Positions 1-43,549 of a DNA stretch of 43,549 nt are shown one piece after another. The stretch is taken from NCBI GenBank assembly GCA_020430845.1, contig JAGQJA010000191.1, positions 1 through 43,549 of the forward strand, given 5' to 3'. Under the pieces are notes generated by a model. It did no database searches. It saw only the letters and a list, made by a program, of their open reading frames with translations, and had not been told where the DNA came from. A program made the translations under genes and the position numbers. This DNA is from Myxococcales bacterium. Its GTDB lineage: Bacteria; Myxococcota_A; Polyangia; Polyangiales; Polyangiaceae. How positions within the stretch are numbered: the stretch's first letter is position 1; each line of letters starts with the position of its first letter.

Positions 1-1
1 C

Positions 2-793
2 ACCCCCGACCTCATGCCGAGCGACGTCGTCGGGACGAACGTCCTCGTCATGGACGCGGCGGCCCGGGCGTCGTCGGGCGCGTTCGCCGTGCACAAGGGG
101 CCGATCTTCGGCCAGATCGTGCTCGCCGACGAGATCAACCGCGCGACGCCCAAGACGCAGAGCGCGCTCCTCGAGGCGATGGCCGAGCACGCCGTCACGA
201 TCGCCGGCACACGCTACCCGCTCGACGAGCCGTTCTTCGTCCTCGCGACCGAGAACCCGATCGAGATGGAGGGCACCTATCCCCTCCCCGAGGCGCAGCT
301 CGATCGATTCCTGTTGAAGGTGCTCGTCCCCGCCCCCACCGAGGACGAGCTCTGCGGCGTCCTCACGCGCACGACCGCCCGCGAGAACGCAACGCCACCG
401 CGCGTGATGGGGGCCGCGGAGATCATCGAGCTCCGCGCCCTCTGCCGCGACGTCGCCGTCTCGGACGCCGTCGTCCGCTACGCGGCGCGCCTGACGCGCG
501 CCACCGATCCCGGTCACCCCGCCGCGCCGCCGCTCGCGCGTCGCGCCATTCGTTACGGCGCGGGCGTCCGCGGCGCCCAGTCGCTCATCCTCGCCGCGAA
601 GGCCGTGGCGCTCTCTGCGGCTCGCCCTCATGTGGCGTTCGAGGACGTGGCGCGCGTGGCACTGCCTGCGCTGCGACACCGGCTCATCCGCTCGTTCGAG
701 GGTGAGGCCGACGGCGTCGCGACCGACGACGTGGTGCGCGCGTGCCTCGAGGCGATCCCCGCCCGGTCCGCGGCCGTCGAGGCCGAGCGGTGA
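2..793 (+). CDS. MoxR-family AAA+ ATPase (5' partial)
   Basis: The reading frame is open to the left edge, so the N-terminus with the Walker A loop lies outside the window; 263 residues are visible. They begin TPDLMPSDVVGTNV, the conserved MoxR stretch just after Walker A. Also seen are Walker B/DEINR (LADEINRATPKTQSALLEAM), sensor 1 (ATENP) and the arginine-finger segment PEAQLDRF, followed by the C-terminal helical lid. MoxR proteins are chaperone-like ATPases that usually act with VWA-domain proteins, and three genes in this operon encode VWA folds (5407, 6279 and 8168). The stop overlaps the next start by 4 bp. The family assignment is secure; the substrate is unknown. Confidence 0.95.
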   Translation, partial: TPDLMPSDVVGTNVLVMDAAARASSGAFAVHKGPIFGQIVLADEINRATPKTQSALLEAMAEHAVTIAGTRYPLDEPFFVLATENPIEMEGTYPLPEAQLDRFLLKVLVPAPTEDELCGVLTRTTARENATPPRVMGAAEIIELRALCRDVAVSDAVVRYAARLTRATDPGHPAAPPLARRAIRYGAGVRGAQSLILAAKAVALSAARPHVAFEDVARVALPALRHRLIRSFEGEADGVATDDVVRACLEAIPARSAAVEAER

Positions 794-2871
794 GCGACGC
801 CCGCGCTCCCCTTCGGTCGGCACGCGCCGCGGGGCTCCTTGCATGCATATGCATGCTCCTGTCGTCCTCGTTGGCCGCGGCCTCGCACGACGCGCCGAGC
901 GCGTCCCGGAGGTCCGCGCTCGGTCCGTTCACGGTCTCGCCACTCCTCGGCGCGGGCACGCCGGTAGGGAGCGCTTGGTCGGAGCTCGTCGTGACCATGG
1001 AGCCCGCCGGCGACGACACGGCGCGCGGCAGGCTCGAGATCCGCCGCCGGCCGATCTACGGAGCGAGCGAGCCAGTCGTCACGGCCGTCCAGCCGTTCGA
1101 GGCGAGCCCTGGCGCGGCCACGGAGCTGCGCATCCCCGTCGAGGCCGACGCCGTCCTCTCTCCTGTCGTCGTCGTCGCCGCGGTCGACAACGACGGCGCC
1201 ACGCTCGACGAGAAGGAGGTGACGCTCGACACCTCGTCGCGCCCGCTGTTGCTCGACCTCTCCTCCTCCACGCCGATGCTCTCGGCGGTGATGAACGATC
1301 TCTACGTCTCCTACAACAGGCCGGCGTCCACCCCGGCGGACGACGACCGGAAGCTGCTCGTGATACCTCCGCGACGCGACGCCACGACGGGCGCGCCCGT
1401 CGTCCCGCAACGCCCCGCCGGGTACGCGTGGACGAGCGCCGTGCTGGTCGACACCAAGACGCTCGCCATCCTCTCGGAGCAAGACCGTGAGGCGCTCGCG
1501 CTGTGGGTCCTCGCCGGCGGCACCGTCGGCATCTCCATCTCTCGTCCCGAGGACGCCCACGACCCGCTCCTCGAGAAGCTCACGGGCGCGGTCCCGATCG
1601 TCACGAAGTCACGCCCCGAGCTGGCCGAGCTGCGCTCGGTCATGCGGTCCAACGCCGCCGCGGTCGGACCGTCCGGCACGCTCGTCGGCGAGGACACCTA
1701 CTGGATCCAGCGCTCTCCCGAGTGGCACACGCGAGAGTCACTGACCCAGTGGAGCGGCGGCAACCTCGCGCCGTCCGACCTCGGCGCGAGCGCGCCCTAC
1801 GGCCTCGGCGTCGTTCACCTGCTCCCGTTCGACGTGGCGCGCTCGATGCACGACCCTTGGGTCCACGCGCGCCTCCTCGAGATGGTCAGCCACGCCATCG
1901 AGCGCCGCCACATGATCCTGTTCCCGCACGCGCGGCGCGCCGAGTCGACCGACGATCGCGGTTGGCGCGCGACCGCGATCGGTCACGACTCCGACCCCCG
2001 GTGGATGCTCCTCGTCGCGGGCGCGCTGCTGGCGCTCTACGCGTTCGCCGCGGGGCCCATGCTGCGACGCCTGACGGTCGGCAAGGGTCGCGTGCGCCTC
2101 GGGCCCATGCTCACTCCCGCCGCGGCCACCGCCGCCGTGGGCGCGCTCCTCGTCCTGTCGTGCGCGGCGGACCGTCGGAGCGCTCGCACCACCCGCGTCG
2201 AGATCATCGAAGCCGCCGCCGGCATGCCGCGCGCGACATCGACGAGCTACACCGCGCGCACGGGGCGCGCGCAGCAACGCGGCGCGATCTCCGCCGCATG
2301 CCCGGCGTGTCTCATCTCGAGCCTGAGCGGGGCACCTGGCCGGCCCGAAGAGGTGCGCACGGCGCGCGGTCCGACGCTCGAGCTCGTCCCCGCCGCCGGT
2401 GCGGCGCTCAGGTCGCGCGTCACGCGCGAGGACGCGTTCGTGGAGCTCGGAGGCGGCGTCAGCGTGACCAGCGACACCGAGCTCACGATCGTCAACCGCA
2501 CGGGCCACGCCCTACGCGAGGTGATCGCGTGCGGCCCGGATCTGTCCCGGTTCACGTACTTTCCGGTCATCGCGGCCGGGGCCCGAGTGACCTCGCGCGA
2601 CGGCGAGCGCGTGTCGCCGAGCGCGGCCGACGAAGGAGAGGCACCCGTCGTGCGCAGACCGTGGACGGCCGTGATCGCGGACACGATGCACCCGAGGCAG
2701 GGTGCCCGCTTCCTCGAAGCGTGGCGGTCGTTCGACGACGTCGTGCCCGTCGACGCGAACGTGTGGCCCGCCGGAGCGGTCGTCGTGCTCGCCGTCATCG
2801 ACCAAGGCACGAGCGATGGAGCGCCGAGATCGGCGTTCGTACGTGTGCTCGGGACCGGAGGTGAGACGTGA
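790..2871 (+). CDS. Exported/membrane protein of the MoxR-ABC-VWA operon, unknown function
   Basis: I take the GTG at 790, which overlaps the MoxR stop (GTGA), rather than an upstream in-frame ATG at 742 lying inside moxR. The protein has 693 residues and starts with a signal peptide or anchor (about residues 12-32: AGLLACICMLLSSSLAAA). A long extracytoplasmic region follows, then two hydrophobic segments near residues 404-427 and 444-460, then a C-terminal domain of about 230 residues. I recognise no catalytic motif. Its place between moxR and the ABC ATPase/permease genes, with overlaps on both sides, suggests an extracytoplasmic partner of the transporter, perhaps analogous in position to GldG-like or DUF4350-like proteins. 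That analogy rests on context, not on sequence. Confidence 0.85.
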   Translation: MSDARAPLRSARAAGLLACICMLLSSSLAAASHDAPSASRRSALGPFTVSPLLGAGTPVGSAWSELVVTMEPAGDDTARGRLEIRRRPIYGASEPVVTAVQPFEASPGAATELRIPVEADAVLSPVVVVAAVDNDGATLDEKEVTLDTSSRPLLLDLSSSTPMLSAVMNDLYVSYNRPASTPADDDRKLLVIPPRRDATTGAPVVPQRPAGYAWTSAVLVDTKTLAILSEQDREALALWVLAGGTVGISISRPEDAHDPLLEKLTGAVPIVTKSRPELAELRSVMRSNAAAVGPSGTLVGEDTYWIQRSPEWHTRESLTQWSGGNLAPSDLGASAPYGLGVVHLLPFDVARSMHDPWVHARLLEMVSHAIERRHMILFPHARRAESTDDRGWRATAIGHDSDPRWMLLVAGALLALYAFAAGPMLRRLTVGKGRVRLGPMLTPAAATAAVGALLVLSCAADRRSARTTRVEIIEAAAGMPRATSTSYTARTGRAQQRGAISAACPACLISSLSGAPGRPEEVRTARGPTLELVPAAGAALRSRVTREDAFVELGGGVSVTSDTELTIVNRTGHALREVIACGPDLSRFTYFPVIAAGARVTSRDGERVSPSAADEGEAPVVRRPWTAVIADTMHPRQGARFLEAWRSFDDVVPVDANVWPAGAVVVLAVIDQGTSDGAPRSAFVRVLGTGGET

Positions 2872-3827
2872 GCCCGTACGCCCTCCGCGCGCGCGACGTC
2901 TGCGTACGCCGCGACGGACGCGTCGTCTTGCGAGACGTCTCGTTCGACGCCGCCCCGGGAGAGGTCATCGGCGTCGTCGGCCCCAACGGCGCCGGAAAGA
3001 CCACGCTCCTCCGCGTGCTCGCCACGCTCGAGGCCCCTTCGAGCGGCGCGCTCGAAGTGCTCGGCGTGAGCACGTGGGAGTCGCCCGAGTCCATCCGCCC
3101 GCGCCTCGGCTACCTCGCCTCCGACGTGCACGTGTACGGCGCCCTGACGGTCCGCGAGCACCTCGAGCTCGCCGCGGGCATGTACCGAGTCGACCACGCC
3201 GACGCCGTCATCGACGCGGTCCTCGAGCTCACCGCGGCGACGTCGCTCGCGGACACCGTCGCCTCCAAGCTCTCCGACGGAGACAGGAGACGACTCGCTC
3301 TCGCCAGGACGCTCGTCCACGATCCCGAGGTCCTGATCCTCGACGAGCCCGCCCGCGCGCTCGACCCGGGCGCGCGCGTCGAGCTACGGGCGCTCTTCGA
3401 CGAGCTGCGCACCCTGGGCAAGACGATCATCGTCGGGAGCCACTTGCTCGACGACGTGGCGTCCCTGTGTACGTCGGTCGTCGTCCTCGACCGTGGTGAG
3501 GTCCGCGCGCACGGGGCGATCGAGGACGTCGCCGCCGCGCTCGAAGGAGCGCGGTCCGGCGACGGGCCGCCCGCGACGCGGCGTACTCGGCTCACCACTG
3601 TGGCCTCGAGCGAAGCCGCCGCGCGACGACTCACCCGCTCGCGCTCGGTGGTGAGCGTCGAGATCCGTGACGCGAGCTCGCTCGTCGTCGAGCACGTCGG
3701 AGGCGAGGACGCGGTCGCCACGCTCGTCGCCGAGCTCGCGCTCGCGGGGGTCCCGATCACCGCGGTGGTCCCCGAGGCGACGCCGCTCGAGCGCGTCTAC
3801 GCCGCGTCGATGGGGGTGGCACCGTGA
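2868..3827 (+). CDS. ABC transporter ATP-binding protein
   Basis: This 319-residue protein is the nucleotide-binding subunit of an ABC-2 type exporter; the permease is the next gene. Visible motifs are Walker A GPNGAGKTT (about residues 38-46), Walker B VLILDEP (about 155-161), a D-loop of the form ARALDPG and the switch histidine in VGSHLLDD. The signature reads LSDGD instead of LSGGQ, with Asp at the usual third and fifth positions. About 90 residues follow the core domain, a C-terminal extension common in this subfamily. The GTG start overlaps the previous stop, and its own stop overlaps the permease start, so ATPase and permease are probably made together. Substrate unknown. Confidence 0.95.
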   Translation: MSPYALRARDVCVRRDGRVVLRDVSFDAAPGEVIGVVGPNGAGKTTLLRVLATLEAPSSGALEVLGVSTWESPESIRPRLGYLASDVHVYGALTVREHLELAAGMYRVDHADAVIDAVLELTAATSLADTVASKLSDGDRRRLALARTLVHDPEVLILDEPARALDPGARVELRALFDELRTLGKTIIVGSHLLDDVASLCTSVVVLDRGEVRAHGAIEDVAAALEGARSGDGPPATRRTRLTTVASSEAAARRLTRSRSVVSVEIRDASSLVVEHVGGEDAVATLVAELALAGVPITAVVPEATPLERVYAASMGVAP

Positions 3828-5410
3828 CCGCCGCAGCGCACCCCACGGCCCAGATCGCGACAGAGACGCCCGCGCCGCAGCGCCGCAGCGCGTCCGGCCC
3901 GGTGTTCGCCCTCGCCCTCAAGGAGCTGCGCGTCGCGTCGCGGGACTCGCTCAACTCCAAGCTGTTGTTCCTGACCTCGCTCCTGCTGACGGCAGGGATG
4001 TTGTCGCTGGCGTGGCTGCTCCAGCCCTCCGGCGTGCTCATGGCCACGAGCTTGCATACGGCGTTCTTCTGCGTCGCGTTCGCGTGGATGACGATCGGGG
4101 GGGCCTCGCTCGCGTCGACCGCCGTCGCGGACGAACGGGCAGCGGGTACGTGGGACGCGCTCGTGCTGACGGGCGTCTCGCCGCGACGCATCCTGCTCGG
4201 CAAGTCCGCCGCCGCGTACGTCCGGCTCGTCGCGAGCGTGCTGTACCTCGCGCCGCACGCCGCGCTCGCGTTGCTCTTCGAGGGCGACGGCGTGAGCAAG
4301 CGCGAGGTCGCGTTGGCGCTCGCGTGCATGCTCGCGCTCGGCGTGCCGAGCGTCGCGTTGGGCCTCGCGCTCGGCGCCTCGAGCGCCGACCCTCGCAGGG
4401 CGCGTACGCTCGCTGTGGTCGTGTCGTCGTTCGCCGTGGTCGCCGGGCTCGCCGTCGTCGGCTTCGGGCTGTCGTTTCCCGTACACCGCCTCTGGCCCGC
4501 CGTCCCCGAGGCCTCTCCGATCTGGTTGCCGGCTGCGCTCGACCGCGTCCCCTTCGGCAAGCCGTACGTCGTCGCGCTCGTCGTCGGCCCCGTCGCGGCG
4601 ATGGTCGTGCCCGCGCTCGGCCTGTTCGAGATCGCGGTCGCATCGCTGCGCTCGCATGCGCGTCGGCGCGCGCTCGGCCTCGAGCTATGGACCATGGGCG
4701 CCGTCCCGCTCACGGCCTTGATGTCGGCGCTCCCCGTCTCGCTCTCGCGCTCGCTCGACGCCGCCGAGCGGTGGTCGACGGCGGGGCTCACCGCGACCGT
4801 CCTCGTGATCTGTCTCGGGACGCTGGCGCTCGCCGGTCAGCCGGTTCGGGCACCCGGAGCGACGCGCGTGGGCCCGCTCTCTCCGCCCGTCACGCGGACG
4901 GCGCTCGTCCAGCTCCTGCTCGCAGGCGCGTGCGTCGGCGGCCTCGCATTCGTGTCACGTCGCCACGTCATGGCCGTCGCCGTGACCAACGCGGCCGCCC
5001 ACGGTCGCGGTGTGGTCGCGCTCGCGGCGTACGCGCTCGTCTTCTCGGCCTTCACGGTGTCGATCGTGGCGCTCTTCGGGACGCTGACGAGCTCGCGCGC
5101 GCGCGTACGCGTGCTCGGGCTCGCGTTCGTCCTGGGAGCGGCGCTCCTCCCGGTGGCCGCCGCCGCGGTCGCGCGCCACCTGACCAGCTCGGCCGGCGTG
5201 GAGGCGCTCGCGGTGGCGAGCCCGCTCTACGCGAGGTCACTCGCCGACGACGCGATCCTGCACGCGCATCCTCAGCGCGTCGCGCGTGCCGCCTGGGCAG
5301 CCATCTGCGCCTGGGGGGCCGGCGCGCTGGTGGTGCTCGGCGCGGCCCTGCTCCGCGCGTTCGGCCTCTCGCGTGAGGCCGCCGTGGTGGACGCGGAGCG
5401 CAGATCGTGA
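3824..5410 (+). CDS. ABC-2 type transporter permease
   Basis: A 528-residue polytopic membrane protein beginning at a GTG that overlaps the ATPase stop. An amphipathic N-terminal segment (FALALKELRVASRDSLNSK) is followed by a first hydrophobic helix, as is usual in ABC-2 permeases. The cytoplasmic loop AGTWDALVLTGVSPRRILLGK matches the family pattern E-R-x-x-G-T-x-x-x-L-x-x-T-x-x-S-x-x-x-I-x-x-G-K. At least ten hydrophobic segments follow, so it is probably a double-length single-polypeptide permease that pairs with the gene at 2868. The transported substrate cannot be read from the sequence. Other genes of the operon encode envelope VWA proteins, so a surface or envelope component is a reasonable guess only. 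Confidence 0.9.
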   Translation: MTAAAHPTAQIATETPAPQRRSASGPVFALALKELRVASRDSLNSKLLFLTSLLLTAGMLSLAWLLQPSGVLMATSLHTAFFCVAFAWMTIGGASLASTAVADERAAGTWDALVLTGVSPRRILLGKSAAAYVRLVASVLYLAPHAALALLFEGDGVSKREVALALACMLALGVPSVALGLALGASSADPRRARTLAVVVSSFAVVAGLAVVGFGLSFPVHRLWPAVPEASPIWLPAALDRVPFGKPYVVALVVGPVAAMVVPALGLFEIAVASLRSHARRRALGLELWTMGAVPLTALMSALPVSLSRSLDAAERWSTAGLTATVLVICLGTLALAGQPVRAPGATRVGPLSPPVTRTALVQLLLAGACVGGLAFVSRRHVMAVAVTNAAAHGRGVVALAAYALVFSAFTVSIVALFGTLTSSRARVRVLGLAFVLGAALLPVAAAAVARHLTSSAGVEALAVASPLYARSLADDAILHAHPQRVARAAWAAICAWGAGALVVLGAALLRAFGLSREAAVVDAERRS

Positions 5411-6282
5411 GCGCGCTGCTCGACGCAGACGTCATCCGCGAGCTCGAGGTGCTCCGAAAGCGCGCACGGGCGCGCGTGCGCTCGGTGAGCGCGGGCGAGC
5501 GAACCTCGCGCCGCCGGGGCGCGAGCGCAGAGTTCCGAGAGCACCGGCCCTACGCCTCGGGTGACGACCCTCGGCGCATCGACTGGGCGGCGTACGCCAG
5601 GACGGGCGAGCCCGTCATGAAGCTCTTCGCCGCAGACGAGGACGTGATCGTCCGGCTCGTCGTCGACACGAGCGCCTCCGTCGGCGCCCTCGGGAGCGCC
5701 AAGCTCCGCGCCGCCCAGCGCGTCGCCGCGGCCATCGGGTACCTGGCGCTCGCGTCCGCCGAGCGCGCGCAGATCGTCGTGGCCAACGAAGGGCTCGAGC
5801 GCGCGCACGAGCCGGCGCGCGGTCGCTCGTCTCTACCCAAGTTGCTCACGGCCCTCGACGCCCTCGAGCCGCGAGGAGGCACCGACCTGGCGCGCGCCGT
5901 CGAGGACACGCTGGGTCGCGCTCGTTCGCCGGGCATCCTCGCCATCGTCAGCGACTTCCTCGATGGCGGGCCGTGGGATCACGCGGTCACGCGCGCCGCG
6001 GCGGCCGGGCACGAGATCGTGCTCGTGCAGGTGCTCGCCGACGAGGAGCTCGAGCCGCCGTGGGACGGCGACTTCGAGCTCGAAGACGCGGAGACGGGAG
6101 AGATCGTCGAGATCACGGTCAGCCCCGAGGCCCTGCAAGCGTACGAGACGGAGCTCCGGGCCAACTTCGCACGGCTCCGCGACGTGGCGAGCCGCGCGCG
6201 GGCGGCGTACGTGCGAACGAGCCCCAGCGAGCCGATCTGCGCGGCCATGCGCCGCGTCGTCGCGCGTGAGGTGCAGGCATGA
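5407..6282 (+). CDS. DUF58 domain-containing protein (VWA-like)
   Basis: A 291-residue protein with the DUF58 hallmark GDDPRRIDWAAYARTG (about residues 52-67), then a VWA-like fold with MIDAS motif DTSAS near residue 88, a MIDAS threonine in the GGTDLA segment, and the strand IVSDFLDGG. The N-terminal R-x-G-x-x-x-E-F-x-E-H-R-x-Y pattern is also typical. DUF58 proteins are almost always coded beside MoxR ATPases and BatA-like proteins and are thought to be their partners. The GTG start overlaps the permease stop and the stop overlaps the next ATG. No membrane segment is apparent, so it is probably cytoplasmic. Confidence 0.93.
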   Translation: MSALLDADVIRELEVLRKRARARVRSVSAGERTSRRRGASAEFREHRPYASGDDPRRIDWAAYARTGEPVMKLFAADEDVIVRLVVDTSASVGALGSAKLRAAQRVAAAIGYLALASAERAQIVVANEGLERAHEPARGRSSLPKLLTALDALEPRGGTDLARAVEDTLGRARSPGILAIVSDFLDGGPWDHAVTRAAAAGHEIVLVQVLADEELEPPWDGDFELEDAETGEIVEITVSPEALQAYETELRANFARLRDVASRARAAYVRTSPSEPICAAMRRVVAREVQA

Positions 6283-8171
6283 GCCTCACCCTCCTCGCTC
6301 CGCGCGCGCTCCTCGCGCTCTTGTTCGTGCTCCCGCTCGTCGCGCTCTACATCCTCAAGGTGCGGCGCGAGCGCTTGGTCGTCCCGTCGACGTCACTCTG
6401 GCTCGCGGCCCGCCGTGACCACACGGCGCGGAGCCCGTTTCGACGGCTCGTGCGCGAGACTTCGCTACTGCTGCAGCTCGCGGCGATCGTCCTGACGTCC
6501 CTTGCCCTCTCGCGGCCCGCGCTCCGCGCCACCTCGACCGCGCCCGTGCTGGTGCTCGTCGTGGACACGAGCGCGTCGATGGCGGCGAGCGACGGCGCCT
6601 CGACGCGGATCGAGCTGGCGCGCGCGGCCGCGATCAGGGCCATCGACGGTCGGGCCGGCGGCGAGGTCATCGTCATCGAGGCGGGCGCCGAGCCCACGCG
6701 GATCGCCGGCCCGACGTCCGACTCCGCGACGCTCCGGCGCGTCGTCGACGCGCTCCAGGCACGCGCTTCGCGGGGCTCGCTCGGACGCGCCGTCGACCTC
6801 GCGGCCGAGGAGATCGCCGCGAGAGGGGGCGCGGGGCGCGTGCGCGTGATCACCGACGGCGCCGAGCCGTGGACCCGGAGGCCGGGCCTCCCCGTCGACG
6901 TCGACCGGGTCGGCCACGCCGCCGACAACGTGGCCCTGACGCACATCGACGTGCGCCGGCAGGCCGCGCGCGAGGCAGACCAAGACGTCGTCGTCGTCGA
7001 CGCCATCGTGCAGAGCTTCGCCTCGTCCCCCCGCGATGTGGTCGCCGAGCTGCGCGTCGGCGAGCGGGCAGCTGGAGAGCAGGCGTTCACGCTCGCCGCC
7101 GGCGCCGGCCACGCGCTGACGCTACCGTTCACGCCGGTCGCCGGAGACCCGAGCCGCGTCGTGACGCTCCGGCTCAAGTACGCTCGCGGCGGCGCCGACG
7201 CGCTCGCGTCCGACGACGTCGCGTACGCCCGTGTGCCCTCCGCGGCGACCGTCCCGGTGCTCCACGCGTCGGCCTCACCCGACGCCACGTGGGTCCGTCG
7301 AGCTCTGACCTCGGATCGCGCCCTCGCCGTCACGTCGCTCGCGCCCGCGGAGCTCGCGCGCCCCGGCGCGGCGCGGGACGCGCTCGTGGTGGAGGAGGGC
7401 GCCTGCATCGACGTCCCCGGCGCGCGCGCGATCGTGGTGCTCGCGCCGCCGCCCGGCGCGCCTTGCCTCGGTGTGACGGTGGCCGCGGCCGCCGCGACGC
7501 CGCCGATCACCTCGTGGGAGACCGAGCACCCGCTGCTCCGCTTCCTCACGTTCGACGGCGTACATGTGCGCGAATCTACAGCCCTTTCAGGCGCACCGGC
7601 CCTGCTGCGCGCCGGTCCGACGTCGCTGGTCGCCGACGTGTCGCGGCCCGGACGTCCCGGCGTCGTCATCGGCTTCGCCGCCGAGGAGAGCGACTGGCCG
7701 CTCCGGGCGAGCTTCGTCCTGTTCTTCCACAACGCAGCGGAGGCCGTGCGCGGCGAGGTCGCGTCCGAGCTGGCGTCCGCGCGCACGGGGGAGCCGCTGC
7801 GCGTGCGCGTCCCGCCCGAGACCTCCGAGGTGACCCTCGTGGGGCCGCGCGGCGTGCGTCGTACGGCCGTCGCAGCCGGAGGCGTGGCCACGTTCGGCGA
7901 CGTTCGAGAGCCTGGCGCCTATCGCGCGGAGTGGGCGGCCCCGCGCGCCGGGCACGCCGACCTCGCCGTCAACCTCGCGAGCGCGGCCGAGAGCAATCTC
8001 CGCGCGGTCGGCGAAACCACCGAGGCGCCGGCATCCGGCTCCGCGGTCACGGCGACCCCGCGCGCCCGCGAGGCGTGGCCCTACCTCGCGCTCCTCGCGC
8101 TCGCCGCCCTGGCGGCCGACGCCCTGTGGCTCACCCGCACGCGCCGCCGCGTGTCCCGGAGGATCGCGTGA
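6279..8171 (+). CDS. BatA-like VWA-domain membrane protein
   Basis: 630 residues. The N-terminus matches the aerotolerance-regulator (BatA) N-terminal domain: a first membrane helix (about residues 5-25), the motif LYILKVRRERLVVPST and a second helix (about 65-85). A VWA domain follows with MIDAS motif DTSAS near residue 97. The middle is extracytoplasmic, and a final helix (WPYLALLALAALAADALWL) precedes a basic tail. BatA-type proteins sit in the inner membrane and are usually linked to MoxR ATPases. The ATG at 6279 overlaps the DUF58 stop (ATGA), the only ATG among the six overlapping starts of this operon. The role is inferred from family and context. Confidence 0.92.
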   Translation: MSLTLLAPRALLALLFVLPLVALYILKVRRERLVVPSTSLWLAARRDHTARSPFRRLVRETSLLLQLAAIVLTSLALSRPALRATSTAPVLVLVVDTSASMAASDGASTRIELARAAAIRAIDGRAGGEVIVIEAGAEPTRIAGPTSDSATLRRVVDALQARASRGSLGRAVDLAAEEIAARGGAGRVRVITDGAEPWTRRPGLPVDVDRVGHAADNVALTHIDVRRQAAREADQDVVVVDAIVQSFASSPRDVVAELRVGERAAGEQAFTLAAGAGHALTLPFTPVAGDPSRVVTLRLKYARGGADALASDDVAYARVPSAATVPVLHASASPDATWVRRALTSDRALAVTSLAPAELARPGAARDALVVEEGACIDVPGARAIVVLAPPPGAPCLGVTVAAAAATPPITSWETEHPLLRFLTFDGVHVRESTALSGAPALLRAGPTSLVADVSRPGRPGVVIGFAAEESDWPLRASFVLFFHNAAEAVRGEVASELASARTGEPLRVRVPPETSEVTLVGPRGVRRTAVAAGGVATFGDVREPGAYRAEWAAPRAGHADLAVNLASAAESNLRAVGETTEAPASGSAVTATPRAREAWPYLALLALAALAADALWLTRTRRRVSRRIA

Positions 8172-11100
8172 TCTCGCACCGCCTGACACCGCTGATCGTC
8201 CTCGTCGTCCTCACGCTCGCGGCGCTCGTGGCCGCGGCGCTCCACGCTCGACGCGCACGCCAGAGCCTCCGGTCGCTGGCGTGGGTCGTCCTCGGCGCCG
8301 CGCCGGCAACCTGGATCGCGCTGATCCACGCGGGCGTGTGCCGCCCGCGGGCGCTGCACTTTGCGTCGCCGCTCTGGCTCGCGCTCGGCGTGCCTGTCGG
8401 GCTCATGCTCGCGATACGGCTGCCCGCGCTCGCGGGGCGGATGGCGACGGCTCGCCGCGCGATCGTGTCGGCGGCCGTCGCGGTGGGTCTCTTTGCGGCG
8501 TTGCTCGCCACGTCCGGTCCCGAGCTGGGTCGCGCCAGCGATCGCCTCACGGTGGTCGTCGCCGTCGATCGCTCGCGTTCGATGGAGCTCGTGCCCGCGG
8601 CGGCGCTGACGCGCGCGACCGATCGCGCCGTCGCCGAGAGGATCATGCGCGCGGACGACCGCTTGGGCGTCGTGGGCTTCGCCGCCGAGGCGCACACCGA
8701 GGACGCGCCGCGCGCCCGCGGGACCCCGTCGCCGTCTCAGCGGGTCAGCGTCCCGGCCGACGGCACCGATTTCGAGGCGGCCGTCCGCCGCGCGTTGGCC
8801 GACATCCCGCCGGACTCCGGTGGGCGCATCGTGCTCGTGACGGACGGCACGGACACCCGCGGCGACACCGACGCGGCCGCCGCGCTCGCCGCCGCGCGGG
8901 GCGTACCGATCGATCTTGTCCTGCTCGAGCGCCCCCCGACGAAAGACGTACGCGTCGTCGCGCTCCGCGCGCCTCAGCGCGCCGACGAGAGCGAGCCGAT
9001 GGACCTCGGCGTCGTGGTCGACAGCACCTCCGCCACCGACGTCGAGGTCACGCTCTCTCGGAACGGCGAGCCGCTGCGGACGACGCGGACGCGGGTGGCC
9101 GCCGGCGAGGACGCCATCCACCTCCGCGAGATCGCGCCGGGACCGGGGCTGCACCGCTACGACGTGCACGTCCGGGCGCTCGACCCCAGCGCCGACACCG
9201 TCCGCGAAGACAACGACGCGAGCGCGTTCGTCGCCGTACGAGGCGCGACGACGGCCCTCGTCATCGACGGCGACGGCCACACACTCCCGCTCGCCAAAGC
9301 GCTCGAGGCGGGCGGCTTCGTCGTCCAACAGCGCGGCCGGAACCAAGTCCCCGCAGACATCGACGGTCTCGCGCCGTTCGACCTCGTCGTCCTGGGCGAC
9401 GTCCCGGCGAGCGAGATGTTGCCCACGCAGCTCTCCGCGCTCGCCAGCTACGCGCGGGACCTCGGCGGTGGGCTTCTGCTGATGGGCGGCGATCGTTCGC
9501 TCGGCCCGGGCGGGTTCGCGCGGACGCCGGTCGAAGAGGTCTCGCCGGTCGCGTTCGACCTGCGTCAGGACGGGCGCCGCGCGAACCTCTCCGAGGTCAT
9601 CATCATCGACTACTCGGGATCCATGGGCGCGCCCGTCGGCAGCCGCACCAAGCTCGACCTCGCGAACGAGGCGGCCGCTCGCAGCGCCGCGCTGCTCGGC
9701 CCGGCGGACCGCGTGGGCGTCATGCACGTCGACACCGTCGTCTCTTGGACCGTGCCGCTCTCGCCGGCGTCCAACCGATCGATCGAGCGTCGCATCCGCG
9801 AGGTCGGGCCCGGCGGCGGCGGCATCTACACGGACATCTCGCTCCAGGCCGCGTACGCGGCGCTCGACCGCGAGAAGAGCGGGCTCAAGCACGTCCTGCT
9901 CTTCGCCGACGGCGACGACGCCGAGCAGCTCGACGGCTGCCGCGCCCTCGTGCGCGCCGCGACAGCGAAGGGAATCACGACGAGCGTGATCTCGCTCGGC
10001 TCGGGCAACGACACGCCCGAGCTCGAGGCGCTCTCCAAGGTGGGCACCGGGCGCTTCTACCTGATCGACGACGCGCAGAAGCTCCCCGCCGTCTTCGCGC
10101 AAGAGACGGTGCTCGCGTCACGAAGCGCCGTGCACGAGACGCCGTTCAAGGCCTCCGTGGGCGCGCCGTCGCCCGCCACCCGCGCGGTCGACCTCACCGC
10201 GGCGCCCGCCCTGCGCGGCTGGGTGACGACCGAGGCCAAGCCCCGCGCGAGCGTCCTCCTCGGCGCGCCCGAGGGTGAGCCGCTGCTCGCGACCTGGTCG
10301 ATCGGCGTGGGGCGCGCCTCCGTCTTCACCAGTGACTTCAAGGACCGCTGGGGGTCGGAGTGGATCAAGTGGCCGGGCGGCGCGCAGCTCTTCTCGCAGC
10401 TCGCCCGCGAGACGGCGCGCAAGCCGCGCAACCCGCGCATGCACGTGTCGGCCGACGCGCGAGGGGGAGATCTTCGGATCTCCGTCGACGCGCCCGGTCT
10501 CGGCTTCCAGAAGCTCGTCGCGCGCGTGCGCGGCCCGAACGGCTTCTCGGTCGACGCGCCCATCGAGGCCGCCGGACGAGGGGCGTACGTCGCGCGCGTG
10601 CGGGCACCGGTCGCGGGCGCGTATGCCATCGCCGTGGTCGACACGATGACCTCGGCGGTGGTCGAGACCACCGGCGCCGTCGCGAGCACCGGACGCGAGC
10701 TCCGCGCGCCCGACGACGACGCGCGACCGCTCCGCACCGCCGTGCAGACGACGGGCGGCGTCGTACGCGACACGATCGCCGACGTCTTCGCCCAGCGGCC
10801 CGCCCCGCGCTTCTCGTACACCCCCGCGGAGCGGCCGTTCCTCTTCGTCGCGGTGATCGCGTTGCTCGTGGGCGTCGCGGCGCGGCGCCTCTCGGTTCCC
10901 ACCTGGCTGACGCAGCTCGCGGCGCGGCGACCCCGCAAGACCCGCGAGCCCATCGACGCAGCGCCCCTCGCGTTCGTGCGCGCTCGAAAGGCCAGGCGCG
11001 CCTCCCCCGCGACGGTCGTCGCCACCCCGATCCCCGTGGCGCCCGTGCTCGCCGCGCGCGCCGCGACCCCTGCGGTGACACCGGCGCCGACCTCGGCCGT

Positions 11101-11215
11101 GCGCATCCCCGAGATCTCGGTCGCGCTCCCCGTCCCGCCCGCGGCCGCGGCCCCCGCCCGACGGCGCACGGCCGCCGAGCGCATCGCCGAGCGCCGCCGG
11201 GCCGAGCGAGCCTGA
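8168..11215 (+). CDS. Large membrane protein with two VWA domains and a GATase-like domain
   Basis: I use the GTG at 8168, which overlaps the previous stop; the same frame runs open far upstream but only as a shadow of the preceding gene. The 1015-residue protein has about four N-terminal hydrophobic helices (within residues 5-120), a first VWA domain with MIDAS DRSRS (about 134), a class I glutamine-amidotransferase-like domain (about 364-461, LGGGLLLMGGDRSLGPGGF, no Cys nucleophile seen), a second VWA domain with MIDAS DYSGS (about 480), a beta-rich region, a helix near 890-909 and an Ala/Pro/Arg-rich tail. Similar GATase-like/VWA membrane proteins occur in MoxR-DUF58 clusters. Two complete MIDAS motifs in one chain is the notable point. 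Last gene of the apparent operon. Confidence 0.9.
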   Translation: MISHRLTPLIVLVVLTLAALVAAALHARRARQSLRSLAWVVLGAAPATWIALIHAGVCRPRALHFASPLWLALGVPVGLMLAIRLPALAGRMATARRAIVSAAVAVGLFAALLATSGPELGRASDRLTVVVAVDRSRSMELVPAAALTRATDRAVAERIMRADDRLGVVGFAAEAHTEDAPRARGTPSPSQRVSVPADGTDFEAAVRRALADIPPDSGGRIVLVTDGTDTRGDTDAAAALAAARGVPIDLVLLERPPTKDVRVVALRAPQRADESEPMDLGVVVDSTSATDVEVTLSRNGEPLRTTRTRVAAGEDAIHLREIAPGPGLHRYDVHVRALDPSADTVREDNDASAFVAVRGATTALVIDGDGHTLPLAKALEAGGFVVQQRGRNQVPADIDGLAPFDLVVLGDVPASEMLPTQLSALASYARDLGGGLLLMGGDRSLGPGGFARTPVEEVSPVAFDLRQDGRRANLSEVIIIDYSGSMGAPVGSRTKLDLANEAAARSAALLGPADRVGVMHVDTVVSWTVPLSPASNRSIERRIREVGPGGGGIYTDISLQAAYAALDREKSGLKHVLLFADGDDAEQLDGCRALVRAATAKGITTSVISLGSGNDTPELEALSKVGTGRFYLIDDAQKLPAVFAQETVLASRSAVHETPFKASVGAPSPATRAVDLTAAPALRGWVTTEAKPRASVLLGAPEGEPLLATWSIGVGRASVFTSDFKDRWGSEWIKWPGGAQLFSQLARETARKPRNPRMHVSADARGGDLRISVDAPGLGFQKLVARVRGPNGFSVDAPIEAAGRGAYVARVRAPVAGAYAIAVVDTMTSAVVETTGAVASTGRELRAPDDDARPLRTAVQTTGGVVRDTIADVFAQRPAPRFSYTPAERPFLFVAVIALLVGVAARRLSVPTWLTQLAARRPRKTREPIDAAPLAFVRARKARRASPATVVATPIPVAPVLAARAATPAVTPAPTSAVRIPEISVALPVPPAAAAPARRRTAAERIAERRRAERA

Positions 11216-11231
11216 TCGAGCGAGCCTGATC
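11204..11231 (+). repeat. 14-bp tandem duplication across a stop codon
   Basis: The 14-bp unit GAGCGAGCCTGATC occurs twice head to tail (11204-11217 and 11218-11231). The first copy contains the TGA stop of the two-VWA gene, so the second copy repeats its last codons outside the frame. It looks like a small recent slippage or duplication with no effect on the protein. Confidence 0.85.
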
Positions 11232-11265
11232 GTCACAGAGCGCGACCTCGCCGCGACGAGGACTC

Positions 11266-13974
11266 ATGCGTCACATCCTCACGGCGCCGCTCGGCGCGCT
11301 CGTCCTCGCCATCACGCTCTCGGCGTGTCCTGGCGTCGGTGTCCCCCCGACGGCCCACGCACCGCCCTCTGCGCCCACCCACACGAGCCCACCTCACGCC
11401 GATCACACCGACGCCGGTGCACCGACCTCCGACACGCCGGCCCTCGCCGAATCCCCCGCGCCGCCGATCACCGGCGGCCCCGGGAGCTGGTGCAAGGGCG
11501 AGATCTGGGCGGGCACGTGCTTGCCCGCGCGCGCCGCCGGCGTCTGCGCGCCCACCGACGAGAACCTCGCTCGGACCGCGCGCGCGATCCTCTCGGCGGA
11601 CGCCGAGCGCCCCGCCCCGACCAAGTCGCGGGCGTGGGATCACAAGACGTCGCCCGAGCACATGGCGCGCGTGGCGGCGCGCTTCGGCCTCACGCGCGAC
11701 GAGCGCGCGCTGCTCGCGAAGAACGGCTTCGTCGTGATCCCAGGCATGCCGGCGCACGGGTACGCGCGCGCATACCACGACATCTACCAGTCGCAGCTGC
11801 CGCTCTACGTGACGGCCGACTCCGTGTTCCACGCGATGTTCAAGACGCACGAGAAGCTCGTCCGCGATCTCGAGGTCGAGCTCGCCTCACGCGAGGCGCG
11901 TGCCCTCGCCTCGATGCACGCCGCGCTCGCGACGTATGCCCGTGAGCTGCCCCCCGAGGTCGCCGACGACGTCGACCTCTATGTCACCGTCGCCCGCGCG
12001 CTCTTGTCGGGCACGGCGCCCGAGCCCAAGCGCGCAAACGCGGCGGAGGCCAAGTCGCTCGTCGACCGCGCCACGTCGGCCTCGGGCGGTCTCACCACGC
12101 TCACCCTCTTCGGACGGCCGCGCGTCGTCGACTTCTCGCAGTATCGACCGCGAGGTCACTACGCCGAGAGCGAGGAGCTGTCGCAGTACTTCCGCGCGAG
12201 CATGTGGCTCTCGCGGCTCGAGCTCAACCTCGTGTCGCGCGCGTCGCGCAGCTCCCAGCCCGGCATCACGCCGAACCCCGAGCCGACCCCGCGCGAGGCC
12301 GTGGCGGCGCTCGCGATCGCCGAGCTGGCGTCCCGCGCAGGGACGCTCTCCGACTGGGACGCGCTCGAGCGTGCGTGGTCCGAGATCGCCGGACGCCGCG
12401 AGGACGTGTCGCCTCGGGGGCTCCTGTCGCTACGGGCGAAGATGCCGCCGGGCCCGCTCACGATCGCGTCTTCTGCGCCTGCGCTCACGCGTGCGATCGG
12501 CGCGGGCTACGCGCGGACAACACGTGTACACTACATGCCTCAAGGCAGCACGCCGCTCCCCGTGATCTTCACGATGCTCGGCCCGCGCATCGTGAGCGAC
12601 ACGACGGCGGCCACGCACCTCGTCCACTCGGACGTCTCCGGACGCGCGACGCCCGGCATCGCCGACGTGGCGTGGATGCTCGGCCACGACCACGCGAAGG
12701 GCTACCTGAAGACCGAGCTTGCACGCTTTCCGGCGCTCGCGTCGAAGCTCGAGGACGGCCGCCGCACGATCTCGGCCGCGCCTGGCACCGACATCTACGG
12801 CGCGTGGCTCGGCGCAATCCGGGCGCTCGCGGCGCCTCCGTCCGGCGTGCTCCCGTCGTTCGTCGGCACGCCGGCCTACGCCGACATGCGCATGAGCTCC
12901 ATCGCCGCCGCGTACGGGCAGCTGCGCCACGCGAACGTCCTCTTCGCGGGCCAGGGCTACATGGAGGGCGGCTGCGAGGTCCCCGACGGCTTCGTCGAGC
13001 CTACGCCGCACGTCTGGGCTGCCCTGCGCAGGCTGGCCACGACGGGCGCCCGCGCCATGCACACGCTCGGCTCGCCCGACGGGGCCGCGCGGTACGCCCG
13101 GATCGACGGCATGCTCGCGGTGCTCGAGACCATCGCGAGAGACGAGGTCGAGGGTCGTCCCCTGTCCGAAGCGCAGAAGCAGTTTCTCTCGATGGTCGTC
13201 GAGATCGTCCCTCCCAGCTCCGACAGCCCGGGTCGCTTCGACGGCTGGTACTTCCAGATGTTCGCCGGCGTCGACGACGCGTTCGACGAGCCCGCGTTCG
13301 TCGCGGATTGGTTCACCGGCTCCGACGACAACGTCGCGGTGTACGCCGGCGCCAGCGCGCCACGCTACGCGCTGTTCGTGGTCGACACGGGCGGCGCGCC
13401 GCGTGTCATGGTCGGCCCGGTCGCGCGCGGCTTCGAGGTGCGCGCGCCGCTCTCCAAGCGCCTCACCGACGAGGACGCCCAGAAGCTCACGTCGGTGCAC
13501 GAGCCGTGGGCCGCGAGCTACACCGCGCCCCTCGGCCAACCGCCCCCGCTCCAGCTGATCCCCGGCCCGGTCGACGAGGACACGGTCGGCGTCACCCTCG
13601 GGCTGCGGAGCACACGTCCGCTCGGCGCCGTGACGGTCGAGCTGCTCGACCACCACCGCGAGCGCCTCGGCGTCGCGACGGTGACCGTGGGTCGCGGCAC
13701 CTCGGTGGCGCGGGTGCGCGCCAAGGCCGGCACGACGCCCGAGGTGGTCCGCGTCGCGCGCGGTGAGTTCCGTCACGAGCAAGCGCTCTGGGACCCGACC
13801 GGACGCAGCTTCGGCGGGATGCCCGAGGTGCCGTGGGAGGAGAGCGACGCGTTCGCAGCGCGCCTGCGTCAGGAAGCTGAGCGTCGCGCGTCGCCCGCAC
13901 CGCGAGGCACCAGCGCACCTCCGCCACCCGCGCGGAGCACGATCGCGCCCGCCCGCGGCTCGAGCGGCCCGTGA
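11266..13974 (+). CDS. DUF3160 domain-containing lipoprotein
   Basis: 902 residues. A lipoprotein signal peptide ends at LSAC (Cys21), followed by a Pro/Thr/Ala/His-rich linker to about residue 65. The body matches the DUF3160 family: the segment YHDIYQSQLPLYVTADSVFH with the following KTHEKLVRDLE is its most recognisable part, and the C-terminal part has the usual VDTGGAPRVMVGPVARGFEV stretch. The family is common in myxobacteria and some other phyla; its function is not established. The ATG follows a GAGGA ribosome site that lies in a small hairpin (11246-11261). The stop TGA abuts the stop of the convergent kinase gene with no spacer. Probably an outer-membrane or periplasmic lipoprotein. 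Confidence 0.9.
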   Translation: MRHILTAPLGALVLAITLSACPGVGVPPTAHAPPSAPTHTSPPHADHTDAGAPTSDTPALAESPAPPITGGPGSWCKGEIWAGTCLPARAAGVCAPTDENLARTARAILSADAERPAPTKSRAWDHKTSPEHMARVAARFGLTRDERALLAKNGFVVIPGMPAHGYARAYHDIYQSQLPLYVTADSVFHAMFKTHEKLVRDLEVELASREARALASMHAALATYARELPPEVADDVDLYVTVARALLSGTAPEPKRANAAEAKSLVDRATSASGGLTTLTLFGRPRVVDFSQYRPRGHYAESEELSQYFRASMWLSRLELNLVSRASRSSQPGITPNPEPTPREAVAALAIAELASRAGTLSDWDALERAWSEIAGRREDVSPRGLLSLRAKMPPGPLTIASSAPALTRAIGAGYARTTRVHYMPQGSTPLPVIFTMLGPRIVSDTTAATHLVHSDVSGRATPGIADVAWMLGHDHAKGYLKTELARFPALASKLEDGRRTISAAPGTDIYGAWLGAIRALAAPPSGVLPSFVGTPAYADMRMSSIAAAYGQLRHANVLFAGQGYMEGGCEVPDGFVEPTPHVWAALRRLATTGARAMHTLGSPDGAARYARIDGMLAVLETIARDEVEGRPLSEAQKQFLSMVVEIVPPSSDSPGRFDGWYFQMFAGVDDAFDEPAFVADWFTGSDDNVAVYAGASAPRYALFVVDTGGAPRVMVGPVARGFEVRAPLSKRLTDEDAQKLTSVHEPWAASYTAPLGQPPPLQLIPGPVDEDTVGVTLGLRSTRPLGAVTVELLDHHRERLGVATVTVGRGTSVARVRAKAGTTPEVVRVARGEFRHEQALWDPTGRSFGGMPEVPWEESDAFAARLRQEAERRASPAPRGTSAPPPPARSTIAPARGSSGP

Positions 13975-15354
13975 TCAGCGGACGGCGGCGACGATGATCG
14001 CGATGCCGCCGCCGAGCACCAGCGCGGCCACGCCGACGATGAGCGGGATGAACCACGCGGGACGGCCTTGCGGCAAGCCCGCGACGACGACGTCGTCTCC
14101 GCCGTGGCCTCCTCCGTACGCGCCGGGAGGCGGGCCGGGCTGCGACGGTGCGTGCGCGGGGATCGGGCCGGGCTGCGACGGCGCGGGCATCGGGCCGGGC
14201 TGCGACGGCGCGCCCGTCGGCCGAGCGGCCATTGGTGACGTCGTGTTGGCGGGCGGCGCGGCGAACGGGTCGGCCGCGACCTCCATCTTGGCCGGCGCCT
14301 TCGCCATCTCCGCCGCGATCGTCTTGGCCAGCTCGTGCTGGGGTACGGTCGCCCACGCCGTGTGATCGCCCGTCAGCCCGTACGCGCGCCCGACCGCCGT
14401 CGCGAGCTCGCCCACGGACTTGGTACGGATGTTCGGGTTCTTGGCGAGCGCCTCTTCGAGCACGTCGTCGAGCGCGGCGGGTGTGGGGTACTTGCTCCCC
14501 TGCGCGGCGACGCTCACCGGATCGGGATCCTTGGTGAGGATGGCGAGGAGGATGGACGGGCCGTTGCTCCCGCTGAACGGCACCTTGCCGGTGATGCACT
14601 CGTAGGTGATCGCGGCGAGCGCGAAGACGTCGGCGCGCGCGTCGAGCGTCTCGAGGCCCTGCGCCTGCTCCGGCGCCATGTAGAACGGCGAGCCGATGGT
14701 GGTGCCGAGCACCGTGAGCTTCTTGGCGTCCTTGTTCTTGTCCTTGACCGAGCCGAAGTCGAGGATCTTGACCTTGTCGCCGTCGCGCGTCCCGCAGAGG
14801 AACAGGTTGTCGGGCTTGAGATCGCGGTGGACGAGCTGGCGCGCGTGCGCGCCGTCGAGGCCGAGCGCCACATGCGCGAGCATCCGGACGAGGCGCTCGG
14901 GGGCGATCTGCTTCTCGCGCTTGAGCACGAAGCGGAGCTCCTCGCCGTCGAGGAACTCCATCACGAGCAGCCAGCTCTGGGTCTCCGGGTCCTTCTGGAA
15001 GTCGAGCACCTGCACGATGTGATCGTGCGGGAGCTGACGCGAGAACTCGTACTCGCGCTTGAAGCGCTCGAGCGAGACCTCGTCGCGCGCGACCTCCGAG
15101 TGGAGCACCTTGATGGCGACCCGCGTGTTGGTGTCCTTGTCGATGCCCTCGTAGACGCGGCCCATGCCGCCGTCGGCGACGACGCGGCGCACCTCGTAGC
15201 GCCCGCAGAGGCGCGTGCCCACGCGCGGGTCGTCGGACGTGCCCGCGGCGGGCACCATGCTGGCGTGAGTGAGCGGGCTCCCGTCAGCGGGGCAGAACGC
15301 CGCGTCTTCGGGAAAAGTGCGCATGCACTTGGGGCAGCTCTTCATGCCAGGCAC
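13975..15354 (-). CDS. Membrane-anchored Ser/Thr protein kinase with N-terminal zinc ribbon
   Basis: 459 residues. An N-terminal zinc-ribbon-like motif, CPKC then CPADG (residues 7-25), precedes a complete Hanks-type kinase domain (about 50-310): Gly-rich loop VADGGMGRVYEG, catalytic Lys82 (VAIK), HRDLKPDN with Asp178, DFG at 199-201 and YMAPEQ. A Pro/Ala-rich linker with three PSQPGP repeats (about 384-409) leads to one membrane helix (about 433-456) and a very short basic end. I chose GTG at 15354 because an AAGGTGG ribosome site lies 9 nt upstream; ATG at 15345 is the alternative. It lies 4 bp downstream of the zinc-ribbon coiled-coil gene, so the two are probably co-transcribed. Active by motif; substrates unknown. 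Confidence 0.95.
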   Translation of the reverse strand: MPGMKSCPKCMRTFPEDAAFCPADGSPLTHASMVPAAGTSDDPRVGTRLCGRYEVRRVVADGGMGRVYEGIDKDTNTRVAIKVLHSEVARDEVSLERFKREYEFSRQLPHDHIVQVLDFQKDPETQSWLLVMEFLDGEELRFVLKREKQIAPERLVRMLAHVALGLDGAHARQLVHRDLKPDNLFLCGTRDGDKVKILDFGSVKDKNKDAKKLTVLGTTIGSPFYMAPEQAQGLETLDARADVFALAAITYECITGKVPFSGSNGPSILLAILTKDPDPVSVAAQGSKYPTPAALDDVLEEALAKNPNIRTKSVGELATAVGRAYGLTGDHTAWATVPQHELAKTIAAEMAKAPAKMEVAADPFAAPPANTTSPMAARPTGAPSQPGPMPAPSQPGPIPAHAPSQPGPPPGAYGGGHGGDDVVVAGLPQGRPAWFIPLIVGVAALVLGGGIAIIVAAVR

Positions 15355-15358
15355 GGCG

Positions 15359-16087
15359 TCAGTCCACCTTCTGAGGCTCCGGAGACACGAAGTAGATGAT
15401 GCGCTGGCACGACGGGCACTGATCGATCAGCGGCTCGCGTCGGAGCTTGTGGAACAGCTGCGGCGGGAGCGCCATGTTGCACGCCTTGCACGTGCCGTCG
15501 GACGTCTGCGCGACGGCCGTGCCGCGGCGCCCGCGGATCATCTCGTAGCGCCGATAGAGCACGACCGGCAGCTTCTTCGAGATCGCCTCGCGACCGCCGC
15601 CCGCGTCCGTCTTGTCGGCCTCGAGCTGCTTCACCTTCTCGGTGATCTCGCCCTCTTGCGCCGCGAGCTCGGCGGCCAGCCGCTCGACCTCGGCCTGCGT
15701 CTCGCCGATCTGCGTGCGCGTGGGCGCCGTCTCGGTCTCGATGCGGGTGATCTCGTCCTCGCGATCGCGCATCAGCTTGCGGAGCTCCTCGAGCTCGCGC
15801 TGCGCCGCGTTGGTCTCGCGCTCGGTACGAGAGCGATTGAGCTTGTCGCGGGAGTGCTCGATCTGGCCGTTCATCGTCCGGATCTCGACGTGCAGGTCGT
15901 TGCGCTGCTTGTCGGCAGACGCGATGAGCGCCTCGTCCGTGGCGAGCCTCGCGCGCGCCGCCTCGAGCGCCTCGGTGAGCGCCGCGAGCGCGGCCCTCTT
16001 CTCGCCTAGTTGTTCTTCGAGTGCCGCTACGACGGCGTCCATCGCCGCGAGCTCTTCGAGAGCGCGGATGTGCTCAGAGCTACTCAC
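15359..16087 (-). CDS. Zinc-ribbon coiled-coil protein (COG1579/DUF164 family)
   Basis: 242 residues. Residues about 5-175 form a long, charged Glu/Arg/Leu-rich coiled coil, and the C-terminus carries a C4 zinc ribbon (CKAC at the start, CPSC at the end, spaced by about 23 residues) of the zf-RING_7/DUF164 type. Members occur widely in bacteria, often near essential housekeeping genes, and are suspected to bind nucleic acid or proteins; a defined role is lacking. The GTG start has a good GAGGAG ribosome site 5-6 nt upstream. The gene lies directly upstream of the Ser/Thr kinase and downstream of a tRNA gene on the same strand. Confidence 0.92.
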   Translation of the reverse strand: MSSSEHIRALEELAAMDAVVAALEEQLGEKRAALAALTEALEAARARLATDEALIASADKQRNDLHVEIRTMNGQIEHSRDKLNRSRTERETNAAQRELEELRKLMRDREDEITRIETETAPTRTQIGETQAEVERLAAELAAQEGEITEKVKQLEADKTDAGGGREAISKKLPVVLYRRYEMIRGRRGTAVAQTSDGTCKACNMALPPQLFHKLRREPLIDQCPSCQRIIYFVSPEPQKVD

Positions 16088-16133
16088 CTGGTCTCCTCGT
16101 CTGCGCGTCCCGCCCCGCTACTCTATCTTCGTG

Positions 16134-16207
16134 TGGGCCCACCTGGGTTCGAACCAGGAACAGCCCGGTTATGAGCCGGGGGCTCTGACCGATTGAGCTA
16201 TGGGCCC
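16134..16207 (-). tRNA. tRNA with CAU anticodon (probably tRNA-Ile2, possibly tRNA-Met)
   Basis: A full 74-nt cloverleaf on the minus strand: acceptor GGGCCCA paired with TGGGCCC and discriminator A, D-stem GCTC/GAGC, anticodon stem CCCGG/CCGGG with loop CTCATAA (anticodon CAT), and T-arm CCTGG-TTCGAAC-CCAGG. The 3' CCA is not encoded. A CAU anticodon fits elongator tRNA-Met or the lysidine-modified tRNA-Ile2 that reads AUA. The GGGCCCA acceptor and C-rich stem resemble Ile2 species more than elongator Met species, so I lean to Ile2. It is not initiator tRNA, since the anticodon stem lacks the three G-C pairs in the initiator pattern and position 1 pairs normally. Confidence 0.95.
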
Positions 16208-16272
16208 CTGTCACGCTCGAAAACCTAGTCGAATCCGGCGATTGAAGGAAGGGGTGTTGCGCGGCCGGCCGG

Positions 16273-17517
16273 CTATTTGCATACAAACCTGCGTAGCTCC
16301 GAGGGCCCGTTGGGGCCGCCGAGGGCGAACGCCGCCTCGCCGTAGGCCGCGATCATCCGCGCGCCGGCGAGCGCGGGCTCGTCGGTGCCCGGGCCGAGCC
16401 CTCCGTCGCCGAAGAGGGGCACGAGGTGCACGTCGTCGGCTTCGTCGGCCCACGCGAGCCACCCCGCGCCGGCGTCGAGCGGCACGAGATCGGGCGTGAC
16501 CTTGCCCACGCCGCCGTCGACCTCTGGGAGCGCGACGACACGCTTGGCGCCGCCCACGGCGTAGGCCGCCGTGCCGCCCGCGTCGTCGACGGTCACCACG
16601 AGCGCCCCGCGCGCGTGTGACGTCAGCTCGAACGATCGCGTGTGAGACGTGGGCCCACCGATCGTCATCACGTCGCCCGTGGGCTCGCCGGCGGCGTTCA
16701 GCTCGCGCACCTCGACCCAGCGGAAGGTCCTCGACTCGCCGGGACCTTCGAGCTCCGTCGACGCGTCCACGGCCTCGGGGCGGCGCGCGAGCCACGCGAG
16801 CCAGTATCCCCCTCCCTCTCGCGGCGCGAGCCGCGGCGACTCGGCGTCGGTGCCGTCGGGCGAGGCCGCGCGAGGGGCGGCGCCGAGCAGCTGCACCTTC
16901 ACGACGCCACGATCACCGGGCGGCGCGTCCTCGTCCCAGGCCACGAGCGCGCTGTCACCGGCGGCGGCGACGTCGAACGCGAGCGACTCGTCGATCGCCT
17001 GCACGACCGATCCTCCGCGGCGCGCGCCCGCGTCGACGGGGTCGGCGGGTCGGACCTCGAGCACCCGCGTGCGGGCGGCGCCCGCGTCGCCGGGCGTCGG
17101 CGCGTACCACGCGACCCACACCTCTCCGCGGGGCCCGCCGAACGGACGCGGAGGCGGATCGTCGCCGCGCGCGGGCCCGAGCTCGACGTAGGACGCCCGC
17201 GCGAGATCGAGGCCGACGCGCAGCACCGACGCGACACGCTTGCCGCCGACACGACGCGCGACGCCGACCCACAGCTCGCTGCCGGTCACGACCGCGTCAC
17301 CGACCGCGACGTCCTCGCCCGCGACCGCGAGGTGGGGTCCGTCGGCGCGGCAGCGGGGCAGCTGCTCCTTGGCCAGCGTGACCGTCGGCGCCTCGCCGTC
17401 ACCGCCGTCGCGCGTCGACGAACGAGATCGGCACGCGTCTCCACACGCCGCGAGCACGACAGAGCACGCCGCCGCGAACGCAGCACGAACAGCGCTGCGG
17501 ACGGCGGGGTGCGTCAC
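16273..17517 (-). CDS. Lipoprotein, probable beta-propeller-like, unknown function
   Basis: 414 residues. A lipoprotein signal peptide ends at VLAAC (Cys25), followed by a charged Asp/Gly linker. The body contains recurring strands of the form G-x-x-W-L-A-W (for example VWVAWYAP, GGYWLAWLARR, AGWLAWADE) at roughly regular distances, which suggests a propeller or repeat fold. No enzyme motif is seen. The GTG start overlaps the stop of the homocysteine methyltransferase gene by 4 bp, so it is probably co-transcribed with it, although no functional link is obvious. Similar lipoproteins of unknown role are numerous in myxobacteria. Confidence 0.85.
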   Translation of the reverse strand: MTHPAVRSAVRAAFAAACSVVLAACGDACRSRSSTRDGGDGEAPTVTLAKEQLPRCRADGPHLAVAGEDVAVGDAVVTGSELWVGVARRVGGKRVASVLRVGLDLARASYVELGPARGDDPPPRPFGGPRGEVWVAWYAPTPGDAGAARTRVLEVRPADPVDAGARRGGSVVQAIDESLAFDVAAAGDSALVAWDEDAPPGDRGVVKVQLLGAAPRAASPDGTDAESPRLAPREGGGYWLAWLARRPEAVDASTELEGPGESRTFRWVEVRELNAAGEPTGDVMTIGGPTSHTRSFELTSHARGALVVTVDDAGGTAAYAVGGAKRVVALPEVDGGVGKVTPDLVPLDAGAGWLAWADEADDVHLVPLFGDGGLGPGTDEPALAGARMIAAYGEAAFALGGPNGPSELRRFVCK

Positions 17518-19421
17518 GTGCGCGGCTCCGTGAACCCCTCGATGACCTCGAGGGCGAGCTCGTAGCGCTCGAAGGGCGGCATCACGTACGCCCCTTGGAC
17601 ACGGTGGCGGACCGAGGCGAGCATCTCGCGCGCGATCGCGACGCCCTCCTTGCGTCCCTCGGGCCCGCCGCCGGCGCGGCGCATGCGCTCGCGCACCTCG
17701 TCGGGCACCTGCATGCCGGGCACCTCGTTGTGCAAGAACTCGGCGTTGCGGTAGCTGGCCAGCGGCAAGAGCCCCACGAGCACGGGCATCCCGAGCGGCG
17801 CCACGTCGTCGAGGAAACGCTCGAGGATACGTGGATCATACACGGGTTGCGTCATCACGAGGTCGGCGCCCGCGGCGCGCTTCTCGCGCAGGCGCGCGAT
17901 CTCTCGCTCGTAGTTGAGGGCCGCAGGCTCCGCGCCGGTCGCGAGCACGAAGCGCGTGGCGGCGCCGAGCGCCTTGCCTCCGGGATCGACGCCGTGGTTG
18001 AGCCGCGCGGCGAGCTTGAGGATGCCCACCGAGTCGAGGTCGTACACCGCGCTCGCGTCGGGGAAGTCACCCATCTTGGGCGGGTCCCCCGTGATGACGA
18101 CGAGGTCGCGCACCCCGAGCTCGTGCGCCGCGAGCAGGTGCGCGAGCGTCCCGAGCAGGTTTCGATCACGACCGCACACGTGGAGGATGACCTCGACGTC
18201 GGCCTTCTCTTGCAGGCGCGCGGCCATGGCCAGGTTCCCCATGCGGGCCTGCGCACGCGCGCCGTCGGCGACGTTGACCACGTCGACGCCGCCCGCCTTG
18301 AGCATCTTTGCGGCGGCGATCTGCTTCGAGATGTCGAGCCCGACGGGCGGGTTGACCTCGACGGACACGACGAACTTTCCTTCGGAGAGCTTGCGCGCCA
18401 GCTCGCTGCGGTTCGCGAACGGCACGGTGCTGACGTCGGCCGGCGGCGGCCCCGGGTCGGCCGCCCACGTCGAGAAGGGCGCGTCGAGCGCGACCTGAAC
18501 GCCGTCGGACTCGGGCGCGCGTGAGTCGGTCGAGCCGTCGGCGCGTCCCCCGACCATGCGCGCAGCAGCCGCGATGCGACGGATGTGATCGGGCGTCGTA
18601 CCGCAGCACCCGCCCACGAGCTTGACGCCGAGCTTGAACATGCGGCGCGCGTAGATGCCGAAGTACTCGGCCGTGGACACGTACACGAGCCGGTCGTCGA
18701 CGCGGCGCGGGAGCCCGGCGTTGGGGATGGCCCACACGGGAAGCCCCGCGTCGAGCATCGCGCTCGCGGCCTCGAGCACGTTCATCGGCCCGTCGCAGCA
18801 GTTGACGCCGACGACGCTCGCGCCCCACTCGCGCATGAGCCGGGCCGCCTCGGCCGCGGACGTGCCGTCGGCCAGGCGCGACTGCTCGTCGACCGAGGCC
18901 GAAGCGATGACGGGGACCGACCCGCCCGACGCCGCGACGGCGGCCTCGACCGCGAGGCGCAGCTCGTTCGTCTGGCGGAGCGTCTCGACCACGAGCGCGT
19001 CGACCCCCGCGCCCACGAGCGCCTCGGCCTGCTCTCGCAGCGCGGCGCCCACCTTGGCCATGTCGCCCTCGCTCGCCTCACCGAGGAAGTAGCCCGAGGG
19101 ACCGATGGCTCCGACGACGAACGCGCGCTCCGCTGCGGCCGCGCGCGCCACGCGCACAGCGGCCTCGTTGATTTCTCGCACCTTTCCCGACAGCCCATGC
19201 TTGTCGAGGCGCATGGCGTTCGCGCCGAACGTGTTGGTCTCGATGACGTCGGCGCCGGCGCGGATGTAGTCCTCGTGCACCTTGCGCACGAGCTCGGGCC
19301 GCGAGAGGTTCAGCTCTTCGAAGCAGGCGCTGAAGAGCACGCCGCGCTCGTAGAGCTGCGTCCCCATGGCGCCGTCGACGACGAGCACGCCGGCCTGCAG
19401 GGCCTCGAGGAGCTTGGGCAT
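17514..19421 (-). CDS. Bifunctional homocysteine S-methyltransferase / 5,10-methylenetetrahydrofolate reductase
   Basis: 635 residues with two enzyme domains. Residues 1 to about 290 are a zinc-dependent homocysteine S-methyltransferase: DGAMGTQLYERG at the start, ETNTFGAN, GVNCCDGP (Cys208/209) and GGCCGTTPDHI (Cys272/273), which supply the zinc-binding cysteines. Residues about 340-632 are a methylenetetrahydrofolate reductase with VSVEVNPPVG, the ITGDPPKMGD segment and QPVYDP. The layout matches the YitJ type. There is no cobalamin-binding domain, so methyl transfer would be B12-independent. It would act in the cytoplasm in methionine and one-carbon metabolism. ATG start; the 95-bp divergent gap upstream shows no SAM riboswitch that I can recognise. 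Confidence 0.95.
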   Translation of the reverse strand: MPKLLEALQAGVLVVDGAMGTQLYERGVLFSACFEELNLSRPELVRKVHEDYIRAGADVIETNTFGANAMRLDKHGLSGKVREINEAAVRVARAAAAERAFVVGAIGPSGYFLGEASEGDMAKVGAALREQAEALVGAGVDALVVETLRQTNELRLAVEAAVAASGGSVPVIASASVDEQSRLADGTSAAEAARLMREWGASVVGVNCCDGPMNVLEAASAMLDAGLPVWAIPNAGLPRRVDDRLVYVSTAEYFGIYARRMFKLGVKLVGGCCGTTPDHIRRIAAAARMVGGRADGSTDSRAPESDGVQVALDAPFSTWAADPGPPPADVSTVPFANRSELARKLSEGKFVVSVEVNPPVGLDISKQIAAAKMLKAGGVDVVNVADGARAQARMGNLAMAARLQEKADVEVILHVCGRDRNLLGTLAHLLAAHELGVRDLVVITGDPPKMGDFPDASAVYDLDSVGILKLAARLNHGVDPGGKALGAATRFVLATGAEPAALNYEREIARLREKRAAGADLVMTQPVYDPRILERFLDDVAPLGMPVLVGLLPLASYRNAEFLHNEVPGMQVPDEVRERMRRAGGGPEGRKEGVAIAREMLASVRHRVQGAYVMPPFERYELALEVIEGFTEPRT

Positions 19422-19516
19422 GGGCCGGAGTTAGGCCATGCGACGCCGTGCGGCAAACGTTTCCCCACGGGGACGCGATCGGCCGGCCCGTACGTATTAC
19501 GTTGAAAGCACCCCCG

Positions 19517-20383
19517 ATGCCCCGCGTCCCTCCCGTCCTCGTCGCTGCCCTCACCGCCCTGCTCGCGCTCGGCGCCGTCGCCTTCGCGTGTCGGCCGGCG
19601 GTCCGAGCCTGCGACACGCTCGAGGTCCTCGACGCCGAGGACGCCCCCGACGGCTGGAGCAAGCGGTGGCAAGAGCAGCCGTCCGACGGGACCGTCGGCC
19701 CGTTCACCGCTGTGTTCCCAGAACCGGCGCAGCGATCGGGCGCCCGCTCGAGGACGACGCGCCTGACACTGACCCGAGGCTGCACGAACGAGGAGGGCAT
19801 CGAGCTGATTTCGCGATCGGTGCCTCTCGCGTTGTCCGAGGTGTACGTCGTGCACGAGCCCGCGTCGGACCTCTACGTCGTCGCCCATGGCGGCGCGAAA
19901 AAGCGCGAGGGCGGACAGACCGTCGTCGCGGTCACGCGCATCCATCGTGGCGCGCGGACCCGCTTTCGCCCCACCGATCGTATGACGTGGCTCGCGCTCG
20001 GCCTCGGCGCGCTCAGCCTCTTGTGTGCGGCCATCGCGCCGCTCCGTCATCGCCGCGGGCGCCGGTACCACGAGCTGCACGCCGACTGGAAGGAGGCCGT
20101 GCTCGGTCCCGACGGACGGCTCGAGCGGCCCGACGGCTCGAAGATGGGCGTGCTCGATCGGGGACGCGCGCGGTGGGCCGGACCGGTGCTCGTCGCGCCC
20201 GAGGCGATGACGAACGCGACGGCGTTCCGCGACGGCGTGGTCGTGCCGACGCGAGACGTGATCGCGGGTGGGCACGCTCTGCACGCGCGCCAGGCCGCCG
20301 GTGCGCTCCGTGACGCGCGGTGGCTCACCGCGTTCGCCCTCGCGGGCAGCGCGCTGACCGTCGTGCTCACGCGCCTCGGCTGA
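19517..20383 (+). CDS. Membrane protein of unknown function
   Basis: 288 residues starting at ATG 19517, the first start that gives a proper hydrophobic N-terminus (MPRVPPVLVAALTALLALGA); an in-frame ATG at 19448 would add 23 polar residues. Three hydrophobic segments: the N-terminus, about residues 155-175 (MTWLALGLGALSLLCAAIAPL) followed by a basic stretch, and the C-terminus. The region between the first two is probably extracytoplasmic. No family recognised. The last codons and the stop lie within a tandem repeat that continues past the gene (20355-20473), so the C-terminal TVVLTRLG may have been shaped by repeat slippage. Confidence 0.75.
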   Translation: MPRVPPVLVAALTALLALGAVAFACRPAVRACDTLEVLDAEDAPDGWSKRWQEQPSDGTVGPFTAVFPEPAQRSGARSRTTRLTLTRGCTNEEGIELISRSVPLALSEVYVVHEPASDLYVVAHGGAKKREGGQTVVAVTRIHRGARTRFRPTDRMTWLALGLGALSLLCAAIAPLRHRRGRRYHELHADWKEAVLGPDGRLERPDGSKMGVLDRGRARWAGPVLVAPEAMTNATAFRDGVVVPTRDVIAGGHALHARQAAGALRDARWLTAFALAGSALTVVLTRLG

Positions 20384-20473
20384 CCGTCGTGCTCACGCGC
20401 CTCGGCGGACCGCGGCGATGCGCCTCGGCAGACCGTCGTGCTCACGCGCCTCGGCGGACCGCGGCGATGCGCC
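20355..20473 (+). repeat. Tandem repeats at the 3' end of the membrane protein gene
   Basis: A 26-bp unit (TGACCGTCGTGCTCACGCGC then CTCGGC) is present at 20355-20380 and 20381-20406, and a near-complete copy recurs at 20431-20455. A larger 43-bp block (20382-20424 and 20431-20473) repeats with a 49-bp period. Copy 1 encodes the protein C-terminus, and the TGA stop is the first triplet-spanning element of copy 2. The rest of 20384-20611 shows no gene. Confidence 0.9.
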
Positions 20474-20611
20474 GCACGGCGTTGTCGCGTTTGGTCACAA
20501 CGGTCTGAAATCTTTTCCATCCTGGGTGGCGTCGAGTCCACGTTGCGCGCGTAAGTGCACGAAACATGGACGTCTTAAGGGCGGCCCGCGCCTTGCAAAG
20601 TTCGCATCACC

Positions 20612-20932
20612 ATGTCGATGCGATCCTCACAGCTCGTCCGCAAGCCGCAGTTGACCGGGATGGAGATCCGCGTGCCGTCCGACGGGCGCACGTTCGCGGC
20701 GCTCGGCAGCCTCCTCACGTCCGAGGGGGTCTTCGTCGCCTCCTACCAGACGGTGTCCGAGGGCACCGAGATCATCCTCGAGCTGTCGCTCGCAGACGGG
20801 CCGCTTCACGTGGAGGGCACCGTGAGCAGCGTCGACACGCTCCCCGGCAGCGTGGGCTTCTACGTCACGTTCGACGCGATCGCCGATCGTGATCGCGCTC
20901 GGCTCGACGGGCCGCGCGCCCAGACGGGCTGA
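20612..20932 (+). CDS. PilZ-like domain protein
   Basis: 106 residues in the arrangement of a single PilZ-type beta barrel: a basic N-terminus, an R-x-P-S-D segment, then SEGVFVAS in the place of the usual D/N-x-S-x-x-G-x-F-V, GTEIILELSL and VGFYVTFDAI near the end. In myxobacteria such small PilZ-like proteins are common. The canonical RxxxR and D/NxSxxG c-di-GMP contacts are only partly kept, so ligand binding is uncertain. Start at ATG 20612, with a weak ribosome site; ATG 20618 is possible. It converges with the membrane protein at 20937 with a 4-bp gap. Confidence 0.7.
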   Translation: MSMRSSQLVRKPQLTGMEIRVPSDGRTFAALGSLLTSEGVFVASYQTVSEGTEIILELSLADGPLHVEGTVSSVDTLPGSVGFYVTFDAIADRDRARLDGPRAQTG

Positions 20933-20936
20933 GCCC

Positions 20937-22049
20937 TCAGCCCGGAGGACCGTAGCCCGGCGGCGCGCCGCCACCGGTGGGACCGCCCCCACCGCCGGAC
21001 GGATCGTAGCCACCGTATCCCGGGGGCGCGTACGGGTTGTCGGGCGGCGCGACCGGTCCGTAGCCCGGCGGCGGTCCGTACCCCGCGGGGCCGTACGGCG
21101 GATACGCCGGCGCGGCCGCCTCGGCGTTGCGGAGATCGAAGTCGGGGTGCATCGACGCGAGCACCTCGAGCGTCCACGTGCGCTCGAACAGGTAGTACGG
21201 CGCCATCAGCGTCTGGTGCATCACGGGCAGGAGGCCGATGCAGCACGTGAGCAGTCCGGCGATCGTGCCGACGATCCCCGCGCCGATCGCGAAGACGAAG
21301 CGCAGGAAGAAGAAGCCGATGATGCCCCCCACGTGATCGCGCCCCACGGCCCAGAAGCGCTTCCACGCCTCGCGCGCGCCGATGTCGTACTTGAGCATGA
21401 TCGGCGCGACGAAGTTGCGCGTCATGCCTCCGACGATCGCGAACGGGATCACGAGGATCAGCACGAGCACGGCGAGCCCGACGATGACGCCGAGCACCGA
21501 CTCGAAGCCCTCGCCCGCGGAGAGGCGCGGCGCGATGAGCAGCGCGCCCACGACGAGGACGGGCAGGAAGACGACGAGCGAGATCCCCGCGAGCGCGAGG
21601 TGGAACTTGAGGAGCTTGTTGGCCTGGCTCCGCGTGCCCGACCAGAGCGCGCCCACGTCGGCGCGGCCCACGGCGGCGCACTGGATCGCCATCATCTGAC
21701 CGCGCGTGCCGAGCCAGTAGGCGAGCAGGATGAGCGGGATGGCGATGACCGCGGCGGCGACGACGATGCCCACCACGAGCCCCGGCTCGAGATCGGCCCA
21801 CGGCATGCGCGGCGGACCGAGCGCGCCGAGCGCGTGAGAGATCGCATTGTCGGTCTCGCCGCCTCCGCTGCCGCTGCCGCTGTTGCCCCCGCTCCCGTTC
21901 GGAATGTTGAGGTTGCCGCCTCCGCCTTCCATGCAGCTCTGCAAGAAGAAGACGAACCCGAACGAGAACCAAGTGCCGAGGTTGAAGGGCCGGAAGAGCA
22001 CGGCCTTCGTCCGCTCCCAAGCCGGGCCGATCGAGTCTGTGACGCGCAT
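20937..22049 (-). CDS. Polytopic membrane protein with Gly/Pro/Tyr-rich tail
   Basis: 370 residues. I use ATG 22049 (MRVTDSIGPAWERTKAVLF), since the frame upstream lacks sensible protein sequence. The start IGPAWERTKAVLFRPFNLGTWFSFGF is a pattern seen in glycerophosphodiester-phosphodiesterase-membrane-domain-like or DUF4013-like proteins. A first helix is followed by a Gly/Ser/Asn-rich loop, then about five more hydrophobic helices, ending in a 75-residue cytoplasmic or exposed tail of PPYGPxGYGPPP repeats. No enzymatic motif. The function is unknown; it may be a membrane scaffold or stress-related protein. Confidence 0.8.
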   Translation of the reverse strand: MRVTDSIGPAWERTKAVLFRPFNLGTWFSFGFVFFLQSCMEGGGGNLNIPNGSGGNSGSGSGGGETDNAISHALGALGPPRMPWADLEPGLVVGIVVAAAVIAIPLILLAYWLGTRGQMMAIQCAAVGRADVGALWSGTRSQANKLLKFHLALAGISLVVFLPVLVVGALLIAPRLSAGEGFESVLGVIVGLAVLVLILVIPFAIVGGMTRNFVAPIMLKYDIGAREAWKRFWAVGRDHVGGIIGFFFLRFVFAIGAGIVGTIAGLLTCCIGLLPVMHQTLMAPYYLFERTWTLEVLASMHPDFDLRNAEAAAPAYPPYGPAGYGPPPGYGPVAPPDNPYAPPGYGGYDPSGGGGGPTGGGAPPGYGPPG

Positions 22050-22122
22050 CGCGGCGCAGTATAGCCCTCGCCCGCCGCGCGCACCCCATGGTGCGACGCG
22101 TGGCCGCGCGGGAGGCGAAGTG

Positions 22123-22977
22123 TCAGCCCGTGAGGCTGGCGATCGCCCGGTCGAGCACCTGCGCCAAGTCCGACTCGAGCTCGCGCTCGAACGGGTCGGC
22201 GGCGGCCGGTGTGAAGCCCGCACGGAACGGCGCGAGCACAGCCACGCTCGCCCGCTGACCGCACTGCTCGAGCGCCGCGACGATGGCGACGCGCGCGGCG
22301 GTGCCGTGGAACGGATCGGTGAGCTCGCGCTCGAGCACGCGCGCGCCGGCGGCGGACTCGGTGGCGCCGAGCGCCTCGAAGATCGTGAGCACGTTGCCGG
22401 CGCTGTCCGCCCCGCGGCGCGCCTTCTCCGCGGCGAGCAGGGCCTCGAGGCGCTGGGCCGCGCGCTCGCGCGTCGACGGGTCGGCGTGCGGCGCGAGCTG
22501 TCCGAGCGAGAGCAAGAGCGTGGGGCCCACGAACGGGTCGTCGGCGGGGTCCATCGTCATGAGCCGCGCGAGCGCAGGCGCGTGGCGGCGGCGCACGAGC
22601 TCTTCGATGGCCTCGAGCTTGGCGACGGGATCGTCGGCGTCGAGCGCCCGCACGAGCGCCGCCTCGGAGCCCGGCCCGGCGGCGATGGCGTCGCGCACGT
22701 CGTCGAGCGGCGAGCGATCGGAGGCCGTGGACGGCACCGACGCCGTGGACGGCGCGACGGCCGGCGCGGCGTTGGCGGCGTTCGCGGCCGCGACGGCAGG
22801 CGCGGCGAGACGCGGCGACGACGGCGTGACGCTCGACGGCGCGGGCGCGGCGACGACCGCGGGGGCCGACGCAGGGCTCGCGTGGGGTGCGGGCCGGGGC
22901 CACGCCGCGAGACCGATCACGGCCGCGGCGATCGCGGCCGCCACGACGAGACGCGCGCGCGCCGGCACGGTCAGCAC
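22123..22977 (-). CDS. Anchored protein with HEAT-like repeats
   Basis: 284 residues from GTG 22977, which overlaps the lysozyme gene stop (GTGCTGA). N-terminal helix (about residues 9-25), then a low-complexity Ala/Pro/Val/Ser linker to about residue 80, then a helical C-terminal region (DDPVAKLEAIEELVRRR, GPTLLLSLGQLA, AARVAIVAALEQCG) that looks like short HEAT or armadillo-type repeats. Probably anchored in the inner membrane with the repeats outside. Its coupling to the GH104 lipoprotein gene suggests it may assist or restrain that enzyme, but this is inference from position. Confidence 0.75.
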   Translation of the reverse strand: MLTVPARARLVVAAAIAAAVIGLAAWPRPAPHASPASAPAVVAAPAPSSVTPSSPRLAAPAVAAANAANAAPAVAPSTASVPSTASDRSPLDDVRDAIAAGPGSEAALVRALDADDPVAKLEAIEELVRRRHAPALARLMTMDPADDPFVGPTLLLSLGQLAPHADPSTRERAAQRLEALLAAEKARRGADSAGNVLTIFEALGATESAAGARVLERELTDPFHGTAARVAIVAALEQCGQRASVAVLAPFRAGFTPAAADPFERELESDLAQVLDRAIASLTG

Positions 22978-23573
22978 CCTCCGACGTTGCGGCAGTAGTC
23001 CGTACGCATCTGCGAGTGCGTGCGCACGGGCTGGCCGTAGCGTCCCGGCGGGAGCGACGCCCACTCGTACGAGAGCTTCGACATCGCGTTGGAGAACTCG
23101 GACGCGGTCATCGCGCGGTTCGTCGGCACGCTCACGCGCCGGACACGGCTGATGAGGTAGGCCGCGCCCTTCTCTTGGTTCTCGGGCTCGAAGGTCGACG
23201 CGCCGATCCCGCGCGCGGTGGAGTCCCACGTTCGCTTGAGGAACTGGTAGCGGCCCGCCGCGGTGGAGCAGAGGCGCCCGCTGCACGTGTTGACGTTCGG
23301 GTGCCGCCCGCACGACGAGAACGTCTTGTAGGCGAAGCCGATGTTGTAGCCGTCCTTGCCGCGGCCCTCGGTGCCCTCGGCGTAGGCGATCGAGTCGTGC
23401 AGCGCCTTCTGGTAGCGGTTGACGGCGCCCGACGCGCGCGTCGCCGAGCAGGTCGGCCCCGTCGCGGCGCTCGAGGTCTCGTCGATCGGCTCGTCGGGGG
23501 GTGCGTCGGACGCACCGGCGCAGCCCGTCGCCGCCGCGATCGTCGCGATGGCGAACAGAAAGAATCTATTCAT
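22971..23573 (-). CDS. GH104 (lambda-endolysin type) lysozyme-like lipoprotein
   Basis: 200 residues. A signal peptide ends at ATGC (Cys18), then an acidic linker. From about residue 50 the protein follows phage lambda endolysin: SIAYAEGTEG with the likely catalytic Glu66, YNIGFAYKTFSSCGRHPN, AAGRYQFLKRTWD and WASLPPGRYGQP. Lambda endolysin is a lytic transglycosylase that cuts peptidoglycan glycan strands. Six further cysteines (42, 88, 97, 102, 194, 200) suggest disulfides, suited to a protein outside the cytoplasm. Start ATG with ribosome site GGAGGG 7 nt upstream. No phage genes nearby, so it is a chromosomal, exported version. It may act in wall turnover or in lysis of prey. Confidence 0.9.
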   Translation of the reverse strand: MNRFFLFAIATIAAATGCAGASDAPPDEPIDETSSAATGPTCSATRASGAVNRYQKALHDSIAYAEGTEGRGKDGYNIGFAYKTFSSCGRHPNVNTCSGRLCSTAAGRYQFLKRTWDSTARGIGASTFEPENQEKGAAYLISRVRRVSVPTNRAMTASEFSNAMSKLSYEWASLPPGRYGQPVRTHSQMRTDYCRNVGGC

Positions 23574-23602
23574 CTGGTGTCCCTCCAGTCCCCCCTTTCA
23601 CT

Positions 23603-23616
23603 GCAGTGTGTGTGCC
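23603..23616 (-). promoter_or_regulatory. Possible sigma-54 promoter of the lysozyme gene
   Basis: On the minus strand GGCACACACACTGC has GG at 23616-23615 and GC at 23604-23603 with exactly 10 bases between, the invariant -24/-12 pattern (consensus TGGCAC-N5-TTGCA). A start site near 23591 would leave about 18 nt before ATG 23573, containing the ribosome site. Repeated CACTGCAG and TTCAGGG motifs lie within 80 bp upstream and could be activator sites. Pattern match only. Confidence 0.35.
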
Positions 23617-23791
23617 GAACCTACAGGCGGCAGAATCTGCAGTGATTTCAGGGTTCTTCAGGGTTTCAGTCCGACCCCACTGAAAAGATCCAGTGTGAAC
23701 GTGCCCTACCCACCCCCCACCGTGGGAAAAAGTACCCACTCGGCCCTACACGCGCGCGCTCGACCGCACCGACCGCGCGGCTCGGCTCGCC

Positions 23792-25186
23792 TCAGGGCTT
23801 GGCGGGCTCGGCGCAGCCCGCGTCGGGGTGCTTCTCGAGGTACGCGCCGAGGCCGTCCCACAGCGCGCAGACCATACGCTCGCCCATGATCTCGTCGCCC
23901 TGCTTCTTGAGGTGGATACGGTCGCGCTCGGCGAGTCCCTTCTTGATGAACTCGAGCATCGACGCGTCGCCGCCCATCGCCTCACGAAAATCCCAGAAGG
24001 CCGCCGCGTTCTCGGCGGCCACGGTCTTCATCGTCTTCGACAGGGTGACGATGCGTCCCTCGGTCTTGGTCGCGCCGTCGGGCACGTGGTCAGGCGGCGA
24101 CATGAAGAGGAACGGGACCCCGGGCCGCACCTTTCGGAACGCCGCGACGAGCTCCTTGGCGTGCTTTCGGTTGTCCTTGTCGGTGCCGAACATGTTCGTG
24201 CCGAGGTGCACGATCACGAGGTCGTAGGCGCGCCGCGCGAGCTGCGGATCGCGCGTCTCGGGCCGAGGAAAGAGCATCTGCTCGAGGTTGAGCGCGCCCG
24301 TGCCGAGCGAGTCGACCTGGATGCTCTTCGGCTCGCGCTCGAGCACCATGCCGTAGAGGCGCACCGGGCCGTGCCCCTTGATCACGACGCGCAGCTCGTG
24401 CGGTCCGTCGGTCGTGTCCACCCGCTCGAACCCGGCGTCCCACGCGTCGGCGCGCGTGTCGACGGTGCGCAAGAACGTCTTGTCGAGCTCGAGGTCGAAG
24501 CGACCGCCGTCGGGGCGCTTGGCGAAGTAGACGTCGAAGCGGCTCACCGTCTTGCCGATCTTGGCGGCCTCGCGCTCCGTCGTCGAGATCCACGCGGCGG
24601 CGCCGACCGTCGCGCTCTCGGAGGCGATGTTGGCGAAGCCGTACTGGCCGTCCTTCACGCGCATCGTCGACGTCGCGATCTGACGAAAGAGCTTCCACTT
24701 GCCGTCGTGGTGGACGTCGTTGTGGCTGTACCACTCCCACGGCTGCGAGAGGGCGACGTAGCCGTGCCCGCCGTCGCCGAAACGCGCCTGCAGGATGCGG
24801 CGCATGTGCCCGGTGAGCGCGTCGGCGGTGAGGTTGCTGTCGCCGTACATGCCGATCCTGACGTGCTCGGTCGCCTTGCCGCGCGCGAGCGCGAGCACAC
24901 GATCGTAGAAGGGCGCGAGCGTGTCGTCCGGGTCGACGAGCGCGGGGATGTCGGCGGCGAGGATGCGCTTGTCGCACGTGTACGCGGCGACCTTGGCCTT
25001 GTCGACGGGCGGGCACGCTCCGGCCGTGGGCGCGGCGCTCGGTCCGGCGTCGAGCGCGGCGGCGCTCACGACGCTCGAGGAGGCGGGCTGCGCGGGTGGG
25101 CGCTCGTCGACGGGCGGCGCCTTCTTGCAGGCGGGCGCGACGAAGAGCAGCGGGGCGACGAGCAGGGAGAGCGGTGTGGCGCGCAT
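23792..25186 (-). CDS. SGNH/GDSL hydrolase lipoprotein
   Basis: 464 residues. A lipoprotein signal peptide ends at APAC (Cys20), followed by a Pro/Ala/Ser linker to about residue 57. SGNH motifs: block I GMYGDSN with nucleophile Ser117, the FGDGGHGYV segment, VHLGTNMFG (block III, Asn) and DRIHLKKQG (block V, Asp422 and His425 by my count). A beta-sandwich-like insert lies in the middle. Such exported SGNH enzymes often remove or transfer acetyl groups on wall or surface glycans; the exact substrate cannot be read. The ATG shares one base with the stop of the cNMP-binding gene upstream (TGATG), so the two are probably co-translated. Confidence 0.88.
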   Translation of the reverse strand: MRATPLSLLVAPLLFVAPACKKAPPVDERPPAQPASSSVVSAAALDAGPSAAPTAGACPPVDKAKVAAYTCDKRILAADIPALVDPDDTLAPFYDRVLALARGKATEHVRIGMYGDSNLTADALTGHMRRILQARFGDGGHGYVALSQPWEWYSHNDVHHDGKWKLFRQIATSTMRVKDGQYGFANIASESATVGAAAWISTTEREAAKIGKTVSRFDVYFAKRPDGGRFDLELDKTFLRTVDTRADAWDAGFERVDTTDGPHELRVVIKGHGPVRLYGMVLEREPKSIQVDSLGTGALNLEQMLFPRPETRDPQLARRAYDLVIVHLGTNMFGTDKDNRKHAKELVAAFRKVRPGVPFLFMSPPDHVPDGATKTEGRIVTLSKTMKTVAAENAAAFWDFREAMGGDASMLEFIKKGLAERDRIHLKKQGDEIMGERMVCALWDGLGAYLEKHPDAGCAEPAKP

Positions 25187-26073
25187 CAGGACGGGGTGAA
25201 GGGACCGCCGGGCTTCTTGGCCGGGATCTCGTGGCGCACGCGCTCGGCGCGGCCCATGCGCTCGAGCACGTCGAGCCGCTTGGTGGTCTCGGCCCGCATC
25301 GCGCCGAGCTCGCGCAAGAGCGTCTCGATGCCGACCTCGTTCTTGAGGTTCACGCGGAAGTCGGTCTCGGCCGTCGCGCGATCCTTGGCAGACTGGCGGT
25401 TCTGGCTCATGACGATGAGCGGCCCCTGCAGCGCGACGAGGACGGCGAGGAAGAGGTTGTAGAACTGGTACGGGTACTCGTCGAACGGCACCCACTTGTT
25501 GGCGGCGGCCCAACCCACCGAGAGGATGAGGAGCGCCGAGATGAACGCCCAGCTCCCGTTGAGCTCGGCCACCTTGTCGGCCATCCGCTGACCCCACGTG
25601 AGGTTGTCCTCGAACTCCTTGACGACGTCGCGCGCGGCGCGCTGGCTGAGCATCGCGTTCGTCTCGCGGAGGCGCTCGGCCATCTCGGAGAGGATCGCCA
25701 TCGCGGCCGTCTTGGAGCGGCCCAGGTGATCGCTGAAGTCCTCGCGGGTCAGCTCGAGCAGGATGGTGTCGACGGCCGCCTCCACGCTCGCCGAGCGCGG
25801 TTTGTCGTCGAAGAGCGACAGCTCACCGAAGTACTCGCCCGTCCGGACGTCCTTGAGGACGACGCGCGGATCCTCGGGGGTCGGCCCGGGCAAGAAGATC
25901 TGCACGGCGCCCGAGAGCACGATGTACATGCTCGAGCCGGCGTCGCCCATCTCGAAGACCGTCTTGCCCGCCTCGAACTTGCGCTCGGTGAGGCTCTTCG
26001 ACAACGCGTCGAGGTCTTCGGGCCCGAGGGTGTCGAAGAGGGGGATCTGGGCGAGGAGCTCGGAGTGCAGCAT
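25186..26073 (-). CDS. Cyclic-nucleotide-binding / DUF1003 membrane protein
   Basis: 295 residues. Residues about 8-125 form a cNMP-binding domain ending in the phosphate-binding cassette GEYFGELSLFDDKPRSASVEA, in which Gly, Glu and the Arg-Ser-Ala triad needed for cyclic nucleotides are kept. Residues about 155-280 are a DUF1003 domain with two membrane helices (SWAFISALLILSVGWAA and FYNLFLAVLVALQGPLIVMSQNRQ) and the family motif MSQNRQ-x-x-x-D-R. The combination suggests a membrane protein gated or tuned by cAMP or cGMP. Start ATG 26073. Divergent from the MFS transporter; upstream of and overlapping the SGNH lipoprotein gene. Confidence 0.92.
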   Translation of the reverse strand: MLHSELLAQIPLFDTLGPEDLDALSKSLTERKFEAGKTVFEMGDAGSSMYIVLSGAVQIFLPGPTPEDPRVVLKDVRTGEYFGELSLFDDKPRSASVEAAVDTILLELTREDFSDHLGRSKTAAMAILSEMAERLRETNAMLSQRAARDVVKEFEDNLTWGQRMADKVAELNGSWAFISALLILSVGWAAANKWVPFDEYPYQFYNLFLAVLVALQGPLIVMSQNRQSAKDRATAETDFRVNLKNEVGIETLLRELGAMRAETTKRLDVLERMGRAERVRHEIPAKKPGGPFTPS

Positions 26074-26172
26074 CCGCGACGTTGATGCTCGCCGGACAGG
26101 GCCCGACGCGCAAGCACCTCATGCCCGATGCTCCGTTCTCGGCCGGCGGGCGCCGTGTTATGCCCGCACGCG

Positions 26173-27573
26173 ATGCCTGGTTGGGTCCGCGAGCTCCTCC
26201 CGATTCTGATCCTGCTCGCGGTCATCGCCGCGGTCATCGCGCGTCTGCCGCGCACCGGGGTCGAGCACTCTCCGGCCTTCCGGCGGCGACGTTTCTTCAA
26301 CTGGTTCCCGGTGGGGCTCACGTACGCGTTCCTCTACATGGCGCGCTACAACCTCAACGCCTGCATCGGGCCGGTGTTCGACAAGTCCCAGTTCGCGTCG
26401 ATCTACTTCTGGGGCACGCTCACGTACGGCTTCTCGTTCGTGATCAACGGGCCGCTCGCCGACAAGATCGGCGGCAAGCGCACCATCCTGCTCGCGGCGG
26501 GCGGGAGCCTCGCGGCCAACGCGGGCATCGGCCTGGTGGTGCTCGGCGCGCTGAACGGCAAGACGGTGCCGGCCGACGCGCGGGCCGGGCTCGTGCCGAT
26601 CCTGTCGTTCCTCTACGCGCTCAACATGTACTTCCAGAGCTTCGGCGCGGTGTCGATCGTCAAGGTCAACTCGGCGTGGTTCCACCTGCGCGAGCGCGGC
26701 ACCTTCGGCGGCATCTTCGGCATCCTCATCTCGCTCGGCCTCTACTTTGCGTACGACTGGTCGAGCTTCATCCTCAAGGCGACGAGCCCGGCGTGGGTGT
26801 TCTTCGTCCCCGCGGCCATCCTCGGGCTCTTCTTGCTGCTCGACGTCGTGTTCGTGCGCGACACACCCAAGCTGGCCGGCTACGACGACTTCGACCTCGG
26901 CGACGCGTCGAGCGGGGACACGGGCGAGCGCCTCCCCCTCTGGGAGGTGGCCAAGCGCATGGCCACGACGCCGGCGATCATGACGATCGCGCTCGTCGAG
27001 TTCTGCAGCGGCTACCTGCGCAACTCGATCCTCCAGTTCTACAAGCCGTTCGCCAAGGACACCGGCCGCGCGGCCACCGACTTCGTCTTCAACCACTGGG
27101 GCATGCTCAACTGCGTCGCGGGCATCTGCGGTGGGGTCATCGCGGGGCTCATCAGCGACCGCGTGTTCGGGTCGCGGCGCGGCCCCGTCGCCGCGGTGCT
27201 CTACGGGCTCATGACCGTGGGCGCCGTGGCGATGTTCGGGCTCTTGCCCACGGGCGCGATCGGTTGGGCGGTCGTCGTGATGTCGCTCGCGATCATCGGC
27301 GTGCACGGGATGCTCTCGGGCACCGCGAGCATGGACTTCGGCGGCAAGCGCAATGTGGGCGTCGCGGTCGGGATCATCGACGGGTTCGTGTACCTGGGCA
27401 CCGCGCTCGAGGCGCTCGTGCTCGGACGCGTGCTGCCCAAGGGCGACGCCGCCCGCGACCCGAGCAACTGGTGGACGTGGCCCGCGGCGATGCTGCCCGC
27501 CGCGCTCATCGGCCTCGCCCTCGCGAGCCGCGTGTGGAACGCGCGCCCCCAGGCCAAAGAGAAGACGGCGTAA
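26173..27573 (+). CDS. MFS transporter, organophosphate:phosphate antiporter (OPA/GlpT-like) family
   Basis: 466 residues from ATG 26173 (an in-frame ATG at 26128 would add 15 unlikely residues). The protein has a first helix, a linker, then RFFNWFPVGLTYAFLYMARYNLN, closely resembling the OPA family start (R-Y-x-x-N near helix 1). About 12 hydrophobic segments in total, with the loop GPLADKIGGKRT, the MFS motif between helices 2 and 3, and its counterpart DRVFGSRRGP in the second half. OPA transporters exchange glycerol-3-phosphate or hexose phosphates for phosphate; the actual substrate here is not determined. The extra N-terminal helix is unusual for GlpT/UhpT. Confidence 0.9.
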   Translation: MPGWVRELLPILILLAVIAAVIARLPRTGVEHSPAFRRRRFFNWFPVGLTYAFLYMARYNLNACIGPVFDKSQFASIYFWGTLTYGFSFVINGPLADKIGGKRTILLAAGGSLAANAGIGLVVLGALNGKTVPADARAGLVPILSFLYALNMYFQSFGAVSIVKVNSAWFHLRERGTFGGIFGILISLGLYFAYDWSSFILKATSPAWVFFVPAAILGLFLLLDVVFVRDTPKLAGYDDFDLGDASSGDTGERLPLWEVAKRMATTPAIMTIALVEFCSGYLRNSILQFYKPFAKDTGRAATDFVFNHWGMLNCVAGICGGVIAGLISDRVFGSRRGPVAAVLYGLMTVGAVAMFGLLPTGAIGWAVVVMSLAIIGVHGMLSGTASMDFGGKRNVGVAVGIIDGFVYLGTALEALVLGRVLPKGDAARDPSNWWTWPAAMLPAALIGLALASRVWNARPQAKEKTA

Positions 27574-27696
27574 GTCGCTGTAAACATAGCTCATTCTGAC
27601 GCGTCCGGTCGCGTGTCACAGTCCGCGCCGCTCGCCCGACGGAGGAGTATCGCGCCCGCCAAGGCGCCCCCCTCCCCAAAGGTCGAACCCGAGCGC

Positions 27697-28245
27697 ATGA
27701 ACCGACTGCTCCGCCCCCTGATCGCCGTCGCCCTCACCCTCGTCGCGCCGTGCGCGTCGCACACCGCGGCCGCCGCCCCGACCCGCGCCAGCGCCGACAA
27801 GATCACGCGGGTGCGCATCGCCAAGCAGGCACACTCGCTCGAGCTCTTCGCGGGCGATCGCCTGGTGGCCAGATACAGCGTCGCGATCGGCCCCGGAGGC
27901 GCCGGGCCCAAGCTGCGCGAGGGCGACAAGGTCACGCCGACCGGGCGCTACCACGTGGTGAGGCACCAACCCTCCCGGTACAAGACGTTCTTGCGGCTCG
28001 ACTACCCCAACGCGACCGACCGCGCGCGGTTCGCCAAGCTCAAGCGAGAGGGGCAGCTCCCTCGGAGCGCGAGCATCGGCGGCGACATCGGCATCCACGG
28101 ACCGCCGGTCGACATGGACCCCTTGACCAAGCCGCTCCTCAAGCGCGTCGACTGGACGCTCGGCTGCATCGCCGTGAACGAAGACGAGATCACGGAGATC
28201 TCGTCGCGGGTCGCCGACGGCACCGTGGTCGACATCGACGACTGA
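27697..28245 (+). CDS. L,D-transpeptidase (YkuD domain), exported
   Basis: 182 residues from ATG 27697, chosen because it opens a classical signal peptide (MNRLLRPLIAVALTLVAPCA to about residue 27). The YkuD catalytic region is complete: GDKVTPTGRYHV, GIHGPP (catalytic His) and DWTLGCIAVNEDEI, with nucleophile Cys in TLGC (Thr where Ser is more usual, an accepted variant). L,D-transpeptidases make 3-3 peptidoglycan cross-links or attach proteins to the wall, in the periplasm. A strong GGAGGAG at 27641-27647 is too far from this ATG to serve it. Small single-domain form. Confidence 0.92.
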   Translation: MNRLLRPLIAVALTLVAPCASHTAAAAPTRASADKITRVRIAKQAHSLELFAGDRLVARYSVAIGPGGAGPKLREGDKVTPTGRYHVVRHQPSRYKTFLRLDYPNATDRARFAKLKREGQLPRSASIGGDIGIHGPPVDMDPLTKPLLKRVDWTLGCIAVNEDEITEISSRVADGTVVDIDD

Positions 28246-28314
28246 CGGGGCCGGCCGGGTCCTCGGCGCGACATCCCCGCGTGCAGTCGAGCGCCGGGCC
28301 GCGCTGGTGGTACG

Positions 28315-29544
28315 ATGCCTGGGGTGAGGGCGCGTTCGACAGCTGGCCTCGTCGCGGCCGTGAGCCTCACGCTCGCCGCGGGCGTGTGGGCTGCGGACTG
28401 CACGCAGCCGACCGAGCTCATCGTCCGCGTCCGGGCCACGTCTTGCGAGGACGTCACGAGCACGACGATCACGGTGGGGACCCGCACGTCCGTCGACGAG
28501 CGGCCGCCCTCGGCCTCGCGCACGGCCTGCGACCCGTCGTCGGGCGAGATCGGCAGCCTCGTGCTCGTGCCGAGCGGGGCCGAAGACGGCGAGGTCTATG
28601 TCCGGGTCGTCACGGGCATCCGCGTCTCGGCCGAGACGTGCACGGCCCCTGCGTTCGCAGGGTGCGTCGTCGCCAAGCGCAGCTTGCGCTACGTCCGCGG
28701 TCAGAGCGTCATCGTCGAGGTCACGATCGACCCGCAGTGCCGAGACGTGCAGTGCGGGCCCGGCGGGACGTGCTCGGGCGGCCGCTGCGTCTCCGACGAG
28801 GACGGAGGTGCGCTCGTCGACGGAGGTGCACGAGACGGATCGGACGGGCCGGCGGACTCCGGGCTCGACGCCGACGCCGCCGTCCCGGTCAAGTGCGAGG
28901 ACGTGTGCGACGCGGGGACCTGCGTGTCGGGCCGCTGCGAGATCACGTGCACGGCCGCGAAGTGCGCGCAGGGAGCGACGTGCCCAGCGGGCGTCCCGTG
29001 CAAGGTCTCGTGCCTTGCAAACGACAGCTGCCCAGGCACGATTCGGTGTGTCGGCGCCACGTCGTGCGACATCCGGTGCACCGGGGACCGTACGTGCGAG
29101 AAAGTCGAGTGCGACACACCCGGCCCGTGCAACGTGGAGTGCAACGGCAACACGAGCTGCGGCACGGGCGTCGTGTGTCGCGGCGCGTCGTGCGATCTCA
29201 CGTGCGATCGCAACGACTCGTGCCCGGGCACCTTCGACTGCAAAGCCACAGGCCGCTGCAAGGCCGACTGCGACGGAGACCGCGCGTGCGAGGGGCTCGT
29301 CACCTGCGCGGCGGCCACGTGCGACATCCAGTGCAAGCGCAACGGCACGTGCAAGGGCGGCGTGCGCGCCGACGCGGGCACCTCTACGGTGCGATGCGCG
29401 GGCGATCGTATGACGTGCGAGGGCGACGTGCAGTGCGTCGGCGGATCGTGCGCCGGCGGGTGCATGGGCATGGCCTGCATGAACAGCTTCTGCTGCGACG
29501 CGGGCACGTGCGACGCGGGCGGCCTCCGCGTCGGCTGCCCGTAG
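28315..29544 (+). CDS. Secreted Cys-rich protein with a shared N-terminal domain
   Basis: 409 residues with a signal peptide (about residues 10-27, ending VWAAD). Residues about 28-165 form a domain that also begins the lipoprotein at 37118-38410: matched pieces are C-x-APAFAGC/APTFGPGC, VVAKRSLRYV/IVARRSLRYV, LVLVPSG/IVVVPSG and the closing CGP-G-TC. An Asp/Gly/Ala linker follows, then about 215 residues with some 45 cysteines in short repeating spacings (C-D-x-x-C, N-D-S-C-P-G-T). Such tails recur in myxobacterial proteins, some of them mis-annotated in databases. Probably disulfide-bonded and outside the cell. Function unknown. An alternative GTG start lies 9 bp downstream. Confidence 0.8.
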   Translation: MPGVRARSTAGLVAAVSLTLAAGVWAADCTQPTELIVRVRATSCEDVTSTTITVGTRTSVDERPPSASRTACDPSSGEIGSLVLVPSGAEDGEVYVRVVTGIRVSAETCTAPAFAGCVVAKRSLRYVRGQSVIVEVTIDPQCRDVQCGPGGTCSGGRCVSDEDGGALVDGGARDGSDGPADSGLDADAAVPVKCEDVCDAGTCVSGRCEITCTAAKCAQGATCPAGVPCKVSCLANDSCPGTIRCVGATSCDIRCTGDRTCEKVECDTPGPCNVECNGNTSCGTGVVCRGASCDLTCDRNDSCPGTFDCKATGRCKADCDGDRACEGLVTCAAATCDIQCKRNGTCKGGVRADAGTSTVRCAGDRMTCEGDVQCVGGSCAGGCMGMACMNSFCCDAGTCDAGGLRVGCP

Positions 29545-29553
29545 CCGCGCGCG

Positions 29554-31593
29554 TCACCCCAGCTCGCGGGCGATCTCGGCGAGGAGCGACGCCTCGCCCT
29601 CCGACGGCTCGGTCGCGAGATCGAACGCGGGCGCTGGAGCGCTGGGCCGGCGGGCGCCGACGACGTGCAGGCGAACGTGCGCGCGCTCGAACGCGCCGAA
29701 TCGATCGCGCGCGCCGAGGAAGAGCGCCGTGAGATCCGGTCCGACCGAACGACGCGGCGCGGGCCGCTGCTCGACGACGCGCCCGCTCGAGAGGCGCGCG
29801 CGATACCCCGCGATGCGCTGGTCGGCCGGATCGCGCCAGCACGGGGCAGCGCCGGGCGCACCGTCCGCGAGCCACTTCGACACGGTGAGGTCTGTCGAGG
29901 GCGCGCTGCCGAGGCCCAGCGTCAGCCCTTCGGCGCTCGCCGCGCGCTCGAGCTCCGCGAGCGTGACCGCGCCGTCGACGTCGGCCAAGAGGCTCGCGCG
30001 GTCGATCACGACGCGCGCTCCGGCCGGGCTCGCCGGGTCGACGGGCGCGTCCGAGCGAGCGCGCGACGTACCGGCAGGGAGCAGGTTGCCCGGGTTCATG
30101 ATCCCGGCCGGGTCGAAGGCACGCATCAGCGCCGTGACGCAGGCGATGCCGCCGTCGCCGAGCTCGTCGCGCATGCGCGGAGCCTTGGACCGACCGACGC
30201 CGTGGTGGTGCGCGATGGTGCCGCCCGACGCGACGACGGCGGCGAGGGCGGCCTTCCACGCGCGGTCGTAGACCTCCTCGCACGCGGCGTCCCACGGGCT
30301 CGCCGAGGCGCGCGCGGCCGAGCCGGCGAACGAGAAGTAGATGCAGCACCCGTCGGGGTACGCGTGGCTCATGTGCGCCATGACGAACACGTGCTCGCCG
30401 AGCGCGCGGCGCACGCCGTCGTACATCGCGCCGAGCTTCGACCACGGCGCGGCGACCTCCATCGTGTCCGAGAAGAGCCCGCCCATGAAGACCGGCGCCT
30501 GCCGGTAGCTCACCGAGTAGCGGTGGAGCATCCACTTGCGCGCTGCCCCCTCCCCTTCGTAGCGACCGCCCGCCTCCTCGAGGATGCGACGCGCTTCGGT
30601 GGAGTCGTGATCGGGCCTGTCGCCCTCGCCCTCGAAGATCACGACGAGCAGCGCGGGCCCGAGCGCGCCCGACAGCGGACCGTCGACGAGCTCGTTCATC
30701 GCGCTCGGCACCTTGAGCAGCGATCGCAGCGCGGCGGCGCCGAGCCCAGGCGCGCGTGGGGCCCGCGTGTCGCCGTGCGCCTTCACAGAGCCGCGTCGCG
30801 CGAGCATCGCGTCGAACGGATCGTACAAGCGCGCGACCGCCGGGCGCAGACCCGCCTGGAACACGGCGCGCATCCCTTCCCAGCCCGCCTCCGTCGTCGG
30901 AAACGCGTACGCGGCGAACGCGCGCGCGGTCGGGTGATCGTGCAGGCGCAGCGTCGCGCTCGTGACGACGCCCATCGTGCCCTCGCTGCCCACGACGAGC
31001 GGCACGAGGCTGGGCCCGCCCTCGCGCGCGCGCACGGTCACGACGTCGCCGTCGCCCGTGACGAGCTCGAGCGCCAGCGCCATGTCCTCGATCTTGCCGT
31101 ACTTTCCGGAGCACTGCCCCGCGCTCCGCGCCGCCACCCAGCCGCCGACGGTGCTGCAGAGGATCGACGACGGGAAGTGCCCGAGCGTCAGGCCGCGCGC
31201 CTGCAGCTGCTCCTCGAACGGCATGCCCATCTGACCGGCCTCGACCTCGAGCACGTGCCCCTCGGCGTCCAAGCGGCGCCATCGGTCCATCTTCTTGAGA
31301 TCGAGCACGACGGTGTCGACGTCGGGCAGCACGCCGGCGCACACGCCGCTGCCCGCGCCGAAGGGGACGATCGGCGCGCCCCGTTCCTTTGCCCATCGGA
31401 CGATGCGCGAGACGTCGTCGGTCGTCTCGGGCCAGACCACGCCGGCGGGCTTGTGCTCCGGCGCGCGGCCGGCGCGGACCTCGAGATGATGCCGAGGCCA
31501 GAGATCTCTCGCATACGCGACGCGATCGGCCTCCACGCTCGAGGTGCGAAGGCCGGGCGCCGCGGTGAGGAGGCTCTCGAGGGGCGAGGTCAT
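29554..31593 (-). CDS. FAD-linked oxidase, alkylglycerone-phosphate-synthase-like, with extra C-terminal domain
   Basis: 679 residues from ATG 31593. Residues about 35-215 are a PCMH-type FAD-binding domain (PFGAGSGVCAG, HFPSSILCSTVGGWVAA, GKYGKIEDM). The C-terminal catalytic part has DTMEVAAPWSKL and TIAHHHGVGRSKAP plus DPAGIMNPGNLLP, all matching alkyldihydroxyacetone-phosphate synthase, which makes the ether bond of ether lipids. About 160 further residues follow, in which TDLTVSKWLADGAPGA and a GGG-poor strand pattern recall a second, shortened FAD-binding fold without its nucleotide loop. Ether lipids are known from myxobacterial development, so that role is plausible; D-lactate- or glycolate-oxidase-like activity is the alternative. 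Confidence 0.85.
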   Translation of the reverse strand: MTSPLESLLTAAPGLRTSSVEADRVAYARDLWPRHHLEVRAGRAPEHKPAGVVWPETTDDVSRIVRWAKERGAPIVPFGAGSGVCAGVLPDVDTVVLDLKKMDRWRRLDAEGHVLEVEAGQMGMPFEEQLQARGLTLGHFPSSILCSTVGGWVAARSAGQCSGKYGKIEDMALALELVTGDGDVVTVRAREGGPSLVPLVVGSEGTMGVVTSATLRLHDHPTARAFAAYAFPTTEAGWEGMRAVFQAGLRPAVARLYDPFDAMLARRGSVKAHGDTRAPRAPGLGAAALRSLLKVPSAMNELVDGPLSGALGPALLVVIFEGEGDRPDHDSTEARRILEEAGGRYEGEGAARKWMLHRYSVSYRQAPVFMGGLFSDTMEVAAPWSKLGAMYDGVRRALGEHVFVMAHMSHAYPDGCCIYFSFAGSAARASASPWDAACEEVYDRAWKAALAAVVASGGTIAHHHGVGRSKAPRMRDELGDGGIACVTALMRAFDPAGIMNPGNLLPAGTSRARSDAPVDPASPAGARVVIDRASLLADVDGAVTLAELERAASAEGLTLGLGSAPSTDLTVSKWLADGAPGAAPCWRDPADQRIAGYRARLSSGRVVEQRPAPRRSVGPDLTALFLGARDRFGAFERAHVRLHVVGARRPSAPAPAFDLATEPSEGEASLLAEIARELG

Positions 31594-31620
31594 GGCGCGC
31601 CCATCGTACGCACAAAACGA

Positions 31621-31652
31621 CGAGCCCCGCGGGACGTATCCCACGGGGCTCG
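31621..31652 (-). terminator. Rho-independent terminator of the protease-like gene
   Basis: A near-perfect hairpin: 9-bp stem CGAGCCCCG/CGGGGCTCG, a C-A mismatch, then GGGA/TCCC with loop CGTA. On the minus strand it is followed by TCGTTTTGTG, giving a short U tract. It lies 25 bp beyond the stop of the gene at 31677 and before the start of the flavoprotein gene. Confidence 0.85.
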
Positions 31653-31676
31653 GTCGGGTCTATCGCTCAGCCGATG

Positions 31677-33551
31677 TCAGCGAACCGGCGGGATGTACTT
31701 GGTGCCGTCGCCGCCCGCGGCGCTCGCACCGTAGTCCATCGTGTCGTCGAGGCAGGGCTTGCCCGCGCCGCACGCGCCGCAGTCGTCACCCACGCACTTC
31801 GCGCTGTCCGGATCGTCGGGGCACGTCGGCGGGCCCTGGCAGATGGGACCACCCACGCTGCCGCCGGCGCCACCGCCCGAGGACGACCCGGTGCCGTTGC
31901 CACCGCCGCCGCCGTTGCCAGCGCCGCCGCCCGCGCCGCCACCCGACGAGGAGCCGGAGGCGTTGCCGTCGTTGCCGCTGGAGCTGCCACCGCTGGAGCT
32001 CGCGCCGCCGCTGCCACCGGGCTTGCCGATGCAGGAGCCGCCCTCACCACCGGAGCCGTCCGCGCCGCTCGAGCCGCTCGAGCCGGAAGAGGCGCCCGAG
32101 CTGCCGCTCGAGCTCGCGCCGCCCACGCCGGAGCTACCGCCCGACGAAGAGCCGCTGGTCGTGCCGTCCGAGCCGGAGCTCGAGCCGCCCGAAGAGGCGC
32201 CCGAAGAGCCGCTCGACGTCCCGCTCGAGCCCGAAGAGGCGCCCGAAGAGCCGCTCGACGTCCCGCTCGAGCCCGAAGAGGTGCCCGAAGAGCCGCTCGA
32301 CGTCCCGCTCGAGCCCGAAGAGGAGCTCGTGGTGCCGTCGGAGCCGGAGCTCGAGCCACCCGAGGAGCCGCTGGAGCCGCTCGAGCCAGAGGAGCCGCTC
32401 GAGCCGGAGGAGCCGCTCGAGCCAGGCGTGCCCGCGCCGGAGCCGCCGCTGTTGTCGTCGTCCTCACCGCCGGTGCCCGGAGGCGCCGAGGGGATGCACG
32501 AGCCGGGGCCGCCAGGACCCGAGGAGGTGCCGCCCGAGCTCATGCCGCCCGAGCTGTTGCCGTCGGAGCCGCCGCTCGACGAGCCGCCGCCGGGGCCGCC
32601 GCTCGTGGTGCCGCCCGAGCTGTTGCCGCCCGACGAAGAGCCGGTGCCGCCGCCGTCGGGGAGGGTGCCGCCGCCGCCCGCGTCGCTGCCGCCCGCGGTG
32701 CCGGCGTCGAGCGCCTTGCCACCGCCGCCGTAGCCGCCGCTCGAGGAGCCGCTGCCCCAACCGCCGCCGCCGCCGCTCGACGAGCCGCCCCAGCCACCGC
32801 CGCCGCTGGAGCTACCGCCCCAACCCTTGGTGTTGAGCGAGCCGTTCGACGCGCACGCGCCGGTCGCCGACGCGATCCACTTGGAGAAGTTGTCGACGCG
32901 CGCGACGTGGAGCATGCCCGACTTGGTGCCGAGGCCGGACACGACGCCGACGATGTCGCCGGTCGACGGATCGAAGACCGCGCCGCCGGTGTCGAGCTCC
33001 TCACCCTTGGGGAAGGGCGTGAGGTAGTTGAGGCGGAAGCCCTTCTCGGCGCCCTGCGTGAGGACGGCGTCGTTCACGAGGAACTCGCCGTTCTTGCGGT
33101 GCAGACGGGCGCCCGTCACGCCGTTGCAGTAGATGCGCTTGGCGACCTTGGCGTACTTCGTGAGCTTGATCGGCGCGTCGAGCGCGATGAGCGCGACGTC
33201 GCTGTGCTCGGGCCGCGACCAGCTCTTGTTGAAGTCCTTCCAGCCGCCGGTGACCGCCTGGACGCCGTTGGCCTTCTGACCGCCGGCGTGGGGCGCCGTG
33301 ATCGTGAAGCCCTTCGCTCCAGCGGTGCAGTGACCCGCGGTGAGGACCAGGCGGGGCCCGATCAGCGTCCCGGAGCACTTGGCGCCCGTGGGCGACCCGC
33401 TCTCCCCGGTGAGCGCCACTTCGACGCTGGAGACGCGCACGTTCTCGCCCGCTTGCTGCTTCTCGAATTCCGCTGAGGTGCTGCACGCAAACGAAGCGGC
33501 AACACAACCGGCAACGGCAATCACGGCGAGCACTCGTCCTTGTCCACGCAT
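31677..33551 (-). CDS. Trypsin-fold protease-like protein with Thr at the nucleophile position and Gly/Ser-rich tail
   Basis: 624 residues from ATG 33551 with ribosome site GGAG upstream. An N-terminal signal (Cys23 possibly lipidated, though its FAC box is weak) is followed by a trypsin-like domain (about residues 36-230): TAGHC with His74, SDVALIALD with Asp118, and ELDTGGAVFD where GDSGGP is expected. The codon at 32988-32990 is ACC, so residue 188 is Thr, not Ser. The domain ends with VGVVSGLG. From residue about 240 to 560 there is a Gly/Ser/Asp-rich region with repeats, and the last 60 residues hold clustered cysteines. Perhaps a non-catalytic or Thr-dependent surface protein. The opposite strand is open over 1.8 kb, but only as a codon-bias shadow. 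Confidence 0.88.
   Translation of the reverse strand: MRGQGRVLAVIAVAGCVAASFACSTSAEFEKQQAGENVRVSSVEVALTGESGSPTGAKCSGTLIGPRLVLTAGHCTAGAKGFTITAPHAGGQKANGVQAVTGGWKDFNKSWSRPEHSDVALIALDAPIKLTKYAKVAKRIYCNGVTGARLHRKNGEFLVNDAVLTQGAEKGFRLNYLTPFPKGEELDTGGAVFDPSTGDIVGVVSGLGTKSGMLHVARVDNFSKWIASATGACASNGSLNTKGWGGSSSGGGGWGGSSSGGGGGWGSGSSSGGYGGGGKALDAGTAGGSDAGGGGTLPDGGGTGSSSGGNSSGGTTSGGPGGGSSSGGSDGNSSGGMSSGGTSSGPGGPGSCIPSAPPGTGGEDDDNSGGSGAGTPGSSGSSGSSGSSGSSGSSGSSGGSSSGSDGTTSSSSGSSGTSSGSSGTSSGSSGTSSGSSGASSGSSGTSSGSSGASSGGSSSGSDGTTSGSSSGGSSGVGGASSSGSSGASSGSSGSSGADGSGGEGGSCIGKPGGSGGASSSGGSSSGNDGNASGSSSGGGAGGGAGNGGGGGNGTGSSSGGGAGGSVGGPICQGPPTCPDDPDSAKCVGDDCGACGAGKPCLDDTMDYGASAAGGDGTKYIPPVR
32194..32319 (-). repeat. 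Three 42-bp tandem repeats inside the Ser/Gly-rich region
   Basis: Units at 32194-32235, 32236-32277 and 32278-32319 are nearly identical; the third has GTG for GCG. Each encodes a 14-residue block of Ser/Gly with one Thr and one Ala or Thr (SGTSSGSSGASSGS type). In frame, so copy number can change without frameshift. Less exact Ser/Gly repeats flank them. Confidence 0.9.
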
Positions 33552-33887
33552 GTCTTTTTCTCCGGCTGGCTCCGTCGGGTCCTTTTGCACGTGCGGGGCC
33601 AACCCGAGCCGTGGCGACCTCGGAGCGCTTTCAGCGGAAAAGACGCAGGACTTTCGGGGTGACGATGTAGGACACGGCCGCGAGGGTGGATGCCTTCGGC
33701 CCGCAGGGCTGGATCAACGATCCGCCACGAGTCCAGACCCATGGGTGGAAAAGTGCGATATCAGCGGACATTTCCACGCAACGGCACCTCCGCGAAATGC
33801 CGGTGAGTGATTGCATGTGGACCGCAATTTTCGCTCGCCTTCTCTCCTTCTTTCCTCGGCACCATCGTTGCTGAAGAATAGAAAACG
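33552..33887. promoter_or_regulatory. Divergent intergenic region with a 7-bp inverted repeat
   Basis: This 336-bp stretch lies between the protease-like gene (minus) and the first CxxCH lipoprotein (plus) and contains no convincing gene. It is less GC-rich than its surroundings near 33780-33887. A perfect inverted repeat GTGGAAA (33745-33751) / TTTCCAC (33771-33777) surrounds a GATATC palindrome (33757-33762), a possible operator. A weaker ATTGC/GCAAT pair lies at 33810-33828. No clear -35/-10 pair could be assigned. Confidence 0.4.
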
Positions 33888-35387
33888 ATGAGAGCCTCCT
33901 TCGCGCTTGGGGTCACGCTGTCGCTCGCCACACTCGTCGCCGCATGCGGTGACGGCTTCCTCGGCTTCGGTTCCCGGGACACCGACTCCGAAGACAACGC
34001 GACGCGGGCAAAAGGAGAGCTGCCGCCGGAGCCCAACGAGGACGTCCGCGACAACGCGGCCTCCGAGGCCCTGCCCAACCCCCTCGCCGGCTTCCCGAAG
34101 GGCTCTCAGCAGCTGTCGATCGTCTGCGGCCGCGGCAAGAACAACGCGGTCACCGCGGGCCTCTGCAAGAACCCGTCGATCACCGGCGTCGTCGAGCTGC
34201 AGAACGCCGTCGGCCTCAAGTGGGCCGACCGCAGCGCCAACGGACGCAACGGCGCGAACGGCAACCCCGCCTTCGCCCTGCTGGCCCACTCCTCTTCTCT
34301 CATCGCGCACGACGTCTCCGCGCTGAACCCGCGCGCCCTCGTCTTCACGTCGGCCAACGGCGCGCCGAACCGGACGCCCGGCTTCGTCGCGATGGGCTTC
34401 GCCCGCGGCGAGACGTTCGCCGAGCTCGTCGCGCACGACCGCAACACGAACGAGATCCGCTTCTACCTCGTCGTCTTCGAGCCGGCGTGCTCACCCAACT
34501 GCTCGATCGGCGACATGGTGACGCCCGCCGTCGAGACCGGCTGGAAGAGCTGGTCGCTCTACGACGAGGAGGACCTCAAGAACACCATCCTCGACTGCCG
34601 CCACTGCCACGAGCCCAAGGCGGGCGGGCCACGCTTCTTGCGCATGCAGGAGCTCAAGGATCCGTGGACGCACTGGATGCGAAACGATCGCCCCGGCGGC
34701 GTGGCGCTCTTCCTCGACTTCCTCCGCGCGCACACCGACAAAGAAGACTACGGCGGCATCCCCGCGCCCATCCTCCAAGACGCCGACGGGCGCGCGCTCG
34801 AGGACCTCGTGGTCGGCAACGGCTTCGGCACGCAGCCCAACGGCTTCGACAGCCGGAGGATCGAGGACGAGGTGAAGGCCAGCGCCTCGGGCCAGCCCAA
34901 CGTCAACGTCCCCGCCGGCACGAGCTCGAGCTGGCAGCGCCTCTACGACGCCGCCGTGCGCGGCGAGTTCATCCCGCCGCCCTACCACGACGTGAAGGTC
35001 ACCGATCCCGACAAGCTCCGCTTCGCGCAGGACGCGTACGCCGACTTCAAGAACGGCGTGATCCCGGCGACGGCGATGCCCGACATCCGCAAGATCTTCC
35101 TCGACGAGGCGCTGGCCGACATGAGCCTTCGCCCCAAGAAGAACGCGACCGGCCGCGAGATCCTCGTGCACATGTGTCAGCAGTGCCACCACCCGGGGCT
35201 CGATCAGTCGATCAGCCGCGCGCGCTTCGACACGACCAAGCTCGACTCGATGTCGCGCGCCGAGAAGGAGGCCGCCATCGCGCGCATGCTCCTCCCGCCC
35301 AGCGACATCGGCGCGATGCCCCCGCGCATCATGCGCGCCATCCCGCCCGAGGATCTCCAGAAGGCGATCGCGGAGCTCCGCAAGTAG
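33888..35387 (+). CDS. CxxCH-type (di-haem) cytochrome-like lipoprotein, copy 1
   Basis: 499 residues. A lipoprotein signal ends at LVAAC (Cys20). Two c-type haem motifs are present: CRHCH at residues 237-241 and CQQCH at 430-434. Conserved blocks shared with the next gene include EALPNPLAGFPKGSQQL, GANGNPAFA-LAHSSSLIAHD, PRFLRMQEL, DPWTHWMRNDRPGG and MPPRIMRAIPPE. The C-terminal CQQCH segment with R-x-M-L-L-P-P-S-D-I-G-x-M-P-P is typical of small cytochrome c domains. Family unnamed to me. It would be placed on the periplasmic side as an electron carrier or a haem enzyme. Two extra cysteine pairs (VCGRG-x5-LC and ACSPNC) could be disulfides. Confidence 0.85.
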   Translation: MRASFALGVTLSLATLVAACGDGFLGFGSRDTDSEDNATRAKGELPPEPNEDVRDNAASEALPNPLAGFPKGSQQLSIVCGRGKNNAVTAGLCKNPSITGVVELQNAVGLKWADRSANGRNGANGNPAFALLAHSSSLIAHDVSALNPRALVFTSANGAPNRTPGFVAMGFARGETFAELVAHDRNTNEIRFYLVVFEPACSPNCSIGDMVTPAVETGWKSWSLYDEEDLKNTILDCRHCHEPKAGGPRFLRMQELKDPWTHWMRNDRPGGVALFLDFLRAHTDKEDYGGIPAPILQDADGRALEDLVVGNGFGTQPNGFDSRRIEDEVKASASGQPNVNVPAGTSSSWQRLYDAAVRGEFIPPPYHDVKVTDPDKLRFAQDAYADFKNGVIPATAMPDIRKIFLDEALADMSLRPKKNATGREILVHMCQQCHHPGLDQSISRARFDTTKLDSMSRAEKEAAIARMLLPPSDIGAMPPRIMRAIPPEDLQKAIAELRK

Positions 35388-35575
35388 GTCGCCTGGATCG
35401 GCGCCGCGACGGGCCGAGGGCTGCGAGGCTCGGACCGCGGCGCTCCGATCCGCGGGCGCACCGGCGACGACGGCCCGCGATTTCCGCCGCGAGCGGACCC
35501 ATCCAGCGCAGGCGCACGCCGAGGGCCTCGCCCGAGTACGTGTATGTAGCGCGATGTGAGCAGCACGCGGTCGGC

Positions 35576-35595
35576 ACCCCACTTGCTGTTGGGGT
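35576..35595 (+). promoter_or_regulatory. Hairpin covering the ribosome-site region of copy 2
   Basis: ACCCCA (35576-35581) and TGGGGT (35590-35595) form a perfect 6-bp stem with an 8-nt loop, ending 3 nt before ATG 35599. The only purine-rich stretch upstream of the start, GGGG, lies in the stem, so translation could be held down by this structure. Confidence 0.4.
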
Positions 35596-35598
35596 CGC

Positions 35599-37074
35599 AT
35601 GCGACTTCGTCCTGCGCTCGCGCTGCTCGCCGTCTCTGTTGCCGCTCTCGCGAGCGCGTGCGGCGACGGGACCGATCTCTCCAAGGGGCCCGGCTACAAG
35701 ATCGGCGAGGCGCCGACGCCGCCGAACGAGGACGTGCGCGACCAAGCGCCCTCCGAGGCGCTGCCCAACCCGCTCGCCGGCTTCCCGCGCGGGAGCCAGC
35801 AGCTCGCCGTGGTGTGCGGGCGCGGTCGCAACGACGGGGTCTCGCGCGGCCTCTGCGCAAACCCGAGCATCGGCTCGATCGTCGACCTGCAGGGCGCCGT
35901 CGGCCTCCGCTTCGCCGATCGCAGCGCGCGCGGCCGCAACGGAGCGAACGGCAACCCCGCGTTCGCGATGCTCGCCCACTCGTCCTCGCTCATCGCGCAC
36001 GACGTCTCGGCGCTCAACCCTCGCGCCATCGTCTTCACCTCGGCCAACGGCACGCCGCAGCAGACGCCAGGCTTCGTCGCGATGGGGTTCGCGCGGGGCG
36101 AGACGTTCGTCGAGCTCGTCGCCCACGATCGCACGACGAACAAGCTCACGTTCTACCTCGTGGTCTTCGAGCCCTCGTGCGGCGAGGACTGCACCGTGGG
36201 AGACATGGTGACGCCCGCGGTCGAGAAGGGATGGAAGAGCTGGTCGCTCTACGACGACGAGGACCTCAAGAACACCATCCTCGACTGCCGTCACTGCCAC
36301 GAGCCCAAGGCAGGCGGTCCACGCTTCTTGCGAATGCAGGAGCTGCAGGATCCGTGGACGCACTGGATGCGAAACGATCGGCCCGGCGGCGTGGCGCTGT
36401 TCCTCGACTTCCTCCGGGCGCACTCCGACACGGAGGACTACGCCGGCATCCCGGCGCCCATCCTGCAAGACGCCGACGGACGCGCGCTCGAGGATCTCGT
36501 CGTGGGCAACGGCTTCGACGAGCAGCCGAACATGTTCGACAGCCGCACGATCGAGAACGAGGTGCGCGCGAGCGCCCCGGCGCAGCCCGCCGACAACACC
36601 GTCCCCGGCAGGAGCCGTACGTGGGAAGCCCTCTACGAGCGGGCCGTGCGCGGCGAGGTGATCCCGCCCCCGTACCACGACGTCAAGGTGACCGACCCCG
36701 ACAAGCTCCGCTTCGCGCAGGACGCATACGCCGACTTCAAGGCGGGGCGCATCCCGGCGTCGGCGGTGCCCGACATCCGCAAGATCTTCCTCGACGCGGC
36801 GCTGCCCGGCATGAGCCTGCGACCCAAGGAGGGAGCCACGGGCCGCGAGGTGCTGACGCACATGTGCCAGCAGTGCCACCACCCGGGCCTCGATCAGTCG
36901 ATCAGCCGCGCGCGCTTCGACGTGACCAAGCTCGACTCGATGGACCGCGCGACGAAGGACCGCGCCATCGCGCGCATGCTCCTGCCGCCGAGCGACATCG
37001 GCCACATGCCCCCGCGCATCATGCGCGCCATCCCGCCCGAGGCCCTCGCGCGCGCCGTCGAAGCGCTCCGATGA
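35599..37074 (+). CDS. CxxCH-type (di-haem) cytochrome-like lipoprotein, copy 2
   Basis: 491 residues, a tandem paralogue of the gene at 33888; by eye about four of five residues match over the aligned length, with few gaps outside the signal peptide and linker. A lipoprotein signal ends at ASAC (Cys21). Haem motifs CRHCH at residues 230-234 and CQQCH at 423-427 keep the same spacing as in copy 1. Both copies keep VTPAVE-GWKSWSLYD-EDLKNTILD before the first haem. Each gene has its own upstream region (211 bp between them), so they may be expressed separately. Confidence 0.85.
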   Translation: MRLRPALALLAVSVAALASACGDGTDLSKGPGYKIGEAPTPPNEDVRDQAPSEALPNPLAGFPRGSQQLAVVCGRGRNDGVSRGLCANPSIGSIVDLQGAVGLRFADRSARGRNGANGNPAFAMLAHSSSLIAHDVSALNPRAIVFTSANGTPQQTPGFVAMGFARGETFVELVAHDRTTNKLTFYLVVFEPSCGEDCTVGDMVTPAVEKGWKSWSLYDDEDLKNTILDCRHCHEPKAGGPRFLRMQELQDPWTHWMRNDRPGGVALFLDFLRAHSDTEDYAGIPAPILQDADGRALEDLVVGNGFDEQPNMFDSRTIENEVRASAPAQPADNTVPGRSRTWEALYERAVRGEVIPPPYHDVKVTDPDKLRFAQDAYADFKAGRIPASAVPDIRKIFLDAALPGMSLRPKEGATGREVLTHMCQQCHHPGLDQSISRARFDVTKLDSMDRATKDRAIARMLLPPSDIGHMPPRIMRAIPPEALARAVEALR

Positions 37075-37117
37075 CGCGAGAGGCGACCTGGCGCTCGCCG
37101 CGGACCGCGGGAACGGC

Positions 37118-38410
37118 TCAGCGCGCCGTCTTGCGGACGCCGCCCTCCCAGCTCCAGTAGAGGTACGTGCTGTCGATGGCCACGCCCCACGCGCCGGTCT
37201 GCCCTTCGGCGACGCGCTTGACGCCCTGGCCGAGCGTCGTCGCCGTCATGATGGTGCCGTCCCCCGAGTTGGCCCACCACAGCGACGCGCCGTCGACGGC
37301 GAGACAACGTGGGTTCTTCTGGCCCGTGACGATCGTGTCGGTGACCCCACGATCGCCGTCGGCGTGCCGGATGAGGCCGCGGTTGAAATTTGTATAGTAC
37401 ACATCGCGCGGAGACGTGCCGCCGGCGCCCCAGGGTGCGTCTGCGTTGTTGATGGCCTGGAAACGCGCGCCCGAGGTCACGTCGACGATGCGCACGCCGC
37501 TGGCCCCGGGCTCGCCGACGAACATCGACTTGCCCGTCTGCATCCAACGGAGGCACCCGGCGGCCGCGGAGGCGACGTCGGACGGGGACGCGCCGTCTGC
37601 GGCGGCCGCGCGCCGGAGCTGTCCCTTCGCCGTCCAGTAGACGTTCGCCGCGTCGGCCTCGAGGCCCGCGACCGGCACCTGCTCGGAGCGGACGATGACC
37701 CTCGCGCCCGTCCCGTCCGTGGCCGCCCGCGTCACGTTGCCGCGCACGTCGAGCCAGAAGAGCGCGCCCGCCGCGACCGCGACGTCGACGATGTCGGACG
37801 CGCTGACGACGTCGCAGACGGCTCCGGCCGAGCAGGGGGGCGGGGCCGCCACATCGGGCGATGCGCCCGCGTCGGTGGTGACCGAGCCGAGCGCCTCCTC
37901 GCCGCACCCCTCGGCCTTGGTGCACAGCGACGGGTCGGCGATCGTCGCGGGCTTGCAGGCCCCGCGGACGCACGTCTCGGTCGGGCCGCACGCGACGCCG
38001 TTGCACGCGGCCGACATGAAGATCGGCAGCGTGAGGTTCTCGTGAGGGACGTAGCGCAGCGAGCGACGCGCCACGATGCACCCCGGTCCGAAGGTGGGCG
38101 CGACGCACTCCGCGGGGTCGCGCCCGAACCCGAGCACGACGCGCACTGCGACGGCGTCGTCCTTCTCGCCGCTCGGCACGACGACGATCTTGCCGATGCG
38201 CGCGACGGCGCCCGGCGTGCACGCCGTGGTCTGGGCCGTGGCGGGTCGCCCGTCGAGCCCGTCGAGCGTCCCGATCGTCAGGCTCGTGCCCTTGACGTCG
38301 GGGCACTTCACGTCCGTGGTGACGTCGACGGTGATCTGCGTCGCGTCGCGACACGACGCCAGCGGCAGTAGGCAGAGCGCGGCGAGGACGACCGCGCGGG
38401 CACAGGACAT
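37118..38410 (-). CDS. Lipoprotein: shared N-terminal domain plus propeller-like C-terminus
   Basis: 430 residues. A lipoprotein signal ends at PLASC (Cys20). Residues about 21-150 are homologous to the N-terminal domain of the Cys-rich protein at 28315 (same cysteine pattern, LRYV and VVPSG blocks). After an Ala/Thr/Asp linker, residues about 190-430 contain repeated blades of the type A-x-x-V-Y-W-x-x-K-G-x-L-R-R, GASLWWANSGDGTIMTA and STYLYWSWEGGVRKT, as in a six- or seven-bladed propeller of the DUF5050/NHL kind. No catalytic motif is seen. It converges with copy 2 of the cytochrome gene. Probably a surface-exposed binding protein; ligand unknown. Confidence 0.85.
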   Translation of the reverse strand: MSCARAVVLAALCLLPLASCRDATQITVDVTTDVKCPDVKGTSLTIGTLDGLDGRPATAQTTACTPGAVARIGKIVVVPSGEKDDAVAVRVVLGFGRDPAECVAPTFGPGCIVARRSLRYVPHENLTLPIFMSAACNGVACGPTETCVRGACKPATIADPSLCTKAEGCGEEALGSVTTDAGASPDVAAPPPCSAGAVCDVVSASDIVDVAVAAGALFWLDVRGNVTRAATDGTGARVIVRSEQVPVAGLEADAANVYWTAKGQLRRAAAADGASPSDVASAAAGCLRWMQTGKSMFVGEPGASGVRIVDVTSGARFQAINNADAPWGAGGTSPRDVYYTNFNRGLIRHADGDRGVTDTIVTGQKNPRCLAVDGASLWWANSGDGTIMTATTLGQGVKRVAEGQTGAWGVAIDSTYLYWSWEGGVRKTAR

Positions 38411-38527
38411 CGCCTACCATTGTCACCCGCCGGGCCCGCACATGGAAGCGGGGCGCGCGCGCGGGACGATCGCACGCAAAGTCGCGTACCATCGGCGCCG
38501 TCGCGCGGCCGCGACAGAGGAGGATCC

Positions 38528-39181
38528 ATGAACGAGGTCGGGAAGTGGTGGGTGTCGGGAGCGCTGATCCTCTCGGCTGCGGCGTCGGCCGCGTGTGACG
38601 ACAAGGCGAAGGACGCGCCGAAGCCCGCCGCGAGCGCCGCGAGCGCCGAGAGCGCCGCCGCGGCCGCGAGCACACCCCCGCCCGCAGCGTCGAGCGCCGC
38701 ACCGGCGGCCGAGGTGACCAAGCCCACGCACCCGTGCCCCAAGGGGTCGACGGGAGACGGTACGTTCGACAAGCCGTGCGAGGCGTCCGGAAAGGCGCGA
38801 CTCGTGACCGCGACGTGGAACGGGAAGATCTCCGAGAAGGGACCGACGTTCAAGATCGTCAACACCACCGACCTCGACGTCCTCTACGGAAAGATCGTCG
38901 TCTACTTCTACGACAAGGCCGGCAAGCCGCTGAAGGCGGGCGACAAGGACCACTTGTCGTGCGGCGGCAACATCTTCGCCGGGCCGCTCAAGCCCAAGGA
39001 GAAGGCGTTCCTCAACTTCTCTTGCGTGAAGAAGGACCACGTGCCCGAGGGCGCGACGGCGATCGAGGGCGAGCTCGAGATGATCGGCTTCCCGGGGGCC
39101 GACCCCAAGAAGTCCGACACGTACTGGCGCAACAAGGACCTCACGCCCGACGCGCGACCCAAGGGCGGACCCAAGAAGTAG
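38528..39181 (+). CDS. Small lipoprotein, unknown function
   Basis: 217 residues from ATG 38528, with an excellent ribosome site (GAGGAGG) 4-5 nt upstream. A lipoprotein signal ends at SAAC (Cys23), followed by a Lys/Asp then Ala/Ser/Pro linker to about residue 60. The C-terminal domain of about 150 residues (FKIVNTTDLDVLYGKIVVYFYDKAG, LSCGGNIFAGPLKPKEKAFLNFSC) has the strand pattern of an FxLYD-like immunoglobulin-type fold, with cysteines that could pair. The end is rich in Lys, Pro and Gly. No enzyme motif. It ends 44 bp before the cobalamin riboswitch. Confidence 0.85.
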   Translation: MNEVGKWWVSGALILSAAASAACDDKAKDAPKPAASAASAESAAAAASTPPPAASSAAPAAEVTKPTHPCPKGSTGDGTFDKPCEASGKARLVTATWNGKISEKGPTFKIVNTTDLDVLYGKIVVYFYDKAGKPLKAGDKDHLSCGGNIFAGPLKPKEKAFLNFSCVKKDHVPEGATAIEGELEMIGFPGADPKKSDTYWRNKDLTPDARPKGGPKK

Positions 39182-39224
39182 CGCGCGCCTTGCGCGGGGC
39201 AGGCGCCGAGACTATGACGGGCGG

Positions 39225-39390
39225 ACCGGTGGGAGATACGTCTCACCGGCGGTCGACGAAGGCGGGAAGTCGGTGCGAATCCGACGCGGTGCCGCCGCTG
39301 TAACCGGGGACTCTCCCACGCACTTTGCCACTCCGAAAAGGGGGAAGGCGCGCGGGAGGGGGTGAGCCGGGAGCCAGAAGACCTCTTCGT
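39225..39390 (+). promoter_or_regulatory. Cobalamin (B12) riboswitch
   Basis: A hairpin (CCGGTGGGAGA/TCTCACCGG, 39226-39250) leads into the conserved core GGCGGGAAGTCGGTGCGAAT, then CCGACG, GCCGCCGCTGTAACCGGGGA (39291-39310; B12-box CTGTAA), GCCACT (39327-39332), GGGGGAAGG and the closing GAGCCGGGAGCCAGAAGACC (39364-39383). All conserved elements come in the right order. CCTCTTC (39382-39388) is fully complementary to GAGGAGG (39427-39433), the ribosome site of the next gene, with one G-U pair. CCTCTTC can alternatively fold back on GAAG (39377-39380). This points to control of translation start. Confidence 0.93.
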
Positions 39391-39437
39391 CGAGCGAGCT
39401 CCACAGCGCCGCGCGGGCCACGCGGTGAGGAGGCCCG

Positions 39438-40223
39438 ATGAAGCACCGTGTCGTCTTGGTTGTGGGTTCCTGGTTGTCGTATGTCCTCGCGTGCGGGAGC
39501 GCCGACGACGCGCCAGCGCCCACGGGCGCGAAGGTCTCGATCGGCGACGGAGGCGTCATCGGCGCGGAGCCCGAGCGCGACGGAGACGCCCCGGCCGCAG
39601 ACGCGTCCGTAGACGGCGGTGCGGACGCCAGCACCCGGCTGCGCGACCGCTTCATCACGAAGGTCGTGAGCTTCAGCCCCGGCGCGTGCGCGGGCTTCGG
39701 CGCCGCGGCCATGCCCGAGATCCTGTTCGGGCCCCCAGAAGGCGCTGGCGACTTCATGGGCAGCTTCGACGTGGTCACGCTCGGGATCGGCGGCGAGATC
39801 GTCGTGTCGTTCGAGCCCAACGCGATCGTCGACGGTCCGGGTCCGGACTTCATCGTCTTCGAGAACGCGTTCTACGCGGCGGGCAACCCACAGACGCCCG
39901 CGGCGGATCTCGCCGAGGTGAGCGTCAGCGACGACGGCGTCACATGGAAGACGTACACCTGCGCGCCGGGCGCGACGCCGCCGTTCGCGCCGTGCGCGGG
40001 CTGGACCCCTGTGCGCTCGTCGTCCGCGAACGGTGTGTCTCCGTTCGACCCTGCGACGGCGGGCGGAGAGGCGTTCGACCTCGCGGACGTCGGCCTCGCG
40101 CGCGCGCGCTTCGTGCGCATCCGTGATCGGAGCACGCTCACGTGCCCCGACTCGGGGCCCAAGCCCAACAACCTGGGCTTCGACCTCGACGCGATCGCGG
40201 TGCTCCACCCAGCTCTGCCGTGA
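39438..40223 (+). CDS. Cobalamin-riboswitch-controlled surface lipoprotein, unknown function
   Basis: 261 residues. A lipoprotein signal ends at VLAC (Cys19); an Asp/Gly/Ala linker reaches about residue 70. The C-terminal domain contains VVSFSPGACAGFG, GGEIVVSFEPNAIVDGPGPDFIVFENAF, SVSDDGVTWKTYTC and a final PNNLGFDLDAIAVLHP, a beta-rich arrangement resembling a jelly-roll or discoidin-like binding domain. Two pairs of cysteines may form disulfides. ATG 39438 has ribosome site GAGGAGG (39427-39433). The riboswitch implies expression when B12 is scarce, so capture or uptake of B12 at the cell surface is likely, by inference. No TonB receptor or btu gene lies in the window. Confidence 0.88.
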   Translation: MKHRVVLVVGSWLSYVLACGSADDAPAPTGAKVSIGDGGVIGAEPERDGDAPAADASVDGGADASTRLRDRFITKVVSFSPGACAGFGAAAMPEILFGPPEGAGDFMGSFDVVTLGIGGEIVVSFEPNAIVDGPGPDFIVFENAFYAAGNPQTPAADLAEVSVSDDGVTWKTYTCAPGATPPFAPCAGWTPVRSSSANGVSPFDPATAGGEAFDLADVGLARARFVRIRDRSTLTCPDSGPKPNNLGFDLDAIAVLHPALP

Positions 40224-40445
40224 GCGACCGCCACCCGCTGTAAGGGCGCGAATCTCCGAGCGTTGTGAGCATGTAGAGCGTCGATCGGCGCGCTATCTCG
40301 TCCAACCCCCATCCCGGCGCCCGACATGCCGACCGCGCGGTCGCCTGGCGGGCTCCACGCGACCCGACCGCCACACGATCCCTTCACCAATCCGGGGCCT
40401 TTGGCGTTAGACTCGCGACCCAGCCACGCAACAGAGGAGCTTGCC

Positions 40446-41246
40446 GTGACACGAACCGGCCTTTTTATCGTCCTGTCCATCGCCACCGTCGCCATGATCG
40501 GTTGCGGCGACGACAAGCAGAACCAGCCGCCGCCCCAGAGCCCGCAGCCGTACGCCTACAACCCCGGCCAGCCTCCTCCGCCAGGTGGTTACCCCCCGGG
40601 GCAGCCCGGCGCGTACCCGCAGCAGCCCGGTCAGCCGCCGCCGCAGGGTTACCCGCAGCAGCCCGGCCAGCCCGCGCCCGGCGGATACCCGCAGCCCGGC
40701 GGCCAGCCTGCCCCCGGCGGTCAGCCCGCTCCCGGCGGTCAGCCCGCTCCCGGCGGTCAGCCTGCCCCCGGCGGCCTCCCCTTCCCGATCCCCGGCATGC
40801 CCGGCCAGCCCGCGCCCGCCGGTGGCGGCACGGGTGGCACGGCGCAGGCGATCGACCCCAACGTCGCCGCGCTCGCGACGGCGCCGCTCGGCATCTACGC
40901 CAACACCGAGGCGCCCGGCATGTCGAAAGAAGGACCGGTGATCGCCGGTAACTTCCAGGCGGGTCAGACGATGGAGAGCCAGTTCACGCTCCAGCCCGGC
41001 CGCTGCTACACGCTGCTCGCCGTGGGCGCAGGCGTCACCGAGGTCGACCTCGAGATGATGTACGTCACGCCGATCCCGGGCCTGAACCCAAGCATCGGCA
41101 AGGACTCGACGCGCGGCAACCAGGCCTCGATGGGCGGACGTGGCAACTGCATCAAGCCGCTCTCGCCCGTCGCGGCCAACGCCAAGTTCATCGTCACCGC
41201 GCGCAGCGGCGCCGGCATGATCGCGGCGCAGCTCTACGCCAAGTAG
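40446..41246 (+). CDS. Lipoprotein with Pro/Gln/Gly repeat linker
   Basis: 266 residues from GTG 40446, with ribosome site GAGGAG 5-6 nt upstream. A lipoprotein signal ends at MIGC (Cys20). A linker from about residue 25 to 135 is built of PGQPPPPGG, QQPGQPP and a GGQPAP array. The C-terminal domain (about 140-266) is globular, beginning DPNVAALATAPLGIYA; ESQFTLQPGRCYTLLAVG looks like a beta strand pair, and two cysteines (GRCYT and RGNCIKP) may bridge. No family recognised. Such long Pro-rich spacers would project the domain through the periplasm or from the surface. Confidence 0.85.
   Translation: MTRTGLFIVLSIATVAMIGCGDDKQNQPPPQSPQPYAYNPGQPPPPGGYPPGQPGAYPQQPGQPPPQGYPQQPGQPAPGGYPQPGGQPAPGGQPAPGGQPAPGGQPAPGGLPFPIPGMPGQPAPAGGGTGGTAQAIDPNVAALATAPLGIYANTEAPGMSKEGPVIAGNFQAGQTMESQFTLQPGRCYTLLAVGAGVTEVDLEMMYVTPIPGLNPSIGKDSTRGNQASMGGRGNCIKPLSPVAANAKFIVTARSGAGMIAAQLYAK
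40704..40775 (+). repeat. 18-bp coding repeats (GGQPAP array)
   Basis: Four consecutive copies of an 18-bp unit of the form GGTCAGCCCGCTCCCGGC encode GGQPAP; a more diverged form precedes them. Differences are silent third-position changes, which shows selection or conversion that keeps the amino-acid repeat. Confidence 0.85.
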
Positions 41247-41278
41247 AGAGCTCACGCGCACCTGATGACGCACCCTTT

Positions 41279-41312
41279 CGCGGCGCGGAGGCCATCACGC
41301 CTTCGCGCCGCG
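41279..41312 (+). terminator. Hairpin between the repeat lipoprotein and serS (terminator or leader structure)
   Basis: A strong hairpin: 9-bp stem CGCGGCGCG/CGCGCCGCG extended by GAGGC/GCCTT (one G-T pair), loop CATCAC. The following TCGGTTTGAGG is a poor U tract. It ends 15 bp before the serS ATG, so it could terminate the lipoprotein transcript or act as a leader structure of serS. Confidence 0.55.
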
Positions 41313-41327
41313 TCGGTTTGAGGACCC

Positions 41328-42599
41328 ATGCTCGACATCGCCTTCATTCGCCACAACACCGACGCCGTCCGCGAAGCGATCAAGAACAAGCGCGCCGACG
41401 TCGATCTCGACGCGCTGCTCGCGGCCGACAAGGAGCGCCGCGAGCTGCTCCAAGAGCTCGAGGGCAAGCGCGCCCGCAAGAACGAGATCGCGCAGGCGAT
41501 CCCCAAGGCCACCAAAGAAGACCGCCCGGGCCTCATCGAAGAGGGCAAGGCGGCCAAGACGGCGATCGAGGAGCTCGAGCCGAAGCTCGCCGAGATCGTG
41601 AGTCGTTTCGAGGACTTGATGCTGCGCGTCCCGAGCCTCCCGCGGCCCGAGGTGCCCGTGGGCGTCGGCGAGGACGACAACGTCGAGGTCAAGAAGGTCG
41701 GCTCGCCGCGCGCGTTCGACTTCGAGCCCAAGGACCACGTCGCGCTCATGGACGCGTTCGGGATGGTGGCCTGGGACGGCCCGCGCAAGTTCGCCGGCGA
41801 GCGATCGTACGCGCTGGTCGGTCTGGGCGCGCTGCTCGAGCGCGCCGTGTTGAACCTCGCCATCGACACGCTCGTCGACCGCGGCCTCACGCTCGTCACG
41901 CCTCCGGTGATGGTGCGCGAGCGCGCGCTCGTGGGCACCGGCTTCTTCCCGGTGGGCAAGGCGGAGGCGTACGCGATCACCGCCGACGATCTCTTCCTGG
42001 TCGGCACGAGCGAGGTCCCGCTCGTCTCGCTCCACTGCGACACCACGCTCGACCTCGCCAAGCTGCCCGTCCGCTACGCGGGCCTGTCGCCCTGCTTCCG
42101 CCGCGAGGCGGGCGCGCACGGCAAGGACACGCGCGGGCTCTACCGCGTGCACCAGTTCACCAAGGTCGAGCAGGTCGTGTTCTGTGCGCCCGACGAGAAG
42201 GTCGCAGAAGAAGAGCACTACAAGCTCCTCGGCAACGCAGAGGCCATCCTCGAGAAGCTCGAGATCCCCTACCGCGTCGCGCTCGCGTGCACGGGCGAGA
42301 TCGGGCTCGGCCAGACCCGCAAGCACGAGGTCGAGTCGTGGATGCCAGGCCGCAACGCGTACAGCGAGACCCACTCCTGCTCGACGCTCGGCGACTTCCA
42401 GGCGCGGCGCTCGAACATCCGCGTGCGCCTCGCCGACGGCACGCTCGGCTACCCGTACACGCTCAACAACACCGCGATCGCGAGCCCGCGCATCCTCATC
42501 GCGCTGCTCGAGAACCACCAGAACGCGGACGGGTCCATCACGCTCCCCAAGGCGCTGGTCCCGTACATGCGCGGCATGGAGAAGCTCACCCCGGCGTGA
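41328..42599 (+). CDS. serS: Seryl-tRNA synthetase
   Basis: 423 residues, the usual bacterial length, complete. It charges tRNA-Ser in the cytoplasm. The N-terminal coiled-coil arm (about residues 30-100) is rich in Glu, Lys and Ala. The catalytic core has the TPP motif (TLVTPPVMV), VGTSEVPL, motif 2 (CFRREAGAHGKDTRGLYRVHQF with its ATP-binding Arg), the serine-pocket segment ETHSCSTLGDFQARR and motif 3 (LNNTAIASPRILIALLENHQ). This motif 3 form is like Thermus and archaeal SerRS rather than E. coli. ATG start with weak GAGGA. No T-box leader is evident. Confidence 0.98.
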   Translation: MLDIAFIRHNTDAVREAIKNKRADVDLDALLAADKERRELLQELEGKRARKNEIAQAIPKATKEDRPGLIEEGKAAKTAIEELEPKLAEIVSRFEDLMLRVPSLPRPEVPVGVGEDDNVEVKKVGSPRAFDFEPKDHVALMDAFGMVAWDGPRKFAGERSYALVGLGALLERAVLNLAIDTLVDRGLTLVTPPVMVRERALVGTGFFPVGKAEAYAITADDLFLVGTSEVPLVSLHCDTTLDLAKLPVRYAGLSPCFRREAGAHGKDTRGLYRVHQFTKVEQVVFCAPDEKVAEEEHYKLLGNAEAILEKLEIPYRVALACTGEIGLGQTRKHEVESWMPGRNAYSETHSCSTLGDFQARRSNIRVRLADGTLGYPYTLNNTAIASPRILIALLENHQNADGSITLPKALVPYMRGMEKLTPA

Positions 42600-42608
42600 G
42601 CGCGGCGC

Positions 42609-43549
42609 TCAGCGGCGACGCGGCCCGCGACGGACGGGCGCGCGGCGTCGCGGCGCCGGGGCGTGGGTCGGAGCCGACGCAGACGCAGACGCAGACGCAG
42701 ACGCCGACGCCTCGGGCGGGGGCGGTGCGGGGTGCGAGGGTTTGACCAGCGGGGTCGAGCTCGCGAGCGGGTTCACGCTCACCTCGACCCGCGCGGGCTC
42801 CGGGGGCGCCGGCGGCTGCGCGCCGCTGCGCAGCAAGAAGTAGAGCGCGATCGGAAAGCAGACGCTCACGGTCGCGACGAACCCCACGAGCGCGCCGTAG
42901 CGCGGCGCCGCAGCGGCCGGCGCGTCCCACGGCGCAGGCGGGTCGAAGGCGTGCGACGATCCGGGGACCGGCGGCACGGGCATCATGCCTTCGGACGGCG
43001 GATGCGAGACGGCGTAGCCCGGCGCGAGCTGCGCGCTGGGGCGCTCGCCGCTCGTCGAGTCGGCGCGGGCCCGAAGCCCGCTGTCGGACGTCGGCTGGTG
43101 CGCACGGGCGACTGCGCGCAGAGGCGCGCTCGCCATCACGGCGGTCTTGTCGCGTGGCAGGTCTTCTTCTTCGATGGGCGCGATCGCCGCCAAGGGCTTC
43201 GTCCGCTGCGGGGCGCCCTCGGCCGCGATCACGCGCAGCATGTTGGTCATCGGGGCCGGCGCCTCGGCCGTGATGCTCGCGGTCGCCTCGTCGTCGTCGT
43301 CCTCGTCGTCGTCGTCGAGCGCGTCCGCGGGGAGCTCCGCGACCGCCTCGCCCGTGCGCGCCATCTTGTGGGTCGTTCCCTCGGTGAGATCGGGGAGCGC
43401 TCCGTCGTCCGCGCGCGGCGACGGGCCGACGGCGACGCTCGACAGGCTCAGCTTGGAGATGTTGGGCGCGAGCCCCGTGATGCTGTCGTCGGGCTCGTAC
43501 TCCGGCGCGGTCACGGGCGCGGGCCCCTGCCCCGTCGGCGCGTCGTCGT
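42609..43549 (-). CDS. Low-complexity single-pass membrane protein (5' partial or start near the edge)
   Basis: The frame is open from the right edge (beginning DDAPTGQGPAP...); a GTG at 43514 is a possible start, but the gene may continue outside. About 313 residues are visible: an acidic, disordered cytoplasmic region with a DDDDEDDDDE run, Pro/Ser-rich stretches, one membrane helix (LVGFVATVSVCFPIALYFLL), a Pro/Ala/Val-rich stretch, an Ala-Ser dipeptide array and a basic Arg/Pro tail. Such tails are seen in myxobacterial regulatory or kinase-related proteins; here no kinase or FHA domain lies within the visible part. Stop TGA is 9 bp from the convergent serS stop. Confidence 0.75.
   Translation of the reverse strand, partial: DDAPTGQGPAPVTAPEYEPDDSITGLAPNISKLSLSSVAVGPSPRADDGALPDLTEGTTHKMARTGEAVAELPADALDDDDEDDDDEATASITAEAPAPMTNMLRVIAAEGAPQRTKPLAAIAPIEEEDLPRDKTAVMASAPLRAVARAHQPTSDSGLRARADSTSGERPSAQLAPGYAVSHPPSEGMMPVPPVPGSSHAFDPPAPWDAPAAAAPRYGALVGFVATVSVCFPIALYFLLRSGAQPPAPPEPARVEVSVNPLASSTPLVKPSHPAPPPPEASASASASASASAPTHAPAPRRRAPVRRGPRRR
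42675..42710 (-). repeat. Hexanucleotide repeat coding an Ala-Ser array
   Basis: A run of GACGCA/GACGCC hexamers (six copies or so on the plus strand) encodes the alternating Ala-Ser stretch of the minus-strand gene. The 6-bp period keeps the frame, so length variation between strains would be in frame. Confidence 0.8.

Follow-up and report, generated by a model that had tools for sequence, protein, structure and literature searches.

What does a cobalamin riboswitch control when the gene behind it encodes a lipoprotein and no B12 gene is apparent around it? This question is raised by one locus in the window, by which we mean the whole 43,549-nucleotide stretch from a Myxococcales bacterium, a soil myxobacterium, that was analyzed here. 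The original prediction, made from the letters of the DNA, was that the gene encodes an orphan lipoprotein with an unknown β-rich domain, and that this protein represents a new class of surface corrinoid-capturing lipoprotein.

The riboswitch and the lipoprotein gene

The cmscan search placed the aptamer core of a cobalamin riboswitch (RF00174 positions 46–168) at 39264–39383 on the forward strand, with a score of 77.3 bits against a gathering threshold of 31.5 (E 1.8e-17). The riboswitch ends 54 nt upstream of the gene for the 261-residue lipoprotein P0001 (39438–40223, +), so that the predicted arrangement of a cobalamin riboswitch directly before this gene is confirmed. The gene is supported as an open reading frame with homologues in relatives; its GC content by codon position is 0.68/0.56/0.90, and a Shine-Dalgarno sequence, AGGAGG, is found at 39428–39433 (+) with the start codon 4 nt further on. 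A putative lipoprotein signal peptide (39438–39494, +) was recognized in the sequence by its lipobox VLAC, which ends at Cys19, and this cysteine is unchanged across 47 relatives. A 24-nt hairpin, CCGGTGGGAGATACGTCTCACCGG, is present immediately 5′ of the riboswitch core at 39226–39249 (+). An expression platform in which the 3′ strand of P1 is shared by an anti-start hairpin was considered but is not proposed here, its fold energies being no better than those of shuffled sequences.

No gene for B12 transport or synthesis was recognized among the genes called between 30.0 and 43.5 kb of the window, in agreement with the original prediction. The neighbors include seryl-tRNA synthetase and cytochrome c-like lipoproteins. 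Two tandem, closely alike open reading frames of about 495 aa (33888–35387 and 35599–37074, +), the first of which matches PF13442, suggest by their sequences the duplication of a gene for a cytochrome c-type lipoprotein.

The domain has the fold of BtuH

A Pfam search with the single 261-aa protein had no hits with an E of 1 or less, and a search of PDB sequences with it also found nothing. The AlphaFold2 model of residues 66–261 (39633–40220, +), made with 71 relatives, had a pLDDT of 96.2 and a pTM of 0.93. It is a compact F5/8-like β-sandwich and the β-propeller fold is absent from it. The best structural matches, both at Z 13.7, were the B12-binding H domains of two proteins of Bacteroides thetaiotaomicron, namely BtuG1/BtuGH (BT_1490, PDB 8BLW; 8blw_B 389–660) and BtuH2 (BT_1956, PDB 7BIZ; 7biz_B 314–593). 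The alignments covered 157–162 residues, and the fold is thus shared over nearly the whole domain; the next-best structure had a Z of 9.7. Foldseek also ranked 8blw_B first (E 7.8e-4). A family HMM run against PDB sequences again placed 8blw_B first and inside the H domain, yet with an E of only 0.1.

The sequences were also compared with a set of BtuH relatives from Bacteroides and Persicobacter plasmid records. With hhalign, the family profile matched this set at a probability of 95.7 (E 1e-8), and in BLASTP the window protein matched a 273-residue BtuH-like protein of Persicobacter at E 3e-7. As a control, the DUF4465/BtuJ protein of the same Bacteroides locus scored a probability of 0.1. 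The BtuJ/DUF4465 family (PF14717) had been our first guess for a B12 lipoprotein that is not a propeller. These are B12-binding jelly-roll proteins that have been reported from Myxococcota as well (PMC13398666), and they too are riboswitch-linked lipoproteins of B12 uptake loci. With the hhalign probability of 0.1 and no PF14717 match, this candidate was rejected.

The window domain also departs from BtuH2 and BtuG1. Identity to them is 18–22%, the domain is about 75–100 residues shorter and, unlike these two proteins, the window protein has neither a PKD domain nor a fused propeller.

The putative binding site

The window protein shares with BtuH2 and BtuG1 the SLG-GG-DF-V-NAF motif, and it is likewise a lipoprotein behind a riboswitch. 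The motif in the window protein is GPGPDFIVFENAF (residues 133–145; 39834–39872, +), and within it DFIVFENAF aligns with DFCVQGNAF of BtuH2, so that Asn143 and Phe145 are the equivalents of Asn399 and Phe401. In BtuH2, Asn399 contacts the phosphate of B12 and Phe401 contacts the lower ligand (PMC8941943). Asn143 is kept in all 71 relatives and Phe145 in 69 of the 71; this conservation could reflect structure alone. The original prediction had noted this motif and the lack of a propeller, both of which stand, but had taken the domain to be unknown and without any motif of known B12-binding lipoproteins. The motif proves to be a BtuH-type signature.

By contrast, the residues of BtuH2 that contact the corrin ring have no counterparts. 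His476, Tyr510, and Trp511 belong to an insertion not present in the short window domain, and the column aligned with Trp577 is not conserved in relatives. Because these contacts are missing, the pocket must differ from that of BtuH2 and the binding of cobamides is a prediction. The missing contacts also favor the idea that the protein belongs to B12 uptake and does not bind intact cobamides, acting as a scaffold or binding precursors such as cobinamide. There is precedent for this in BtuK2 and BtuL of B. thetaiotaomicron, which come from B12 uptake operons and did not bind cobalamin (PMC12751083). We consider this idea unlikely, though, as the Asn and Phe that serve the nucleotide loop are kept and point to ligands with a nucleotide loop. 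It is considerably more probable that P0001 is a compact, divergent BtuH-type H-domain lipoprotein for cobamide capture, from which the ligand would reach a BtuB-type TonB-dependent receptor by way of a BtuG-like propeller lipoprotein.

Gene neighborhoods of relatives

Like BtuH2 and BtuG1, relatives of the window gene are linked to btuB- and btuG-type genes. In many of them the TonB-dependent receptor comes next and is followed by a lipoprotein (for instance in loci L110, L117, and L146), and the same order is found in Persicobacter, where the BtuH-like gene is followed by a TonB receptor and then by a DUF5074 propeller. The receptor in locus L073 matched both the Plug (E 1.3e-15) and the barrel (E 4.5e-14) models. 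A TonB receptor homologue was present in 20 of the 79 loci, which is a lower bound, as are all counts from this neighbor census made with a few query proteins. Many relatives share operons with the TonB receptor, a BtuG-like propeller lipoprotein, BtuF, BtuC, and BtuD. In locus L148, a TonB receptor is followed further along by a BtuF-type binding protein, the H-type gene, a FecCD permease, and an ABC ATPase. Upstream of the H-type gene in Myxococcus xanthus AM003 (L143) there are a gene homologous to BtuC, a riboswitch, and a further lipoprotein gene. The last of these, an open reading frame (L143:4433–5992) of some 520 codons that has no Pfam match, separates the riboswitch from the H-type gene and may encode an additional component of B12 uptake.

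The partner lipoprotein was modeled from locus L131. Its ten best matches by Z, up to 24.9, were BtuG structures or their close relatives, and the top Foldseek hits were also of this kind. The mean pLDDT of the model was 65 (about 80 in the core) and it was therefore used for fold class only. BtuG propeller lipoproteins have a role in surface capture of B12 comparable to that predicted for the window protein, which itself is no propeller. The window gene is outside any transport operon and is not linked to btuB, unlike BtuH2 and BtuG1. The description of the lipoprotein as an orphan fits the window locus and its close relatives but does not fit the family, which occurs in B12-uptake operons.

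These neighborhoods bear on a second alternative, that the domain is a carbohydrate-binding or adhesin module of the F5/8 type C or CBM32 kind and its control by B12 incidental. CBM32 and F5/8-type structures matched the model at Z about 8 to 8.5, and a Pfam search over 47 relatives gave nothing of note beyond weak F5_F8_type_C (PF00754) matches in 4 of the 47 (best E 0.068). The window protein is also similar over residues 102–173 to the Leptospira LIC_13355 family (NCBIfam NF033170; E 9.7e-11), and published work on the LIC_13355 lipoprotein describes binding to laminin and plasminogen and leaves B12 unmentioned (PMC11891782). Even so, we regard an adhesin or carbohydrate-binding module as very improbable. 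The BtuH domains match far better by fold (Z 13.7) and also by sequence, and the operon partners are B12 transport genes with no glycan genes among them.

The Leptospira match taken alone did not account for function. At 41.4 bits against a family cut-off of 120, the window protein is related to NF033170 but outside that subfamily. With the NF033170 model there was a weak match to the Persicobacter BtuH-like protein as well (E 0.011). Judging by sequence, the Leptospira LIC_13355 lipoproteins might be B12 binders.

Distribution and riboswitch linkage of the family

Homologues of the lipoprotein were present in 75 of 96 related genomes, and the family was found in 240 of 374 Myxococcota genomes sampled at a completeness of at least 90%. 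A collection-wide scan found at least 446 relatives, from which 79 loci were kept for study, some of them with record titles that name Planctomycetes, Hydrogenedens, Sumerlaeaceae, or Binatia. Neither relatives of the window lipoprotein nor relatives of BtuH2 were found on viral contigs. Some record titles call for caution. Loci L165 and L166, from a Bifidobacterium breve MAG contig and an uncultured proteobacterium contig, have an identical match, riboswitch distance, and open reading frame, and for the B. breve MAG this is probably binning contamination. The gene layout of Myxococcus is seen in locus L130, whose record names Comamonas sp. KCTC 72670.

The loci of relatives were searched with a model of the riboswitch core for which 19 elements had been used. 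Part of these elements came from the tested loci, but Rfam had found those independently. In 50 of 78 non-duplicate named loci a same-strand riboswitch was located no more than 2.6 kb upstream, and in 18 of these the distance was at most 400 nt. By comparison, the same 78 loci had one riboswitch upstream on the opposite strand and four same-strand riboswitches downstream. Six of the seven loci whose titles name other phyla had an upstream riboswitch. In the related genomes, 38 of 60 loci had one upstream on the same strand over the same distance of 2.6 kb, 30 of them within 400 nt. The number of cobalamin riboswitches per genome in the related group is mostly one to six, and because of this essentially no linkage is expected by chance. 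The enrichment that the original prediction had proposed as a check is therefore strong. Corallococcus and a Myxococcaceae MAG have an extra cobalamin riboswitch downstream of the H-type gene (L121:7125–7222, L127:7123–7220, and L134:5283–5381).

An accidental or relict pairing of riboswitch and gene, with an unrelated function for the lipoprotein, would suit the 28 of 78 loci without an upstream riboswitch within 2.6 kb and the lack of B12 genes found nearby in the window, but is the least probable of the explanations, as same-strand linkage recurs in loci labeled Myxococcota, Planctomycetes, Hydrogenedens, Sumerlaeaceae, and Binatia.

The host genome and a model for cobamide capture

The draft genome of the host is 8.56 Mb in size and 89% complete, and only two cobalamin riboswitches were found in it, including that of the window. 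The second (C649:23266–23467, –) is upstream of a lipoprotein without a Pfam match (L003:10913–12382, –) that clusters with the BtuG-like propeller lipoproteins found at the B12 loci of relatives. The host also encodes a B12-dependent methionine synthase domain, CobS, two FecCD permeases, and an unlinked TonB receptor that is related to the operon receptors of relatives. DUF4465 was not found in this draft genome.

Repression by B12 is the usual behavior of cobalamin riboswitches. If the riboswitch in the window follows this behavior, it would permit expression when cobamides are scarce and turn the gene off when B12 is sufficient. The lipoprotein would be anchored in the outer membrane through its lipobox, presumably on the outer face, where the H-type domain would capture a cobamide and hand it to a pair of BtuG-like propeller and TonB receptor encoded elsewhere in the host genome. 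We file the protein as a variant of BtuH because the fold, the homology, the nucleotide-loop contacts, and the linkage are those of BtuH but the corrin contacts fail. Of the new corrinoid-capturing class that was originally proposed, the capture role is retained as a prediction, supported by the riboswitch enrichment and the uptake operons; the novelty of the class is not, given the H-domain fold and the sequence family.

Implications

Surface B12-capture lipoproteins had been described as a feature of Bacteroidetes. BLASTP at the settings used by its authors found no homologues of BtuG beyond this phylum, and it was asked why they occur only there (PMC6143338); BtuH was known from Bacteroidetes and just three Firmicutes (PMC8941943). 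We found no description of a BtuH-type lipoprotein in Myxococcota in the open-license papers searched, where the single paper listed for BtuH together with Myxococcota deals with DUF4465, although it may have been noticed earlier elsewhere. A B12-scavenging system seems to be common in Myxococcota and undescribed there. As a wider proposal, to which we give an even chance, a surface cobamide-capture system made up of a compact H-domain lipoprotein, a BtuG-like propeller, BtuB, BtuFCD, and riboswitches would operate in Myxococcota and several other phyla outside Bacteroidota, with an H-domain pocket remodeled to do without the corrin-ring contacts of BtuH2 and with Leptospira LIC_13355 as a B12-binding branch. 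The Leptospira lipoprotein, studied as an adhesin, gains an alternative reading, and a family without a Pfam model gains a testable function. The presence of this riboswitch-linked, BtuH-like family in about two-thirds of the sampled Myxococcota genomes suggests that surface scavenging of cobamides extends beyond the gut.
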